DNA from: Melioribacteraceae bacterium | GTDB taxonomy: Bacteria > Bacteroidota > Ignavibacteria > Ignavibacteriales > Melioribacteraceae | Direction: 5' to 3' | NCBI GenBank assembly: GCA_016342755.1 | Contig: JAEINS010000007.1 | Coordinates: 124,001 to 188,000 of the forward strand | DNA: 64,000 nt | Shown: positions 1-64,000 of the stretch, piece by piece | How the letters are laid out: every line of letters starts with the position of its first letter | How positions within the stretch are numbered: the first letter of the stretch is position 1 | Notes under the pieces: generated by a model | Told to the model about the DNA's origin: nothing | What the model saw: only the letters and a program-made list of their open reading frames with translations | The model's database searches: none | Position numbers and translations under genes: made by a program

Positions 1-637
1 GAGCCATTAAAAAATCTTTACCGGTATATTTAGTATTAGAAATTTCTATAAAGATAACGGAGCGTTTAATTGTTTTACCGTCGGCTTCAATTATAACCTG
101 AAATGGTTTTAGAAAAAGTGTATGGTAAAGTACTCCTAATGTGTATGAGGCAGATCCGAACATTTTTAAGCCATGCGCGGTTCTTGCAACATCAGTTACA
201 AATCCTAAACCAATTATGTTGGCAAAATAAAAGGTATTACCTTCAGTAATAAGTTTTCCAATATCTACATTTTTTGTTATTCGCCTTTTTATAGCAGCAA
301 TAGTATCCGCAATATTATTCCCGGTAAATCCTAAATCACGTGCAAAAGCATTTCCTGTTCCGGTGGGAATTATCCCGATTGGGATTCTTTTCTTAGAGTT
401 ATTCTGCATATAACCGTTAATCATGCTGAACAAAGTACCATCGCCGCCAGCAGTCAAAATAGCATCATAATGATCAAGATTAATATCCCTGATTAATTTT
501 ACAGCATTTTCAGAACTTTCGGTTAATTCTAAATCATAAATGATCTCATTTTTTTCTAATTCAGTCTTTACTTCGGAGATTAAATTTAAAGAGCGATCAT
601 TAGCGGCAAACTGGTTAAAGACAATTATTGTTTTCAT
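1..637 (-). CDS. Diacylglycerol/sphingosine kinase-family lipid kinase (YegS/DgkB-like), 3' end outside window
   Basis: About 212 residues are readable from an ATG at 637 leftward to the window edge with no stop, so the C-terminal part is missing. Residues near 60 read LTAGGDGTLFSMING, the nucleotide-binding GGDGT motif of the diacylglycerol kinase catalytic domain. IPIGIIPTGTGNAFARDLG follows, the second conserved glycine-rich block of this family. Members phosphorylate diacylglycerol or related lipids with ATP at the inner face of the membrane. The substrate cannot be told from sequence, and YegS- or BmrU-like proteins are also often called NAD kinase-like. It is divergent from the chemotaxis receptor gene to its right. 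The 237-bp gap between them is AT-rich, and I see no clear operator in it. Confidence 0.88.
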   Translation of the reverse strand, partial: MKTIIVFNQFAANDRSLNLISEVKTELEKNEIIYDLELTESSENAVKLIRDINLDHYDAILTAGGDGTLFSMINGYMQNNSKKRIPIGIIPTGTGNAFARDLGFTGNNIADTIAAIKRRITKNVDIGKLITEGNTFYFANIIGLGFVTDVARTAHGLKMFGSASYTLGVLYHTLFLKPFQVIIEADGKTIKRSVIFIEISNTKYTGKDFLMA

Positions 638-874
638 AAAGTAATTCTATCTGAAAAATTTAATAAATGTGAAGTTAATAAAATTATGTTAATATAATAT
701 ATCTTAAGAATTATTGAATTGTGTTAAATATGAAAATTTTTGAGGATTTTCAGTGAATTTATTTGCTACATAGAGCTGTTGTTTAATAAATAAAAAAACA
801 AAATATTACCTTAAATAAAACAATAAAATGACGATAATAATTTTGGAACTAATTTTAAGTAAAGGAAAAGGGCT

Positions 875-2975
875 ATGAAAGAATCTATTTCCGGCAAACT
901 TAGCAAAATTGTGGGCTTCACTCTTTTAGGAATGTTAAGTTTAATATTTATAATTCTCATTATGCGTGAGGAAAATCTAAAATTTGAAACTTCTAGAAAC
1001 AATGTACAGCAGGCTAATGAGATTTTCATTAAATCCATTGTATACGCAATGTCCGAAGGAGCTACAGATTTATCGCCTCTTGTTGAAAGTGTTAAGGGGC
1101 AGGGTAATAATGCTGATCTAAGAATAATACCGACTAATATTGTTGCTGCCGGCAGCGAAGATAAATTAGAGAATATTGAAAAAACTGTATTGTCGACTGG
1201 CAATGCACAGTATTTTGAAGAAGAACTAAACGGTATAAGGGTTTTTAGAGGTATTGAAATTGTTAAAGCTACAGAAAATTGTTTAGACTGTCACGATGAA
1301 GGAGTTTCCGTCGGTGATCCTATGGTGTTGATAAGTAATAGTTATTCCATGGAAGAAGTTCACAGCCAGATTAACTCTCAAAGAATTTTAGCAATAATAA
1401 TGGTGGTTTTTACTGTTCTAAGTATTTTTTCAATATTAATGTATTTTGTTAAAAAGAATATTTTAGTCCCCATTGAAATATTGAACGGTGCAGCCGTAAA
1501 AGTTTCTGCAGGTGATCTTGATGTAAACGCGGTATGTCCTTGTGACGATGAATTTGGCACTTTGGGAAATGCGTTTAATGATATGATCTATAAAATAAAA
1601 ACCCAGATAGGTTATTTAGATAATTTACCAACGCCTGTAATGATTATTGATAAAGAATATAACATACAATATATGAACAATGCGGGTAGCAGTTTGTTGA
1701 AGAAAAGTCCTGGTGAACTAAGCGGACAAAAGTGCTATGATAATTTTAAAACTGATCATTGTCAGACGGAAAACTGCGCGTTACACCAGGCTATGCAAAA
1801 TGATAAAAACATAACTGAAGTTACAGTAAGTCGTGCAAACAATTCTGAAACTCACATAATGTACACCGGTGCTCCTGTAAAGAACCATGCTGGAAAAATT
1901 ATTGGCGCATTGGAATTTGTTGCTGATATAAGTGATCAAAAGGAAATGCAGAATTATCTTGAAAGATCAACAGATAAATTACTTAAGGCGATGGGTGAAT
2001 TTTCTACAGGCGATCTAACGGTTTCAGTGCAGGCTGAAAAAGAAGGTGACGCTATTGGGAAATTATTTGCCGGATTTAACGAATCGATTAGCAAAATAAG
2101 AAGTACCTTGTCAAAAGTATCAGAGCATGTTATTTCAACAGCGTCTTCAACGGCGCAGATTTCATCGAGTATTGAAGAGATGGCTGCCGGATCGCAAGAG
2201 CAGAGTGCCCAGACTCATGAAGTTGCATCCGCTGTAGAAGAGATGACAAGAACAGTTATAGAGACCGCACAGAATTCTAATAATGCTGCTAATGCTTCTA
2301 ATATAGCGTCGGAAGAAGCTCAAAAAGGTGTACAAAAAATTAATGCTACAAAAAGCGGAATCAGCAAAATTGTTGAATCATCTGAACATTCAAGTAAAAT
2401 TATTTATGAGCTGGCCGATAAGACCAACCAGATTGGTGAAATTACACATGTAATTGAAGATATTGCTGATCAGACAAACCTATTAGCTCTTAACGCGGCA
2501 ATTGAAGCTGCCAGAGCCGGAGAACAGGGTCGGGGATTTGCCGTTGTTGCAGACGAAGTTCGCAAGCTGGCTGAAAGAACAACGAAAGCAACTAAAGAGA
2601 TTAGTGAAACAATTAAGGCAATTCAGTCTGATGTAAAAGAAGCAAATAATTCTGCGCAGGAAGCTGGCGATTCAGTGAAAGAGGGAATGATACTGACCAA
2701 TGAAGTTGCTGAAGTTTTTGAGAGTATTAGAGAGTACTGAAAGAGTATCAATGGAAATTTCTCAAGTTGCGGTAGCAAGTGAAGAACAATCGTCCACGGC
2801 TGAAGAGGTAAGCAGAAATATAGATAGTATTAATACTGTAGTTTCTGAAACTGCATCCGGAATAGAACAGGTAGCCCAGGCTGCAACCGACTTAAATGCA
2901 ATGGCTGAAGAACTTAGGACGCTTATCAGTCAATTCAGTTTTAGCAAAGAAAAAGGTCTGGCCAAATACAATTAA
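875..2975 (+). pseudogene. Methyl-accepting chemotaxis protein with periplasmic CxxCH haem motif, frameshifted near 2728
   Basis: Two reading frames together encode one receptor of about 700 residues. The first (875-2740) has a membrane segment at about 12-32, a periplasmic domain with C136-L-D-C139-H140 (c-type haem attachment motif, as in Tll0287/DUF3365-like sensors), a second membrane segment at about 170-190, HAMP, a cysteine-rich PAS domain (about 245-350), a second HAMP-like segment and the MCP signalling core [18 protein letters not shown]. It ends prematurely in a TGA at 2738-2740. The frame from about 2730 to 2975 supplies the missing C-terminal methylation helix ([12 protein letters not shown] to SQFSFSK). 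Restoring the coiled-coil register needs two extra bases near 2727-2729. Start: ATG with AAAGGAAAAGGG just upstream. It probably senses redox state or a small ligand through haem and signals to CheA. A sequencing error is as likely as a true mutation. Confidence 0.85.
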
Positions 2976-2997
2976 AAACAAAAAAATCATAAAAGTG

Positions 2998-3028
2998 CCG
3001 GTATAGAAATGTACCGGCTTTTTTTTAT
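2998..3028 (+). terminator. Rho-independent terminator after the chemotaxis receptor
   Basis: GCCGGTA at 2998-3004 pairs with TACCGGC at 3013-3019 across an 8-base loop, followed by a run of eight T. It sits 22 bases after the receptor stop codon. Confidence 0.85.
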
Positions 3029-3188
3029 CCGGTTCAAAATATTTAACTCTTCTGAGAAATAACCATAACCTGGAAACAATCAATCCAAAAGCTTTTTAGT
3101 ATGCTAATGCATTATTTTTTTATTGTTTCTCTACGTATTCAAATTTTCTTATTTTTTATGATCATTATAAAAAAAACATGGAGCAGCG

Positions 3189-6100
3189 ATGTTAAGAAAT
3201 ACCATATTATGTTTCCTCTCAATTTTAACTATAATTTCGGCTCAGACAATTAATGTTACAAATTCAAATTTTGAAAAATCGGAGAATAATAATGCTTTAG
3301 GCTGGAGTATTATTGCTGGTGATAACATAACAATAGACGCAAATGTTATGTTTGATGGAAAGAACAGTCTTCTAGTTGTAAATAGTGATTGGTCGGAATC
3401 TTCAATTATATCTGGAGAAGTTGAATTGAAGGTTGGACATATTTATAAATTAAGCGCAATGGTTAAATCAGAAAACGCTTATACAAAAGATATTAAACAA
3501 TACCCGACTTCTGTAGCCGGCTGTATAACTATGGAATCGATACCTTTCACAAATCATTCCCAAACTGTAGGTTCAACAAAAGACTGGCATAAAATTGAAA
3601 CATATTTTGTCGCAACAAAATCCAAGGATAAAGTAAAACTTCTTCTTGGTTATAATGGTGCGGCTAAAGGGAAAGTCTGGTTCGATAAAATTGAACTAAC
3701 AAAAGTTGAAGACATTAACGAATACATTCCAAAAGAAACTGTTAAGTGGTTTGGTGACGGTTATAGATACGATGACAGAGGCTGGATATTTGTCCATACA
3801 GAAGGGAATCCCTACGAAAGAGGTTATCAATACGGTTATTTGGTAGCAAATGATATTGCGATAATGATTGAAAAACTTGGTTACGATTATGACAGAAATG
3901 ATGCGCGTGAAGGCTGGAATAAATTAAGATATGCCGCAGACGCATTAATGTTTAGAAAATATGACAAAGAATATCTTGAAGAAATGAAAGGCATTGCTGA
4001 CGGTATTAATAGAGCCGGTTCAAAAATATTTAAGCATGATGTTGAACTTTTGGATGTTGTTACATTAAATTCTCATATTGATATTGATTATGCCGCATCA
4101 GCTTTAAGGAAAACTAAAAATCCATTATCAGGACGCAGTTTCCTTGCGCAGGAAGAAGAACTTAATATCCCGGAGAAGACACATAAGTGTTCCGGGTTTT
4201 TAGCGAATAATTCAGCCACGGCAGACGGCAGAATTGTTTTTGGACAAATCTTTATGTGGGGAGGTTATACCGGACCAAACTGGAATGTTATAATAGATAT
4301 AGTTCCTACTGAGGGAAACAGACTTGTATATCAGACATATCCGGGCGGAATCCACTCTGGTGCCGATTTTTACATGAACAGTGCAGGTGTTATGATTGGC
4401 GAAACAACTGTATCACAAACTCCGTTTAATGCTGAAGGCACTCCAATGTCTAACCGTATTAGAAAAGCTGCCCAGTATGCAAACAACATTGATGACGTAT
4501 CAAAAATACTAGCTAAAGATAATAACGGGATGTATACAAACGACTGGCTTGTTGGCGATACAAAAACTGATGAGATTGGAATCTTTTTATTAGGTACTAA
4601 GGAAAATCAGTTTTGGAAAAGCAGCAATAAAGACTTTTATGGCGATAGTAAAGACTGGTTCTGGAGTAACAATAATAATAAATCATTAAAGGTAAGAAAA
4701 GAAGGTATCTTTAATTCAAGTAATGCTCCATACGATTTAACTTTTGGTCCTTGGAACAGAGATATAGCATTCCAAAAATTTTATAAAGAAAATTATGGCA
4801 GTATTGACGCGATTGCCGGAGTTAATTTGTGGAATTCTTCACCTATAAACAGACCACATGCATGTGACGGAAAAATTGTAACCTCTGAAATGGCAGAGCA
4901 GTTAGTCTTTTTTGCCCATTACGGTAAAGTAACTTTAAGGGAAAAATTTATTAATGAAAATAACAGAATCCCGGACTGGCCAAACGCAATTCCCAGATTA
5001 ACGTTAGGATATTCAACACCAAGTCCTATTTATATAACTGAAAAACTAAAAGAAGCCAGAATTAAATCTTCTGATAATAACTGTAATAATATAAAAGTTT
5101 GTGCTGAAGACGTTAAAGGGGCAGTAAGTTACGATGAAACGCAACTATGGTTTAATACTGTATTTCCGGCATCTAACAAAGAAAACTGGTTTATTAGCGG
5201 TACTTCTGCTTATTGGAGAATTTTGAATGATTTGCCGTCCGGTAAAGATAAAGCGGAAGATTATTTACGTTCACAATTTTCTGAGTTAAACGCACGTTAT
5301 AATTATGTACTTGCTAAAGAAGGAACAATGGTTCCACTAGAGGCAAAAACTGTTTACAACGAATATAAACATTATCAGATGCCTAGAATTAAAGGAACAT
5401 ATCTGCTTCATCAATTAAGATTAAAACTTGGAAATGAAAAATTTTCTAAAGTGATGAAAAAAGTTCATACCGATTTTAGAGAACTTGATATTACAACAGA
5501 TCAGTTTGTAGCCATACTTAATGATTTTTCAGGCGGGAATTATAAAGATATAGTTATGCAATGGCTAAATAGAAGTGATTTACCTGAAGTTGAGGTTAAT
5601 TCGAATGTTGAAGAAAAAGACGGAAAATTTATTGTTAAGTTAAATATTAAACAAACCGGTCATGTATATGATTTTAAAACTTCTGTTGCTGTTAAAACAG
5701 AATCTGAAATTAAATTAATTTCTGTTGATGTAAATCAGTTGTTAAATGATTATGAGTTTGAGGTTATGGATAAACCAGTCTCAGTTACATTCAATTATAA
5801 CAACGATATACCGCTAAAGACAGATAAGTATTATACATGGTCAAATTTCTTTGATGACTATCAATCATCAATTATAGCTTACGGAACTAACAGACAAATT
5901 GAAGCGAACCATACTTTAGCATTGAGATTTTCAAAAGTTTTGGCCGATAGATTTACAGAGACTTTAACTCCGGTTAAAAAAGAAAGTGAAATCTGTGAAA
6001 AAGGATTAAGCAATAATGATCTGCTGATTCTGAACGGCATCGAAGATAATAAGTTAATGGAAGAGGTTTTGACAAAGTATGATATTAAAGCTGGGAAAAA

Positions 6101-6335
6101 CTGGTTTACATGGAATGGGAAAACTTATTCTGACTCTGATGATGGTTTATTCATAGCACTTCCTAATCCATACGCTGAGAATAAAGCGGTATATTTATAT
6201 TTAAGCAATAGCGGACTTCAGCTTTACGATATGACGAAACAAGCATACAGAATGCCGTCCTGGGCTTTATTTGAAGGCGATAAAATTGTTGAGAAAGGAT
6301 ATCATTGTAATAAAGATTTAGTTGTGAAGTTTTAG
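3189..6335 (+). CDS. Secreted C45/phospholipase B-like Ntn-hydrolase with C-terminal M1-peptidase-like region
   Basis: 1048 residues. An N-terminal signal peptide (about 1-18, ending in AQT) is followed by a jelly-roll carbohydrate-binding-like domain (about 20-175, ending KVWFDKIEL). Next is an Ntn-hydrolase domain of the C45 acyltransferase / phospholipase B-like type: EGNPYERGYQYGYL near 206, then KCSGFLANNS with Cys334 as probable autoproteolytic nucleophile. From about 680 to 800 the sequence (KGTYLLHQLRLKLG, then TDQFVAILNDFSGG and MQWLNRSDLPEVEV) resembles the C-terminal part of M1 aminopeptidase catalytic domains, but no HExxH zinc motif is present. A further C-terminal domain of about 150 residues is unassigned. 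Likely exported and acting on amide or ester substrates; substrate unknown. Transcribed alone and followed by a strong terminator. The fold assignments rest on motif recognition. Confidence 0.68.
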   Translation: MLRNTILCFLSILTIISAQTINVTNSNFEKSENNNALGWSIIAGDNITIDANVMFDGKNSLLVVNSDWSESSIISGEVELKVGHIYKLSAMVKSENAYTKDIKQYPTSVAGCITMESIPFTNHSQTVGSTKDWHKIETYFVATKSKDKVKLLLGYNGAAKGKVWFDKIELTKVEDINEYIPKETVKWFGDGYRYDDRGWIFVHTEGNPYERGYQYGYLVANDIAIMIEKLGYDYDRNDAREGWNKLRYAADALMFRKYDKEYLEEMKGIADGINRAGSKIFKHDVELLDVVTLNSHIDIDYAASALRKTKNPLSGRSFLAQEEELNIPEKTHKCSGFLANNSATADGRIVFGQIFMWGGYTGPNWNVIIDIVPTEGNRLVYQTYPGGIHSGADFYMNSAGVMIGETTVSQTPFNAEGTPMSNRIRKAAQYANNIDDVSKILAKDNNGMYTNDWLVGDTKTDEIGIFLLGTKENQFWKSSNKDFYGDSKDWFWSNNNNKSLKVRKEGIFNSSNAPYDLTFGPWNRDIAFQKFYKENYGSIDAIAGVNLWNSSPINRPHACDGKIVTSEMAEQLVFFAHYGKVTLREKFINENNRIPDWPNAIPRLTLGYSTPSPIYITEKLKEARIKSSDNNCNNIKVCAEDVKGAVSYDETQLWFNTVFPASNKENWFISGTSAYWRILNDLPSGKDKAEDYLRSQFSELNARYNYVLAKEGTMVPLEAKTVYNEYKHYQMPRIKGTYLLHQLRLKLGNEKFSKVMKKVHTDFRELDITTDQFVAILNDFSGGNYKDIVMQWLNRSDLPEVEVNSNVEEKDGKFIVKLNIKQTGHVYDFKTSVAVKTESEIKLISVDVNQLLNDYEFEVMDKPVSVTFNYNNDIPLKTDKYYTWSNFFDDYQSSIIAYGTNRQIEANHTLALRFSKVLADRFTETLTPVKKESEICEKGLSNNDLLILNGIEDNKLMEEVLTKYDIKAGKNWFTWNGKTYSDSDDGLFIALPNPYAENKAVYLYLSNSGLQLYDMTKQAYRMPSWALFEGDKIVEKGYHCNKDLVVKF

Positions 6336-6348
6336 CTAAAATAATTTT

Positions 6349-6385
6349 AATGTCATTTCAATAATTTGAAATGACATTTTTTTTT
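6349..6385 (+). terminator. Strong hairpin terminator
   Basis: Perfect 13-bp stem (6349-6361 with 6366-6378) closed by a 4-base loop and followed by a T tract. It ends the Ntn-hydrolase transcript and separates it from the DDAH-like gene, which starts about 25 bases further on. Confidence 0.9.
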
Positions 6386-6404
6386 AATCAATTAGAAAAT
6401 TTTT

Positions 6405-7166
6405 ATGTTCAAAAATGCAATTGTAAAAACACCGTCCAAAAGCTTAGTTAAAGGAATTACCACAGCAAACCTTGGTTTCCCAAATTATGAGAAGGCGATT
6501 GAACAGCATCAAAAATATATAGAAGCTTTGGAAAGTTGCGAAGTAACTGTGAAAATTTTAGATGCGGACGAAAATTACCCTGACTCAACATTCATTGAGG
6601 ACGTGGCACTGCTTACTCCTAAATGTGCGGTTATAACTAACCCTGGTGCGGAATCGAGAAATGGTGAGACTGCCGGGTTGGAAGAAGTATTAAAAGGCTA
6701 CTATCTGGAAATTGAAAAAATTGAATCGCCGGGAACTGTTGAAGCCGGGGATATAATGATGGTTGGCAGTCATTTTTATATTGGACTCTCAAAAAGAACC
6801 AATTATGACGGTGCTCAACAGATGATTCAAATTTTAGAGAAACATGACTTAACCGGGTCGGCGGTTGAATTATCAGAAATGCTGCATCTAAAAACTGGAG
6901 TTGCATATTTAGAAAATAACAATATGCTCGCCTTTTGTGAATTTCTTGATAAACCTGAATTTCAAAAATTTAACTTAATTGAAATTGATGAAGATGAATC
7001 ATACGCGGCAAATTCAATTTGGATAAATAACAATGTGATAGTGCCAAAGGGGTTTCCAAAAACTAAAAATAAAATTGAAGCTTTAGAATATAAGGTTATA
7101 GAGGTTGATGTATCTGAGTTTCAAAAATTGGATGGCGGATTAAGCTGTCTGTCATTAAGGTTTTAG
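6405..7166 (+). CDS. Dimethylarginine dimethylaminohydrolase (DDAH)-family amidinohydrolase
   Basis: 253 residues, the usual length of bacterial DDAH. The motifs fall in family order: STFIEDVALL (substrate-binding acidic loop), PGTVEAGDIM, LHLKTGVAYL with the catalytic His, and the C-terminal DGGLSCLSLRF with catalytic Cys248. DDAH hydrolyses N-omega-methylated arginine to citrulline and methylamine; some relatives are arginine deiminases. No arginine deiminase pathway partners (carbamate kinase, ornithine transcarbamylase) lie nearby. It has no signal peptide, so it should be cytoplasmic. The secreted hydrolase gene begins 21 bases downstream, so the two are probably cotranscribed. Confidence 0.85.
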   Translation: MFKNAIVKTPSKSLVKGITTANLGFPNYEKAIEQHQKYIEALESCEVTVKILDADENYPDSTFIEDVALLTPKCAVITNPGAESRNGETAGLEEVLKGYYLEIEKIESPGTVEAGDIMMVGSHFYIGLSKRTNYDGAQQMIQILEKHDLTGSAVELSEMLHLKTGVAYLENNNMLAFCEFLDKPEFQKFNLIEIDEDESYAANSIWINNNVIVPKGFPKTKNKIEALEYKVIEVDVSEFQKLDGGLSCLSLRF

Positions 7167-7187
7167 ATTATCTTAAATGAGGAAATA

Positions 7188-8060
7188 ATGAAATCAGTAT
7201 TAAGATTATTATTGATAATTATTTGTTTAACAGTTTTTGTTAATGCTCAAACAAAATCTGAATATGGTGAATTATTTGTTATCGAGAGTGTCAACGCGTC
7301 TTTCCCGGATTCATTGAGAAATGAAGGACACACATACGATGATAGTTTATACAGTTTTGAAGAACATTATAATGATTCAAGTATAGCTATATTTGTCCCG
7401 ATGGGATTTCGAAAATCAGAAGCAGTAGATCTGGTCTTCTATTTTCATGGGTGGAATAATAACATACGTAAGTCGATTGAAAAATTTGAATTGACAAAAC
7501 AGTTTTCAGAAAGCAATAAAAACGCAATTTTTGTTTTCCCGGAAGGACCTAAAAATTCGCCCGATTCTTTTGGAGGCAAGCTTGAGAATACCGGAGTTTT
7601 CGAAAAACTTGTTAATGAAGTTCTTGAAACCTTAAATGAAAAAGAGCTTACAGAAAACGAGTCTCTTGGAAATATAATTTTATCGGGTCATAGCGGAGCA
7701 TACAGAGTTCTTGCTTATATTTTAAACAGAGGCGGATTAACTGAAAATATTTCGGAAGTATATTTGTTTGATGCCATGTATGGAAGATTTGAAATGTATG
7801 CAGACTGGATAAGTAATTATAATGGGCGTTTTGTAAATATCATAACTCCCAATGGTGGAACATATAAAAACAGTGTGGGATTTTTAGATGATCTAAATAA
7901 TTTGAATATTGAATCCTTTAGAAAAGACGGGGATGAAATTTATGATGAAGAATTGGTTAACAACAGAATAGTTTTTCTTTTTACTGAACTTGGGCATAGC
8001 GAAGTAATAAATCCATATTTTAATCAGTTGTTAAGAACAAGTAAATTAGAGAATAAATAA
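7188..8060 (+). CDS. Secreted alpha/beta hydrolase-like protein
   Basis: 290 residues with a signal peptide (about 1-20, ending VNAQ). The core reads LVFYFHGWNNN (oxyanion region, 83-93), IFVFPEG near 114, and ILSGHSGAYR with Ser169 at the nucleophile elbow (G-H-S-G). LGHSEV near the C-terminus supplies a probable catalytic His. This fits the esterase/lipase-like alpha/beta hydrolase fold, but I cannot name a substrate. It follows the DDAH-like gene by 21 bases with an AATGAGGAAATA ribosome-binding stretch, and ends at a shared bidirectional terminator. Confidence 0.65.
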   Translation: MKSVLRLLLIIICLTVFVNAQTKSEYGELFVIESVNASFPDSLRNEGHTYDDSLYSFEEHYNDSSIAIFVPMGFRKSEAVDLVFYFHGWNNNIRKSIEKFELTKQFSESNKNAIFVFPEGPKNSPDSFGGKLENTGVFEKLVNEVLETLNEKELTENESLGNIILSGHSGAYRVLAYILNRGGLTENISEVYLFDAMYGRFEMYADWISNYNGRFVNIITPNGGTYKNSVGFLDDLNNLNIESFRKDGDEIYDEELVNNRIVFLFTELGHSEVINPYFNQLLRTSKLENK

Positions 8061-8065
8061 ATTAT

Positions 8066-8091
8066 AAAGGGACGTTATATAACGTCCCTTT
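8066..8091. terminator. Bidirectional terminator, perfect palindrome
   Basis: A 26-bp perfect palindrome beginning AAAGGGACGTTAT, with A- and T-rich flanks. It lies between convergent genes that end at 8060 (+) and 8107 (-) and can serve both. Confidence 0.85.
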
Positions 8092-8106
8092 AATTAGACA
8101 AAATGT

Positions 8107-9915
8107 TTAGAACAATCCACCATTCTGGTAAATATCTAACTGAACATCAGAAAACTTATTTATAGTTGAAGTTTTAGCATTATCCAGATTTGTAATCTCA
8201 CCAGTTTCAAAATTCACTTTTATCTTATGTCCATCTTCTAAATTCAATTCATCAAGCGAATCATAAGTCAGAATGGGGAAAGCAGCATTGATAGCATTCC
8301 TTTCGTAGATTGCACCGTAAGATTCCGCAAGTATAGCCTGAACTCCAAGAGCCTTAAAACAATCAACAGCTTGCTGCCTTGAACTTCCGCTTCCAAAGTT
8401 TTTCTGAACAATTACTATATCACCTTTTTCAGCTTTCTTAGCAAAGTCTTCATAACCTTTTAAGTTATCAAAAGTGTATTGTCCCATTTCTTCAATGTCT
8501 GTAATGGTTAAATATCTGTTATGGAAAATCATATCAGTATCAATATTATCTTCTTTAATTATCCAGACACGACCTTCAATTTCAATAACATTTTCAATAT
8601 TAGTTTTTTTCTCAACAGCTTTTTCCAAGCGTTCAACTTTTTCTTTAATGTCAAATAATGCTGGCTCTAAAGGAATATCTTCCGGAGTAGTTATATAGCC
8701 GGCAACAGCCGATGCAGCTACATTTGCCGGTGATGAAAGATAAACTTCCCCTTTTCCTTGTTTACCCGGAAAGTTCCTATTTCCAGTAGAAATTGTAATT
8801 TCTCCAAGACCGTTCTGTCCAACCTGTCCGGCTGCGCAACCAGCACAACCAGCGTTAGAAACCAAAGCACCGGCTTCTTTAAAAGTTACGATTAAACCTT
8901 CTTGCATTGCCTGCTGCCAGACTTCATCAGTTGTAGGAACTATTTTCAGTACAACGCCGGGTGCTACTTTTCTGTTTTTCAAAACATTTGCCGCAATTCT
9001 TAAATCTTCAATTCTGCCATTTGTGCAGCTTCCAATAAAAGCAGAATCTATTTTAATTTTTTTGATCGATTCAATATCCACAGAATCGTGAGGTTTACCC
9101 GGACGTGAAGCCATCGAAACAAATTCTTCAACATTTACATCATCAGCAAAAGCATATTTTGCATCTTCATCAGCTTTAACCAATGGAAGTTCTCTTCCGC
9201 ATTTTTCTGATGAATATTTTAAGATTTCTTCATTTGCTGTTAAAAGAACTATTATGGCACCCATCTCAGTTCCCATGGAAGAAATTGTAATTCTTTCATC
9301 AAGTGTAAGTTCATCAATTGTTTCACCATAAAGTTCAACTGAATAACCAAGAAGTGTATTAGCACCATATTTATTAAGCAGATTAAGTACTATATCTTTG
9401 GCGCTTACTTTTGGCGGGCGTTTACCGTGAAGAGTGATTTTTGCGGATTTCGGAACTTTAAACCACGATGATCCTTTTGCAAATGCCGCGGCTATATCAA
9501 CATCACCCATACCCTGACCAAACGCACCAATGGCACCCATAATGTTAGCGTGTGAATCGGTTGATACAAATGTACTTCCCGGATATGCTAAGCCTTTATC
9601 AATTGCAACATGAGTTCCAATTCCGGCATTTATATCATAAACCTGAATGTTATTTTCGCGTGCAAAGAGTCGGCATATATGCTGATTTATTGCATACTTC
9701 TGATCGGAACCTGTTGGGTTACAATCAAATGTAAAAAATGTTTTTGATGGATTTTCAATTGATAAACCTTTGTCCTGAATATTTTTTACAACATTTGCAC
9801 CGCCAAAATCTCTGGCTACTCGTGCATCAATCATTATATCAATATTTTCTCCGGGTTTTACAACATCATATTTTGAATGATTTGCTAATATTTTTTCGAC
9901 AAGTGTCATTCCCAT
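8107..9915 (-). CDS. Aconitase / 3-isopropylmalate dehydratase family, large and small subunits fused
   Basis: 602 residues. Residues 1 to about 420 form the large-subunit iron-sulphur domain: STDSHANIMGAIGAFGQGMG at 118-137, and 4Fe-4S ligands Cys297 (FIGSCTNGR), Cys357 and Cys360 (NAGCAGCAAG). After a charged linker (about 425-445), residues 450-602 form the swivel domain normally made separately as LeuD (IDTDMIFHNRY, then NFGSGSSRQQAVDC). The length fits single-chain members of the family rather than the 750-900-residue TCA aconitases. Reaction: hydratase-isomerase on citrate, isopropylmalate or homocitrate. Substrate class cannot be decided here, because no leuA/leuB neighbours are present. 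Start ATG at 9915 is preceded by AAAAGGAC. Confidence 0.85.
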   Translation of the reverse strand: MGMTLVEKILANHSKYDVVKPGENIDIMIDARVARDFGGANVVKNIQDKGLSIENPSKTFFTFDCNPTGSDQKYAINQHICRLFARENNIQVYDINAGIGTHVAIDKGLAYPGSTFVSTDSHANIMGAIGAFGQGMGDVDIAAAFAKGSSWFKVPKSAKITLHGKRPPKVSAKDIVLNLLNKYGANTLLGYSVELYGETIDELTLDERITISSMGTEMGAIIVLLTANEEILKYSSEKCGRELPLVKADEDAKYAFADDVNVEEFVSMASRPGKPHDSVDIESIKKIKIDSAFIGSCTNGRIEDLRIAANVLKNRKVAPGVVLKIVPTTDEVWQQAMQEGLIVTFKEAGALVSNAGCAGCAAGQVGQNGLGEITISTGNRNFPGKQGKGEVYLSSPANVAASAVAGYITTPEDIPLEPALFDIKEKVERLEKAVEKKTNIENVIEIEGRVWIIKEDNIDTDMIFHNRYLTITDIEEMGQYTFDNLKGYEDFAKKAEKGDIVIVQKNFGSGSSRQQAVDCFKALGVQAILAESYGAIYERNAINAAFPILTYDSLDELNLEDGHKIKVNFETGEITNLDNAKTSTINKFSDVQLDIYQNGGLF

Positions 9916-10149
9916 AACAAAGTCCTTTTCTGTTAGTTAGTTTTATTTGTGCGGGTTAATTTAATTATTTAAAGAGTAATTTCCCATCGAAAGAATTAAT
10001 ATTTGTTGATAATTATAGATTACTTTTACGCAATTATCTTAAAATTTTACACGCTTAACTCGAAGTTTACTCATTCGGCAACATTTAAATAGAAATACTT
10101 TTTTCATTAGGTATATTTGAATTAAAAATTATATGAGTCGGGGAAAAAA

Positions 10150-10560
10150 ATGAATGAGGCAAATGTAACAATGAAAGTTGATAAGGGGAAAAACAAGCGA
10201 ACTGTTGCTTTTTTGATGTCTTTGATTTCTGAAAAAAACAGTGAACTTACTGAAATTAGTTCTTTATTATCAGACTATTTTGAAAACAATGATTTGAGTG
10301 GGACAAAAAAACTTTTGTCTGATTTAAATTTTGAAGCTGTAAATAAGAGTGAATCAGAATTAACTGAAATTGACCTTTCAATTAAGAACTCTATTTATCC
10401 TAAATTTTCACTAGAAGATAAAGTGAGGATTAGTGAACTAATTGCGGAAGATGAAATGCCCAAAATCAGTCTGACAAAAATGATAAACATGGCTAATTTA
10501 TTAATAGGTGATTTATCATCTATTGAGAAAGACATGGTGGATAAAAAATTGTACTTATAA
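10150..10560 (+). CDS. Hypothetical protein
   Basis: 136 residues, soluble, acidic and mostly helical in composition (for example FLMSLISEKNSELTEISSLLSDYF), with no signal peptide or motif I recognise. Start ATG at 10150 follows GTCGGGGAAAAAA. It is a single-gene unit: the gene to its left is divergent, and a terminator follows 37 bases after its stop. The coding call rests on the clean frame, the ribosome-binding stretch and the terminator. Confidence 0.6.
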   Translation: MNEANVTMKVDKGKNKRTVAFLMSLISEKNSELTEISSLLSDYFENNDLSGTKKLLSDLNFEAVNKSESELTEIDLSIKNSIYPKFSLEDKVRISELIAEDEMPKISLTKMINMANLLIGDLSSIEKDMVDKKLYL

Positions 10561-10596
10561 ATAATATGTATTGTCCCATACATATTCCAAGTGATG

Positions 10597-10627
10597 AAAA
10601 CCCGGTAGCTCTGTTATCGGGTTTTTT
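10597..10627 (+). terminator. Rho-independent terminator
   Basis: AAAACCCGGTA (10597-10607) pairs with TATCGGGTTTT with one G-T wobble around a 7-base loop, followed by a T run. Confidence 0.85.
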
Positions 10628-10702
10628 ATTTGTGCACTTCTGAATCGTATAGAATATTTCCATGTTCAAATATGTGTTTGTTTATGGAGATATTCCATCC
10701 TC

Positions 10703-11119
10703 TCATGGTTTTATGCCATTTTTTATTACCAGAAAATTATCCCAATTTATTTCAATTATTTTATGCAATTCAAAATTATCTCTTAGAATAACAATAATAA
10801 CATATTCAAATTTTTGCTTTTCTATTTCTTTAGAGTCTTGATCATTTAATCCATAAAAAACACCAGTTAATTTCCCTGATGTTGATTTGATACTATATCT
10901 TTCACCTTGTCGACTTATCGCATCAATATTTTGAGTCCCGGCAGGTGCGGCTTGTAAATTTGGTAAACCTGGTGTATTGTTATAATGCTCAATAGCGAGA
11001 TATTCCCCTAAATCTCCAATTATATTCTTAGTTCTAATGATTTCTTTCTCTTTTAATTTAGAAATTATTTGAGAATACAATTTTATTAGATCAGTTGGAG
11101 TATAATTATTTAAATCCAT
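10703..11119 (-). CDS. Small protein with PD-(D/E)XK-like nuclease signature (DUF6998-like)
   Basis: 138 residues. IIGDLGEYLAIEHYN (about 33-47) followed by NIDAISRQGERYSIKST resembles the D-...-(Q/S/E)xK arrangement of restriction-endonuclease-like folds found in small DUF6998-type proteins. IIVILRDNFELHKI fits a following core strand. A glutamate/glutamine at the usual catalytic place is replaced by Ser (Y-S-I-K), so activity is uncertain. There is no methyltransferase or other defence gene beside it. Start ATG at 11119 has AAGGGA upstream. The fold call is inference from a short motif. Confidence 0.5.
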   Translation of the reverse strand: MDLNNYTPTDLIKLYSQIISKLKEKEIIRTKNIIGDLGEYLAIEHYNNTPGLPNLQAAPAGTQNIDAISRQGERYSIKSTSGKLTGVFYGLNDQDSKEIEKQKFEYVIIVILRDNFELHKIIEINWDNFLVIKNGIKP

Positions 11120-11361
11120 AGTTCCCTTTTCAAATAGAGCTTAAAAAATACAATTACGATTTAATTATACATAAATTATTCTTTTAAGACCTAATTATCA
11201 AAATATATAGCTTGGCTATAGTTGTAATTACATTTGGCAAAAAACGTTCCTGTCAGGTAGCCGACTTTTTTACTACAATATTATCCTTTTATTAGAGTCA
11301 AAAAAATGATAGATTTAATAAAAAGATAAAATATCCGAGATAAATCCAAATAAGGTAAAGT

Positions 11362-11847
11362 ATGAAAAAATATTTGATTCTGATTTTACTAATAAGCAGT
11401 GTTTTTGTTAAAGCTCAAACATTTTCTGATTTCGACGCAAAAAGTATTGATGGAAAGGAAATTAAGTTTTCAGAAACTTATAAATCCGGATTAACATTGG
11501 TAACTTTTTGGGCTTTGTGGTGCGAGCCATGCAGAACTGAAATTCATATCATCAATAAATTTTATGAAAAGTATCATGAAAAGGGATTGAATGTAATCAG
11601 CATTAATCAGGATACACCAAGAAGTATTGCAAAAGTAAGATCCTATGTTGTATCACACGACTTAAATTTTCCGGTAATTCCTGATCTGAAAAAGGAACTG
11701 TTTCAGCATTTTAACGGTCAGTCTATTCCCTTAACATTTTTAATCGATAAAAGCGGAAATGTAGTTTACAAGCACATCGGATATCTTCCCGGAGACGAAA
11801 CAGAACTTGAGGGAGAAATAGTTAAACATCTGGGAGCGGGAAATTGA
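11362..11847 (+). CDS. Secreted TlpA/ResA-like thioredoxin
   Basis: 161 residues: signal peptide (1-18, ending VKAQ), then an AhpC/TSA-like thioredoxin fold with FWALWCEPCRTE (Cys54, Cys57), and SIPLTFLIDKSGNVV containing the cis-proline. It should act as a periplasmic thiol-disulphide oxidoreductase. Its stop overlaps the start of the DUF6029 barrel gene (TTGA), so the two are translationally coupled. Context suggests a redox partner for the barrel protein and the Omp28-like protein of the same operon. Confidence 0.85.
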   Translation: MKKYLILILLISSVFVKAQTFSDFDAKSIDGKEIKFSETYKSGLTLVTFWALWCEPCRTEIHIINKFYEKYHEKGLNVISINQDTPRSIAKVRSYVVSHDLNFPVIPDLKKELFQHFNGQSIPLTFLIDKSGNVVYKHIGYLPGDETELEGEIVKHLGAGN

Positions 11848-13442
11848 AAAGAATATTAATAGTGCTAATACTGGTTGCCGCCTGGTCAAATATTTATTCG
11901 CAGGTAAATCCCTCAGTTTCAAACTATTTGCGATATGGAATTGGAGATCAGGAAATTGGTGAGTTGACTAAGGATTTTGAATATACAGAAAATGTTCTCG
12001 ATTTCAGATTAGGTCTGCCGCAATCAATTACCATCGGGTTTCGGTTGCAATACGATCAGCCGCCGGAAGTTGGTCCAAAATTTAAAGGAATAAAAAGAAG
12101 ATTTATTGAATATAGAAAAGACGGATTTTATTTACGCGGTGGTGATTTATCGGAAGTTTATGGAAAGGGAATGGTTTTAAATCTTTTTGAAAACCGAGGA
12201 ATTGCTTTTGATACTTGGCTTGACGGGATTAAGATAAATTATAAATACAAAAATTTTGACGCTTCGTTAATTGCCGGAACAATAGATTACCGGGATTCAA
12301 TAGATATTGCCCGACACGAAATATACAAGCTAAGCGGCGGTAATCTTAATTATGAAATAAATACAAATTTATCGGTCGGTGGTTCTTTTATAAGAGCCGA
12401 AGCAGATATTCCGCAGTTTATTGATGAAAGCAATTTAATTTCGGAAACACCGGAAATATATTTATCAGCTAACACAGAAAATTTTGAGTTCTTTGTAAAC
12501 TACACTCATAGCTGGAAAAAAGATAGAACACTTAGAGAAACTTACTCTGGATATGGAATTTATTCATCCGGTTCATATTTTTCGGAAGGATTTGGATTTA
12601 CTCTGGAATATAAAAATTACCGATTTGATATAACTGATCCCTTCAGAAGATTTGATAATTCACGAACTTCAAAAATATTCCCATTTCAAAATCCGCCTAT
12701 TGTAATGAAAGAACATTCAAGTACTTTGTTATCAAGACCAATTCATGAAATTGATTTTAACGATGAAGTCGGGTTACAAGCGGAGTTCTATTATTTATTT
12801 AATGATTTAACTTTTACATTAAACGCCAGTGTTGCAAGCAGGCATGATCTGTTTGTTTATAATTCTTCCGGATTTAATTTTGAAATTGAAGAAAGGTCAT
12901 CAAACTTTTTACCTTCGCTTGATGAAGAATACTCTCCTTATTACGAAATATTTTTAGAAGGGGAATATGAATATGATTTTTCTACAAAATTTAAGCTGGG
13001 AGCAGCTTACAGAAATAAACAGCTTTACACCGAAATTGTTGGTTCCGTTGCAACACATGAAATAACGTCTGTAGTAATCCCGGCGGTAATTAAACACAAG
13101 TTGTCAGATATTGTCTCAACTGAACTTAAATATCAATTAGAATTTGTAAACGACAGTTATAATGCTTCTCAGGAAGATTTCAATAATCAATTTTTAGCAT
13201 TACTGTTTTCATTTAAACAAAAATTATCGTTAGCAGTAAGAACAGAGTTTACTAGTAACGATTATGACGTATCCGGAAGAACCTCATGGATTGTAGGAGA
13301 AGTTGGCTACAGAATATCTTCGGGGAATACAGTTCAGATTTCTTACGGGAGAGAACGCGGCGGATTAGTCTGTACAAACGGAGTCTGCCGTTATATGCTT
13401 CCATTTAAAGGATTTAGATTTTCATTACAAACAATTATATAG
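11844..13442 (+). CDS. DUF6029 family outer-membrane protein
   Basis: 532 residues with a signal peptide (about 1-20, ending IYSQ). The body alternates short polar turns and amphipathic strands rich in Tyr/Phe (for example FRYKNYRFDITD-type strands) and ends in an aromatic strand (MLPFKGFRFSLQTII), as expected of an outer-membrane beta-barrel. The GDLSEVYGKGMVLNLFENRG block near 98 is characteristic of the DUF6029 family, whose function is not established. The start is TTG at 11844, overlapping the TlpA stop. The Omp28-like gene starts 8 bases after its stop. Confidence 0.72.
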   Translation: MKRILIVLILVAAWSNIYSQVNPSVSNYLRYGIGDQEIGELTKDFEYTENVLDFRLGLPQSITIGFRLQYDQPPEVGPKFKGIKRRFIEYRKDGFYLRGGDLSEVYGKGMVLNLFENRGIAFDTWLDGIKINYKYKNFDASLIAGTIDYRDSIDIARHEIYKLSGGNLNYEINTNLSVGGSFIRAEADIPQFIDESNLISETPEIYLSANTENFEFFVNYTHSWKKDRTLRETYSGYGIYSSGSYFSEGFGFTLEYKNYRFDITDPFRRFDNSRTSKIFPFQNPPIVMKEHSSTLLSRPIHEIDFNDEVGLQAEFYYLFNDLTFTLNASVASRHDLFVYNSSGFNFEIEERSSNFLPSLDEEYSPYYEIFLEGEYEYDFSTKFKLGAAYRNKQLYTEIVGSVATHEITSVVIPAVIKHKLSDIVSTELKYQLEFVNDSYNASQEDFNNQFLALLFSFKQKLSLAVRTEFTSNDYDVSGRTSWIVGEVGYRISSGNTVQISYGRERGGLVCTNGVCRYMLPFKGFRFSLQTII

Positions 13443-13450
13443 GAGAAATT

Positions 13451-14467
13451 ATGAAAGTAAAATATATATTTTTATTGCTGATGCTCACATCACTTAGTTA
13501 TGCCGGCGAAAAAAGAGTACTGGTTGAATTATTAACAAACTCACATTGTCCTTCGTGTGTTTCGGCATACACAGCGTTAAATTCATTGCTAAGTACAAAC
13601 TCAGAAAACGTAGATGTCATTTTTTATCATATGCCATTTCCGTATTCGGATGACGCGTTATATCAGGCAAATACTTCAGACGCAACGCTGAGGAATAATT
13701 TTTACGGACCTTTCAGCAGTACGCCGAGAGCACTTTTTAACGGAGTGTTACAGTCAAACAGTTACAGCAGTTGGACAACAGTACTTAATAATGAGCTTTC
13801 ATCGGAAGTCTCGTTCGGAATAGAGTTATCCGGCAGTATTGACGGGTCAAATTTCAGTATCAATTCTAAAATAACCAGACTGGCTGATACACCGGAATCT
13901 GATTTGATATTAAACTTAGTTATAGTCGAAGATGTTTTATATGCGGGACGAAACGGAGTTTCTGATCATGATAATGTAATGCGCAGTATTGGAACGGGTT
14001 CAAACGGTATTGCTGTGGATCTCAGTTTAAATGAATCAAAAGATTATATAGCATCTCTTAATTTTAGTGATCTTTGGAACACCGAAGCCGTTTCGGTAGT
14101 GGCATTTATTCAGAGTAAAAGTTCAAAGAAAATATATCATTCTGAAACAATCGCGTACTCAAACTTAGGAATTACTGATGTAGAAGAGTCTGAAACTTTA
14201 CCGCTTAGTTTTGAACTGAAACAGAATTATCCCAATCCGTTTAATCCGGCTACAGTTATAAGTTATCAGTTGGCAGTTAACAGCTTTGTAAGATTGCAAG
14301 TTTTTAATGTTCTTGGAAAAGAAATAAAAACTCTGGTCAGCCAAAACCAGCAGCCTGGAGATTACAAAATAAACTTTGATGCTTCAGAACTGTCGAGCGG
14401 AACTTATTTTTATCAGCTTAATACCGGCGGGCATACTTTAACAAAGAAGATGCTGCTGATAAGGTAA
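13451..14467 (+). CDS. Omp28-like secreted protein with T9SS C-terminal sorting domain
   Basis: 338 residues. A signal peptide (1-18, SYAGE) is followed by VELLTNSHCPSCVSAYTAL with Cys33-Pro-Ser-Cys36, a thioredoxin-like active site as in Omp28-related proteins. The Ig-like middle leads to the sorting domain, ELKQNYPNPFNPATVISYQL to SGTYFYQLNTGGHTLTKKML. The protein should cross the outer membrane by type IX secretion and stay at the surface or be released. It is the third gene of the TlpA-DUF6029-Omp28 operon (GGAGAAATT ribosome-binding site). Two CxxC proteins flanking a barrel suggest a disulphide-handling export unit; that is inference. Confidence 0.82.
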   Translation: MKVKYIFLLLMLTSLSYAGEKRVLVELLTNSHCPSCVSAYTALNSLLSTNSENVDVIFYHMPFPYSDDALYQANTSDATLRNNFYGPFSSTPRALFNGVLQSNSYSSWTTVLNNELSSEVSFGIELSGSIDGSNFSINSKITRLADTPESDLILNLVIVEDVLYAGRNGVSDHDNVMRSIGTGSNGIAVDLSLNESKDYIASLNFSDLWNTEAVSVVAFIQSKSSKKIYHSETIAYSNLGITDVEESETLPLSFELKQNYPNPFNPATVISYQLAVNSFVRLQVFNVLGKEIKTLVSQNQQPGDYKINFDASELSSGTYFYQLNTGGHTLTKKMLLIR

Positions 14468-14499
14468 TGGTTCACAAGTGTTTATTAAGTAAATTAAAG

Positions 14500-14606
14500 T
14501 GTCAGACTGGGTTTTTCACCGCAAGTTGAATTATCGAAGTCTGGCATTTACGTTAAAATACTTTCGGATATGAAACGTTCAACTTGGTTGATTGATGCGC
14601 CTGACA
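14500..14606. repeat. 107-bp imperfect palindrome between convergent genes
   Basis: The segment begins TGTCAG and ends CTGACA. Inside, CAAGTTGAA (14522-14530) mirrors TTCAACTTG (14578-14586), and TTATCGAAG is followed later by CTTTCGGATA, so the whole element can fold as a long interrupted hairpin. It fills the gap between genes ending at 14467 (+) and 14616 (-). It could be a complex bidirectional terminator, a REP-like unit or a small MITE. No target-site duplication is obvious. Confidence 0.4.
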
Positions 14607-14615
14607 ATAGATATT

Positions 14616-15152
14616 TCAGGATTCTCCAAACATTGAATCTTTCTCAGTAGTGTAAGAGATTCCGATTAGTTCAGTTGCCATTTTTCCAAACTGTTTACTG
14701 TAATTCCAATCTGGTTCCAGCATCGATCTAAGAAACGCAATCTGTTCCGCATGTGTCATTATGTGAATTATCAGTCTATAAACTAAATAACCTTTCCCTT
14801 TACTTCCATCGTTAGCTATATCTAGCTGTTTATCATCAACAGAAGCAAGATATTCTTTAATGGCAAGAAGTCCGTCATCAATTACTTTGTTAATAAAATC
14901 TTTCTTAATAGGATATTTACACGGACGACAAGTGAACTTATCAACTTCCCATGGTTTTTCAGCGGAAAGAAAATATCTTGGCCAGGACATTGTATGAACA
15001 GCCATTTGAGCAATTGTCATTTTATGTTCAGCAAAAGAATAATTTAATATTTCCTCTGATGAGCCTTCTATAGCATACTTTAAGCACCCGGACATTGTAA
15101 AAGCCGCTTTAAGTAATCGATTACAGTGTATTCTGTTTTTCATAAAGTTCAT
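14616..15152 (-). CDS. DinB-like four-helix protein
   Basis: 178 residues. HKMTIAQMAVHTMSWPRYFL and, near residue 130, HIMTHAEQIAFLRSML place histidines as in the metal-binding triad of the DinB/YfiT superfamily. Members are thiol S-transferases or metal-dependent enzymes of mostly unknown substrate, often stress-linked. Start could be ATG at 15152 or the second Met three codons later. It is a single gene, divergent from the lipoprotein gene downstream. Confidence 0.65.
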   Translation of the reverse strand: MNFMKNRIHCNRLLKAAFTMSGCLKYAIEGSSEEILNYSFAEHKMTIAQMAVHTMSWPRYFLSAEKPWEVDKFTCRPCKYPIKKDFINKVIDDGLLAIKEYLASVDDKQLDIANDGSKGKGYLVYRLIIHIMTHAEQIAFLRSMLEPDWNYSKQFGKMATELIGISYTTEKDSMFGES

Positions 15153-15244
15153 CTATCATTTAATTGAATAATTTAAAATTAAGGATTTGAAAATTAATAT
15201 TTTCGCTTTATTTTAATTCATGCCTTAAAATAAAGGAGAATCAA

Positions 15245-15832
15245 ATGATAAAGAAATCTATTCCTATTTTAATTACAACAATTTTAATATTTTTTGTTGG
15301 CTGCAGTCCCGTAGTTATAAACGATTATTTTGGTATTATGATGGATCCTGAGTACGCAGAAGGTTTTGAGATAGTTTCGTACAATGATTTAGACGGAGCT
15401 GTTTATAAAAGCAATATGTATATGAATCCTTTAGTTTATGCTTACGCCGAATTAGACAAAGGTGTTGTAATTATTAAAGTTTTGAATATGGATGAAACAC
15501 CTATTCCTATTAACTCAAACACCGATCAGTTTGTAGTTTATAATAATGATGGTGAAAAATTCATGTTAACCATTGATCGTGAGAAATATTCAGTTAAAGA
15601 AAGCATCGGTAAAAATGAATCAGTTACCTTTACATTAGAGCTTCCGCTTAAGTTTTTTGAAAGCATTGGAACAGGCGATTACTCAGGTTTCAAAGAAATT
15701 AATAAACCTGACCGCAGATTTTTTGATTATACTGAAAAGCAAAATGATTTAGATGAAGTTAAAAAGTATATTAAATATTTTGAAGTAACTCTGGATCTTA
15801 AAAATGTAATTATATTAAAGGTTATTCCTTAG
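15245..15832 (+). CDS. Hypothetical lipoprotein
   Basis: 195 residues. A short lipoprotein signal with lipobox FFVGC (Cys20) shows export and lipid anchoring. The mature part resembles a single beta-sandwich domain (IVIKVLNMDETPIPIN, ESVTFTLELPLKFFE), but I do not recognise a family. Start ATG follows AAAGGAGAATCAA, a strong ribosome-binding site. The stop codon lies inside a hairpin. Confidence 0.65.
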   Translation: MIKKSIPILITTILIFFVGCSPVVINDYFGIMMDPEYAEGFEIVSYNDLDGAVYKSNMYMNPLVYAYAELDKGVVIIKVLNMDETPIPINSNTDQFVVYNNDGEKFMLTIDREKYSVKESIGKNESVTFTLELPLKFFESIGTGDYSGFKEINKPDRRFFDYTEKQNDLDEVKKYIKYFEVTLDLKNVIILKVIP

Positions 15833-15843
15833 GAAAAACCTTT
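15817..15843 (+). terminator. Hairpin overlapping the lipoprotein stop codon
   Basis: AAAGGTTATTCC at 15817-15828 pairs with GGAAAAACCTTT at 15832-15843 (one mismatch) around a 3-base loop containing part of the TAG stop. No long T run follows, so termination efficiency is uncertain. Confidence 0.5.
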
Positions 15844-15965
15844 AATAATATATTCAGCATACATTAAGAATTGATATTAATAACATAAACTAAAAATCTA
15901 TTTATGGATTAAAATTATTACGGTTTGCGGAATTACTAATCCTGATATTATAGCTTTCGTAAGTT

Positions 15966-16463
15966 CTATTGGTAATTTATAAACTGTACCGGGAAATCAT
16001 AGTCAGCCTCTCTAACCATGTTCATAACAGCCTGAAGCTCATCTTTTTTGGCTCCCTGAACTCGTAATTTTTCATCCATAATCTGGGCGGTAACTTTAAG
16101 TTTCATATCTTTAATTAACTTAGTTATTTGCTTCGCGTTATCTTTAGATATTCCATTCTGTAAATTAATTACTTGTTTTAAACGACCGTTAGAAGCTGAT
16201 TCAGGATCATTAAATTTCATCACTTTAATAGAAAGTTTGCGTCGTATAAATTTAGTCTGGAGAATATCAATCGCCTGCTTGCGGGCATAGTCATCACTGG
16301 TATTGATATTTATAACTTTATCTTTTTTATTTAAGGTCAACTCAGTTTTTGAAGCTTTCAGATCATATCTCTGAGTAATTTCCTTTACAGCCTGATTTAA
16401 CGCATTATCTACTTCTTGAAAATCAATTTCAGAAACTATATCAAAAGAAGAATTTTTTGCCAT
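15966..16463 (-). CDS. yajQ: YajQ family nucleotide-binding protein
   Basis: 165 residues, the family's usual length. It opens with NSSFDIVSEIDFQEVDNALN and contains DLKASKTELTLNKKDKVI, the standard YajQ sequence, ending PVQFINYQ. YajQ proteins bind nucleotides; in some bacteria they bind cyclic di-GMP and modulate transcription. No partner gene is adjacent. It is cytoplasmic, and the ATG at 16463 has TGAGGTGATAAA upstream. Confidence 0.9.
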   Translation of the reverse strand: MAKNSSFDIVSEIDFQEVDNALNQAVKEITQRYDLKASKTELTLNKKDKVININTSDDYARKQAIDILQTKFIRRKLSIKVMKFNDPESASNGRLKQVINLQNGISKDNAKQITKLIKDMKLKVTAQIMDEKLRVQGAKKDELQAVMNMVREADYDFPVQFINYQ

Positions 16464-16621
16464 TTTATCACCTCATAAATATTATTTGAATAATTAAATA
16501 TATGATAAAGGATATTTATAAGAAACCTCAGGGGATTTTTAAGATACAAGTTTTAACTTCACAAAACTTTTCATTCGTAGATTTAGTACATTTATGCCTA
16601 TAAAAAATAAATGGTGAATTG

Positions 16622-17458
16622 ATGTCAGCTATAGGAAAATATAACAAACTGGAAATAGTTAAAGAATTAGATTTTGGAGTTTATGTATTTGAAGAAAAAC
16701 TTGGCGAAATTTTATTGCCAAAAAGATATGTACCCGAAAATGTAGAAGCGGGCGATTTTATTGATGTCTTCATTTACCTCGATTCCAAGGACTGTTTAAT
16801 TGCAACAACCGAAAAACCATTTGTAACAGTGGGTGAATTTGCCTATCTAAAAGTTTTATCAGTAAGTGATTTTGGCGCGTTTCTGGATTGGGGATTATCT
16901 AAGGATCTTTTAGTTCCATTTAGGGAACAAAAACAAAAAATGGCTGAAGGAGATCATTATATAGTTTATGTTTATATAGATGAGCATACTCAAAGAATTG
17001 TTGCAACATCAAAAATAGATAAATATTTAAAAGGTGATATCTCAAAGTTTACCGAAGGTGAGGAAGTTGATCTATTAGTTGCCAACAGAACAGAACTAGG
17101 ATATAATGCGATTATAAATAACTCAAATTGGGGTTTAATTTACAAAGATGAGATATTTACCGATTTAAGAAAAGGATACAAAGTAAAAGGATATATTAAA
17201 AAACTAAGACCTGATGGTAAAATTGATTTAACACTAAATAAATCCGGTTACGAAAAAGTAAAAGATATTACTGAAGTTATTTTAGATGAAATAAAAAACA
17301 GAGACGGATTTTTGGAAATTACGGATAAAAGTGATCCTGAATTAATTTACAGAACATTTGAAGTAAGCAAAAAAACTTTTAAGAAGGCAATTGGATCATT
17401 ATATAAAGACAGGTTAATTATAATCGAACCTGCTGGTATCAGATTACTAGAAAAATAG
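16622..17458 (+). CDS. cvfB: CvfB-like S1 RNA-binding protein
   Basis: 278 residues from the ATG at 16622 (a TTG one codon upstream is in frame but less likely, with GGTGAATTG before it). The CvfB/YitL arrangement is visible: N-terminal S1-like segment (GEILLPKRYVPENVEAGDFI), central S1 domain (LKVLSVSDFGAFLDWGLSKDLLVPF), third S1-like domain (GYKVKGYIKKLRPDGKIDL), and a C-terminal winged helix (YRTFEVSKKTFKKAIGSLYK). Family members bind RNA, and CvfB affects virulence gene expression in staphylococci. Cytoplasmic, single gene. Confidence 0.85.
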   Translation: MSAIGKYNKLEIVKELDFGVYVFEEKLGEILLPKRYVPENVEAGDFIDVFIYLDSKDCLIATTEKPFVTVGEFAYLKVLSVSDFGAFLDWGLSKDLLVPFREQKQKMAEGDHYIVYVYIDEHTQRIVATSKIDKYLKGDISKFTEGEEVDLLVANRTELGYNAIINNSNWGLIYKDEIFTDLRKGYKVKGYIKKLRPDGKIDLTLNKSGYEKVKDITEVILDEIKNRDGFLEITDKSDPELIYRTFEVSKKTFKKAIGSLYKDRLIIIEPAGIRLLEK

Positions 17459-17484
17459 GATGCTATCTTATTAATAGTTTTTAA

Positions 17485-17507
17485 ACCGGCTGGTTTTATC
17501 GGCCGGT
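17485..17507 (+). terminator. Possible terminator hairpin after cvfB
   Basis: ACCGGC (17485-17490) can pair with GCCGGT (17502-17507) over an 11-base loop, 26 bases after the cvfB stop. No T run follows, so this is weak. Confidence 0.35.
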
Positions 17508-17633
17508 GTAATACCCATCACATTCCAAATAAGAATTACCGGAACAAATAAATTTAACTGGAACTTTTGATCATTTTTATAGTTCTTTGCATACTATAAA
17601 AAGACAATCTCTCTTAAAATTATTGGTAGCAAT

Positions 17634-19157
17634 ATGAAAATTCCAGAAAATCATGCATTAGTAATATTTGGTGCATCCGGAGATTTAACAAAACGAAAAT
17701 TAATCCCCGCCGTATATGACTTAAAAAAACAAGGTTATTTGCCAGAAGGTTTTTACATTCTTGGAGTTAGCAGAAGTAAAATTTCTGATGAAGAGTTTAG
17801 AACTAAAATGACTGATTCCATAAAAGAATTTGCCAATGGTGACGCGGATTATGAAGATATAAAAAGGTTTTCTGAATCATTGCATTATCTGGCTATAGAT
17901 ACAAGTGACGAAAATGATTATGCAAAAGTAAAAGAAAAACTTTTGCAGCTTGATATAGAAAGGGGCGTTTCGGGCAATTATATATATTATTTATCAACTC
18001 CGCCAAGTTTATACGGTGTTATTCCTAAGAGTTTAGCCGCGCACAAACTGAACGATGAGACTGGCGGCTGGAAAAGAATAATTATTGAAAAACCGTTTGG
18101 CTATGATTTAGACTCAGCAATAGAATTGAAACATCAGATAGAGCCTTATTTTAATGAGGATCAGATTTACCGCATAGATCATTTTCTAGGCAAGGAAACA
18201 GTTCAGAATGTAATGGTCAGCAGATTCTCAAATGGAATTTTTGAACCATTGTGGAATCGCAATTATATTCAGCATGTTGAAATAACTTCGGCAGAAAGTA
18301 TTGGTATTGAAAACCGCGGCGGTTATTACGATAAATCCGGTGCGCTTAGGGATATGGTTCAGAATCATTTATTGCAGCTAACCGGACTAATAGCAATGGA
18401 AGCTCCTGCCTCTTTTGACGCGACCGCGATAAGGAATGAAATTCATAAAGTTTTTAAGTCTTTAAGAGCAATTAAAAAAGAAGATGTACGCAAAAATGTT
18501 ATAAGAGGCCAATACACAGCTTCACATATTAAAGGTGAATCTGTATCTGGTTATCGTGAAGAAAATGAAGTTGATGAAAACTCTAAAACAGAAACTTATG
18601 TAGCATTAAAATTCTTTATTGATAACTGGCGCTGGGGAGGTGTCCCGTTTTATATACGTACTGGCAAAAGACTTCCGAGCCGTGTAACCGAAGCAGTTAT
18701 AAAATTTAAGCCAACACCGCATCCGTTATTTAACATGAGTGATGAAAGTAAATTTGGGAATCAGCTTGTTATAAGAATTCAGCCGGATGAAGGAATACTG
18801 CTCAAGTTTGGAATGAAAACTCCGGGTTCAGGGTTTAATGTTCAGAATGTTAATATGAATTTCCATTATTCCGATTTATCGGATGCATATATACCGGCAG
18901 CTTATGAAAGGTTAATTCACGATTGTATGATTGGAGATTCAACTTTATACGCGCGTGGTGACGCGGTTGAAGAAGCCTGGAAATTTGTTGACCCAATATT
19001 AAAAGCCTGGGAAGATGATCCTTCAATTAAAGTTTATGGTTATCCGGCAGGTACCTGGGGACCAAATATAGCTGATGATCTTATAGAAGGAGAAAACCTT
19101 ACATGGCGTTATCCCTGTAAAAATTTATCGAACGATGGAATATATTGCGAATTATAA
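17634..19157 (+). CDS. zwf: Glucose-6-phosphate 1-dehydrogenase
   Basis: 507 residues, typical for bacterial G6PD. The N-terminal NADP-binding motif is FGASGDLTKRKLIPAVYDL. The active-site signature is YRIDHFLGKETVQN, with the substrate-binding His-Lys pair, and GGYYDKSGALRDMVQNHLLQ is conserved. It oxidises glucose 6-phosphate to 6-phosphogluconolactone, generating NADPH. The lactonase gene starts 11 bases after its stop, so the first two steps of the oxidative pentose phosphate pathway are cotranscribed. 6-Phosphogluconate dehydrogenase is not in the window. Confidence 0.97.
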   Translation: MKIPENHALVIFGASGDLTKRKLIPAVYDLKKQGYLPEGFYILGVSRSKISDEEFRTKMTDSIKEFANGDADYEDIKRFSESLHYLAIDTSDENDYAKVKEKLLQLDIERGVSGNYIYYLSTPPSLYGVIPKSLAAHKLNDETGGWKRIIIEKPFGYDLDSAIELKHQIEPYFNEDQIYRIDHFLGKETVQNVMVSRFSNGIFEPLWNRNYIQHVEITSAESIGIENRGGYYDKSGALRDMVQNHLLQLTGLIAMEAPASFDATAIRNEIHKVFKSLRAIKKEDVRKNVIRGQYTASHIKGESVSGYREENEVDENSKTETYVALKFFIDNWRWGGVPFYIRTGKRLPSRVTEAVIKFKPTPHPLFNMSDESKFGNQLVIRIQPDEGILLKFGMKTPGSGFNVQNVNMNFHYSDLSDAYIPAAYERLIHDCMIGDSTLYARGDAVEEAWKFVDPILKAWEDDPSIKVYGYPAGTWGPNIADDLIEGENLTWRYPCKNLSNDGIYCEL

Positions 19158-19168
19158 ACCGGATTAAA

Positions 19169-19897
19169 ATGGAACCTAAAATAAATATTTATAATGATGC
19201 TTTTAAGACTGCCGAAGAATTTACTAAGTATTTCATAAAACTTATTAATTCTATAACTGAAAAAAACGATACTGCAGCGGTATTGCTTTCGGGCGGAAGT
19301 ACACCAAAATTGTTTTTTCAAATATTGTCTGATAATAAGGATAAAATTAAACGCTGGCAGAATATACACTTTTACTGGGGTGATGAACGATGTGTAGCCC
19401 CGGATGACAGTGACAGCAACTATTTAATGACAAAAGAAAATCTATTTGATAATATACAAATCCCTGATGCAAATATTCACCGTATAAAAGGTGAAAATGA
19501 GCCGGGCGGTGAATCTATTAGATATTCTGAGGAAATTAAAACAAATATAAGGTCTGTAAATAACCTTCCTCAATTTGATATAACTATACTGGGACTTGGA
19601 ACTGATGGTCATACAGCATCAATATTCCCGGATAAAATGGAGCTGTTAACATCAGAAAATATTTGTGAAGTTGCTGTACATCCTGAATCCGGACAAAAAA
19701 GAATTACTGTTACCGGAAAAATTCTAAACAATTCTGAACATATTCTCTTTTTAGCAACCGGACAAAATAAAGCAGAAAAAATTGCCTCAATCTTAAATAA
19801 AAAAGGAAATTATAAATCATTTCCTGTATCTTACATTTTTCCAATATCAAATAATCTTACTTATTTTATTGATAAATCTGCCGCAAAAAACATATAA
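19169..19897 (+). CDS. pgl: 6-phosphogluconolactonase
   Basis: 242 residues from ATG 19169 (MEPKINIYNDAF). An in-frame TTG at 19145 would overlap zwf and lacks a better ribosome-binding site. Family motifs: VLLSGGSTPKLFFQIL, FYWGDERCVAPDDSDSNYLM and LGLGTDGHTASIFP. It hydrolyses 6-phosphogluconolactone to 6-phosphogluconate. It is coupled to zwf directly upstream. The C-terminus diverges slightly (SYIFPISNNLTYFIDKSAAK) but is complete. Confidence 0.95.
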   Translation: MEPKINIYNDAFKTAEEFTKYFIKLINSITEKNDTAAVLLSGGSTPKLFFQILSDNKDKIKRWQNIHFYWGDERCVAPDDSDSNYLMTKENLFDNIQIPDANIHRIKGENEPGGESIRYSEEIKTNIRSVNNLPQFDITILGLGTDGHTASIFPDKMELLTSENICEVAVHPESGQKRITVTGKILNNSEHILFLATGQNKAEKIASILNKKGNYKSFPVSYIFPISNNLTYFIDKSAAKNI

Positions 19898-19996
19898 GTT
19901 TCTTTTAAAAACAACGTAAAATCAGTTAGTGGTTTAATTATTGGAAATACATTTCGATAATTATTTGATTAAATTTTTTTATTTTAAGAATTTTTA

Positions 19997-22900
19997 ATGA
20001 ATATTGTAAAAAGCAAAATATACTTACTTCTTATATTCGTAATTGGAATCTTACAAAATTCTTATGGGCAGGATTTTAAATTCAATAATTTAACCATTGA
20101 TGAAGGCTTAATTCAGAATACAATAAATTGCACCTTTGAAGACAGCCGTGGATTTATTTGGTTTGGTACTGAAGACGGTCTTGAAAGATATGACGGAATA
20201 AACTTTGTACTTTATCAGCATGATTCTTATGACTCAACAACATTAAGCGGAAATTATGTAAGTGCTATATGCGAATATCCTGAAGGCACTCTCTGGATTG
20301 GTACTGACAGAAAGGGGTTAAATAAATTTAATTTAGCCACTGAAACTTTCGAACATTTTTATCATGATCCCAATAATGAAAATTCGTTAAGCCGAAATGA
20401 AATCAGATCTATGTATATAGATAATGATAATATTCTGTGGATAGCCACAGACGGCGGCGGATTAAATAAATATGAAATAGATAAAAATAAATTTACCAGA
20501 TATTCAGTCCGGGATGAAAATACAATAGATAAAAGCGGTGACAGACTCTGGACAATTTTTGAAGATTTATCAGGAGAGTTTTCCTGGAGTAATAATATTA
20601 TATGGATTGGAACTGTAAATAACGGACTCTTATTTTTTGATAAATATAAAGAAAACTTCAGTAATGAATTTAATCTGAGCTTAAATTTAAGTGCTGATCA
20701 TATTTCCTCAGTTTTTTATACTCCGCAGATCCCGGATTATTTGTGGATTGGAACTGATTCAAAAGGATTATTTAGAATAAATGTTGATGAAAAACTATTT
20801 TCTCAAAAAGATTTAATCTTTAATAATTATATAAATAATAGTCTTAATACCAATAATATTAGGTGTTTAGACTTTTACAGAACTTCAGACGGTGTAAATA
20901 ATCTTCTAATTGGAACACATGGCGGCGGATTAAATCTATTTAATCCTAATAGTAACAAATTCAATTATCTGAAAAACATTGTTGATGATCCTAATAGTTT
21001 AACCGGAAATGTGGTTGTAGATTTGTTTGTTGACAGCAACAATATATTATGGGTTGGAAGTTCTTTTAGAGGTGTGAGTAAATTAAATAAAGAAAAGAAA
21101 AATTTTAATGCTTATAATCTTACTAAAGGAATTGGAATCGGTGTAGGTAATAATCAGTTATGGGCAATAGAAACTGATGATTACAAAAATATCTGGATTG
21201 GAACTGATGAAGGACTAAATTTATTAGACAAAGAAAAGAATTTAATAAAATTTTATAAGCCTACTCTAAATAATCCCAATTCTATTGAGGGAAGCTCAAT
21301 TTATAATTTATATTCTGATTGGGATAATGAAAAACAAATTTTGTGGATTGGAACCATAAATGGCGGCCTAAACAAGATGGATGTTAAATCAGGAACTTTT
21401 AAACACTATAAACACGATCCTGATAATTCAGCTAGTATAAGCAGTAATTTTATCCGTGATATTATAAAGGATAAGAAAAATGAAGATGTTTATTGGGTTT
21501 CCACATTTGGCGGCGGAATAAATAAGTTCAATTCTAAGAAAGAGATATTTAAATCTTATAAAAACAATCCGGACGATCCAACTTCAATATCGCATGATTT
21601 TGTCTGGAAAATTTATATAGATAAATCAGGTGTATTCTGGTGTTGCACAAAAAACGGATTAAACAAATTTGATCCTGTCTCAGAAAAATTTGATGCATAT
21701 CAAATAGAAAGTAATAATCAGTATAGTATTAGTAATAACTCTGTATTTAGTGTCTTTGAGGATAGTAAAGGCAGATTTTGGGTTTGTAGTTTTGGCGGCG
21801 GATTAAATTTATTTGATAGATATAATGAAAGATTTTATCACGTAACCGAAAAAGAAGGGCTTGCAAATAATGTTGTTTATGGAATGCTTGAAGATGATGA
21901 TAAAAATTTATGGGTAAGCACAAACAAGGGCATTTCTAAAATAACAATAAATAATGTGAATGGAGTAATTGATTCAACCATATACAGGTATTTAAGTATT
22001 TCAAATTTTGATAAAGATGACGGATTGCAGAGTAATGAGTTTAATGCCGGCGCGTTTGAAAAAGCGAACGATGGAGAAATGTTTTTTGGCGGAATAAACG
22101 GCTTCAGTTCTTTTTATCCAAAAGAGATTAAAAAAAATCTTATCAAACCTAAAGTCTATTTTACTTCATTTAAAAAATTTAATACTTCAGTTAAATTAGA
22201 TTCTTCAATTAGCGAAAAAAAAGTTTTAAATCTTGATTATTCTGACAATGTAATATCTTTTGAATTTGTAGCTTTAAATTATACCGCTCCTGCCAAATGT
22301 GAATATGCTTATAAACTTGAAGGATTTCATGAGCATTGGATTCAATTAGGTACAAAAAACAATATTGATTTAACTAATCTGCCAAGCGGACAGTTGGAAC
22401 TTATTGTTATAGCTTCAAATGATGACGGGATTTGGAATAGTGACGGCGCGCGATTAGTTCTAAATATAGCACCTCCGTTCTGGGATACTGTTTTATTTAA
22501 ATCTCTATCTGTTTTCGTTATTATTTTTATTGGGTTATTTATTTATAAAACACGTACAAAATTTATTAGAGAAAAAAATACATTTCTAAATGAAATGAAT
22601 TCCCGATTAAATAAAGAGATTATTGAGAAAAATAGAATTACTGAGGAATTAGAACAAAGTGAACACAGATTTAGAACTCTGTATGAAAACGCTACTATTG
22701 GTATTTATAGAATGACAATAGACGGAATACCGTTATTGGTAAACCCGACTCTTTTATCGATATTAAAAATGGAGAAAATTGAAGATTTAAAAGATCTAGA
22801 TATTTCTAACGAGATTTATATTAGAGTTGGCGATAGAGAAAGATTTTTTGATGAAATTAGGGAAAAGGGTGAAATAATAGGATTTGAGACTGAATGGAAA

Positions 22901-23749
22901 TTAAATGACGGTTCAATTATTTCGATAAGAGAAAATGCGAAAATTGTTTGTGATAAGAATAATAATAAAGAATACATAGAAGGCAGTATTGAAAATATAA
23001 CTGCCAAAAAGGAAATTGAAAAGGAGCTTATCGAGGCAAAAAATAATGCGGAAAAATCAAATAGATTAAAATCAGAATTTCTTGCGCAAATGTCTCATGA
23101 AATTAGAACACCAATAAATACTTTGTTAAGTTACTCAAGTTTAATTAAGTCGGAAATGGAAGAACAAATAGATGATGATATTTCATATTGTTTTACATCA
23201 ATGAAAAATGCCGGTAAGAGATTAACCAGAACAATTGATATGATTCTTAATATGTCTGAAATACAATCTGGCAGTTATGAATTAATCAAAAAACCAATTA
23301 GCATAGGCAGGGAAATTCTGGAAAAAATATTTAACGAATATAAGTTTATTGCCGCTGAAGAAGGATTAATTCTGAAGTTTGAAAATAAAGCGGATCATGA
23401 TGTTGTAATAGTTGATGATTACACGGTTACCCAGATATTTGTTAATCTAATTGATAATGCTATTAAATATACTGACAACGGTTCAGTAACTATTAAAAGT
23501 TTTTCTGATTCGGAAAAATTATTTGTCCAGATTATTGATACAGGGATTGGTATTTCCAAAAAGTACCTTCCTGTTTTGTTTGAAGCATTTACCCAGGAAG
23601 AACAGGGTTATACAAGACAATATGAAGGAAACGGTCTTGGTCTTGCTTTGGTAAGTAATTATTGTTTTATAAATAAAGCCCAAATAAATGTTGAAAGTAC
23701 AAAAGGAAAAGGAACAACTTTTACCGTTTCATTTAAGCAAAATATTTAA
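19997..23749 (+). CDS. Regulator-propeller / Y_Y_Y / PAS sensor histidine kinase
   Basis: 1250 residues. A signal peptide (1-25) is followed by many regulator-propeller blades (repeated WIGTxxGGLNKF-type motifs, about 30-680), a Y_Y_Y Ig-like domain (about 700-800, LNYTAPAKCEYAYKLEGF), one membrane helix near 830-850, a coiled coil, PAS (about 890-1010), HisKA with His1034 (QMSHEIRTPINTLL) and HATPase_c (VNLIDNAIKYTD, DTGIGIS, GNGLGLAL). Unlike classic hybrid systems of this type it has no receiver or AraC domain, and no response regulator gene is next to it. It probably senses periplasmic oligosaccharide or a similar ligand. The catalytic half is closely related to the kinase at 25960-28158. 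Confidence 0.9.
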   Translation: MNIVKSKIYLLLIFVIGILQNSYGQDFKFNNLTIDEGLIQNTINCTFEDSRGFIWFGTEDGLERYDGINFVLYQHDSYDSTTLSGNYVSAICEYPEGTLWIGTDRKGLNKFNLATETFEHFYHDPNNENSLSRNEIRSMYIDNDNILWIATDGGGLNKYEIDKNKFTRYSVRDENTIDKSGDRLWTIFEDLSGEFSWSNNIIWIGTVNNGLLFFDKYKENFSNEFNLSLNLSADHISSVFYTPQIPDYLWIGTDSKGLFRINVDEKLFSQKDLIFNNYINNSLNTNNIRCLDFYRTSDGVNNLLIGTHGGGLNLFNPNSNKFNYLKNIVDDPNSLTGNVVVDLFVDSNNILWVGSSFRGVSKLNKEKKNFNAYNLTKGIGIGVGNNQLWAIETDDYKNIWIGTDEGLNLLDKEKNLIKFYKPTLNNPNSIEGSSIYNLYSDWDNEKQILWIGTINGGLNKMDVKSGTFKHYKHDPDNSASISSNFIRDIIKDKKNEDVYWVSTFGGGINKFNSKKEIFKSYKNNPDDPTSISHDFVWKIYIDKSGVFWCCTKNGLNKFDPVSEKFDAYQIESNNQYSISNNSVFSVFEDSKGRFWVCSFGGGLNLFDRYNERFYHVTEKEGLANNVVYGMLEDDDKNLWVSTNKGISKITINNVNGVIDSTIYRYLSISNFDKDDGLQSNEFNAGAFEKANDGEMFFGGINGFSSFYPKEIKKNLIKPKVYFTSFKKFNTSVKLDSSISEKKVLNLDYSDNVISFEFVALNYTAPAKCEYAYKLEGFHEHWIQLGTKNNIDLTNLPSGQLELIVIASNDDGIWNSDGARLVLNIAPPFWDTVLFKSLSVFVIIFIGLFIYKTRTKFIREKNTFLNEMNSRLNKEIIEKNRITEELEQSEHRFRTLYENATIGIYRMTIDGIPLLVNPTLLSILKMEKIEDLKDLDISNEIYIRVGDRERFFDEIREKGEIIGFETEWKLNDGSIISIRENAKIVCDKNNNKEYIEGSIENITAKKEIEKELIEAKNNAEKSNRLKSEFLAQMSHEIRTPINTLLSYSSLIKSEMEEQIDDDISYCFTSMKNAGKRLTRTIDMILNMSEIQSGSYELIKKPISIGREILEKIFNEYKFIAAEEGLILKFENKADHDVVIVDDYTVTQIFVNLIDNAIKYTDNGSVTIKSFSDSEKLFVQIIDTGIGISKKYLPVLFEAFTQEEQGYTRQYEGNGLGLALVSNYCFINKAQINVESTKGKGTTFTVSFKQNI

Positions 23750-23996
23750 GAAAAAAATAATAATTTAGTTGCATTTTAATTAAAGATAAATTTGTGTATA
23801 TTTGTCAGTTGCAAATTATGATTTTTACTTGTAGTATTAAAAACTCCTTCCTTTATCCACCAACGGGAAACTTGCAGGCAGAATTAAATATTATTTGTAC
23901 ATGTTGATATAATGAAAAGATATGATGATATACTCTATTGTTGAGCTATATGATATGTTGAAATGGAAAAGAAATTAATTAAATATTCAAGGATAA

Positions 23997-25808
23997 ATGA
24001 TGAACATATTTGAAGAAATTGGTGTAGAGGAACAAGTTCTTGCCGCAATTAAAGATCTGGGTTTCGAAAAACCGACACCAGTGCAGGAAAAAGTTATTCC
24101 AATATTAGTAGGTGAAAAACCTGGCGATGTTATTGCTTTAGCACAAACCGGAACAGGTAAAACTGCTGCTTTTGGACTTCCTTTAATTCAAAAGACAGAT
24201 ATTGCAAATAAAAAAATACAGCATCTAATTTTGTCTCCAACAAGAGAACTTTGTTTACAGATTGCCGATGATCTAAAAGATTATTCAAAATATGTAAAAG
24301 GATTTACTGTAGGAGCTATATTTGGCGGATCGAGTATTGATCTGCAAATGAAAATGTTAAAAAGAGGAGTACATATTATTTCTGCAACTCCCGGGCGTTT
24401 AGTAGATCTTATTAACAGAAAAAAAGTTGATCTTTCTCAGGTTGAAACTGTTGTACTTGATGAAGCTGATGAAATGCTGAATATGGGATTTAAAGATGAA
24501 CTTGAAGCAGTTTTAAGCCAGACTCCTAAAAATAGAACTACATTGCTTTTTTCTGCTACAATGGCAAGAGAAGTTAAATCTATTGCAAGTAAATATATGA
24601 AAGACCCGACTGAAATTATTATTGGCAAAAAAAATGTTAGTACAGAAAATGTAACACATTTGTGTTATATGGTTCATGCACGCGACCGATATTTGGCACT
24701 AAAAAGAATAGTTGATTTTCACCCGGATGTTTATGGAATTATTTTCTGCAGAACTAGAAAAGAAACTCAGGAAGTATCCGATAACTTAATGAATGACGGA
24801 TACAATGCCGATGCCTTACACGGTGATTTATCTCAGGCACAACGAGATGTTGTTATGAATAAATTCCGTTCTAAACATTTAAGCCTGCTGGTTGCTACTG
24901 ATGTTGCCGCGCGCGGACTTGATGTAAATGATCTTACACATGTAATAAATTATAATCTTCCTGATGAAATTGATGCTTATACACATAGAAGCGGGCGTAC
25001 AGGTCGTGCCGGTAAAAAAGGTACATCCATTATAATTGCAAATATGAAAGAAAAACAAAAGATTTCTACTATTGAAAGACAGATTTCTAAAAAGTTTATT
25101 CATTCTTCAGTTCCTTTGGGACGTGACATTTGTAAAAATCAGTTATTCCATTTAATTGACAGAATGGAAAAAGTTGAAGTTTCTGATACTGACATAAATT
25201 CATTTTTGCCAGAAATAAATAAAAAACTTGAATGGCTTGACAGAGATGAACTTATTAAAAAGTTTGTTTCATTAGAGTTTAACAGATTTTTAGATTATTA
25301 CAAAAGAATGCCGGATCTTACTGCTCCTGCTGAAAGATCGAAATCTAAAAAAGCCAGTGGCAGCAATAAAGATATGGGAATGAGCAGATTCTTCATAAAT
25401 ATTGGAAGAAAAGATGGTGTTAAGCCAACCACAATTATTGGTATGATTAACGACTATACCGGAATAAGAGATATTGAAATTGGTGAGATTGATATTCTGG
25501 ATAGTTTTTCATTTTTTGAAACTGATGAAAGCTGCGCAGAAGATATTCTTGAAGCATTTAAAGATAAAACACATAAAAAACGTAAAATTGCTCTTGAGTT
25601 AGCTCAACAGGCAAAAAGAAGCAGTTCAAGATCTTCATCTGATAGAAATTCTGATTCAAGAAAAAGATCTTTTGGTGACAGAGGTAAAAGACCATTTGGT
25701 GACAAAGGTAAAAGATCCTTTGGTGACAAGGACAAAAGATCTTCTGGCGATAGGGATAAAAGATCCTTCGGTGATAAGGATAAGAAAAGAACTTTCAAAA
25801 AACGTTAA
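23997..25808 (+). CDS. DEAD-box RNA helicase, DbpA/CsdA-like
   Basis: 603 residues. Helicase motifs are in order: Q motif (PTPVQ), Walker A AQTGTGKT (49-56), PTRELCLQ, TPGRLVD, DEAD at 155-158, FSATM, and HRSGRTGRAGKKG in the second RecA domain. A DbpA-type RNA-binding domain follows (about 460-525, MSRFFINIGRKDGVKP). The last 45 residues are a basic low-complexity tail with five 8-residue F/SGDxxKRS repeats. It unwinds RNA, probably in ribosome assembly or cold adaptation. The 247-bp leader may carry regulation, since cold-induced helicases often have long leaders. GGATAA precedes the double ATG. Confidence 0.92.
   Translation: MMNIFEEIGVEEQVLAAIKDLGFEKPTPVQEKVIPILVGEKPGDVIALAQTGTGKTAAFGLPLIQKTDIANKKIQHLILSPTRELCLQIADDLKDYSKYVKGFTVGAIFGGSSIDLQMKMLKRGVHIISATPGRLVDLINRKKVDLSQVETVVLDEADEMLNMGFKDELEAVLSQTPKNRTTLLFSATMAREVKSIASKYMKDPTEIIIGKKNVSTENVTHLCYMVHARDRYLALKRIVDFHPDVYGIIFCRTRKETQEVSDNLMNDGYNADALHGDLSQAQRDVVMNKFRSKHLSLLVATDVAARGLDVNDLTHVINYNLPDEIDAYTHRSGRTGRAGKKGTSIIIANMKEKQKISTIERQISKKFIHSSVPLGRDICKNQLFHLIDRMEKVEVSDTDINSFLPEINKKLEWLDRDELIKKFVSLEFNRFLDYYKRMPDLTAPAERSKSKKASGSNKDMGMSRFFINIGRKDGVKPTTIIGMINDYTGIRDIEIGEIDILDSFSFFETDESCAEDILEAFKDKTHKKRKIALELAQQAKRSSSRSSSDRNSDSRKRSFGDRGKRPFGDKGKRSFGDKDKRSSGDRDKRSFGDKDKKRTFKKR
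25671..25790 (+). repeat. Tandem 24-bp coding repeats in the helicase tail
   Basis: Five units start at 25671, 25695, 25719, 25743 and 25767, encoding FGDRGKRP, FGDKGKRS, FGDKDKRS, SGDRDKRS and FGDKDKK. The period is exactly 24 bp. They form a basic, RNA-binding-type tail. Confidence 0.85.
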
Positions 25809-25959
25809 CTGAATTTTATATATGGGTGTTGGCTTTTGTCAATGCCCAAAAATACTTCCAATAATCTCTCCTTTTTTATAATCCAAAATGAAATAATAAA
25901 TATCTTTTTCGATAGTATTAGTTAGTTACAAAAAATTAAATAAATTGTTGAAAGCGAGC

Positions 25960-28158
25960 ATGTTAAAATCTCTGTTTAAAAATAAAATCCTATTATATTT
26001 TTTGCTATATACTGTCCCGGTAGTTGTGGGAGGTATCTTAACCTATAATGCCTACCAAAGTGTTGAATCCAAAATTATTGAGCAGGTAACTGAACGGCAA
26101 AAAATATATGCCAAACAGGCCGCAAAAGGTATTGCCAGTTTTTTTGATCACTTAAAATCTGACCTAAGGTTTCTGGCTAAAGACAATGATATTATTGCTA
26201 TTAATTTAGACGGAAAATTGAAACTTGAAGATTATATCTTAAATCAGAATACTGAGATGAATGCCGTAACCAGAGTAGATAAGGACGGAAAGCTTATCTA
26301 TACTTTCCCAGAAAATCCGGGTGTAATTGGAAAAGATTTATCTCATCAGGAGCATAATGCCACAATTATTAAAACACATAAACCAGTTGTAAGTGAAGTT
26401 TTTAAAGCTGCGCAAGGTTATAATGCCATAGCTTATTCTTATCCTATTTTTAAGAATGGTAATTACGACGGCTGTATTGCTTTACTAATTCCTTTTGATC
26501 TTATTGCTGGGCGATATATAAAAGAAATAATTATAGAGAATTTTCAGAGCGCGGTTGTGGTAAGTGCTAAAGGAACTGAATTATTTTGCGGAATTCAAGA
26601 ACATATAGGAAAACATATTAGTGAAACCTCATTTAATAATCCCGATATAATTGAGCTGGCCAATGAAATGGTGAAAGGGAAAGCGGGGCAAAAGTCTTAT
26701 GAAATAAATTCCGGCGAGTATAAAGGATTAGAAGGTGGAATAAGAACCGTTGTATACGAACCTGCCGCTATAGAAAATACATTTTGGGCTATTGCTGTTA
26801 CTGTTAAAGACGATGAGACCTTAGCAATAAATGATGAGTTTACGTTAAACTTATATATTATTGTAATCTTTTCCTTATCCTTCTTTTTTATAATTATTAT
26901 TATTCATTTTAATTTGGCAAAAAGAGCTGCTGAAAAATTAAGAAGAAGTGAAGAGAAGTATCGTATTGTAACCAAGCAGACCGGGCAAATTATTTATGAT
27001 TACAACGTAACTAGCGGAGAAATTGAATGGTCCGGGGCAATTGAGGATGTTATTGGATTTAGCGAAAAAGAAGTTAGAAGTGTTAACATAAAAGAATGGG
27101 AAGCTTTTATTCATCCGGATGATCTTGATTCAGCGTTATCTGAATTAGATAACGCTCATTTAACCGGCGAAAACTATAAAGCTACCTATCGTTTTAAATG
27201 TAAAAACGGGGCTTATATTTATGTAGAAGATAAGGGTGTCTATGTCAATTTTGGTGAAAATAGTTCAGCCAGATTGCTTGGAACAATGAGCAATATTACT
27301 GATAAAAAAGAAGCTGAGTTCAAATTAAAACATCATAAAGAAGAGCTGGAAAAATTAGTTAAAAAAAGAACAGCGGAATTGAAACTTATAAATGAAAAGC
27401 TGGAGAAAGATATTGAACGGCGGGAGGCTACAGAAGCTGAACTAATAGTAGCTAAAGAAAACGCTGAAAAATCGGAAAAATTGAAATCAGAATTCCTTGC
27501 CCAGATGTCGCACGAAATTCGAACTCCGATTAGTACTATATTAAATTATACTTCATTATTAAAAATGCAATGTGAAGATGTTGTAAATGAAGATATGCAA
27601 CTGAGTTACGATTCAATTAATAATGCGGGAATGAGACTTACCAGAACTATAGATCTCATTTTAAATATGTCTGAGATTGAGTCAAACTCGTTTAACGTGA
27701 AAATAGAAAAATTTGACCTTCTTGATAAAGTAATTTCTCCATTATTAGCTGAGTTTACTAATTCAGCAAAATACAAAGGTTTAGATCTTAAAATAGTTAA
27801 TCTATCCGGGATTAAACCTGTTCTGGAAGCTGATTATTACACGGTAAGTCAGATATTTGCCAATCTTATTGATAACGCGATAAAATACACTGACGCTGGA
27901 ATTATTGAAATGCATCTAATATACGAAGATGATGCAGCTATTGTTGAAGTAAGAGATACAGGAATAGGAATTTCGGAAGAATATATTCCAAATCTTTTCA
28001 AAAAGTTTTCGCAGGAAGAACAGGGTTATACAAGACAATATGAAGGAAACGGACTTGGACTTGCTTTGGTTAAAAAATATTGTGAATTGAATAATGCGGA
28101 AATTGAAGTTGAAAGTAAAAAAGGCGAGGGATCAGTTTTTAGAATTATTTTTAATTGA
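25960..28158 (+). CDS. Cache-like / PAS sensor histidine kinase
   Basis: 732 residues from ATG 25960 (an in-frame TTG at 25945 is possible but has no better ribosome-binding site). Membrane segment at about 8-26; a periplasmic double-Cache-like domain (about 30-280, with NAVTRVDKDGKLIYTFP and AIAYSYPIFKNGNYDGCIAL); second membrane segment at about 285-305; PAS_3 domain (EWEAFIHPDDLDSAL); coiled coil; HisKA with His518 (QMSHEIRTPISTIL); HATPase_c (FANLIDNAIKYTD, DTGIGIS, GNGLGLAL). No receiver domain or adjacent regulator. The 3' end overlaps the convergent DUF2062 gene by 27 bp. Confidence 0.88.
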   Translation: MLKSLFKNKILLYFLLYTVPVVVGGILTYNAYQSVESKIIEQVTERQKIYAKQAAKGIASFFDHLKSDLRFLAKDNDIIAINLDGKLKLEDYILNQNTEMNAVTRVDKDGKLIYTFPENPGVIGKDLSHQEHNATIIKTHKPVVSEVFKAAQGYNAIAYSYPIFKNGNYDGCIALLIPFDLIAGRYIKEIIIENFQSAVVVSAKGTELFCGIQEHIGKHISETSFNNPDIIELANEMVKGKAGQKSYEINSGEYKGLEGGIRTVVYEPAAIENTFWAIAVTVKDDETLAINDEFTLNLYIIVIFSLSFFFIIIIIHFNLAKRAAEKLRRSEEKYRIVTKQTGQIIYDYNVTSGEIEWSGAIEDVIGFSEKEVRSVNIKEWEAFIHPDDLDSALSELDNAHLTGENYKATYRFKCKNGAYIYVEDKGVYVNFGENSSARLLGTMSNITDKKEAEFKLKHHKEELEKLVKKRTAELKLINEKLEKDIERREATEAELIVAKENAEKSEKLKSEFLAQMSHEIRTPISTILNYTSLLKMQCEDVVNEDMQLSYDSINNAGMRLTRTIDLILNMSEIESNSFNVKIEKFDLLDKVISPLLAEFTNSAKYKGLDLKIVNLSGIKPVLEADYYTVSQIFANLIDNAIKYTDAGIIEMHLIYEDDAAIVEVRDTGIGISEEYIPNLFKKFSQEEQGYTRQYEGNGLGLALVKKYCELNNAEIEVESKKGEGSVFRIIFN

Positions 28159-28617
28159 TTTTAACTTTTCACTAAAATTGCTGATTAAGTATAAAAGTAA
28201 AAAATATAATATAATTGTAACCGGGACTGAAATTATAAACCATGCTCCAATTGCCTGTAAAGATGCATCCCACAAAAGTACTACTGTATCTGTGATACTT
28301 GTTGATAACATTTCAATAACTTCATTAAAATTCAAATTAAATTCAACAAACCCAAATATCCATTCTCCGATTTTATAAAACGGAATGAACAAAATTAATT
28401 GTAATGGGTATACAGAATAATTTACAATATTCACTAAGGGTAAATTTAATCGTAGGGTAACGGCAAACAATGAGCACAATAATGTCGTTGCTCCAAGAAC
28501 CGGAATTGTACCAAACATAATAGCCACTGAAATACCTAAAGCTAATTTGTTTGGCGTTATTCCAGTTAATAAAAGCTCTTTTGTCTTTTTTACTATTTTA
28601 TTGTCTTTAAATTTCAA
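28132..28617 (-). CDS. DUF2062 membrane protein
   Basis: 161 residues with three to four hydrophobic segments (LGISVAIMFGTIPVLGATTLLCSLFA-type N-terminal pair and a C-terminal pair), in the pattern of DUF2062 proteins; the PVLG/LPLVNIVNYSVYP stretch is the recognisable core. Function is unknown, though homologues are often found with glycosyltransferase or lipid genes. It is the last gene of the leftward operon, starting 2 bases after the second Cfa gene, which ties it to lipid modification. Its 3' end runs into the kinase gene on the other strand. Confidence 0.72.
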   Translation of the reverse strand: MKFKDNKIVKKTKELLLTGITPNKLALGISVAIMFGTIPVLGATTLLCSLFAVTLRLNLPLVNIVNYSVYPLQLILFIPFYKIGEWIFGFVEFNLNFNEVIEMLSTSITDTVVLLWDASLQAIGAWFIISVPVTIILYFLLLYLISNFSEKLKSIKNNSKN

Positions 28618-28619
28618 AA

Positions 28620-29882
28620 TTATAAATTCCTATTATTTGGACGGGTATACACAACCTGAATTACACTAATATTTCTCATGTTAAAAGCTGCTTCACAATA
28701 ACTTAAGTAATAATTCCATTTTCTAACAAAATAATCATCAAAACCCAAAAGTTTAACATCTTCCAGTTTTTTATTGAATTTTTGTCTCCATAGATTCAAC
28801 GTTTTGCCATAATCTAATCCAAAATTTTTGATATCATGAATATGCATGTTGCTAGTTTCGTTAGCAGTTTTATTTAAGATTCCAATTGAAGGAAGTAATG
28901 AACCTGGGAAAATATGTTTCTGAATCCAATCTACACCTTTTCTCAATTCGTTATATCGTGAATCGTGTGATGTTATAACTTGCAACGACATTGCACCATC
29001 TTTTTTCAAAAGTTGATTACACTTAGCGAAAAAATCTTTATAATATTTATGTCCAACAGCTTCCAACATTTCTATTGAAACTATCTTATCAAATTGACCT
29101 TCCATTTTTCTGTAATCAATTAATTTGAATTCAACTCTTTTTTTCAATTTTGTTTTAGCCAATTTATCATTTGCATACTTAAATTGTTCTTCAGAAATAG
29201 TAATTGAAGTTACCTTACATTTGTAAAAGAAAGCTGCATAAAAAGCAAAACTTCCCCAGCCGCTACCAATTTCTAAAATGTGATCATCTTCTTTAAGTTT
29301 TAATTCTCTGCATATTCTATCATATTTTTCTATTTGTGCATCTCCAAGCGGAGTATCTTCTTCAGCAAAAATTCCACTGGAATATGTCATCGAATCATCT
29401 AAAAATAATTTGAAAAAATCATTGTTCAAATCATAATGTGCCGAAATATTTTTTTTGCTTCCTATTACAGAATTATGATTAAATTTATGAGTAATTGTGT
29501 TAAAAGTTTTTAACAAGCTTATCGGTGAAAATTTAACTTTAGAACCTGATATTGCCGGATTGCTTTCAATATTAAGTATCATCCAAGATATTACATTTGT
29601 AATATTGTTAGTTTCCCAGTCGCCATCAACATAAGATTCTCCAAATCCAACATCGCCAAACTTCACAACCTTTTTGAAAAAGCTATTATCTTTTATATTA
29701 ATATAGGCGTTAATGTCTTGATCTTTTTCACCAATATTAATTACATCACCTTCAGGCAAAGTAATTTGCAAGTAACCTTTTTGCATTTTTCTAAGTAACT
29801 CAATTACAACTTTTCTATAAAGTGAAATTTTCTTCTTTTTAGTTTTGCTTGCTGCGCTATTATTTATAGTTAACTCTTTCAT
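28620..29882 (-). CDS. cfa: Cyclopropane-fatty-acyl-phospholipid synthase family methyltransferase
   Basis: 420 residues, the full length of Cfa. It has an N-terminal lipid-binding domain (GDVGFGESYVDGDWETNN) and an SAM-dependent methyltransferase domain: HYDLNNDFFKLFLDDSMTYSSG, LEIGSGWGSFAFYAA (SAM-binding motif I) and VSIEMLEAVGHKYY. It transfers a methylene/methyl group from SAM to the double bond of membrane unsaturated fatty acids. Its ATG overlaps the DUF1365 stop (ATGA), indicating coupling. In this operon it may make a methylated precursor rather than a cyclopropane; that is inference. Confidence 0.9.
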   Translation of the reverse strand: MKELTINNSAASKTKKKKISLYRKVVIELLRKMQKGYLQITLPEGDVINIGEKDQDINAYINIKDNSFFKKVVKFGDVGFGESYVDGDWETNNITNVISWMILNIESNPAISGSKVKFSPISLLKTFNTITHKFNHNSVIGSKKNISAHYDLNNDFFKLFLDDSMTYSSGIFAEEDTPLGDAQIEKYDRICRELKLKEDDHILEIGSGWGSFAFYAAFFYKCKVTSITISEEQFKYANDKLAKTKLKKRVEFKLIDYRKMEGQFDKIVSIEMLEAVGHKYYKDFFAKCNQLLKKDGAMSLQVITSHDSRYNELRKGVDWIQKHIFPGSLLPSIGILNKTANETSNMHIHDIKNFGLDYGKTLNLWRQKFNKKLEDVKLLGFDDYFVRKWNYYLSYCEAAFNMRNISVIQVVYTRPNNRNL

Positions 29883-30652
29883 TTTATCACCATATCCTTT
29901 TGAATTTCTTGAAAATCATTTTTTCTAAACCATGGAATATTCTTTAAATACAATTTCATTGCGTGCCAATGAATACCCCAAATAATCTTAAAAGTTATAA
30001 ATGGAAATCTTAAGCTGTATTTAATAAGATTAAAATCTGTTAGCTTTTTTTGTTCTCCTTTAAGTGTAGATAAGAAAAATCTTTCTCCATTTTCGTAATC
30101 ATCTATTTTAATATTAAGTTTTTCATTTGGTACTGCCAGATTAAAATCAAAATGTGTATCTGATTTTATAAATGGAGATACGTAAAAAAACTTTTGTATT
30201 CGGGCTTTGAATGACTTTTTATTAAAAGTATGATTGCCTAAGAAAAAAAACTTCTGTTCGTTAAAAGTATTCCCAACTTCCGGAATTACACATACCGGAT
30301 TTGAATCTTTATCGAAGCAGTAATAAAAAGAAACCGGATTAAAATTATAACCTAAGAATGCCAAATTTGTTAACAGAAAAATTTTAGATATTTCTGTTTC
30401 AACTCCATTCTTTTTGGCATAGTCAATTATAGTTTGTTTTAAGTTTTTGTCTTCCGAGTTTAGATGATCTTTTTTGCGGAAACTATAAACACCAAACTTA
30501 TTATTATTTACTAACTTTAGTTTTTTGGTAATAGATTCAATTTCATCCAAATCCAGATAAAACATAAAAAACTTATAATTGAAACTATGTTTTTTAGGTT
30601 TCAATCTATTGTGCATTACTTTGCATTCATATATGTGAGATTTTTTGAACAT
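29879..30652 (-). CDS. DUF1365 family protein
   Basis: 257 residues. HIYECKVMHNRLKPKKHSFNYKFFMFYLDLDEI at the start (first 13 positions HIYECKVMHNRLK) and NLAFLGYNFNPVSFYYCFD are characteristic DUF1365 sequence. The family has no proven biochemical role but is almost always sandwiched between an FAD-dependent amine-oxidase-like protein and a Cfa-type enzyme, exactly as here. It overlaps the FAD oxidoreductase by 26 bp and the Cfa gene by 4 bp. Probably a cytoplasmic or membrane-associated partner in fatty acid modification. Confidence 0.88.
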   Translation of the reverse strand: MFKKSHIYECKVMHNRLKPKKHSFNYKFFMFYLDLDEIESITKKLKLVNNNKFGVYSFRKKDHLNSEDKNLKQTIIDYAKKNGVETEISKIFLLTNLAFLGYNFNPVSFYYCFDKDSNPVCVIPEVGNTFNEQKFFFLGNHTFNKKSFKARIQKFFYVSPFIKSDTHFDFNLAVPNEKLNIKIDDYENGERFFLSTLKGEQKKLTDFNLIKYSLRFPFITFKIIWGIHWHAMKLYLKNIPWFRKNDFQEIQKDMVIK

Positions 30653-31901
30653 CTTCTTCCAAAAGTTTTTTGCTTAAATCAATTGCCGAGCTTAATGCGT
30701 CTTCATGAAAACCATATCTAAAATAACTTCCGCAGAAGTAATAATTTCCCTGCTCATTAAGTTTTTGTAAATGTGATTGTGCGTTAATTGCATTTAGATC
30801 AAATAGAGGATGATCGTAATTAAATGACTTAATTATTTTTGCCGGATCAATTAAATAAGCTCCATTAACCGAGACAAAATAATCTTTGTTTTCTGAAACA
30901 CCCTGCAGACTATTCATATAATAAATGGTTGTCGTTTTAATATCTTCATTTTCTCCATCAATTCTATAGTTCCAAGAAGACCATGCTTTTTTTGTTTTTG
31001 GCATTACTGATGAATCTGTATGAAGATTCACTTCATTTTTTTCATACTTAAAATTAGAGAGCAACATTTTATCAAGTCCTGTCGGATCATCTAAAAGAGC
31101 CAGAGCTTCATCGGCATGGCAAGCAAATATTACTTTATCAAATGTAGATTTAGAATTATTAGAATCAATAACATCTATTTTACTACCATTTTGACCAACT
31201 TTTATTGCTCCATTATTAGTAGTAATTTTATCCTTAAAACTTTCTATAATTTTATCCCGATAAGATTTACTCCCATTCACAACAGTTTTCCATTGATGTT
31301 GCGTATCTAATCCTAAAAATCCATGATTATGAAAAAATCTTATCAAAGTTTTTGCTGGAAAATCTAGCATTTTATTTGGAGGAGTTGACCAAACAGCGGA
31401 ACTCATTGGTATTAAATATTTGTTTAAAAATTCATTTCCAAACTTTTTTGCTTCAACATATTCTCTTATAGAATAATCATAATATCTTTTATCACTAAAT
31501 ACTTCCATACATTCTTTGTTGAATCTATTTATTTGTAGAAGCATTTTCCAGTATTTAGGCGAAAATAAATTTTTACGCTGAGAAAAAAGCCCGTCTAATC
31601 CTGAACCGGAAAATTCTAAATCAGAAACTTTATGCTGAACGCTAAATGACATATCTGTATTTTTAGTTTCTACATTTAATTCCTTAAAAAGATTTGTCAA
31701 GTTTGGATAAGTAACTTCATTATAAACCATAAATCCGGTATCAATATTTACTTCTTCTCCATCCTCATCAATAGTAACGGTATTAGTGTGCCCACCTACA
31801 TAATTATTTTTTTCATAGATAGTCAGTTCATATTTATCCTTTAAATAATATGCGCTCGCCATTCCTGCAATACCTGTTCCTATAATTGCTAACTTTTCCA
31901 T
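30627..31901 (-). CDS. FAD-dependent amine-oxidase-like oxidoreductase
   Basis: 424 residues. It opens with the dinucleotide-binding motif AIIGTGIAGMASAYYL, then YEKNNYVGGHTNTV (NADP/FAD family GG doublet), and VIFACHADEALALLDDP. It closes with YYFCGSYFRYGFHEDALSSA, the C-terminal FAD-contact block. This is the protein that usually accompanies DUF1365 and Cfa. Relatives in proteobacterial light- or singlet-oxygen-induced clusters are implicated in fatty acid desaturation or furan fatty acid formation. RBS GAGGAAAAA before ATG 31901. Confidence 0.88.
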   Translation of the reverse strand: MEKLAIIGTGIAGMASAYYLKDKYELTIYEKNNYVGGHTNTVTIDEDGEEVNIDTGFMVYNEVTYPNLTNLFKELNVETKNTDMSFSVQHKVSDLEFSGSGLDGLFSQRKNLFSPKYWKMLLQINRFNKECMEVFSDKRYYDYSIREYVEAKKFGNEFLNKYLIPMSSAVWSTPPNKMLDFPAKTLIRFFHNHGFLGLDTQHQWKTVVNGSKSYRDKIIESFKDKITTNNGAIKVGQNGSKIDVIDSNNSKSTFDKVIFACHADEALALLDDPTGLDKMLLSNFKYEKNEVNLHTDSSVMPKTKKAWSSWNYRIDGENEDIKTTTIYYMNSLQGVSENKDYFVSVNGAYLIDPAKIIKSFNYDHPLFDLNAINAQSHLQKLNEQGNYYFCGSYFRYGFHEDALSSAIDLSKKLLEEDVQKISHI

Positions 31902-31912
31902 TTTTTCCTCAA

Positions 31913-32620
31913 TTAAAAATCTATTTTTACAAAATGACTTTTACCTAGTTCATTATTAATATTGGAAATACCTTCATATTTAATAATCGTTTTAGTCTTT
32001 TTGTCGTAAGTGATAAATATTGAACTTACAAATTGTCTTAAAAACCAGCTGTTTAATTCTAATTCAAGCGTAACCGCATCTTTATCATTTAATACCAATT
32101 CTTCATATTTTGATACACGAAATTTGTAATAATCTAATTTAGCAGGAGCTACAAAATAGAATGATATTATTTCATCATTTAAAATTTCTTCCCAATTTTC
32201 TCTGAAGAAAAATGTTAATCCTCCATCAATTACAAATGTTTCATCAATTTGTAGCGTGTCTTCTGAAATTGGTTCATCAAAAGTTGAACGTGTAAAAACT
32301 CTAATTTTGTTATCTGATAAGAGTTCTGATCCTTCTAAATAACCATCTCTAGAATCTTTTAATACAAAATCTGGTTTTGTAGAATCAGCATTAAAAAACA
32401 TTTCTTTAGTTGTAAAAACAATTTCATTTGTGTCTTTATAAGAGATAACACTTTTAACTAATTTGCTTCCGTTATAAGTTTCAGCATGATTTTCTGTATA
32501 AATAAATTTATCTGAATCTAAATCGTAAGCTGTACTTCTATATTTATTAATAGGAGTCTGGTTACTTTCAGATACAAATCCTACAAATAAAAACGATATT
32601 AAAAGAATTATGATTTTCAT
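31913..32620 (-). CDS. Secreted protein of unknown function
   Basis: 235 residues. A signal peptide (about 1-18) is followed by a beta-rich body (YTENHAETYNGSKLVKSVISY, FKFRVSKYEELVLNDKDAVTLELE). It resembles small periplasmic DUF3108/DUF6134-like proteins, though I cannot assign it firmly. It lies between the first Cfa-like methyltransferase (2 bases) and the FAD oxidoreductase (11 bases) in the light-operon candidate, so a role in envelope lipid handling is plausible. Confidence 0.6.
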   Translation of the reverse strand: MKIIILLISFLFVGFVSESNQTPINKYRSTAYDLDSDKFIYTENHAETYNGSKLVKSVISYKDTNEIVFTTKEMFFNADSTKPDFVLKDSRDGYLEGSELLSDNKIRVFTRSTFDEPISEDTLQIDETFVIDGGLTFFFRENWEEILNDEIISFYFVAPAKLDYYKFRVSKYEELVLNDKDAVTLELELNSWFLRQFVSSIFITYDKKTKTIIKYEGISNINNELGKSHFVKIDF

Positions 32621-32622
32621 GA

Positions 32623-33648
32623 TTAAACCTTTCTAAATAAGTAGTGACTCACAAACCATTCTTTGCCATTTTTAAAGCCCCAAAGTTCTGCGCATGACAT
32701 AAAAAATATTCTCCAATAAGCCCACCACATATTTACATTTTGTTTTCCGTAAGTTTCTTCAAATAATGGAACAATGCTTTTTTTGTTTTTATCCATGTTA
32801 GACAACCAGGCTTCTGATGTTTTTTGATAATGTGTTCCATTAACAATCCAGTGATTTGCTACTTCAAACTTTTTTGCAAAATAGAGAAGCAGATTATCAC
32901 TTGGCATAATTCCGCCTGTAAAAAAGTATTTAGACATCCAGTCGGTTTCATCTTTTACTTCGAACAGATAAGCATATTTCTTGTGTGAAAAAATGTGAAC
33001 AAAAAGTTCACCATTATCTTTTAACCAATTTGAAATATTGTTAAACAATGTTTCATAATTTCTCATATGCTCAAACATTTCAACTGATACAACTCTATCA
33101 AATTTTCTGTCTGTTGAAAAATCATTTATATCAGCAGTTATAATTTCTACGTTTTCTAATTTTAGTTTTTTAGCTTCATCCAAAATATGTTCTCTTTGTG
33201 TTGCTGAATTTGAAAGAGCTGTTATTTTTGCATTTGGAAAATTTTTAGCCATATATAATGTTAAAGATCCCCAACCACATCCAAGTTCAAGAACAGATTC
33301 TCCATCCTTTATATTTGCTCTTTTACAAGTTAATTCAAGCATTTTGTCTTCAGCTTCGTCTAAAGTTTTTGTTGATTTATCCCAATAACCGCAGCTATAT
33401 TTAAGATTTTTTCCAAGTGCGTATTGATAAAATTGCGTAGGTACTTCATAATGCTGTTCATTTGCATCAGCTGTATTTACAGCAATAGGACTTTTTTTTA
33501 GAGTATTTATTAACTCCATAAACTTTGTCTTTTCCTCTTCAACAGATCCTGAATGTTCTGAATTCAATCTCTGTTTTAAGAGTCGTTTTATTCCAAATCT
33601 TATTAATGAATCTGGAAGTAAGTTTTGTTTTAATAAATTATCTATCAT
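32623..33648 (-). CDS. Cfa-like SAM-dependent methyltransferase (short form)
   Basis: 341 residues, lacking the N-terminal lipid-binding domain of full Cfa. HYEVPTQFYQYALGKNLKYS, VLELGCGWGSLTLYMA (SAM motif I) and RVVSVEMFEHMRNYETLF are conserved, and the C-terminus has MWWAYWRIFFMSCAELWGF. This is the branch that includes coclaurine N-methyltransferase-like and UfaM-like enzymes. Its place directly after a desaturase suggests that it methylates an unsaturated acyl chain. There are two Cfa-family genes in one operon, this and 28620-29882. Confidence 0.85.
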   Translation of the reverse strand: MIDNLLKQNLLPDSLIRFGIKRLLKQRLNSEHSGSVEEEKTKFMELINTLKKSPIAVNTADANEQHYEVPTQFYQYALGKNLKYSCGYWDKSTKTLDEAEDKMLELTCKRANIKDGESVLELGCGWGSLTLYMAKNFPNAKITALSNSATQREHILDEAKKLKLENVEIITADINDFSTDRKFDRVVSVEMFEHMRNYETLFNNISNWLKDNGELFVHIFSHKKYAYLFEVKDETDWMSKYFFTGGIMPSDNLLLYFAKKFEVANHWIVNGTHYQKTSEAWLSNMDKNKKSIVPLFEETYGKQNVNMWWAYWRIFFMSCAELWGFKNGKEWFVSHYLFRKV

Positions 33649-33686
33649 TTTATTTCACCGTTTTTCTAATTATTAAATTTTAATTT

Positions 33687-34433
33687 TTACTGTATAGTTT
33701 TAATTTTGTTTGGCATTTGTATTACACCAATCCAATTAAGAAAAAGTATTATTGGATATGCCGGATCAATTTCAAACTTTCTAATAGCAAAGTTTACTTT
33801 TGATGGATGTTTATGATGATTATTTTGAAATAATTCTCCAAGCGTTAAGAAATCGAAGAAAAGAGTGTTTTTTGAATTATCTCTAGTATCACGAAAATTC
33901 ACATAACCATATTTATGACCAGCCCAGTTTACTATTGCGCCATGTATTGGTCCCATTAGAAAATGAATTGGAAGTAATAAAAACATCCACCAACTTGTTG
34001 CAAATATTGCATATAAAGCTGTGTAAATAGCTCCCCAAATAATTCTGGAGTGCCATTTATCGGCAAACTTATCAAACTTTTCCCATTGTGGAACATTCTT
34101 CTGAAATTTTTCGCCAGGCTTAATTTTATTGTTTATCAGATCCAAATAGATATCTTTTGTTTTCCACATTAAACCAAACACGCTTTTAAAAAAATGTGGT
34201 GAGTGCGGATCTCTTTCTGTATCACTAAATGCATGATGCATTCTATGCATAATTGCATAAGCTCTCGGATTTAAGAAAGAAGAGCCTTGTGAAACGTAGG
34301 TTAACATATAAAATGTTTTTTCCCAAAAAGGTGTCATCTTAAACATTCTGTGCGAACAATATCTATGTAAAAAGAATGTTTGAAAGAATAATGATATAAA
34401 CCAGTGCGATAAAAATATTATTAAGATTCCCAT
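33687..34433 (-). CDS. Membrane fatty acid desaturase (delta-9 type)
   Basis: 248 residues with three histidine boxes: H23-RYCSH28, H63-RMHH67 (followed by AFSDTERDPHSP) and NHHKHP near 205-210. Several hydrophobic segments fit a diiron membrane acyl-lipid/acyl-CoA desaturase. It is slightly shorter than average, since the N-terminus begins right before the first box. It introduces a double bond in a membrane fatty acid, using O2. It starts one base after the sigma factor stop codon, so the two are cotranscribed; the products feed the Cfa-type enzymes downstream. Confidence 0.9.
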   Translation of the reverse strand: MGILIIFLSHWFISLFFQTFFLHRYCSHRMFKMTPFWEKTFYMLTYVSQGSSFLNPRAYAIMHRMHHAFSDTERDPHSPHFFKSVFGLMWKTKDIYLDLINNKIKPGEKFQKNVPQWEKFDKFADKWHSRIIWGAIYTALYAIFATSWWMFLLLPIHFLMGPIHGAIVNWAGHKYGYVNFRDTRDNSKNTLFFDFLTLGELFQNNHHKHPSKVNFAIRKFEIDPAYPIILFLNWIGVIQMPNKIKTIQ

Positions 34434-34434
34434 T

Positions 34435-35025
34435 TTATGAAGCCTTTAAATATCCATTGTTTTTTGCGTAATCAAATAATTTATTTTGTAAAAGATTTCT
34501 TGCTCTATTTAATCTTGAACGAACTGTTCCTAACGGGATGTTGATTTTTTCAGATATTTCTTCATAAGTAAAACCCTCAATATCTCTTAGAACAATTATT
34601 TCTTTAAAGCGATGTGGAAGAGAAATTATAGCAGTCGAAATATCATCATCAAATATCGCAGAAATTTTTTTATTGTCAAGTTTATAAACTGATTCGGCTA
34701 CAGGTTTTTCTTCTAGATAATGTTCAACTTTTTCTAATTCAATAATCTGTGGTTCTCTATTTTTCTTCCTAATATTATTAATAAAAGTGTTGTGCAATAT
34801 GCTAAATAACCATGATTTACAATTTGTTCCTATTTCAAATGAATCGAAAAACCTATAAGCTCTTAATAATGTTTCTTGAACTAAATCCTGAGAATCATCC
34901 ATGTTTTTAGTAATCTTAAAAGCAAAATTGTAAATTGCTTTCAAATGAGGCGATACTTCGTTTTCGAAGTTTCTGTATTTAATATTGTCTTTTATTAACG
35001 ATGAGTGATATATTAAAGCTTCCAA
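34435..35025 (-). CDS. ECF-family RNA polymerase sigma factor
   Basis: 196 residues. Region 2 (FAFKITKNMDDSQDLVQETLLRAYR-type, containing AEDLVQ-like SQDLVQETLL) and region 4 (IIVLRDIEGFTYEEISEKIN followed by PLGTVRSRLNRARNLL) are clear. The start is TTG at 35025, preceded at 6 bases by GGAG; an upstream ATG in another frame hits a stop at once. No anti-sigma gene is adjacent. It is the first gene of the leftward operon and sits divergent from the B12 photoreceptor, the arrangement of LitR/CarH-controlled sigma factors. Confidence 0.9.
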   Translation of the reverse strand: MEALIYHSSLIKDNIKYRNFENEVSPHLKAIYNFAFKITKNMDDSQDLVQETLLRAYRFFDSFEIGTNCKSWLFSILHNTFINNIRKKNREPQIIELEKVEHYLEEKPVAESVYKLDNKKISAIFDDDISTAIISLPHRFKEIIVLRDIEGFTYEEISEKINIPLGTVRSRLNRARNLLQNKLFDYAKNNGYLKAS

Positions 35026-35052
35026 TTAGTTCTCCATTGTAAAGTTATAATC

Positions 35053-35074
35053 TGTATAACAAATGTATAAGAAA
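35053..35074. promoter_or_regulatory. Candidate CarH/LitR operator: two abutting 11-bp direct repeats
   Basis: TGTATAACAAA (35053-35063) and TGTATAAGAAA (35064-35074) differ at one base and sit head to tail at exactly one helical turn. They overlap the spacer and -10 of the leftward ECF-type promoter, where a dark-state repressor would block it. CarH tetramers are known to contact 11-bp direct repeats. Confidence 0.5.
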
Positions 35075-35082
35075 AAAGTTCC
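35054..35082 (-). promoter_or_regulatory. Leftward ECF-type promoter for the sigma-desaturase-Cfa operon
   Basis: On the minus strand GGAAC (35082-35078) is followed, after 17 bases, by GTTATAC (35060-35054). GGAAC at -35 is the common hallmark of ECF promoters. The predicted start is near 35047, giving a leader of about 20 bases before the TTG start at 35025. Confidence 0.5.
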
Positions 35083-35090
35083 ACAAGCAA

Positions 35091-35120
35091 GGAACAAAGT
35101 CAGCTTTTTTTTTGTTCTAA
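35091..35120 (+). promoter_or_regulatory. Rightward ECF-type promoter for the photoreceptor-photolyase operon
   Basis: GGAAC at 35091-35095 and GTTCTAA at 35114-35120, separated by 18 bases. With the leftward element it forms GTTCC-N8-GGAAC, so two -35 boxes lie back to back. The leader to the regulator ATG at 35202 would be about 75 bases. Confidence 0.45.
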
Positions 35121-35201
35121 GTGTAAAGTGAGGAAAAACGATTAAAATCGGAAGAAAAATAAAAATTAAATGTAAACAAAAACTAGACAAGAAGTCAACA
35201 A

Positions 35202-36155
35202 ATGAATAGTTCAAGAAATTACAATATGAAGATAGTTGTTAATAAAACAGGTTTAAGTCCATTTTTATTAAGAGCATGGGAAACCAGATACAAAGCTGTT
35301 ATTCCATCCAGAACCGAATCTAATAGAAGAATGTATTCTGAAAGTGACATTCAGAAACTTTCTATTTTAAGGAAGTTAACCGATTTGGGTTTTAGTATTG
35401 GAGGTATAGCAAATTTAGAAATAGATGAATTACATGATCTTTTATATAATTCTGATAAAAAGGAAGATAAAAGAGATGAAAATATTGAAGAGAAAAAAGT
35501 TGGTTTATCAAAAGAAATAGATTTTCTAGAAGAATGTCTTAAAGCAAGTAAAGAGCTAAATTCTAAAAAATTAGAAACTTTATTAATGAGAGCATTAGTT
35601 GAATTTCCTCAGAGAAGGATAATTGATGAAATTATTGTTCCATTAATGATACAAATTGGTAATAAATGGAGTAACGGTTCGTTAAGAGTTGTAAATGAAC
35701 ATTTGGCGGCAAGCGTAGTAAAGAAATTTTTAACAAATATGATTGATGGATATGGCATTCAGCATAATGCACCTTCAATGATTGTTTCAACTCAGAGTGG
35801 TCAATATCATGAAATAGGTGCTTTAATTGGAGCGGCAGCAGCGGCAGCAGAAGGTTGGAATGTTACATATTTTGGCTCAAGTCTGCCGGCTGAAGAAATT
35901 GTTATGGGAGTAGAAAAGTTAAAGTCTCAAGTTGTATTTTTGAGTGTAATATACCCTTATGATGATCCTAATTTGAAAGAAGAAATTAGAAAACTTGGAA
36001 TTATGTTAAATAAAGATGTTTCAATTTTGGTAAGCGGTCAGGGATTATACGGCTATAAAAGAGCTTTTGATGAAATTGGAGCAATAACAATTACTACACA
36101 TGATCAGTTCAGAGATGTGTTAGAGACAATCAGAAAAAATTCAAAAAGCAGATAA
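35202..36155 (+). CDS. MerR-family B12-dependent photoreceptor regulator, CarH/LitR type
   Basis: 317 residues. A MerR-type DNA-binding domain (about 6-75; TGLSPFLLRAWETRYKAV) is joined by a charged linker to a B12-binding module. The helical bundle carries W156-x9-E166-H167, the motif that caps the adenosyl side of cobalamin in CarH. The Rossmann part has QYHEIG with His203 as the predicted lower cobalt ligand (Gln replaces the usual Glu/Asp two residues before). In the dark such proteins bind adenosylcobalamin, tetramerise and repress; light breaks the Co-C bond and releases DNA. It leads the rightward operon and faces the ECF sigma gene. Confidence 0.88.
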   Translation: MNSSRNYNMKIVVNKTGLSPFLLRAWETRYKAVIPSRTESNRRMYSESDIQKLSILRKLTDLGFSIGGIANLEIDELHDLLYNSDKKEDKRDENIEEKKVGLSKEIDFLEECLKASKELNSKKLETLLMRALVEFPQRRIIDEIIVPLMIQIGNKWSNGSLRVVNEHLAASVVKKFLTNMIDGYGIQHNAPSMIVSTQSGQYHEIGALIGAAAAAAEGWNVTYFGSSLPAEEIVMGVEKLKSQVVFLSVIYPYDDPNLKEEIRKLGIMLNKDVSILVSGQGLYGYKRAFDEIGAITITTHDQFRDVLETIRKNSKSR

Positions 36156-36164
36156 GAGTTTAAA

Positions 36165-36947
36165 ATGAGTGAAATAATAAGTATATCGGCATTAACAATT
36201 TTAATATATGTAACATTGTTTTATATAGTGGCACAAATAAAAACTGATAATTCAATAATTGATATAGGCTGGGGAATTGGTTTTATCTTAGTAACATCTG
36301 TTCTCTTCTTTTTAGCAGATTCAATTACCAATATTCAGTTGCTGTTTATTTTAATGATATTAGTCTGGGGAGTAAGATTATCATTTCATATCTTAAAAAG
36401 AAGTATTGGTAAACCGGAAGATTTTAGATATCAAGAGTTTAGACGAAACTGGGGAGATAAATATTTAATAAAAGCTTATTACAAAGTTTTTCTTCTTCAG
36501 GGCGGATTTATGTTGTTCATTTCGGCACCAATCTATGTAGTGTTTAATTCAACAGTAACAGAATTTAACATCCTAAATTTATTGGGAATTGTAATTTTTA
36601 TAATAGGATTTTTAACTGAATCAATTGCAGATTTACAGCTTAATAAGTTTAAAAAAGATGAAAGTAATAAAGGAAAAATAATTACAACGGGTTTATGGAA
36701 ATATTCTAGACATCCAAATTATTTTGGAGAAGCTCTTTTGTGGTGGGGAATTTTTATTTATGTAGTTTCATTCGATTATGGTATTGCTGCGGCAATAAGT
36801 CCAATATTTCTTAATTATTTATTAGTTTATATAAGCGGTGTTCCTATGTTAGAAAAAAAATATGAGGGTAGAGAAGATTGGGAAACATATAAATCGAAAA
36901 CTTCTAAATTTATTCCATGGTTTTCAAGATTAAAAGGTACAAAATGA
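36165..36947 (+). CDS. DUF1295 membrane protein (steroid 5-alpha-reductase-like)
   Basis: 260 residues with six to seven hydrophobic segments. IDIGWGIGFILV near 30, GKPEDFRYQEFRRNWGD and the C-terminal TTGLWKYSRHPNYFGEALLWWG are the DUF1295 signature, shared with isoprenylcysteine methyltransferase and 5-alpha-reductase folds. It probably reduces or modifies a lipid in the membrane. It starts 9 bases after the photoreceptor stop and overlaps the SRPBCC gene by 4 bp (ATGA). Confidence 0.88.
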   Translation: MSEIISISALTILIYVTLFYIVAQIKTDNSIIDIGWGIGFILVTSVLFFLADSITNIQLLFILMILVWGVRLSFHILKRSIGKPEDFRYQEFRRNWGDKYLIKAYYKVFLLQGGFMLFISAPIYVVFNSTVTEFNILNLLGIVIFIIGFLTESIADLQLNKFKKDESNKGKIITTGLWKYSRHPNYFGEALLWWGIFIYVVSFDYGIAAAISPIFLNYLLVYISGVPMLEKKYEGREDWETYKSKTSKFIPWFSRLKGTK

Positions 36948-37402
36948 AAGTACACAAATTAAATTATGAAACCCTTATTGAAACAAATATAGAAAAGTGT
37001 TGGGATTTTTTCTCGAATCCAAATAATTTACAAAAAATAACACCACCCGAAATGAAATTAAAGCCGATTGAAGAAATTAAAAGTAAAACTTATGAAGGAC
37101 AGATTGTAACATATAAGGTTTATATATTCGGTTTTATTCCGTTTACATGGGTTACGGAAATTTCTTCTTTAGAGAACAAAAAATATTTTGTAGATGAACA
37201 AAGATTTGGTCCTTATAAATTTTGGCATCACATGCATGAATTTATTGAAGCTGAAAATGGCGTTAAAATGATAGATACAATCAACTATATTTTGCCTTTC
37301 GGAATTTTAGGAAACTTGGTGAATAAGCTATTAGTTTCTAATCAGCTTAAAGAAATTTTTAGTTTTAGAGAAAAGAAACTAAAAGAAATAAATTGGTCTT
37401 AA
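36944..37402 (+). CDS. SRPBCC (START-like) family protein
   Basis: 152 residues from ATG 36944, which overlaps the DUF1295 stop; an ATG at 36917 is in frame but would give a 31-bp overlap. ETLIETNIEKCWDFFSNPNNL is the N-terminal strand-helix of the START-like fold, and HHMHEFIEAENGVKMIDTINY is typical of proteins annotated as SRPBCC or cell division inhibitor-like. Such proteins bind a hydrophobic ligand in a deep cavity. It may carry the lipid product of the cluster; that is inference. Confidence 0.8.
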   Translation: MKVHKLNYETLIETNIEKCWDFFSNPNNLQKITPPEMKLKPIEEIKSKTYEGQIVTYKVYIFGFIPFTWVTEISSLENKKYFVDEQRFGPYKFWHHMHEFIEAENGVKMIDTINYILPFGILGNLVNKLLVSNQLKEIFSFREKKLKEINWS

Positions 37403-37403
37403 A

Positions 37404-38753
37404 ATGGAAGTTGATAAAAAAAGAGTAAACGAAATAAAAAGTGGTGCAATTAAAACTGGACCAATACTTTACTGGATGCAAAGAGATCAGCGTGTTGATG
37501 ATAATTGGGCTTTACTTTTTGCACAGGAAAAGGCAATTGAAAAAAATGAAAAGCTGATTATTGTCTTTAATCTTGTTAACGAGTTTTTAGATGCAACTGA
37601 AAGACAATTTTATTTTATGTTCGAAGGATTAAAAGAAGTTGAAAAAGATTTAGAAAAACTTAATATAAAATTTGAACTATTAATAGGAGATTGTTCTAAA
37701 ACAGTTCCAAAATTTATTGAAGATAACGATGTTTCAATTTTAATAACAGACTTTAATCCTTTGAGATTAACAAAAATTTGGAAGAAAAAAGTCGCTGATT
37801 TAATAAAGATTCCTTTTTATGAAGTTGATACACATAATATTGTTCCAATTTGGCAGGCATCTAATAAACTTGAATATGCGGCTTATACAATAAGACCAAA
37901 AATTACTAAACAGCTTGATAAATTTTTAACAGAAATTCGTAATGTTAAAAAGTTTTCTGGTGAGAAAGTTCAAAATGTAACCGATTGGAATAAAGTTTTT
38001 TTAGACTTAAAGATTAATAGAAATGTTAAACCTGTAAAAAATTTTGTTGGCGGATCTGATAATGCGATAAGTGTTTTAAACGAATTTGTTAATAAAAAAC
38101 TTAAACATTATTCAGAACTACGAAATAACCCGACACTAAATTATATCTCAAATATTTCGCCTTATCTTCATTTTGGACAAATTTCTTCACAAAGAGTTGC
38201 ACTTGTTGTGCAGCAATTTATTGAGTATGATGAATCGATAAAATCATTTCTTGAAGAATTAATTGTTAGAAAAGAATTAGCTGATAATTATTGTTTTAAT
38301 AATAATAGTTACGATAGTTTTGAAGGTTTTCATGATTGGGCAAAAAAAAGTCTGAAGGAACATAGAAATGATGAAAGGGAATTTATCTATAAATTGAATG
38401 ATTTTGAATCTATGAATACTCATGATCCGTTGTGGAATGCAGCGCAATATGAAGTATATTCAACTGGTAAAATGCATGGTTTTATGAGGATGTATTGGGC
38501 AAAAAAAATATTAGAGTGGAGTGAATCTCCTGAAGAAGCGCAAAAAACCGCTATTTATTTAAATGATAAATATCAGCTTGATGGAAGAGATCCGAATGGA
38601 TATGCGGGAATTGCTTGGTCCATAGGCGGTGTACACGACAGAGCCTGGGGCGAAAGAGCAGTTTTTGGAAAAATTAGATTCATGAATTTTAATGGATGTA
38701 AAAGAAAATTTGATGTAAATAATTATATTAAACTTTACACAGTAAATAATTGA
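37404..38753 (+). CDS. phr: Class II CPD deoxyribodipyrimidine photolyase
   Basis: 449 residues. Class II features are visible: YWMQRDQRVDDNWALL at the start, TDFNPLR, VDTHNIVPIWQASNKLEYAA, and the FAD-binding C-terminus with SNISPYLHFGQISSQR, ELIVRKELADNY and GRDPNGYAGIAWSIGGVHDR. It uses blue/UV-A light and FADH- to split cyclobutane pyrimidine dimers. It starts one base after the SRPBCC stop, so it is part of the photoreceptor-led operon, which fits light induction. Confidence 0.93.
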   Translation: MEVDKKRVNEIKSGAIKTGPILYWMQRDQRVDDNWALLFAQEKAIEKNEKLIIVFNLVNEFLDATERQFYFMFEGLKEVEKDLEKLNIKFELLIGDCSKTVPKFIEDNDVSILITDFNPLRLTKIWKKKVADLIKIPFYEVDTHNIVPIWQASNKLEYAAYTIRPKITKQLDKFLTEIRNVKKFSGEKVQNVTDWNKVFLDLKINRNVKPVKNFVGGSDNAISVLNEFVNKKLKHYSELRNNPTLNYISNISPYLHFGQISSQRVALVVQQFIEYDESIKSFLEELIVRKELADNYCFNNNSYDSFEGFHDWAKKSLKEHRNDEREFIYKLNDFESMNTHDPLWNAAQYEVYSTGKMHGFMRMYWAKKILEWSESPEEAQKTAIYLNDKYQLDGRDPNGYAGIAWSIGGVHDRAWGERAVFGKIRFMNFNGCKRKFDVNNYIKLYTVNN

Positions 38754-38760
38754 GGTTAAA

Positions 38761-39291
38761 ATGAAAAGTTTTGTAATAATATGTTTTGTAATAATATGTT
38801 TTGTAGTTTTTATTGGCTGTTCATCAACAAATTATCCTCCTCTCGAAGTAGTTGACGAAGTAGATATAGAAAGATATATTGGAAAATGGTATGAAATTGC
38901 GCGCTTGCCTAACAGGTTTCAGGAAGACTGTTATAGAGCAACGGCTGAATACGATATAATAAATTCCGAAACTATTTCGGTTATAAATAGCTGCATGGAA
39001 GAGAGTATAGATGGCGAAATTGAAATGGCAGAAGGAAAGGCTTTTGTTGTGGAAGGTACAAACAATGCAAAACTTAAAGTCCAGTTTTTCTGGCCATTTA
39101 AAGGCGACTATTGGATTATTGATTTGGATAAAGAAAACTATACTTATGCGGTAGTTGGTTCACCAAGCCGCAAATATTTTTGGATTCTTGCACGAACTAC
39201 TAAGTTAAATGATCAGGTTTACAAAGAGATCATTCAACGGGCGGAAAATAAAGGTTTTAACTTAAGTACACTTATAGTTGAAGATTATTAA
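38761..39291 (+). CDS. blc: Outer-membrane lipocalin (Blc-like lipoprotein)
   Basis: 176 residues. A lipobox (IGCS, Cys20) gives a lipid anchor. The lipocalin signature [19 protein letters not shown] follows, then [23 protein letters not shown] and the C-terminal [11 protein letters not shown]. Bacterial Blc proteins bind fatty acids or lysophospholipids at the outer membrane, suiting a lipid remodelling cluster. Last gene of the rightward operon, 7 bases after photolyase. Its stop codon overlaps the convergent regulator gene. A 15-bp tandem duplication sits in its signal peptide. Confidence 0.92.
38769..38798 (+). repeat. 15-bp tandem duplication in the lipocalin signal peptide
   Basis: TTTTGTAATAATATG occurs twice in a row (38769-38783 and 38784-38798), encoding [10 protein letters not shown] within the hydrophobic signal. 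It keeps the frame and lengthens the hydrophobic core by five residues. Confidence 0.85.
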
Positions 39292-40651
39292 TCCTTAAAA
39301 ATAATATTGTGCTTAGAAACAATTCTGTGAATTGATCTTCTGTCAAGATCACAGTTTTGAGCCGTCTTGGAAATATTACCATTATTTTTCTTTAGATGAT
39401 GTGTCAGATATTCAATTTCAAATTGTTCCAGAATTTTTTCCTTTGCGTCTTTATATTGGAGATCTACAATTTCTGAATCGAGCTTAAATTTCTTTTGAAT
39501 TTTCTGTAACGGAATATCATCAGTATCCACAATATTTCCCTGAGAAAGATAATACGCCCGGTTTATAATATTCTGCAGCTCTCTTATATTTCCCGGCCAC
39601 TGATAATCTACTAATATATCCTGGGCGTCATTGGAAAGCACTTTTTCGTGGTTACTGTTTTTGCAACAAATTTCTTTCATAAAATGTTTGGCTAAGAAAA
39701 TAATATCTTCTTTTCTGTCTCTTAGCGGCGGAAGTGTAATTGTAAAAGTATTTAATCTGTAAAGAAGATCTTCCCTAAACATCCCGTTCATAACAGCTTC
39801 ATCAATATTTTTATTTGTGGCCGCAATTACACGAACGTCAATTTCTATTTCCTTATGTCCGCCAATTCTTCTTATCTTCTTTTCTTCCAGCATTCTAAGA
39901 ATTTTAACCTGGGTTGCGGCAGACATATCGCCAATTTCATCGAAGAAAAATGTGCCCTGATTGGCAAACTCCAGAAGTCCGGGTTTAGACTGCGAAGCTC
40001 CCGTGAAAGCTCCTTTTTCATGTCCAAATAATTCACTCTCAAAAAGATTTTCGGGCAAAGCACCGCAATTAACTGGTACAAACGGATTTGTTTTTCCTTT
40101 GCTTAAATTATGTATTGCTCTGGCTATAAGCTCCTTACCTGTCCCGCTTTCGCCTAATACAAGAACGTTTATATCGCTGTGGGCAATTTTTTAACAAGAT
40201 CAATAATGCCTTTCATAGAATCACTTTTGTAAATAATTCCCTGAAGTGCTTCCTCGTTAAGAGCGGATTCTTTTTCGTCCTTATTAAAACTCTGGCTAAA
40301 TGCTTTCTCAATTGTATCAAAAAGTTTTCTGGAAGTGAACGGCTTTTCAATAAAATCGAAAGCTCCTTCTTTAATGGCCTCTACACTGGCTTCAATAGTT
40401 CCATAGCCAGATATAACAATGCCTAAAGTATTTGGGAACTTTTTAAATGCATTATGTAAAACATCTAATCCGGTATAACTTCCCATTTTCAAATCGGTAA
40501 TTATCATATCAAATTTATTAGAGCCAACAAGATTAATTGCCTCTTTGGGATTATTAATAGCTCTGATTTTATATTCAGGTTTATGATTAAAGAGTTTTTT
40601 AAGACTATTTAACATTTCTTGTTCATCATCAACTAATAAAATCTCTTTCAT
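39288..40651 (-). pseudogene. NtrC-family sigma-54 response regulator, single-base frameshift at an A6 run
   Basis: With one A restored at 40187-40192 the gene encodes about 454 residues: receiver (Asp53 in MIITDLKMG), AAA+ domain with Walker [15 protein letters not shown] loop (sigma-54 contact), [11 protein letters not shown], and a Fis-type helix-turn-helix ([20 protein letters not shown]). As read, the receiver frame (40651 to 40169) stops after VKKLPTAI. The AAA+ frame continues to 39288, with its first good Met in [12 protein letters not shown] at 40058. The break falls just before Walker A, where the family has VKKIA-type sequence. It overlaps the histidine kinase gene by 4 bp (ATGA). 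Sequencing error, true loss or phase variation are all possible. Confidence 0.85.
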
Positions 40652-42126
40652 TCAGTTTCCTTATTCCGAAAAGTTATTGTAAATGTTGTACCTTTACCAA
40701 TTTCACTTTCTAATTCAATTTTTGCTTTATGATTTTTGCAAATATTTTTAACAATGTACAATCCAAGTCCTGTTCCTTTTCCTTCAGATTTTGTGGTATA
40801 AAAAGGCGCAAAAATGTTTTTCTGTGACTTATGGTCAATACCGTTTCCAGTATCAGAAATAACCAAAATAACAGTATCAGAATCTTCATTTCTGATGGTT
40901 ATATTTATTTCGCCATCAAAACCAATGGCATCGGCAGCATTGTTTATAAGGTTTGTTATTATCTGTTCAATCTGAGCCGAATCGCCCCAGATAGAATTAT
41001 TATTTCCTTTAATATTTTTAGTTATCGAGATATTTTTTTTGCTAAGAATTGGTTCCAGCATTTGAATACTCTGCTCAACTATATTTGTTAAATCTATATT
41101 ACTAAATTCCTTGTTTATTTTTTTACTGTGTCTAAGAATGTTTTTAGTAATTTTAGTAATTTTTTCTACATAACCCTCTATAACTTCCAGGTCATTTTTA
41201 TAATTTTCAAGATGAATATTATTTTCTGCTTCAAGTCTTAAATAATCAGTTCGTGAAAGCATAATTGCAGAATAGTTATTTATTTCGTGTGCAATGCTCG
41301 AAGTTAATTCACCTATTGTAGCTAATTTATCAGCATGCTGAAGTTGTTTAAAATGGAGTTCCTCAATTTCTTCTCTCGAAGTTTTTATCTCTTCAACCAT
41401 TCTGTTAAAATGCCTGTTCAAATGTCCAAACTCATCGTCTTTTTCAATTTTTAATCTTGTGTCAAGATTTCCATGCACAACTTTATCAAGAGCATTCATA
41501 AAATTGTTTAAGGGAATATTTATAAAGTGACTGAAGGAATAATAGAATCCGGTTACTAAAAGCAATATCATTATTATTGATAAAAATACCAGGCTGTTTA
41601 TGCCGCTTATAAAGTACTTTTCAGTCTCAGTAATATGTGTATCAATGTCTAAGTAGGCAATGGCATTTTGTTCCTCATGGCAACTTTGACAGTCGGGTTT
41701 ATTTATTATTGGCTGAAAAGCTGTATATGCGTGAAGATCGGAAGTAAGAGATACATTTCTAACTCCAAAATCGATAAAACTAGAATCAACATGATCAGGA
41801 GCAACCTTAAAGATATTTTTTCCGTTTTCTTCTTTAACTGATGAATAAACAATTTTACCATCTTTTCTGAATAATCTTACATGATAAATATTATCATTTA
41901 ATGAAATATCGTTAATAGTTTTTTCCAGATCGTGCGCGGAGCCCAGCATCATTGCGTTATCAACTCCAAACTCTAAAATATCCATGGAGGTATTTAGAAG
42001 AATTTCTGACCGCTCTTCAAAATTTCTGGCAAATTGAGTTAATAAAAAGAACGTGGGTATACCGGCACTAAATATTATAAATAGAACTGAATAAAATACG
42101 AATTTGCTTTTAGTTGTTTTTAACAT
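40648..42126 (-). CDS. Sensor histidine kinase with periplasmic CxxCH haem motif
   Basis: 492 residues. Membrane helix at about 9-30; a periplasmic domain ending in PDCQSCHEEQNAIAYLDI with Cys146, Cys149 and His150 as a c-type haem attachment site; second helix at about 174-197; HAMP; HisKA with His280 (IGELTSSIAHEINNYSAIML); HATPase_c (ITNLINNAADAIG, DTGNGI, GTGLGLYIV). This is a redox- or gas-sensing kinase in the style of periplasmic haem sensors. It is cotranscribed with its sigma-54 regulator (overlap) and follows the multihaem NapC-type gene by 21 bases. Confidence 0.9.
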   Translation of the reverse strand: MLKTTKSKFVFYSVLFIIFSAGIPTFFLLTQFARNFEERSEILLNTSMDILEFGVDNAMMLGSAHDLEKTINDISLNDNIYHVRLFRKDGKIVYSSVKEENGKNIFKVAPDHVDSSFIDFGVRNVSLTSDLHAYTAFQPIINKPDCQSCHEEQNAIAYLDIDTHITETEKYFISGINSLVFLSIIMILLLVTGFYYSFSHFINIPLNNFMNALDKVVHGNLDTRLKIEKDDEFGHLNRHFNRMVEEIKTSREEIEELHFKQLQHADKLATIGELTSSIAHEINNYSAIMLSRTDYLRLEAENNIHLENYKNDLEVIEGYVEKITKITKNILRHSKKINKEFSNIDLTNIVEQSIQMLEPILSKKNISITKNIKGNNNSIWGDSAQIEQIITNLINNAADAIGFDGEINITIRNEDSDTVILVISDTGNGIDHKSQKNIFAPFYTTKSEGKGTGLGLYIVKNICKNHKAKIELESEIGKGTTFTITFRNKETE

Positions 42127-42147
42127 AGTTTAATTACATTCACATTA

Positions 42148-43647
42148 TTAAGGGTTTAATCCAGTATGGCAATCAGTACAAAGACTTTCTTTCCAGGCTT
42201 CTTCAATATCAACCGGATGTTTAAATTCTAAAGGCTCATTTATGTTGGCAAAAACGAAATCATCTTCTGTACCCTGACCTACAATTACATGACATAAGTT
42301 GCAATCGTTAGATATTACTTCTCCGTCTTCAGTTGCATGAGTATCATTATGACATCTAAAACATCCGTCAAATTCAAGATGCCCAATGTGAGTAGGATAA
42401 TGGCTCCATCTGACTTTCATTTCGGGAAATATATTTTTTGAATAAGCGGACATAAAGTTTGTAGTAGTCTCTTCAATTTCGTTTAACTTCTCAGCATAAA
42501 TATTAGGATAATCTTCTTTATAAAAGTTCGTGATTTCATTTTTAATAAACAAATTTGCCGAATCTTTATTTCCAAATTCTGTTTCACATAATTCCATTAG
42601 TTTCGATTTTATTTCAGGCAGACTGGCTGATATACGCCCCGCGGCCATTTCATTATTTACAAATAACGACGGAGGAAGATAGTTATGGGACGGTCTGTTA
42701 TGGCAATCCATGCAATCCATTGTTTTAACTGTTAGAGAATCAAGATTCAGGTCGTCATCGTTTGTATCACCATCTCTAAATATTTTTGATTCGCCTGTTT
42801 TCTTATTAGTATATTTTACCCACGGAATATTATTTAACTTAAAATCAGTTGCGGCATATTCAATTTTAACATCCGGGTTTATATGCCAATGAATTCCTTC
42901 CTGAAGAGCACTGCTGCTATGATCAGACCCAATTTTCATAACCATAGAAATATCCCAAGGGGTGTTTTTTTCGTCAGTTAAAAAATGTTTTTCGGTTCTT
43001 AGCTTTCTGGCGTAAAACTTTTGAGGCCAATGACATTTTTCACAGGTTTCTCTTGCCGGTCTTAGATTTGCAATCGGAGTTTCTATAGGACGCGGATAAA
43101 CATCAGTTATAACCGCATACACCTGATACAAACCAGACAGTTTAGATTTAACGAACCAGTCGGCACCGGTTCCAACATGACATTCTGCACAGGTTACTCT
43201 GGCATGAGCCGAATTTTGATACGCGACATATTCCGGTTCCATTACTGTGTGGCAAATAGTTCCGCAGAATTCTACCGATTCGGAATAATGGAAAGCTTCG
43301 TAGCTGCCAATTGCGGATAAAAAAAGAAAAATTACTGTTCCGACAGAAAAAATAATAAATGCATTTCTATGCCGTGTATTATTTAGATCAACGTAAGGTA
43401 GTTTAAATTCTTCAGATCTTGGACGCCGCTTTCTTGATATCAGCATCCCGACCGGAATAAGAATAAGACCTAAAACTAAAAAGGAGGGAAGAAGAATAAA
43501 AATTATCAGACCAAGATACGATGACTGCTGTTCAATTAAAATGGAAATTGCAAAAAGAAAAATAATCATGAAAAGAGAAATAATCGCAATTGTAACACCA
43601 ATAAGGGAAATCCAATTGTAAACTGACTTAGGTAATTTATCTTTCAT
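42148..43647 (-). CDS. NapC/NirT-type multihaem cytochrome c, quinol dehydrogenase-like
   Basis: 499 residues. Two hydrophobic segments lie near the N-terminus (about 11-40 and 45-70) and a third near 94-115. A NapC/NirT domain follows, with first haem site FCGTICHTVM (CxxxCH) and then CAECH, CEKCH, CMDCH, CFRCH, CNLCH and CTDCH, seven haem sites in all. The first has the CxxxCHxxM form seen in some NapC-like proteins. It probably takes electrons from menaquinol and passes them to periplasmic or outer-surface cytochromes. First gene of the leftward operon, whose next genes encode the haem kinase and sigma-54 regulator. Confidence 0.9.
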   Translation of the reverse strand: MKDKLPKSVYNWISLIGVTIAIISLFMIIFLFAISILIEQQSSYLGLIIFILLPSFLVLGLILIPVGMLISRKRRPRSEEFKLPYVDLNNTRHRNAFIIFSVGTVIFLFLSAIGSYEAFHYSESVEFCGTICHTVMEPEYVAYQNSAHARVTCAECHVGTGADWFVKSKLSGLYQVYAVITDVYPRPIETPIANLRPARETCEKCHWPQKFYARKLRTEKHFLTDEKNTPWDISMVMKIGSDHSSSALQEGIHWHINPDVKIEYAATDFKLNNIPWVKYTNKKTGESKIFRDGDTNDDDLNLDSLTVKTMDCMDCHNRPSHNYLPPSLFVNNEMAAGRISASLPEIKSKLMELCETEFGNKDSANLFIKNEITNFYKEDYPNIYAEKLNEIEETTTNFMSAYSKNIFPEMKVRWSHYPTHIGHLEFDGCFRCHNDTHATEDGEVISNDCNLCHVIVGQGTEDDFVFANINEPLEFKHPVDIEEAWKESLCTDCHTGLNP

Positions 43648-43756
43648 TTTTACACCATGGTTGTGAATTTAGGTAAATATAATATTTATAATTCAAATAT
43701 TCTAATTCTCAGTTATAATTGATTTGTTTTAATACTGAGTCAAAATAATGTGTCTG

Positions 43757-43812
43757 TGTCGTATTAATGTCGCAGTGGGATTTAAATGCGACTTATAAAA
43801 GACAGAATGTCG
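43757..43812. promoter_or_regulatory. Candidate enhancer sites for the sigma-54 regulator
   Basis: GTCGCA (43769-43774) and TGCGAC (43787-43792) form a perfect inverted repeat with a 12-base spacer. Extra TGTCG copies lie at 43757, 43768 (11 bp from the first) and 43808. The cluster is about 125 bp upstream of a sigma-54-like promoter, the usual distance for NtrC-type activator sites. Confidence 0.4.
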
Positions 43813-43904
43813 AATTTAGCATTATCGGGAGTTTATTTTTGAACTAAAATCAGTCATTTAAGGCAGAGGTATTTGGACTATGTATACATAGAAAAATTTT
43901 TATC

Positions 43905-43920
43905 TGGCACAAAAATTGGC
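43905..43920 (+). promoter_or_regulatory. Sigma-54-like promoter
   Basis: TGGCAC, five A, TTGGC: close to the consensus TGGCACG-N4-TTGCW, with the correct spacing but TTGG for TTGC. The predicted start is near 43931, two bases before the ATG at 43933. This would give an almost leaderless message, so either the promoter or the start codon is uncertain. Confidence 0.42.
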
Positions 43921-43932
43921 ATTACTATCAGC

Positions 43933-44316
43933 ATGAAAGTAGTTGCCATAACAAATAATATTGAATTGATAGAAATCATTCAAAATCTAAAAGAAGAATT
44001 TCAAATTGATCTGACATCAATTAATAAAATAAATGATTCTTTAGATGTTGTTTCTACTATCTGCGCAGCTCCTCCTGCTTTTCTAATATTTGATGATGAT
44101 CTAAAGCAAAATGAATCTGTAAAAATTCTTCAGTCAATAAGAAAACTCTGTAAGAATATTTCAATCATTTTCATTACATCAGACTCAAGCATAGAAAAAG
44201 GAAGGGAAGTAGCTCCGCTTGGTATTCAATACTATGGTGTTAGACCGGTAACTGAAGAAATTATTGCTGAAGCAATGAAATCGATTAAAAAATTTAAAGA
44301 CAACATTCTAAACTAA
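43933..44316 (+). CDS. Degenerate receiver-domain-like protein
   Basis: 127 residues from ATG 43933 (MKVVAITNNIEL). A TTG at 43873 with AGAGG 7 bases upstream would add 20 residues. The layout resembles a CheY-like receiver: FLIFDDDLKQNESVKIL at the phospho-acceptor strand, IIFITSDSSIEKG at the Thr/Ser switch strand, and GVRPVTEEII with Arg where Lys is usual. The acidic pocket at the N-terminus is missing (Thr-Asn-Asn), so phosphorylation is doubtful. It lies 27 bases upstream of the secreted cytochrome gene and is probably cotranscribed with it. Confidence 0.6.
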   Translation: MKVVAITNNIELIEIIQNLKEEFQIDLTSINKINDSLDVVSTICAAPPAFLIFDDDLKQNESVKILQSIRKLCKNISIIFITSDSSIEKGREVAPLGIQYYGVRPVTEEIIAEAMKSIKKFKDNILN

Positions 44317-44343
44317 TTTTTATTCATAATTAAGGAGTTAAGT

Positions 44344-46920
44344 ATGAAAAAACTATTTTTATTATTTATTCTAGCAGTTCTATTTGGGTATTCAAATGTA
44401 AATGCCCAGGTTACTGCTGAGCCTTATATGGTCTCAACCGGAGCGGCTGTTCTTAATGCTGATGATATTTTTGTTAATCCGTATAATGGATTGACAAATG
44501 TTGGAAAAGAATCAACTATGTATTTTAAAGGTTCTGCAACAGCAGGATTAAGCGGAAGCCAAATGTGGACTTTATTAAGCAAGCCTACTGGTTCTACTGC
44601 TGCTTTTGGTGCAAAAGTGGAAGTTGAAGGTTTTGAAGTAATTATCTTTATTCCCGACTTAGTTGGTAACTATATGGTTGAGTTTTCTGATGCCGGAGCA
44701 ATGGATACAATAAGCTTACATGCCGGAACTTATGCTGGTGGAGCTAATTGTGCAATGTGTCACTCAGGAGTTGCTAGTAAATGGGAAGGTACAGGCCATG
44801 CGTCAACTTTAGACGATTATTTTGACGGTAAACAATATTTACGTTCTACTTGTGCTGATTGCCATGCAACTGGTTACGATTTAACAGCAAATAATGATGG
44901 ATTTGATGATTTTGATTTTGTTTATCCTGATACCCTTTTTGACGGACAGAGTGCAAATTTAGCTGCTGCATATCCAGGTGCTATGGCTCGTTCTAATGTT
45001 CAGTGCGAAGCTTGTCACGGACCAAGTGCCAATCACTTAATGGATGGTTTTAGTCCTTCTGTAAGTTCTGGTGCTGATGCATGTTTACCTTGTCATGATA
45101 ACGGACATTATCATATATTAGGTGAAGCGTGGAGTTATGCAGGTCATGCTGCTCCTCCTGCAAGAGATTCATGGAGTGGAAGTTGTGCTAAATGTCATAC
45201 AACAACAGGTTTCATTCAGTTTGCAAAAGGTGAAACAGTAAACTCTGGTCCAACAGACGGTATTAACTGTGCTGCGTGCCATGATCCTCATGATGCAACA
45301 AATCCAAATCAGATTCGTGTTATGACTGCTTCACTTGCTAACGGTTATGAAATTGAAGTTGGCGGAAAAGGTAAGTTGTGTATGAATTGCCACCAAAATA
45401 GAAGAGATTCTGAAGAGTATGCACCTACATCTGGCGGAAGTCATTTTGGCCCTCATTATATGCCTCAGGCAGATATGTTAGTTGGACAAAATGCAGTTAC
45501 ATTTGGCCAGACTTTACCATCATCAGCACATGCTGCTGGTATTGAAAACTCTTGTATCGAATGCCATATGTCTCCAAATAAAGATGCTGGTGGTCATAAT
45601 ACATCAAAAGATGCTGACGGTAATCCATTATACACAGGTGGACATACATTTAATGTATCACATGAAGGATCTGCTGATAACGTAAAAGTTTGTGAACCTT
45701 GCCATGGTAGTGTTGGTGATTCATTTGACGTTAAAAAATTCTATATGAATGGAATGGCTGATCATGATGGTGACGGAACTGAAGAAGGATTACAAGAAGA
45801 AGTTCATGGTTTAATGGATAAATTAGCGGCTATGTTACCTCATGCTGATTCAGTTGCGGGATATGATGCTCATGATTCAGTTACAGATGATTTCACAGCT
45901 GTTGAAAGACAAGCTGCGTTTAACTTTGAATTAGTTTATTATGATCATAGTTATGGTATTCATAACCCTGCATTTACAGTTTCACTTCTTAAAACATCAA
46001 TGGAAGCTTTAGAATTAAGTGATTTAGGTCCTGGTGTTCTTCAAAGTGTAATGGATGTACCTAACGATCAAGGTAAACAAGTAACTGTATCCTGGACTCA
46101 GTTTATGGGTGACGGTGTTAGTGATAACATGGTTACAAGTTATGTTGTTCTTAGAGAAGACGGTGCTGACTGGACAGAAGTTGGTACAGCTACTCCTATC
46201 AAAATGATGAAATACTCAGTTGTAGTTCCTACTTTATATGATTCTACAGCAGATGGTATGATGACAAGTAAATTCAAAGTTGTTGCTAAATATGCTGACG
46301 GAACAACAATGGCAACAGATATGATGGAAGGATTCTCAATTGATAACTTAATTCCAATGGCTCCTGCTAATGTTAATGCTTTATTAGCTGATAATACTGT
46401 TGAGTTAACATGGGATGATCCTGTTGATGCTGACTTTGAATACTTTGCAGTTTACAGATCAACTACAGAAGCATTTGCTCCAAACACTGAAAACATGATT
46501 GGAACAACAGTTTCTCCAGAGTTCAATGATCCTAATTTAGAAGAAAATACTTATTACTATAAAGTTGCGGCTTATGATTTCTCAGGAAATATGGGTGAAG
46601 TTTCAGATGAAGTATATATGTCAGTAACAGGAATCGACGGTTTAGAAGGTCTTCCAACTGAATATTCTTTATTCCAAAACTATCCAAATCCATTTAATCC
46701 TAGTACACAGATTAAATTTGCTCTACCTCAGGCAGGTGAAGTAAAAGTTAAGGTGTACGACGCGGTTGGTAGAGAAGTTGCTACAATAGTTAATCAAGCA
46801 TTAAGTGCCGGATATCATACTTATACCTGGAATGCAACAAACAATGCATCAGGTATTTATTTCTATGAAATTCAGGTAAACAGCTTTGTTCAAGTTAACA
46901 AAATGTTATTGATTAAATAA
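44344..46920 (+). CDS. Secreted nine-haem cytochrome c with T9SS sorting domain
   Basis: 858 residues. A signal peptide (1-22, NAQ) precedes a beta-sandwich (about 25-130) and nine CxxCH sites between residues 136 and 454 (CAMCH, CADCH, CEACH, CLPCH, CAKCH, CAACH, CMNCH, CIECH, CEPCH), in a cytochrome c554-like pattern. Two fibronectin-type domains follow, then the T9SS tail (YSLFQNYPNPFNPSTQIKF to SGIYFYEIQVNSF). The tail indicates transport across the outer membrane, so this is a candidate extracellular electron-transfer protein. Strong ribosome-binding site AAGGAG. Codon choice is more uniform than in neighbouring genes, which suggests high expression. Confidence 0.92.
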   Translation: MKKLFLLFILAVLFGYSNVNAQVTAEPYMVSTGAAVLNADDIFVNPYNGLTNVGKESTMYFKGSATAGLSGSQMWTLLSKPTGSTAAFGAKVEVEGFEVIIFIPDLVGNYMVEFSDAGAMDTISLHAGTYAGGANCAMCHSGVASKWEGTGHASTLDDYFDGKQYLRSTCADCHATGYDLTANNDGFDDFDFVYPDTLFDGQSANLAAAYPGAMARSNVQCEACHGPSANHLMDGFSPSVSSGADACLPCHDNGHYHILGEAWSYAGHAAPPARDSWSGSCAKCHTTTGFIQFAKGETVNSGPTDGINCAACHDPHDATNPNQIRVMTASLANGYEIEVGGKGKLCMNCHQNRRDSEEYAPTSGGSHFGPHYMPQADMLVGQNAVTFGQTLPSSAHAAGIENSCIECHMSPNKDAGGHNTSKDADGNPLYTGGHTFNVSHEGSADNVKVCEPCHGSVGDSFDVKKFYMNGMADHDGDGTEEGLQEEVHGLMDKLAAMLPHADSVAGYDAHDSVTDDFTAVERQAAFNFELVYYDHSYGIHNPAFTVSLLKTSMEALELSDLGPGVLQSVMDVPNDQGKQVTVSWTQFMGDGVSDNMVTSYVVLREDGADWTEVGTATPIKMMKYSVVVPTLYDSTADGMMTSKFKVVAKYADGTTMATDMMEGFSIDNLIPMAPANVNALLADNTVELTWDDPVDADFEYFAVYRSTTEAFAPNTENMIGTTVSPEFNDPNLEENTYYYKVAAYDFSGNMGEVSDEVYMSVTGIDGLEGLPTEYSLFQNYPNPFNPSTQIKFALPQAGEVKVKVYDAVGREVATIVNQALSAGYHTYTWNATNNASGIYFYEIQVNSFVQVNKMLLIK

Positions 46921-46949
46921 AATGCATAAGCTTTAATATATGTTTTAAG

Positions 46950-46983
46950 ACCGTAACGGATAAATTCTGTTACGGTTTTTTTA
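46950..46983 (+). terminator. Rho-independent terminator after the cytochrome
   Basis: ACCGTAAC (46950-46957) pairs with GTTACGGT (46969-46976), followed by a T-rich run. Confidence 0.88.
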
Positions 46984-47115
46984 TTTTTAAATTCAAATTC
47001 TTATTCACATACTTAGTTGTTAATCTTATTATAATAGATTTTTTTCATACAATTATTAGTTTGAAAAACAGCTTTAATTATCTTTACCCTGTACTTAAAA
47101 ATTAATGGAGCAAAA

Positions 47116-48003
47116 ATGAAATTTCGTTTTTTAGCAGTAATATTTATCGCATTGGTTGCGGTTGCATGTAGTACCAAAGAGCCTTTACCAGAAAAACCAA
47201 TGGAAGAAGTAAGAAAACTTTACAAGGAAGATAAAGTGGCTGATGCCCTTAATCTTGTTAACAGAGTTATTGAAGAAAAAGGTGAAGACAAAAATACATC
47301 AAGCTGGAAATATCATCTTTTAACAAAACTTGAAAAATATGATGAAGCATTAATTTTAGCTTTATCGAAAGATGAAAAAGATGAGAAAAAATCGCCGTGG
47401 AATGCTATGGATGTAGTTGAATGTAATCTTAAATTAGACAAAAATGAAGAAGCAAATAAATGGTTTGCTGTAGCGGTTGAAAGAGGATTTAAATCTCTTA
47501 GTATGTTAGATGGAGAACCGTTCGATACTTTGAAAACAATGGCAGGTTATGCTGATCAGGAAAAAATTGTATTGGACGCTTTAGGCATTGGAGCGGCAGC
47601 TAAAGATTTTACATTAACTAATATTAACGGAGAGGAAATTAAACTTTCTGCTATGAAGGGAAAAGTTGTTCTAGTTGATTTCTGGGCAACCTGGTGCGCG
47701 CCATGTAGAGCTGAAATTCCTAACATGGTAAAAGTTTATGAAGAATATAAAGATAAGGGATTCGAAATTATTGGTATTAGTTTAGATAATGAAAATCACC
47801 TGGAAAAATTAAAAGAATTTTTAGTGGAAAATAAAATGGAATGGCCTATAACTTATTCTGCCAAAGGCTGGAAAGATGAAACAGCGCAATTCTATGGTGT
47901 TAATTCAATCCCGTCAACCTGGTTAGTTGATAAGAACGGAGTTTTAAGATATTTTGATGTTCGCGGTGAAGATCTAAAAGTTAAATTAGAAGAGTTGTTA
48001 TAA
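47116..48003 (+). CDS. TlpA-like thioredoxin lipoprotein
   Basis: 295 residues. A lipoprotein signal (AVACS, Cys18) is followed by a helical TPR-like region (about 25-150) and then an AhpC/TSA-type thioredoxin domain with DFWATWCAPCRAEIP (Cys194, Cys197) and SIPSTWLVDKNGVL. It is a periplasmic thiol reductase anchored in a membrane. TlpA/ResA-type proteins reduce apocytochrome CxxCH thiols, so a role in maturing the neighbouring multihaem cytochromes is plausible. Monocistronic, between two terminators. Confidence 0.88.
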   Translation: MKFRFLAVIFIALVAVACSTKEPLPEKPMEEVRKLYKEDKVADALNLVNRVIEEKGEDKNTSSWKYHLLTKLEKYDEALILALSKDEKDEKKSPWNAMDVVECNLKLDKNEEANKWFAVAVERGFKSLSMLDGEPFDTLKTMAGYADQEKIVLDALGIGAAAKDFTLTNINGEEIKLSAMKGKVVLVDFWATWCAPCRAEIPNMVKVYEEYKDKGFEIIGISLDNENHLEKLKEFLVENKMEWPITYSAKGWKDETAQFYGVNSIPSTWLVDKNGVLRYFDVRGEDLKVKLEELL

Positions 48004-48015
48004 AGAGTGTCTCAC

Positions 48016-48037
48016 TGAGCGGAGTTGTCTCCGCTCA
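48016..48037. terminator. Bidirectional hairpin terminator
   Basis: TGAGCGGAG (48016-48024) pairs perfectly with CTCCGCTCA (48029-48037) over a TTGT loop. It lies between convergent genes ending at 48003 (+) and 48046 (-). Confidence 0.82.
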
Positions 48038-48045
48038 TGCTGAGA

Positions 48046-48591
48046 TTATTTTAATCTGCTATAAATTCCCATATCAAAATATTTCCCTCTGGCAAATTCA
48101 TCATCAACTAAAACTCCCTCTTTTTTAAAACCTAGTTTTTCTAATATTTTTTCTGACGCGGTATTGCCCGGAACAATTTTACCGTAAATTTTATTTAGTT
48201 CCATTTCATTAAATCCAAAATCAACAATTGCTTTAACTGCTTCACTAACAATCCCTTTTCCCCAGTATTCTTCAAGCAATCCGTACCCAACCTCACTTTT
48301 ATTGCTTTCAGAATCTATGTCAAACAGTCCGCCATAACCAATAAGTTTATCTTCTGGCTTTAAAGTGAATGTCCACCAAATCCCATTCTTTTTGGGAAAT
48401 CCGCTCATAAAAAAAACTAGTTTCTCTTTTGCCTGACTAATATCAGTGAAAGGTTTTCTTGCTATAAAATTAAGATTAGCCAGAGAAGAATTAAACTTAA
48501 AAACTCCCTCTAAATCATTTTCATTCATTTGTCTTAAGACAAGCCGTTTGGTTTTAAGTTCAGGAAAGGAATTAAAAATTTCAGTATTCAT
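48046..48591 (-). CDS. GNAT-family N-acetyltransferase (RimJ/RimL-like)
   Basis: 181 residues. LKTKRLVLRQMNENDLEGV opens the fold. IGYGGLFDIDSESNKSEVGYGL and EEYWGKGIVSEAVKAIVDFGF contain the acetyl-CoA pyrophosphate loop, and IVPGNTASEKILEKLGFKKEG is the usual C-terminal block. It acetylates an amino group, possibly a ribosomal protein N-terminus or a small molecule. Single gene, cytoplasmic. Confidence 0.88.
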   Translation of the reverse strand: MNTEIFNSFPELKTKRLVLRQMNENDLEGVFKFNSSLANLNFIARKPFTDISQAKEKLVFFMSGFPKKNGIWWTFTLKPEDKLIGYGGLFDIDSESNKSEVGYGLLEEYWGKGIVSEAVKAIVDFGFNEMELNKIYGKIVPGNTASEKILEKLGFKKEGVLVDDEFARGKYFDMGIYSRLK

Positions 48592-48718
48592 ACAACTCCT
48601 TAAATTATTTAATGTTTTTAGTAGTGCAGAATAACGTTTTGTTCAAATTGAAAAATAAATTATATTAAGGTTTAATTTTACATTACTTCAAAATTGAGTT
48701 TTATGATTGTCCTAAAGT

Positions 48719-48739
48719 GATTCATTTTTTTAATGAATC
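48719..48739. promoter_or_regulatory. Inverted repeat upstream of rsgA
   Basis: GATTCATT (48719-48726) and AATGAATC (48732-48739) form a perfect 8-bp inverted repeat over five T, 76 bases before the rsgA start. It may be an operator or a leader hairpin. Confidence 0.3.
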
Positions 48740-48814
48740 GAATCCAAATAATTATTAACCAGGTTACAAAATAGTATCGCTGGAATTACTTTAAATAATT
48801 GTAAGGTAAATGAA

Positions 48815-49876
48815 ATGAACATTTCAAATTTAGGATTTAATAAAATTAAGAACAATATAAATTCATCTCAATCAGATTTTCAACTCGCGCGGGTAATCAC
48901 GGTTCAAAAAGAAAGCTATATAATTCATGATGGTACATGCGAATTATTTGCTAAAATAACCGGAAAAATTATGTTTTCTGCCCAGACTCCGCTCGATTAT
49001 CCAACAGTAGGTGACTGGGTTTATTTTCAAAAATTTGATGATGACTCAACCGCGCTTATACACGATATAGTTGAACGTTCATCAGTATTAAAAAGAAAAA
49101 CATCGGGTAAGAAAGTAGATTATCAGGTTATTGCTTCTAATATAGATAGTGCATTTGTTGTTCAGGCAATTGAAAAGGATTTTAATATCCGCCGACTGGA
49201 AAGATATTTAAGCATGATTTACAATGCTGATATTGAACCGGTTCTTCTACTAAGCAAAACTGATCTTGTAGATGAGGAAGTATTAAAGTCGAAAATTGAA
49301 GAAGTAAAAAATATTTATAATGAACTGAAAATAATTCCATTCAGTAATGTTGAATCAGATGATTATCAGAAAGTGAAAGAATCACTTATCAAGGAACAAA
49401 CTTATTGTTTAATCGGATCATCCGGAGTTGGTAAAACCAGTTTGTTAAATAACTTAATTGGTAAAGAACAATACTCTACAGCAGAAATTCGAGAGCATGA
49501 CGGGAAGGGAAGGCATTCAACAACTGTGCGGAATTTAATAATGCTGGAAAACGGTGCAATGTTAATTGATACACCCGGAATGCGTGAGTTGGGAAATATT
49601 TCGAACACAGATGGAATTGAAAAAACATTTGATGAAATAAGTGAACTGACAAAATTGTGCAAGTTTAATAACTGCACTCATACTACAGAAAACGGGTGTG
49701 CGGTGCTAAAGGCGTTGGAAACAGAAGCTATAACGGAAGACCGTTATAAAAGTTTTATGAAACTCAATAAAGAAGCGGCTTATCACGAAAGATCGTATTT
49801 AGAAAAACGCCAGCAGGATAAGGAGTTCAGCAAGTTTGTTAAATCGGTATTGAAAGGGAAGCATCCTAAAAGGTAG
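48815..49876 (+). CDS. rsgA: Ribosome small-subunit-dependent GTPase A
   Basis: 353 residues. An OB-fold N-terminus (about 25-95) precedes a circularly permuted GTPase: SKTD (G4) comes before the P-loop GSSGVGKT (201-208) and DTPGMRELG (G3), the family hallmark. A C-terminal zinc site, CKFNNCTHTTENGC, follows. RsgA assists late maturation of the 30S ribosomal subunit. Single gene, cytoplasmic. Confidence 0.92.
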   Translation: MNISNLGFNKIKNNINSSQSDFQLARVITVQKESYIIHDGTCELFAKITGKIMFSAQTPLDYPTVGDWVYFQKFDDDSTALIHDIVERSSVLKRKTSGKKVDYQVIASNIDSAFVVQAIEKDFNIRRLERYLSMIYNADIEPVLLLSKTDLVDEEVLKSKIEEVKNIYNELKIIPFSNVESDDYQKVKESLIKEQTYCLIGSSGVGKTSLLNNLIGKEQYSTAEIREHDGKGRHSTTVRNLIMLENGAMLIDTPGMRELGNISNTDGIEKTFDEISELTKLCKFNNCTHTTENGCAVLKALETEAITEDRYKSFMKLNKEAAYHERSYLEKRQQDKEFSKFVKSVLKGKHPKR

Positions 49877-49978
49877 ATATAATTAGGTCATCTAACATAA
49901 TTTAGGTGACCTGAAAAATTGAATAAAAGTTTAAAGTATGTGTATCACGTATGTGTTTAAATAATTTATAGGTGAAAA

Positions 49979-51313
49979 ATGAAAATCAAATTAATGGTAT
50001 TACTTTGTGTTTTCCTTTCAGGCGTTATGCTTAATGCTCAGGAAATTGTTGGCAGCTGGGTAGGAACATTGGATGTTGGTGCTCCTCTTAGAATAGTATT
50101 TAATATTTCAGTTGATGAGAATAGACATGTTAAAGCAACTATGGATAGTCCTGATCAGGGTGCTTTTGGTATAAATGTAGATGAAGTTATAATAGATTCA
50201 GGTTTGATTGAATTGAAGTTAAACTCATTAAAAGGGTTTTACAAAGGTGATATAAAAAACGCAGATTTAATTGAAGGTTCCTGGACTCAGTCTGGTCAGA
50301 ATTTCCCGTTGAATTTAAAAAAGACAAATGAGAAAATTGAAATAAAAAGACCGCAAACCCCTAAAGAACCATTCCCGAATAATTCAGTTGAAGTTGAATT
50401 TAAGAATGAAGAGGCTGATATAATTTTAGCCGGGACATTTACTTTTCCGAAAGAGAAAGATGATTTTCCCGCTGTTATAATGGTAACCGGAAGCGGCGCG
50501 CAAGATCGGGACGAAACTATATTTAATCATAAACCCTTTGCAGTAATTGCGGATCATTTAACAAAAAATGGAATTGCTGTACTCCGGTATGATGATCGTG
50601 GTTTTGGCAAATCGGGAGGAGATTTTGTTAGTGCCACGACTGAAGATTTTGCCGGGGATGCAATTGCGGCCTATGAATATCTGCTTCAACAAAAAAATGT
50701 AAACAAAAATAAAATTGGGGTAATTGGGCACAGTGAGGGCGGATTGATAGCTTCTATATTGGGCTCGCAGCTTGATGATTTAGATTTTATAGTTCTACTG
50801 GCATCTCCCGGAGTCAGCGGAGATAAAATATTGTCCGATCAGGTTAGAGATATAAATATAGCTTCTGGACTTGATGATGAGGTTGTTAAATCGAATGTTC
50901 GGTTACAGGAGAAAATCTTAGCAATAGTTAAAGAACAAATTGATGAAAATACTAAAAGAGAAAAATTGAAAGAGCTGGTTCAGAATGATGCGCAAGTTAA
51001 TCAGCTGCTTACACCCTGGTTCAAGTTTTTTGTCAGTTTCGATCCGCAGGATGTTTTGCGTGAAATTAGTTCGCCTGTACTTGCTTTAAACGGTGATAAG
51101 GATTTACAGGTAAATTCTAAAAGAAATTTGAAAGAGATAAAATCAGCTTTAGAAAAGGGTGGAAATAAAAACTTTAAAACATTAGAATTGAAAAATTTAA
51201 ATCATCTATTTCAAAATTGTGAAACTGGAATGATTTCAGAATATGGAAAAATCGAAGAAACTTTTGCTCCTGAAGTTTTGGATATTATAACAAATTGGAT
51301 TAATGAATTATAA
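49979..51313 (+). CDS. Secreted alpha/beta hydrolase (dienelactone/S9-like)
   Basis: 444 residues. A signal peptide (1-20, NAQ) and a small lipocalin-like N-terminal domain (about 24-120) are followed by an alpha/beta hydrolase: MVTGSGAQDRDE (oxyanion region), RYDDRGFGKSGG, nucleophile elbow IGHSEGG with Ser252, LALNGDKDLQV (acidic residue), and a C-terminal NLNHLF His. Similar proteins are annotated as alpha/beta fold hydrolase or peptidase S9-like. Substrate unknown. Its ribosome-binding site is weak (ATAGGTGAAAA). A terminator follows. Confidence 0.82.
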   Translation: MKIKLMVLLCVFLSGVMLNAQEIVGSWVGTLDVGAPLRIVFNISVDENRHVKATMDSPDQGAFGINVDEVIIDSGLIELKLNSLKGFYKGDIKNADLIEGSWTQSGQNFPLNLKKTNEKIEIKRPQTPKEPFPNNSVEVEFKNEEADIILAGTFTFPKEKDDFPAVIMVTGSGAQDRDETIFNHKPFAVIADHLTKNGIAVLRYDDRGFGKSGGDFVSATTEDFAGDAIAAYEYLLQQKNVNKNKIGVIGHSEGGLIASILGSQLDDLDFIVLLASPGVSGDKILSDQVRDINIASGLDDEVVKSNVRLQEKILAIVKEQIDENTKREKLKELVQNDAQVNQLLTPWFKFFVSFDPQDVLREISSPVLALNGDKDLQVNSKRNLKEIKSALEKGGNKNFKTLELKNLNHLFQNCETGMISEYGKIEETFAPEVLDIITNWINEL

Positions 51314-51321
51314 AATATAAT

Positions 51322-51350
51322 AGAGGCGTTCTTCTGAACGTCTCTTTGAT
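51322..51350. terminator. Hairpin terminator between convergent genes
   Basis: AGAGGCGTTC (51322-51331) pairs with GAACGTCTCT (51336-51345) with one wobble over a TTCT loop, followed by a short T stretch. Confidence 0.8.
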
Positions 51351-52354
51351 CACTCTTTTTTAACAGGCACCTGATTTCCCGTCCCTTTAATTTTAATTAC
51401 TTTGTTTAATATATCGAACCAAAATGGAGCACCCAGTGAAATTGCCAATGCAGTTAACAGCCAGCCAATTCCGCGCATAATAACAGCCCATCCATATTTA
51501 GTTTCAGGATACGCGTTTACAATTCTGTTCTCCTTAATCCAGCCAATTCCAAGTACATTATCGATGTTGCCAATTTCATTAGTTATAATCGAATCAACTT
51601 TTGAATTTAGTGTGCTGATCTTATTAAAAAACAGACTATCATCGTTAGCGATTTTTAAACTATCGGCAGATGCTTTTGCGGAATAAAGACTTTTATAAGA
51701 ATCATATTTTGAAATATATTCTTGCGACATGGCGGCAAGTTTTATCCTCTTATCATTATCACGCGATAATTGACTGATTATAGAAATTGAATCGGCATTA
51801 AAAATTATAGCAATTAATAAACCCAAAACAATAGATATAATTCGCGCCTGCCTGTTATACCATCCTTTAGTGCGCTCCATTGCTTCATCAAACCAGCTCT
51901 CTAAATTAAATTTGAACTTTGACAAATCATATTCGGCATCAGCGGCAAAGGATAAAAGCAATGCTTTAGTTTCTTCCGGAAAATCAGAATCTTTTAGCTG
52001 GTTTTTTAAATTATGAATTGTGTCGGTAGTCTTTTCACCTAGCAGTTTTAAGTCTTTGCCAGTTTTAATAATATCGATAACAACTTTTGAAAAAGTCTGG
52101 GTAGCAATATAGGACGGTTTTTTAAAACGATTGTTTTTCCCAAAGTACTTAATCATCGGATGTTCAAAAAATGATTCGGAGATCATTTCTTTATCATTAT
52201 CATCCAGCATTCTGGAAATTGCCTTCGAAAGATTTTTAGCACGAAGTTTAAAAAGAGTAGCTATAATTTCATGGATTACGGTTGCAAATAAACTAAAGAT
52301 CAAATAGATAAACATTATTGCTATTGCTATTTCTATAATTTTCATATCAAACAT
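51350..52354 (-). CDS. Membrane protein of unknown function (amidase cassette)
   Basis: 334 residues. An N-terminal membrane helix (about 6-28) is followed by a long, charged helical region (30-170), a second helix (about 172-190), a coiled-coil stretch and a C-terminal helix (about 292-312). I do not recognise a family with certainty. It is the third gene of a leftward unit with a coiled-coil protein (21 bases upstream) and an amidase. Together they could form an envelope-spanning complex, but no function is shown. Confidence 0.6.
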   Translation of the reverse strand: MFDMKIIEIAIAIMFIYLIFSLFATVIHEIIATLFKLRAKNLSKAISRMLDDNDKEMISESFFEHPMIKYFGKNNRFKKPSYIATQTFSKVVIDIIKTGKDLKLLGEKTTDTIHNLKNQLKDSDFPEETKALLLSFAADAEYDLSKFKFNLESWFDEAMERTKGWYNRQARIISIVLGLLIAIIFNADSISIISQLSRDNDKRIKLAAMSQEYISKYDSYKSLYSAKASADSLKIANDDSLFFNKISTLNSKVDSIITNEIGNIDNVLGIGWIKENRIVNAYPETKYGWAVIMRGIGWLLTALAISLGAPFWFDILNKVIKIKGTGNQVPVKKE

Positions 52355-52375
52355 AACCTCATATCTTTTATTAAA

Positions 52376-53107
52376 TTATTTTGTGATTAGTATTCCGGCA
52401 GCAACACCAGCTGCGCCGGATATAATTGTTGTTGTCCAGGATGGGAACTCAATTTTAGGAGGATTCTTTAATGTTGAGATATACTCTTTTACTAATGATT
52501 CATATTTTTGCATCCCATAATCTAAACCGTTTTTGTATTCTGCTGCCTTCTCTTCTTTAAGTGTAATAATAGAATCTTTAAGTGCTACATAGCTTTTGTA
52601 AGTAAAGTTAATATCGCCTAAAGCCGTGATTTGTTTTTTTGCGTTTTCCAATTCTTTATGATCGGCAATAAAAGTAGCAACAAATTGTAATGGAAGCTGG
52701 AATGTCCTTATCATAAAACCTGTTTCGGGATGTTTAACTCTTGCTATTCCAATTGGAGAAGTTTTTAATTCAGGAAAAGTATTTCTTACTTCATCAACAA
52801 GTTCTCCCGGCTGGAACAGATCAGCAACTTCGTCTATCATTTTTTCGTTTTCAGTCTTAAGATTCACAATCTCAACTTCTAAACTATCAATCCTATTCTG
52901 ATAATTATTTCCCTTTAATTGAAGTTTCTGAACAATAGATTCAAGGCTGTCGCTCTTTTCAATTATTAAAGAATATTTGTCCTGATACTCAATAAGATCA
53001 TTCTCAGCCTTAGCAATTTTCTCTTCCGAATTTTTCCAGGCATAATAGGAATTGGCTCCAAACGCTACACAGATTATTGTAACCACAATAGAGTATACTT
53101 TAAGCAC
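52376..53107 (-). CDS. Coiled-coil membrane protein (amidase cassette)
   Basis: 243 residues. A membrane helix at about 4-20 is followed by an extended coiled coil (about 25-100), a domain of about 100 residues, and a C-terminal hydrophobic segment (SWTTTIISGAAGVAAGILITK, about 222-243). The N-terminal helix plus coiled coil recalls phage inner spanins, and amidases are common next to such genes, but no other phage gene is present. The start overlaps the amidase 3' end by 8 bp, implying translational coupling. Confidence 0.6.
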   Translation of the reverse strand: MLKVYSIVVTIICVAFGANSYYAWKNSEEKIAKAENDLIEYQDKYSLIIEKSDSLESIVQKLQLKGNNYQNRIDSLEVEIVNLKTENEKMIDEVADLFQPGELVDEVRNTFPELKTSPIGIARVKHPETGFMIRTFQLPLQFVATFIADHKELENAKKQITALGDINFTYKSYVALKDSIITLKEEKAAEYKNGLDYGMQKYESLVKEYISTLKNPPKIEFPSWTTTIISGAAGVAAGILITK

Positions 53108-54050
53108 TGTGAACCTCCAGTTTATTATTGTCCCAACTTTTAAATCCCAAGGATTCGGCGGCTAATTTTACAAGACCATCATTTCCCTTAACCATTTCAT
53201 AATTTACAATATGGCCATCAGGTACGGCGTTTTTCAATCTGATATAGGTCTCTCTGTTATCGTCTTGTAATTCCCAAAGCAAACTTTTAACTAAGTTGCC
53301 TGCCGCTCTGTTCATTATTATAAACTGTTCTTTGTTTTCTGAAAATAATTGTTCAATCTGGGCTGGTGACATATCTTCTCTTCCATCATTACTAATATCA
53401 ATCTTATTTAAATTACATCCTGCAATAACTCTGTTATAAAAGGAAATATTTGGTATAGGATCACTTTTATCCTTTCTAACCATTGCATGTCCAATTATTC
53501 CTTCAAAGTTCTCTAATAAGTTTCCATAATACTCTAAAGGTTTACCGGGAATTTTTTTGGCAATATTAAAATCAGTACAAAGTTCATTTATTAAGTTTAT
53601 AACGGACTCAATTTGTGCATCTTCATACATATCAAAATAGCGGTAACCTCTATAGCTGGTTCCAAAATCGAAAGCTTCGCTGAAAGATTTTTCTGTCTTA
53701 TCAGAAATTCTATCGAAGCAATAAAGTTTTCCACCCGATTCTGTTAGTCCTCCTTCACTTGCTATCTCAATACCAATAAAGCGTTTTTCGAATTTCAGTT
53801 TTTTTTCATTAGGCCATTTAAGACCAAACTGCCACGCCCATGAAGCCGGATCAAATATTTTGTGTATTGTTCCGTCTCTGGCAATTATAAATGCGGTTCC
53901 AACTATATTGCCGTCATTAAGCCACCATTGAAAAGATGATTGCGCGGATCCGCCAACAGTATGATGAATGCAGATTCCTGACTTTTTTTCTTTGGTTGGA
54001 AAATATTGATCGTCGGTAAACTTTAGATCCAAATTAAAATTTAGTGCCAT
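53100..54050 (-). CDS. N-acetylmuramoyl-L-alanine amidase-like protein (amidase_2 family)
   Basis: 316 residues, no signal peptide. GICIHHTVGGS (His29, His30) and IIGHAMVRKDKSDP supply the zinc-binding histidines and the K/H region of the amidase_2 / PGRP fold. FIIARDGTIHKIF and FIGIEIASEGG fit the core strands. The C-terminal 100 residues are a separate helical region. It would cleave the amide between muramic acid and the stem peptide. Lacking a secretion signal, it resembles phage endolysins or cytoplasmic amidases. First gene of the cassette. Confidence 0.8.
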   Translation of the reverse strand: MALNFNLDLKFTDDQYFPTKEKKSGICIHHTVGGSAQSSFQWWLNDGNIVGTAFIIARDGTIHKIFDPASWAWQFGLKWPNEKKLKFEKRFIGIEIASEGGLTESGGKLYCFDRISDKTEKSFSEAFDFGTSYRGYRYFDMYEDAQIESVINLINELCTDFNIAKKIPGKPLEYYGNLLENFEGIIGHAMVRKDKSDPIPNISFYNRVIAGCNLNKIDISNDGREDMSPAQIEQLFSENKEQFIIMNRAAGNLVKSLLWELQDDNRETYIRLKNAVPDGHIVNYEMVKGNDGLVKLAAESLGFKSWDNNKLEVHSA

Positions 54051-54290
54051 AAAATACCCCGGGATTATTTTAGACTTACCAAATAATTACTTCAATTAAA
54101 TAGATTTTTTTATGTTATGCCGTAGGAGAATGGTTTAATAATATTGAATAATTTTGTTAAATACCAGCAAATTTGTTTGTTAATATTATAATAAAAATGG
54201 TACCTAAAGATCAGTACATCTTTTAATTTGAAGCAATTATATTTAGATTAGAATCATTAAAGTACTGATAATTATTGCAACTATTCTATT

Positions 54291-57200
54291 GTGGTGGTTT
54301 TGAAAAAAACGTTACTAATTTTAAAGTTTATCCTTTTATTTAATACAGTTTTACTAAGCAACGGAGTTGATAGTGTGTACTCCGTTTGGACAAATGATAA
54401 ACTGCCATCGGCCGGTAGAATTAGAAATCTGACCTTTATAAACGCCAATGAAGGCTTCGCTCTCTCTGATAATATTTTACTCCACTTCAAAAATGATAAA
54501 TGGGAATTGTTTACTTATCAGCCGCCATTAAAATCAGTCTCGTTTTTTATAGCGGAAAACGAAAACTCAATTTGGCTTACAGGCGAAATAAATACCTACG
54601 AATCAATATTACTCCATTATAACGGGATAAAATGGGAACGTATTGAACATCCTATAATGAACCAGATTAGATGTGCTGATATTACAGAAAAATATTTTGG
54701 CGGCGATAGAGAAATTGTACGGTTCGAAAACGGTGAATGGAATTTTATTGAATATCCGTCAACTCCAAGATCAACAAAAAAAATGGTCTTTTATAATAAC
54801 GAATTATTCTTTTTAAGTGATGCAGGTGAACTTTTTAAAAAAGGAAAAAACTATTGGGAAGTATTGTTAGAAAATGAATTTGTAAGGGAAATTAGAAAAA
54901 CAGAAGATTCACTTTTCTTTATAACTAACAATAAAATTCTAAAATTAGAGCAGACTAAAATAAACGAAGTTTATAATTCGCAAAGTGCTATTAGATCTAT
55001 AGATATTATAAATAGTAAGAATTTTGCTGTTATTACTGAAGATAACAAAGTCTTCATCCAGAATAACTTATTTAATAAAACCATTTCTTTTACAGGCGAA
55101 AAACTATACGATGTTAAACTGAATAATAATACTGTCTGGCTGGTTTCGGATACAAGGCAGATATTACGAAATAAAGAAGGTCATTTTCCCGTACAAAAAA
55201 ATAATGATATCGACTTTACATCCCAAAGTCCGATTACATTTTTCTATGAACTTCAGAACGAATACGGCGTTGCGATGGATGATCTGGATGGCGACGGCTT
55301 AAAAGACATTTATTCCGTATGTATAATGGAGCCAAACCGGGCATATTTTAATAAGGGCAATATTGATAATAATCTGATTTTGAGAGAAGAAGCAGTTAAG
55401 AGAGGCATAACGGGAATAACCGGAGACACTTTAACCATAGGACTGCGCGAAATTTATTTGGGTATTGGCATGGCTGATGTTGATAATGACAATGATAAAG
55501 ATATTTATCTATGCGATTTAATTGGCAATAACAAATTATTCCTAAATAACGGAGCCGGTAAATTTAGAAATGTTTCCGAACAGAAAAACAGGGCCACCGA
55601 ATTAAATACCAGAGCAAATTCATCTACATTTGCCGATGTTGATCTTGATGGCGATCTGGATATGTTTATTACAAATGAGTATAGAAGTAATCAATTATTC
55701 TTGAATGACGGGAACGGATATTTTGAAGATATAACTGATGTTTCCGGTCTAACGACTAAATGGGGCGGTATGACAGCTTCGTTTGCGGATTTTGATAATG
55801 ATAATGATCCTGATTTATTTGTAACAACCTGGGGACTTTGTAATCTGTTATACGAAAACGTAAGCAGCAATGGTGAAATAAAATTTATTGATATTTCTAA
55901 ATCGGCAGGTGTCTGCGGAAACAACTACACAAAGTCGAATGCGGTTGTCTGGGAAGATTTAAACAATGATGGATTTGTTGATCTGTTTATTACAAACCGC
56001 AAGACCTCAAATAAACTGTTCATAAATAATCATGATAAAACTTTTACAGATGCAACTAAAGCTATAATAGGAGAAGACAAAGATTTAAGTTACGGAGTTT
56101 CAATTGCCGATTTTGATAACGACGGTTTTAATGACATATACGTTGCCAATATTGGTGAAAATAATATTTATAAAAACCTGAATGGTGAAAAATTTAAAAA
56201 ATTATCATTAGCAATAGAAAAGGGGAATAATGGTTATTCAACGGGAACCGCTGCCGGAGATATTGATAATGATGGTGATATTGATCTGTATGTAGCTTCT
56301 TATGTTAATGAAGGCAGTAAAATTTTAGTCAACTCATGTAATAATAATAATTTCATTAAACTAAATATTATTGGAACTCGGAGTAATTCAGATGCTGTTG
56401 GTGTTAAGGTTTTTTTAGAAAAACTAAATCATGATTCTGAATATGAGTTTTATGGATATAAAGAAATCTGTTCAGGCAGTGGTTATGCTTCACACAGTTC
56501 TACCGAAGTTCATTTCGGTATCTCGCCAAATGATAAATATAGAGCCAGAATTTACTATCCGGCAAGCGGAATAACTAAATATATTGATGATATTAAAACT
56601 GGAACAACTTACAAAATTTATGAAGAGGAAGGTTCTGATTATTATTTTACTAATTTTAGTAAAACCGTTGCAAAACTGTTAACCGACTGGGAACTAATTG
56701 ATGAGGAAATAAAGTTTCTATGTTTTTTTATAATTACAATGTTTTCAATTAGAAGAACAAGAATTTCTTTTCAATGGAAATATAGGAACATTGTTCTCTT
56801 ACATTTTGCGGGCTTTTTACTCTACATATTTTTAGTATCCGTGTTTTTATTTGAAACCGGAATTCTCTTTTCAATATTACCATTAATGTCATTTATAGTT
56901 TATTTAAGTATGATCCATTTATACTTCGAAAAAATTATCTTAGCAAGAGCAGCAGAAAATGAAAGACGCTTAATTAGAGAAAATATAGCACGCGATTTAC
57001 ACGATGATCTTGCGTCAACTATTAGCAGTGCCGCAATTTATTCTGACTTTCTCTCAAACCACATAAATGAAAATGGAAACAAAAAGAAAATTGCCGACAA
57101 ACTTAAAGAACTTATGGCAGAAGCGGCTAATTCAATTAGCGAAACCATCTGGGTTGTATCTACATACGAAGATAAAGCTACAGAGCTTATTAACAGAATA

Positions 57201-57593
57201 GTTGATTATGTAAAAGAAAATGCGACCTCAATGGATCTGGAACCTATTATAGATTTGAACATAAATAAAAATGATAAGAAAATTGACAGCAGAATTAAAC
57301 GGAACATATTCTTAATAGTGAAAGAAGCCTTCAATAATATCATAAAATATTCTAACACAAAAAAAATTCTGTTAAAAATAGATTATGACAATAATATTCT
57401 GGAAATAATTCTTGAAGATTTTGGAAACGGGTTCGAATTTAGCGATGATGATATTTTGGCATTTAAAGGGAACGGTATTAAGAATATGTACAAAAGAGCA
57501 GGCGAAATAAACGGTAAGTTGAAAATATATAGTAGAGCCGGTACCGGAACTAAAGTTTCGTTCAGGTTTAAATTGACCCAAACCGGTTATTGA
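54291..57593 (+). CDS. Histidine kinase with FG-GAP/VCBS and ASPIC/UnbV-like sensor region
   Basis: 1100 residues from GTG 54291 (a second GTG follows; either is possible). A signal peptide precedes a propeller-like region (about 25-310) and then a set of FG-GAP/VCBS repeats with calcium-type loops (DLDGDGLKDIYS, DVDNDNDKDIYL, DVDLDGDLDMFI, DFDNDNDPDLFV, DIDNDGDIDLYV), next to ASPIC/UnbV-like sequence (INKTYRARIYYPASGITKY-type end). Membrane helices lie near 810-880. A HisKA_3 domain follows with His904 (IARDLHDDLASTISS), then HATPase (EDFGNGFEFSDDD). Paired with a LuxR-type regulator 52 bases downstream. Fusing VCBS repeats to a NarL-type kinase is unusual. Confidence 0.85.
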   Translation: MVVLKKTLLILKFILLFNTVLLSNGVDSVYSVWTNDKLPSAGRIRNLTFINANEGFALSDNILLHFKNDKWELFTYQPPLKSVSFFIAENENSIWLTGEINTYESILLHYNGIKWERIEHPIMNQIRCADITEKYFGGDREIVRFENGEWNFIEYPSTPRSTKKMVFYNNELFFLSDAGELFKKGKNYWEVLLENEFVREIRKTEDSLFFITNNKILKLEQTKINEVYNSQSAIRSIDIINSKNFAVITEDNKVFIQNNLFNKTISFTGEKLYDVKLNNNTVWLVSDTRQILRNKEGHFPVQKNNDIDFTSQSPITFFYELQNEYGVAMDDLDGDGLKDIYSVCIMEPNRAYFNKGNIDNNLILREEAVKRGITGITGDTLTIGLREIYLGIGMADVDNDNDKDIYLCDLIGNNKLFLNNGAGKFRNVSEQKNRATELNTRANSSTFADVDLDGDLDMFITNEYRSNQLFLNDGNGYFEDITDVSGLTTKWGGMTASFADFDNDNDPDLFVTTWGLCNLLYENVSSNGEIKFIDISKSAGVCGNNYTKSNAVVWEDLNNDGFVDLFITNRKTSNKLFINNHDKTFTDATKAIIGEDKDLSYGVSIADFDNDGFNDIYVANIGENNIYKNLNGEKFKKLSLAIEKGNNGYSTGTAAGDIDNDGDIDLYVASYVNEGSKILVNSCNNNNFIKLNIIGTRSNSDAVGVKVFLEKLNHDSEYEFYGYKEICSGSGYASHSSTEVHFGISPNDKYRARIYYPASGITKYIDDIKTGTTYKIYEEEGSDYYFTNFSKTVAKLLTDWELIDEEIKFLCFFIITMFSIRRTRISFQWKYRNIVLLHFAGFLLYIFLVSVFLFETGILFSILPLMSFIVYLSMIHLYFEKIILARAAENERRLIRENIARDLHDDLASTISSAAIYSDFLSNHINENGNKKKIADKLKELMAEAANSISETIWVVSTYEDKATELINRIVDYVKENATSMDLEPIIDLNINKNDKKIDSRIKRNIFLIVKEAFNNIIKYSNTKKILLKIDYDNNILEIILEDFGNGFEFSDDDILAFKGNGIKNMYKRAGEINGKLKIYSRAGTGTKVSFRFKLTQTGY

Positions 57594-57645
57594 TACTAAA
57601 TTCATTTTATAGGAACTTAGTAACGGAATAATGCAGAAGGTTAAA

Positions 57646-58275
57646 ATGGCCATTAAGGTAGCGGTAATTGAAGATCATAAGGATTTTAGAGAAAGTATAT
57701 TCTTATTAATTGAAAGTACTGTTGGATATGAATGTACTGCCGCGTTTGGAAGTGTTGAAGAAAGTTTAGAAACTGATTATAATGCTGATGTTCTTCTCTT
57801 AGATGTACACTTGCCTGGAATTTCCGGTATTGAAGGAATTGCGAAGATCAAAGAAAAAAATCCGTTCATAAAAATTATTATGCTTACAATCTTTGAAGAT
57901 GAAAAAAATATATTCGACGCAATTTTAGCAGGAGCAAATGGTTATCTGTTGAAAAAAACTTCTTCTCTCAGAATTTTACAGGCAGTTGAAGATGCATATT
58001 ACGGCGGCGCGCCTATGACTCCCTTTATAGCTCAAAAAACATTAGAAATGTTTAAAGGTCAGTTTGCACCTAAAGATTCTGATTACGATTTAACAAAACG
58101 TGAAAGAGAAGTTTTAAAACTTATAATTGAAGGATACTCGAACAAACTTATTTCAGAGAAACTATACATTAGTTTCGATACAGTTAGAAATCATCTTAAA
58201 AGCATCTATTTAAAACTTCATGTTCATTCAAAGTCCGAAGCTGTATTAAAAACAATGAAAGAAAAAATAATTTAA
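57646..58275 (+). CDS. LuxR/NarL-family response regulator
   Basis: 209 residues from ATG 57646, preceded at 5 bases by AGAAGG; the ATG at 57631 lacks this. Receiver: VAVIEDHKDF, Asp53 in LLLDVHLPG, MLTIFEDEKN, LLKKTSS. C-terminal HTH: LTKREREVLKLIIEGYSNKLIS and SFDTVRNHLKSIYLKL. It is the cognate regulator of the kinase directly upstream. Its targets are unknown; the T9SS repeat protein that starts 68 bases downstream is a candidate. Confidence 0.92.
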   Translation: MAIKVAVIEDHKDFRESIFLLIESTVGYECTAAFGSVEESLETDYNADVLLLDVHLPGISGIEGIAKIKEKNPFIKIIMLTIFEDEKNIFDAILAGANGYLLKKTSSLRILQAVEDAYYGGAPMTPFIAQKTLEMFKGQFAPKDSDYDLTKREREVLKLIIEGYSNKLISEKLYISFDTVRNHLKSIYLKLHVHSKSEAVLKTMKEKII

Positions 58276-58343
58276 TACCAAATATTACTATAAATTTAGC
58301 TGAATTTAATTTATAAGAGAATGATAACTGCTCAGGAGGCATT

Positions 58344-61300
58344 ATGAAACGTAAAACTTGTCAATCTTTATTGCTTATAGTTTTTCTAGTTTTATCAATT
58401 AGTGTTAACGCACAAATTCAATCAGTAGCCGGGGGCGGAACTTGGGACGAAACAACCACATGGGTTGGAGGTGTAGTTCCGGGTGAAAACAATGATGTTA
58501 TAATTAATGGAACAGTTATACTAAATGGTACGTATACGATTAGAAATTTGACAGTTTCTTCATCTGGCGTACTTCAAAATCGATACGGACATTCGCCCTA
58601 TTTAACAGTTCAAGGAAATATTGTAAATAACGGAACAATAAGAAATAATCCAGATGGATATCATCTTAGAATTTATTGTAAAGGAAATGTTACTAACAAT
58701 GGCGAGTTTTCAAATTTGTGGTTAGCTCTAAATTCGGAGAGCAATCAGTATATTGGTGGAACTTCAATATATCAGATAAATGAGATCTATAAAGAGCCAA
58801 ATGGAGATATTACAGCCAGTAGTGATTTATTAGTTGGTGATGAATGCACGTTTAATCTATCATATGATGTTTTATATATGCAAAGTTATAAACTAACAGC
58901 AAATTCTCCTGAGAGTGATTATTTTTATGGAGGGACAGTACATAGTAATGGAGAAATTGATGTAACTGGATCCTGGGGTTCTAACTTAGATGGAAATTAC
59001 ACTTTAGTTGGTAGTAACCCAATGAATTTTAGAAGTACAAATACATCTTTTGGCGATTTTACAGTAGCACCCGGCAAAGTAATTCAAAATCGATATGGAC
59101 ATTCGCCATATTTAACAGTTCAAGGAAATATTGTAAATAACGGAACAATAAGAGATAATCCCGATGGATATAATCTTAGAATTTATTGCAAAGGTAATGT
59201 TACTAACAATGGCGAGTTTTCTAATATGTGGTTAACATTAAATTCAGAGAACAACCAATATATAAATGGAACATCAACCTATCAAATAGAAGATATTTAC
59301 AAGGATCCCAATGGATATGTTACTGCTACTAGTGATCTAGTATTTGGTGATAACTGTACCTTTAATTTATCATACGACACTTTATATATGCAAAGTTATA
59401 AACTAACAGCAAATTCTCCTGAGAGTGATTATTTTTATGGAGGGACAGTACATAGTAATGGAGAAATTGATGTAACTGGATCCTGGGGTTCTAACTTAGA
59501 TGGAAATTACACTTTAGTTGGTAGTAACCCAATGAATTTTAGAAGTACAAATACATCTTTTGGCGATTTTACAGTAGCACCCGGCAAAGTAATTCAAAAT
59601 CGATATGGACATTCGCCATATTTAACAGTTCAAGGAAATATTGTAAATAACGGAACAATAAGAGATAATCCCGATGGATATAATCTTAGAATTTATTGCA
59701 AAGGTAATGTTACTAACAATGGCGAGTTTTCTAATATGTGGTTAACATTAAATTCAGAGAACAACCAATATATAAATGGAACATCAACCTATCAAATAGA
59801 AGATATTTACAAAGAGCCAAATGGATACATTACAGCCAGCAGCGACTTATTATTTGGTGATAAGTGTACCTTTAATTTATCATACGACACGTTATATATG
59901 CAGAGTTATAAACTTACTGCAAACTCTCCGGGATCTCATTATTTTTATAATGGAACAGTACATAGTAATGGTGAAATAGATGTTACCGGTACTTGGGGCT
60001 CAAATTTAGATGGAAATGTTACTCTTGTTGGTTCCGATACAATGAGAATAGGTCCCACTATCTCATCTTTTGGTGATCTTACAGTTTCATCTGAGAAAGT
60101 AGTTGCTAATAGATATGGTAGTTCTCCATACTTCTACATAAATAATCTTACAAACTATGGCGAAATTATTGACAATCCCGATGGATATCATTTAAGAGCC
60201 TTCATTAACGGGGATTTTTACAACTATGGCGAATATACAATTTATTATACAAATTTTTATGCTGATGGTAAACACAATAAAATAAGCGGGGAAGTTTTTA
60301 GTGATATTTATATATATAAAACAGATGATCCTGATGGTGGTAGTTTTACAATTGAAAACAATTTTACTTCAAATAATTCACTTAGAATCTATGAAGAGGC
60401 TAATCTTAATATTCTTAGTGGTGCTTCTTTAAATTGCAAAAACTATTTTTCAAACTCTGGTGAAATAAATAATAAAGGTAGATTAAGTTACACCTTCCGT
60501 CGAACTTATAATGGAAGTGTGTCGTTAAATAAAGATTTCAATTTAGATTTTTATTTATCAGATAGAGCAGAAGCAGATACATTTACAGTGGCAGTAAATA
60601 ATTCAGTATATCCATATTTAACTTCTTCAATTAATAGATGGTGGAGTTTTGATGCGAATAAAGAAGGTGGAACATATTCTCTAACTCTATATTATGAAGA
60701 CAATTTATTGAATGGGCAAAATGAGGATCAGCTTGAAGTATTTTTAACACCTGATAATGGTGAGACCTGGCAAAAACTAAGTAATCCTATTAATAAAACA
60801 ATTGATAAAGAAGCAAATACTATCACAGTTGGTACAAGTAGCGAACCTCTTGATTATGGATATGGCGATATAGTTATAAGTTCTGGTAATATTACTCAGG
60901 TTCCACAAATAGGTCTTTCGGTCGTAGGTAGAAGGGATGTAAGAGTTGGACCACCAAATAGATATTCAGTAAGTTATTGGAATAATAGTAATTTCCCAAC
61001 AGATGAATTTTTTATTGAACTGAATACTAATAGAGGAGTTCATATAATGTCTGTTATTACAACAGATATTGAAACAGGTGAATCTGTTGAGATACCTATA
61101 GATTCATTAACTTATGCAAATATTAATGACGAAGCATTTTTGCTGATAAATGGACTTGAACCGGATGAGCTAAGAACCTTTGAAGTTATACTGGGTGCAG
61201 TACCTGATGAGGAAACATTATCAAAAGCTAAAATAGAACCAATAACACTAACAGTAGCGGCTGTGTGGCTAGGCGGAGCATTATTAAAAGATTATGTTGG

Positions 61301-62612
61301 CAATGTTGTTGTAGAAGGCTGTTATGAAATGTGGCGCCCGGTAAAGCATGATCAATCTTTAATGGATGCAAGTATTAATGGATTAACAAGTAGTATGAAA
61401 AAAGCAGCAACATTTGAAAATGGTGGTAAAACCTTAGCGAAAGAAGCGGCAGAGCAGGTTGTGAAACGTACTGGAAAAGCTGCCCTTTGGCCAGCATTTT
61501 TGGCAATGGATGTATATGACTGTATGAAAAATACAGTTAAAGGAATGAAAGATTATGTGAACGGTAATTTTGATAAAAAAGAGAAAGAACTTAGAAAAGT
61601 TACTTCGTGGGATCCAAATGCCAAAGAAGGTCCAACCGGTTTTGGCGAAAATGGATATATGTCGTCCACAGATCCAATGAATTATACAATCCTTTTTGAA
61701 AATAAAAAAGAAGCTACCGCACCAGCTTGGAAAGTTGTAATTCTAGATACACTTGATGAAAATGTATATGATATCTCATCTGTTAAGGTTGGTAAAATGA
61801 GTCATGATATGGGAGTATTTTCACAAGAAGGAAATATTCTAAAATGGGAATTTGTAGAAATTGAATTGCAGCCAAACGTTACTCCACCGGAAGGTGAAGG
61901 TTTCGTTAGATTCACTGTTGATCTATTACCAAATCTTCCAAATGGAACAGAGATTAAAAATAAAGCTGAAATTGTGTTTGACTTAAACAAACCAATTATG
62001 ACTAATGTAGCATTAAACACTTTGGATTTTGAATCACCAGTAACCGAAGTTGGTAATATGGAATTTGATGGCGATCTTGCAACAATATCATGGTCAGTTA
62101 ACGATCAAAATGGATCTGGTGGTAAAGAAACAAAAGTGTATTTATCTAAAAATGATGCTCCATTTACATTGGCCGGAAAATCATTTACAAATTCAGTTCA
62201 GGTTCCAGTTGAAGCCGAAGTACCTTATAAACTTTATTTGGTAACTCAGGATAATGTTGGTAATATTGAAAAAGAACCTAAAGTAGTTGAAAAAGTATTT
62301 AGCGGTACAGAAGATGAAAACATAGTACCTGATAGCTATAGTTTAGAGCAGAACTATCCAAATCCGTTTAACCCAACTACAACAATAGTATATGATCTTC
62401 CAGTTGTAAGTCAGATTAAACTTGGAATCTATAATGTTCTTGGCGAAAGAATTGCATTATTAGAAGATGGAATAAGATCAACCGGACGTCATTATGTAAC
62501 ATTTGACGGAAGTAAATTATCATCCGGAGTTTATTTTTACCGTATTGAAGCAAAAGCAGTTAGCGGCGGTAAAGATTTTAGCGCAGTAAAAAAACTTCTT
62601 TTACTTAAATAA
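58344..62612 (+). CDS. Giant T9SS-exported surface protein with 170-residue tandem repeats
   Basis: 1422 residues. A signal peptide (1-24, NAQ) precedes an N-terminal block WVGGVVPGENNDVIINGT. Three full copies and a degenerate fourth of a 170-residue unit follow (starts at 58578, 59088, 59598 and 60108, exact 510-bp period), each beginning NRYGxSPYL. A beta-rich middle leads to a region from about residue 955 to 1090 with WDPNAKEGPTGFGENGYMSS, then DUF11-like domains (GEGFVRFTVDLLPNLPNG) and the sorting domain (YSLEQNYPNPFNPTTTIVY). It is exported to the cell surface, probably an adhesin or sheath. The neighbour at 62768 shares its N-terminal design. Confidence 0.85.
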   Translation: MKRKTCQSLLLIVFLVLSISVNAQIQSVAGGGTWDETTTWVGGVVPGENNDVIINGTVILNGTYTIRNLTVSSSGVLQNRYGHSPYLTVQGNIVNNGTIRNNPDGYHLRIYCKGNVTNNGEFSNLWLALNSESNQYIGGTSIYQINEIYKEPNGDITASSDLLVGDECTFNLSYDVLYMQSYKLTANSPESDYFYGGTVHSNGEIDVTGSWGSNLDGNYTLVGSNPMNFRSTNTSFGDFTVAPGKVIQNRYGHSPYLTVQGNIVNNGTIRDNPDGYNLRIYCKGNVTNNGEFSNMWLTLNSENNQYINGTSTYQIEDIYKDPNGYVTATSDLVFGDNCTFNLSYDTLYMQSYKLTANSPESDYFYGGTVHSNGEIDVTGSWGSNLDGNYTLVGSNPMNFRSTNTSFGDFTVAPGKVIQNRYGHSPYLTVQGNIVNNGTIRDNPDGYNLRIYCKGNVTNNGEFSNMWLTLNSENNQYINGTSTYQIEDIYKEPNGYITASSDLLFGDKCTFNLSYDTLYMQSYKLTANSPGSHYFYNGTVHSNGEIDVTGTWGSNLDGNVTLVGSDTMRIGPTISSFGDLTVSSEKVVANRYGSSPYFYINNLTNYGEIIDNPDGYHLRAFINGDFYNYGEYTIYYTNFYADGKHNKISGEVFSDIYIYKTDDPDGGSFTIENNFTSNNSLRIYEEANLNILSGASLNCKNYFSNSGEINNKGRLSYTFRRTYNGSVSLNKDFNLDFYLSDRAEADTFTVAVNNSVYPYLTSSINRWWSFDANKEGGTYSLTLYYEDNLLNGQNEDQLEVFLTPDNGETWQKLSNPINKTIDKEANTITVGTSSEPLDYGYGDIVISSGNITQVPQIGLSVVGRRDVRVGPPNRYSVSYWNNSNFPTDEFFIELNTNRGVHIMSVITTDIETGESVEIPIDSLTYANINDEAFLLINGLEPDELRTFEVILGAVPDEETLSKAKIEPITLTVAAVWLGGALLKDYVGNVVVEGCYEMWRPVKHDQSLMDASINGLTSSMKKAATFENGGKTLAKEAAEQVVKRTGKAALWPAFLAMDVYDCMKNTVKGMKDYVNGNFDKKEKELRKVTSWDPNAKEGPTGFGENGYMSSTDPMNYTILFENKKEATAPAWKVVILDTLDENVYDISSVKVGKMSHDMGVFSQEGNILKWEFVEIELQPNVTPPEGEGFVRFTVDLLPNLPNGTEIKNKAEIVFDLNKPIMTNVALNTLDFESPVTEVGNMEFDGDLATISWSVNDQNGSGGKETKVYLSKNDAPFTLAGKSFTNSVQVPVEAEVPYKLYLVTQDNVGNIEKEPKVVEKVFSGTEDENIVPDSYSLEQNYPNPFNPTTTIVYDLPVVSQIKLGIYNVLGERIALLEDGIRSTGRHYVTFDGSKLSSGVYFYRIEAKAVSGGKDFSAVKKLLLLK
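58871..59302 (+). repeat. 432-bp perfect direct repeat, copy 1
   Basis: Identical base for base to 59381-59812, offset 510 bp. It spans the boundary between repeat units 1 and 2 of the surface protein. Confidence 0.92.
59381..59812 (+). repeat. 432-bp perfect direct repeat, copy 2
   Basis: Identical to 58871-59302. The flanking 78 bp of the 510-bp period differ between copies, so the repeat is recent duplication or gene conversion followed by local divergence. Confidence 0.92.
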
Positions 62613-62618
62613 AGTTTA

Positions 62619-62656
62619 CATTGTGGAATGGAAATTTCCATTCCACAATGTTTTTT
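62619..62656 (+). terminator. Strong terminator, 32-bp perfect palindrome
   Basis: The palindrome occupies 62619-62650 (16-bp arms beginning CATTGTGGAATGG) and is followed by six T. It ends the surface protein transcript and insulates the paralogous gene downstream. Confidence 0.93.
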
Positions 62657-62767
62657 AAATTTCCTATTAATATTCCATAGCAATTTTCTTTTGCAGTTTT
62701 TACCGAAATAAATATCACAAAGTTTCTTTTTATTCTATTCATATAAAATCATTTATTGGAGAATGAT

Positions 62768-64000
62768 ATGAAAAGATTATTCATGGTTTTTGTTTTAATT
62801 GCCCTTATTATATCAAATAATATTTCTGCCCAGACAATAACATCAACATCAGCAGGCGGAAATTGGGAAAACACCGGTTCCTGGATTGGCGGAGTTATTC
62901 CCGGCGAAAATAATGATGTTGTTATTACTTCAACTATTTCAGCAACCAGCAGTAATTCCAAATGTAAGAATTTAACTGTCAGCAGTGGTGCGGTTTTCCA
63001 AAACGGTGGCGGATTGGGATGGGTTACACCGGTGATATACGGAAATATTATTAATGAAGGAACCATCAGAAATAATCCTGACGGGAATGAACTATGGTTG
63101 CATATTTATGGTGATGTACATAATAATGGAACCTGGATTAATTCGCAGACACATTTTTCAAGTTTGGAAGAACAAATAATATCACAGGGATCAGGAAAAA
63201 AATTCGAAACATCTATTACCAGGAGTTCATCTTCAGGCAGAGGAAACGGTATTATTAAAGCGGCAAGTGATATTACATTTGCCTGTACTGTAAACCTTCA
63301 AAGAGAAAATTATGAGTGGAGCATTCTGGATATGAATGGCTTTAAATTAAATCTTGAAGGAGAATTTTATATAACGGATGTAATAATTAATAACGCCAAT
63401 CCATTAGTATCTACTGAATTATTCGAGGTAAAAAGAACATACTTTGATACTGATATAAACATTGCCGGCGTTCTTTCAATAATAGAAAGCAACGTAACAT
63501 TCGGAAAAAATCTTACCATAAATGGAATTCTGCAAAACATTGGATCTCTTGGATGGGTAACAGTTTCAGTAAATGGAAATCTGATTAACAACGGAACAAT
63601 AAGGAATAATCCTAATGGAAATGAATTATGGATTTATACATACGGTAATTTGCATAATAATGGAAGCTGGCTAAATACCCAGACAAATTTTTCAGCCGAA
63701 ACAGAACAGAAAATATCGCAAAGTTCAGGTAAGAAATTCGAAACTTATTTTAAAAGAAATGAGCCGTCATACGGTAAAGGTAATGGAACTATATCGGCGT
63801 TAAGTGATATTACTTTTGCTAATAATGTTAATCTGCAAGGACAAAATTACGTCTGGAGTCCTTTAGATATGAAGGGATATAATTTAAATCTGGAAGGTAC
63901 TTTTACTTTAACAGATATTGTATTAAAAAATGCCGGTTCGTTATTTTCAGAAGAATCCTTCCAGGTAGTAAGAACATATTTTGATACTGAACTTACTGTA
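62768..64000 (+). CDS. Second giant repeat surface protein, 3' end outside window
   Basis: 411 codons run from ATG 62768 to the window edge without a stop. GGAGAATGAT provides the ribosome-binding site. Signal peptide MKRLFMVFVLIALIISNNIS, then GGNWENTGSWIGGVIPGENN, matching the N-terminus of the upstream surface protein. Two repeats of a 178-residue unit (534 bp) are visible from LGWVTPVIYGNIINEGTIRN (63014) and LGWVTVSVNGNLINNGTIRN (63548). The C-terminus, where a T9SS tail is expected, is missing. It is probably a paralogue of the upstream gene. Confidence 0.82.
   Translation, partial: MKRLFMVFVLIALIISNNISAQTITSTSAGGNWENTGSWIGGVIPGENNDVVITSTISATSSNSKCKNLTVSSGAVFQNGGGLGWVTPVIYGNIINEGTIRNNPDGNELWLHIYGDVHNNGTWINSQTHFSSLEEQIISQGSGKKFETSITRSSSSGRGNGIIKAASDITFACTVNLQRENYEWSILDMNGFKLNLEGEFYITDVIINNANPLVSTELFEVKRTYFDTDINIAGVLSIIESNVTFGKNLTINGILQNIGSLGWVTVSVNGNLINNGTIRNNPNGNELWIYTYGNLHNNGSWLNTQTNFSAETEQKISQSSGKKFETYFKRNEPSYGKGNGTISALSDITFANNVNLQGQNYVWSPLDMKGYNLNLEGTFTLTDIVLKNAGSLFSEESFQVVRTYFDTELTV

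Follow-up and report, generated by a model that had tools for sequence, protein, structure and literature searches.

CarH operators of Thermus, Bacillus megaterium and myxobacteria are described as tandem 11-bp TnnACA repeats lying over promoter boxes, beside or near the regulator gene (PMC9304148, PMC8156234). The repeat unit is given as nnnnTnnACAn in PMC9304148 and more fully as nAnnTnnACAn in PMC8156234; three repeats are reported for Thermus, four for B. megaterium, and one or two perfect units for myxobacterial operators (PMC9304148). The locus analyzed here lies in a 64-kb window (the whole stretch of DNA under study) from a bacterium of the Melioribacteraceae, class Ignavibacteria, and shares with these systems both the repeats over promoter boxes and the neighboring regulator gene. 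Units in which TTGACA serves as the -35 element, as in the CarH operators of the same two sources, are found at related loci as well. However, no more than two perfect units make up the leftward array of the present locus, operator 1, which overlaps a promoter of the GGAAC/GTT type in front of an ECF sigma factor gene, whereas the operators of these sources serve carotenoid genes.

Other described systems resemble parts of the arrangement. The sites of the CarH/LitR-family proteins LitR, PplR and PmlR of Pseudomonas read T(G/A)TACA, which the TATACA of operator 1 fits, and these proteins repress light-induced genes, as is proposed here; class II LitR, however, is described as lacking a full B12-binding domain and answering to a LOV protein (PMC9758184), whereas the regulator encoded at 35202 has both B12-binding domains. 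The SigH/SigE promoters of Corynebacterium, GGAAC-N17-18-GTT, have the same boxes and spacing (PMC10012870), but here a CarH-type array covers the spacer and the -10, and recognition by the local sigma factor is putative. The photo-oxidative RpoE/RpoE2-ChrR regulons of Vibrio and Shewanella likewise combine ECF sigma, photolyase and cyclopropane-synthase genes, with a MerR-like protein taking part in Vibrio; their promoters are of the TGATC type and their sigma factor is held by ChrR (PMC5241685, PMC4336711), in contrast to the GGAAC/GTT boxes and predicted CarH-like repressor of the window.

No mention of CarH together with "Ignavibacteri" was found in the literature searched, most subscription journals lying outside it. 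The operator type is known, and we have not seen its placement over an ECF-type sigma/lipid promoter in Ignavibacteria matched in that literature. The repeats are very probably the landing site of a B12-based, probably light-sensing repressor over a stress-type promoter.

Repeat arrays between the sigma factor and regulator genes

The original prediction concerned two abutting 11-bp direct repeats, TGTATAACAAA (35053-35063) and TGTATAAGAAA (35064-35074), in the 176-bp intergenic region (27% GC) between the sigma factor gene and carH. Their positions proved exact, and they match at 10 of 11 positions; nowhere else in the window do two abutting 11-mers agree at 10 or more positions. Shuffling the intergenic sequence 20,000 times gave such a pair in 1.2% of cases, and repetition by itself is modest, even weak, evidence; the operator reading draws its weight from the base motif and conservation. 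The argument had been made from the 11-bp geometry alone; the base motif agrees as well, but in a functional register that lies on the minus strand. Tandem nnnnTnnACAn repeats are present on both strands, two units on the minus and three on the plus:

35052-35073, minus strand: operator 1 (predicted), two 11-bp CarH-type units, TTCTTATACAT at 35073-35063 and TTGTTATACAG at 35062-35052, shifted by one base from the repeats at 35053-35074
35169-35201, plus strand: operator 2 (predicted), three tandem 11-bp units, AATGTAAACAA, AAACTAGACAA and GAAGTCAACAA
35202-36155, plus strand: CarH-like regulator (carH) of 317 aa with MerR, B12-binding_2 and B12-binding domains, assigned by Pfam and motifs

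Read on the minus strand, operator 1 consists of TTCT-TATACA-T followed by TTGT-TATACA-G, two in-register units whose hexamers stand at 35069-35064 and 35058-35053 (TATACA-n5-TATACA). Both units are perfect, and the next in-register positions mismatch TnnACA. The leftward pair is real, but the original inventory overlooked the stronger array in front of carH. The units of operator 2 are AATG-TAAACA-A, AAAC-TAGACA-A and GAAG-TCAACA-A, with hexamers starting at 35173, 35184 and 35195 (span 35173-35200), and the last unit runs up to 35201, immediately ahead of the carH ATG (35202). The A at position 2 of the fuller consensus is found in all three units of operator 2 and in neither unit of operator 1.

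The arrays are rare. Operator 2 is the single occurrence of a perfect TnnACA triplet in the 4.73-Mb genome (reversed control, 0), and the composite core TANACANNNGTTATACA has a single match, at 35069-35053 (reversed control, 0). Looser patterns match more than once: GGAAC-N4-10 followed by the pair has four genome matches (control, 0) and GGAAC-N16-19-GTTATAC has three (control, 1). When the intergenic region was shuffled 20,000 times, a TnnACA pair appeared in 1.6% of the shuffles, a triplet at a frequency of 5e-5, and a triplet together with a second array in none.

To follow the arrays in relatives, the regulator was searched against the order at E<=1e-20, which gave a match in 28 of 164 genomes, the window's own included, and stretches were taken around 29 carH homologues besides that of the window. 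One locus with 59 bp upstream (L047) was left out of the 28-locus counts and included among the 29 loci of the composite count given below, and the partial match G082:C238 was left out of the locus counts. Conservation in orthologous regions, set beforehand as the test that could overturn the prediction, was found: within 320 bp upstream of carH there are 47 TnnACA pairs at spacing 11, distributed over 23 of the 28 loci and 17 of 18 genera of the same order. Spacings 6-10 and 12-21 yielded 0-3 pairs, and the rise at 22 and 33 (10 and 9 pairs) reflects that these are multiples of 11. The spacing-11 pairs numbered 0.79 on average and 7 at most in 300 shuffles, and three were found in 66 kb of control coding and downstream DNA.

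The perfect pair was absent from the 320 bp upstream in five of the 28 relatives (L045, L049, L050, L052 and L058). One of these, from G070 (L013 / L058), is also the only one of the 28 tallied homologues without the recognition-helix motif RxWExRY, and the joint absence of helix motif and repeat pair would fit, as an anecdote. In five relatives (L040, L041, L043, L056 and L059), the pair nearest to carH has the orientation opposite to that of the window's plus-strand triplet: it lies on the minus strand, 14-36 bp upstream of the start of the carH match. Of three loci from outside the order, two (L151 and L152) carry a pair no more than ~75 bp ahead of the carH match, and the third, L153, lacks one. 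A phylum-wide search at E<=1e-25 matched 14 of 392 genomes, mostly those already found in the order. Among the best 80 of 530 desaturase relatives, a pair lies within 350 bp upstream in 4/4 loci with a linked carH and in 2/76 without one, the four not being independent because their contigs were already counted among the carH relatives.

Proposed promoter elements beneath the predicted operator 1 and their recurrence

The promoter-like boxes of the region are the following:

35078-35082, minus strand: proposed -35, GGAAC, of a leftward ECF-type promoter; GGAAC-N17-19-GTT is enriched upstream of the relatives' carH
35054-35060, minus strand: proposed -10, GTTATAC, of the same promoter, 17 bases from GGAAC and inside operator 1
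35091-35119, plus strand: GGAAC-N18-GTT(CTA), upstream of operator 2, a possible ECF-type promoter reading rightward into carH

The pattern of a SigH-type ECF promoter (GGAAC/T, a spacer of 17-19 and GTT) was found on both strands, from 35082 on the minus (N17) and from 35091 on the plus (N18), an arrangement that occurred in 0.01% of intergenic shuffles. Upstream of carH in the relatives, 21 GGAAC-N-GTT matches with spacers of 17-19 are spread over 19 of the 28 loci, and no other spacer between 8 and 30 gives more than one match, whereas the counts are flat in 294 kb of control DNA (5-13 per spacer). On the plus strand, GGAAC-N17-19-GTT is present in nine of the 28 relatives.

A composite layout was found in the window and at 11 of the 29 relatives' loci (n = 12 sites, selected by requiring GAAC 7-11 bases ahead of a hexamer pair): GGAAC or TGAAC, 8-10 bases, TA[TG]ACA, three bases, GT and TATACA, with one-base variants in L055 and L067. 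GGAAC/TGAAC is part of the selection rule; GTTATAC is largely kept (10 of 12 sites). The GT ahead of the second hexamer lies outside both the selection rule and the CarH unit and is invariant (12/12), so GTTATAC is likely the -10 of a GGAAC-N17-19-GTT promoter, of the SigH/SigE class of ECF promoters. The repeats had been placed between the -35 and the -10; this holds for one repeat, which occupies the spacer, but the proposed -10 itself falls inside the other.

These data bear on two other explanations. One holds that no regulator binds and that the repeats are only a -10 element plus a copy that arose by chance in AT-rich DNA. The low GC content and the shuffle frequencies of pairs and abutting 11-mers agree with this, but the conservation of spacing 11 in relatives, the triplet on the other strand and the spacer hexamer in 12/12 composite sites (the hexamer pair being part of the selection rule) make it hardly credible. 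The other takes the regulator for an activator of the MerR type, remodeling the spacer of the leftward promoter, as its MerR-family DNA-binding domain and the position of the site over promoter boxes could suggest. However, the direct repeats of CarH are contrasted with MerR palindromes in PMC8156234, a spacer of 17 is ordinary for GGAAC/GTT promoters, and the -10 itself is covered, and we regard activation as improbable. A repressor that binds the repeats is the reading followed below.

TAnnTTTG is a housekeeping promoter box of the phylum. The leftward promoter could also be read as a housekeeping one, in which TACATTTG fits TAnnTTTG; this was set aside because TTTG is missing from the other composite sites, and GTTATAC is retained at most of them. 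The relatives do have a second promoter type, in which one repeat also supplies TTGACA and TAnnTTTG follows downstream; of eight matches to this pattern, seven, spread over five loci, have a partner repeat. In the genome of the window, the only match to this pattern (control, 0) lies at G000:C21:40501-40531 (L188:1501-1531), ~120 bp ahead of a large secreted-type open reading frame, and joins a TTGACA-type pair to a TAnnTTTG-like box.

The CarH-like regulator and the light-state ligand

The MerR_1, B12-binding_2 and B12-binding domains of the regulator all exceed the Pfam cut-offs, the last one narrowly (32.9 vs 32.1 bits), and the protein matches the CarH structure 5c8d at E 3.5e-20. The CarH equivalog model NF052513 of NCBIfam was its best match, but the score of 101.9 bits falls well short of the cut-off, 400, and the protein is therefore called CarH-like, a CarH relative and not an equivalog. 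The gene at 35202 is the only full-length member in the genome, three other matches being partial, and the genome encodes one cobalamin adenosyltransferase (PF01923, 6.1e-60). With the conserved motifs and the conservation of the repeats, a CarH relative encoded next door and TnnACA in both repeats support the original reading of a CarH operator.

The recognition helix, RAWETRY at residue 24, fits RxWExRY, with T where RxWERRY has R. The Wx9EH motif is present at residues 156-167 (W156 to E166-H167), as is the axial His203. The B12 motif D/ExHx2G/P-x41-SxT/V-x22-27-GG is loose: His203, Gly206 and Ser248 are in place, while Q201 stands for D/E, SVI for SxT/V and GQ for GG. The residue after the Trp, which in Thermus CarH is the light-state ligand His132, is Ser157. 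A His follows the Trp in five of the 28 tallied homologues, the window's included (L011, L019, L020, L022 and L025), and none of these five belongs to a composite-promoter locus. At the 12 composite loci, this residue is never His; L032, a composite locus outside the tally, has Gln. A carH homologue of G044 (L017 / L066) shows neither Wx9EH nor HxxG by motif search and has arrays upstream at -83 and -33; it is possibly a B12-independent, CarA-like form.

Given Ser157 in place of His132, light release is the main doubt of the mechanism. According to PMC9304148, many but not all myxobacterial CarH proteins carry the His132 equivalent. The regulator might instead sense the supply of AdoCbl (or a redox state) at the repeats, because illumination would release DNA poorly without the ligand switch of His132. 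The serine and the absence of His at all composite loci would fit such a sensor, as would one study in which Thermus H132A was mostly tetrameric in light, although the same source mentions an earlier report that the full-length H132A does disassemble in light (PMC10442372). The retention of Wx9EH, called crucial for photoreceptor activity in PMC9304148, and the photolyase within the same gene run also argue against it. We consider this alternative rather unlikely, if serious, and retain light as the probable signal.

Flanking genes and proposed control

The divergent genes on either side of the arrays are, from left to right:

28620-29882, minus strand: cyclopropane-synthase-like methyltransferase
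29879-30652, minus strand: protein with no family match in the searches made
30627-31901, minus strand: FAD oxidoreductase-like protein
31913-32620, minus strand: protein with no family match in the searches made
32623-33648, minus strand: second cyclopropane-synthase-like methyltransferase
33687-34433, minus strand: fatty acid desaturase (PF00487 exceeds its cut-off)
34435-35025, minus strand: ECF sigma factor gene with a TTG start as listed, first behind operator 1 (Sigma70_r2 and r4 exceed the Pfam cut-offs)
36165-36947, plus strand: DUF1295 protein
36917-37402, plus strand: 161-aa protein with no Pfam match
37404-38753, plus strand: photolyase (TIGR00591 exceeds its cut-off)
38761-39291, plus strand: lipocalin

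The sigma factor gene lies between operator 1 and the desaturase, presumed from gene spacing to be in the sigma operon, and the leftward run continues with five genes (28620-33648). On the carH side, four genes follow (36165-39291), among them those for the photolyase and lipocalin. Beyond them on the minus strand, at 39288-40651, a receiver-domain open reading frame and an AAA/HTH one, beside a sensor kinase (40648-42126), look by eye like one interrupted response regulator gene.

The nearest NCBIfam model of the sigma factor is TIGR02947 (SigH), at 146.9 bits under a cut-off of 251.55. Among 30 loci of its relatives, eight contain a carH sequence, and an array lies upstream of sigma in four of these eight vs one of the 22 without carH. 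Close sigma relatives (E 5.8e-48 or better) were found in 11/11 composite-promoter genomes, a correlation that says little because they are also in 10/13 others; this comparison covered 24 of the 28 carH-bearing genomes (G004, G079, G153 and G154 left out).

Much the same predicted layout is seen again in related bacteria, most of them uncultured, with different first genes to the left of the operator. This gene is an ECF sigma factor in L042, L044 and L046, and the desaturase of a lipid run in L040, L041, L043, L055 and L056. In L060 (G002) and L061 (G001), it is a divergent folE (GTP cyclohydrolase I) behind a TTGACA-containing array, and the folE of L061 exceeds its NCBIfam cut-off. Other first proteins were read by eye as DUF4397- (L039, L053 and L057), fasciclin- (L048 and L051) and TonB-type (L062-L065).

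Two adjacent squalene/phytoene-synthase-family genes are on another contig of the genome. Such adjacent pairs are known from squalene/hopanoid synthesis, and no claim of carotenoid control is made for this genome for that reason. The lipid genes have a candidate role in furan-fatty-acid synthesis (UfaM, UfaD and UfaO; PMC7380195), which is only a lead.

Taken as a whole, it is probable that the CarH-like regulator acts at the two predicted operators, with AdoCbl-dependent repression of the sigma/lipid and carH-photolyase operons in the dark and release by light or loss of AdoCbl. The sequence itself shows both arrays, how rare they are in the genome, their overlap with promoter-like boxes, their conservation and the regulator's domains. 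For binding, oligomer state, dependence on AdoCbl and light, promoter use, operon extent and sigma autoregulation, we infer the following course. In the dark, the AdoCbl-bound regulator would oligomerise and place its DNA-binding domains side by side on the 11-bp direct repeats. Occupancy of operator 1 would cover the spacer and -10 of the GGAAC-N17-GTTATAC promoter, so that RNA polymerase would be blocked and the sigma factor and lipid genes kept off. Occupancy of operator 2, downstream of the likely second promoter, would limit the carH and photolyase operon by autorepression. Light or AdoCbl loss would dismantle the complex, and both operons would rise; if the ECF sigma factor reads its own promoter, the response would be self-amplifying.

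A further reading, tentative but possible, is that Ignavibacteria have a two-lock element, in which a CarH operator is placed over the -10 of a stress-sigma ECF promoter, so that the sigma and lipid-protection genes would be expressed only with the sigma factor active and the B12 repressor released, with a repressor that does without the His132 switch and would work by other photochemistry or as a sensor of B12 supply.

If the proposed control is true, B12-based gene control reaches a little-studied group, where it would act on ECF sigma, lipid-modifying and photolyase genes (and folE in relatives) instead of carotenoid genes, and B12 control and an ECF promoter would be merged into one compact element. 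With the composite-promoter loci lacking His132, the debated contribution of this residue to light release could also be tested in natural proteins.
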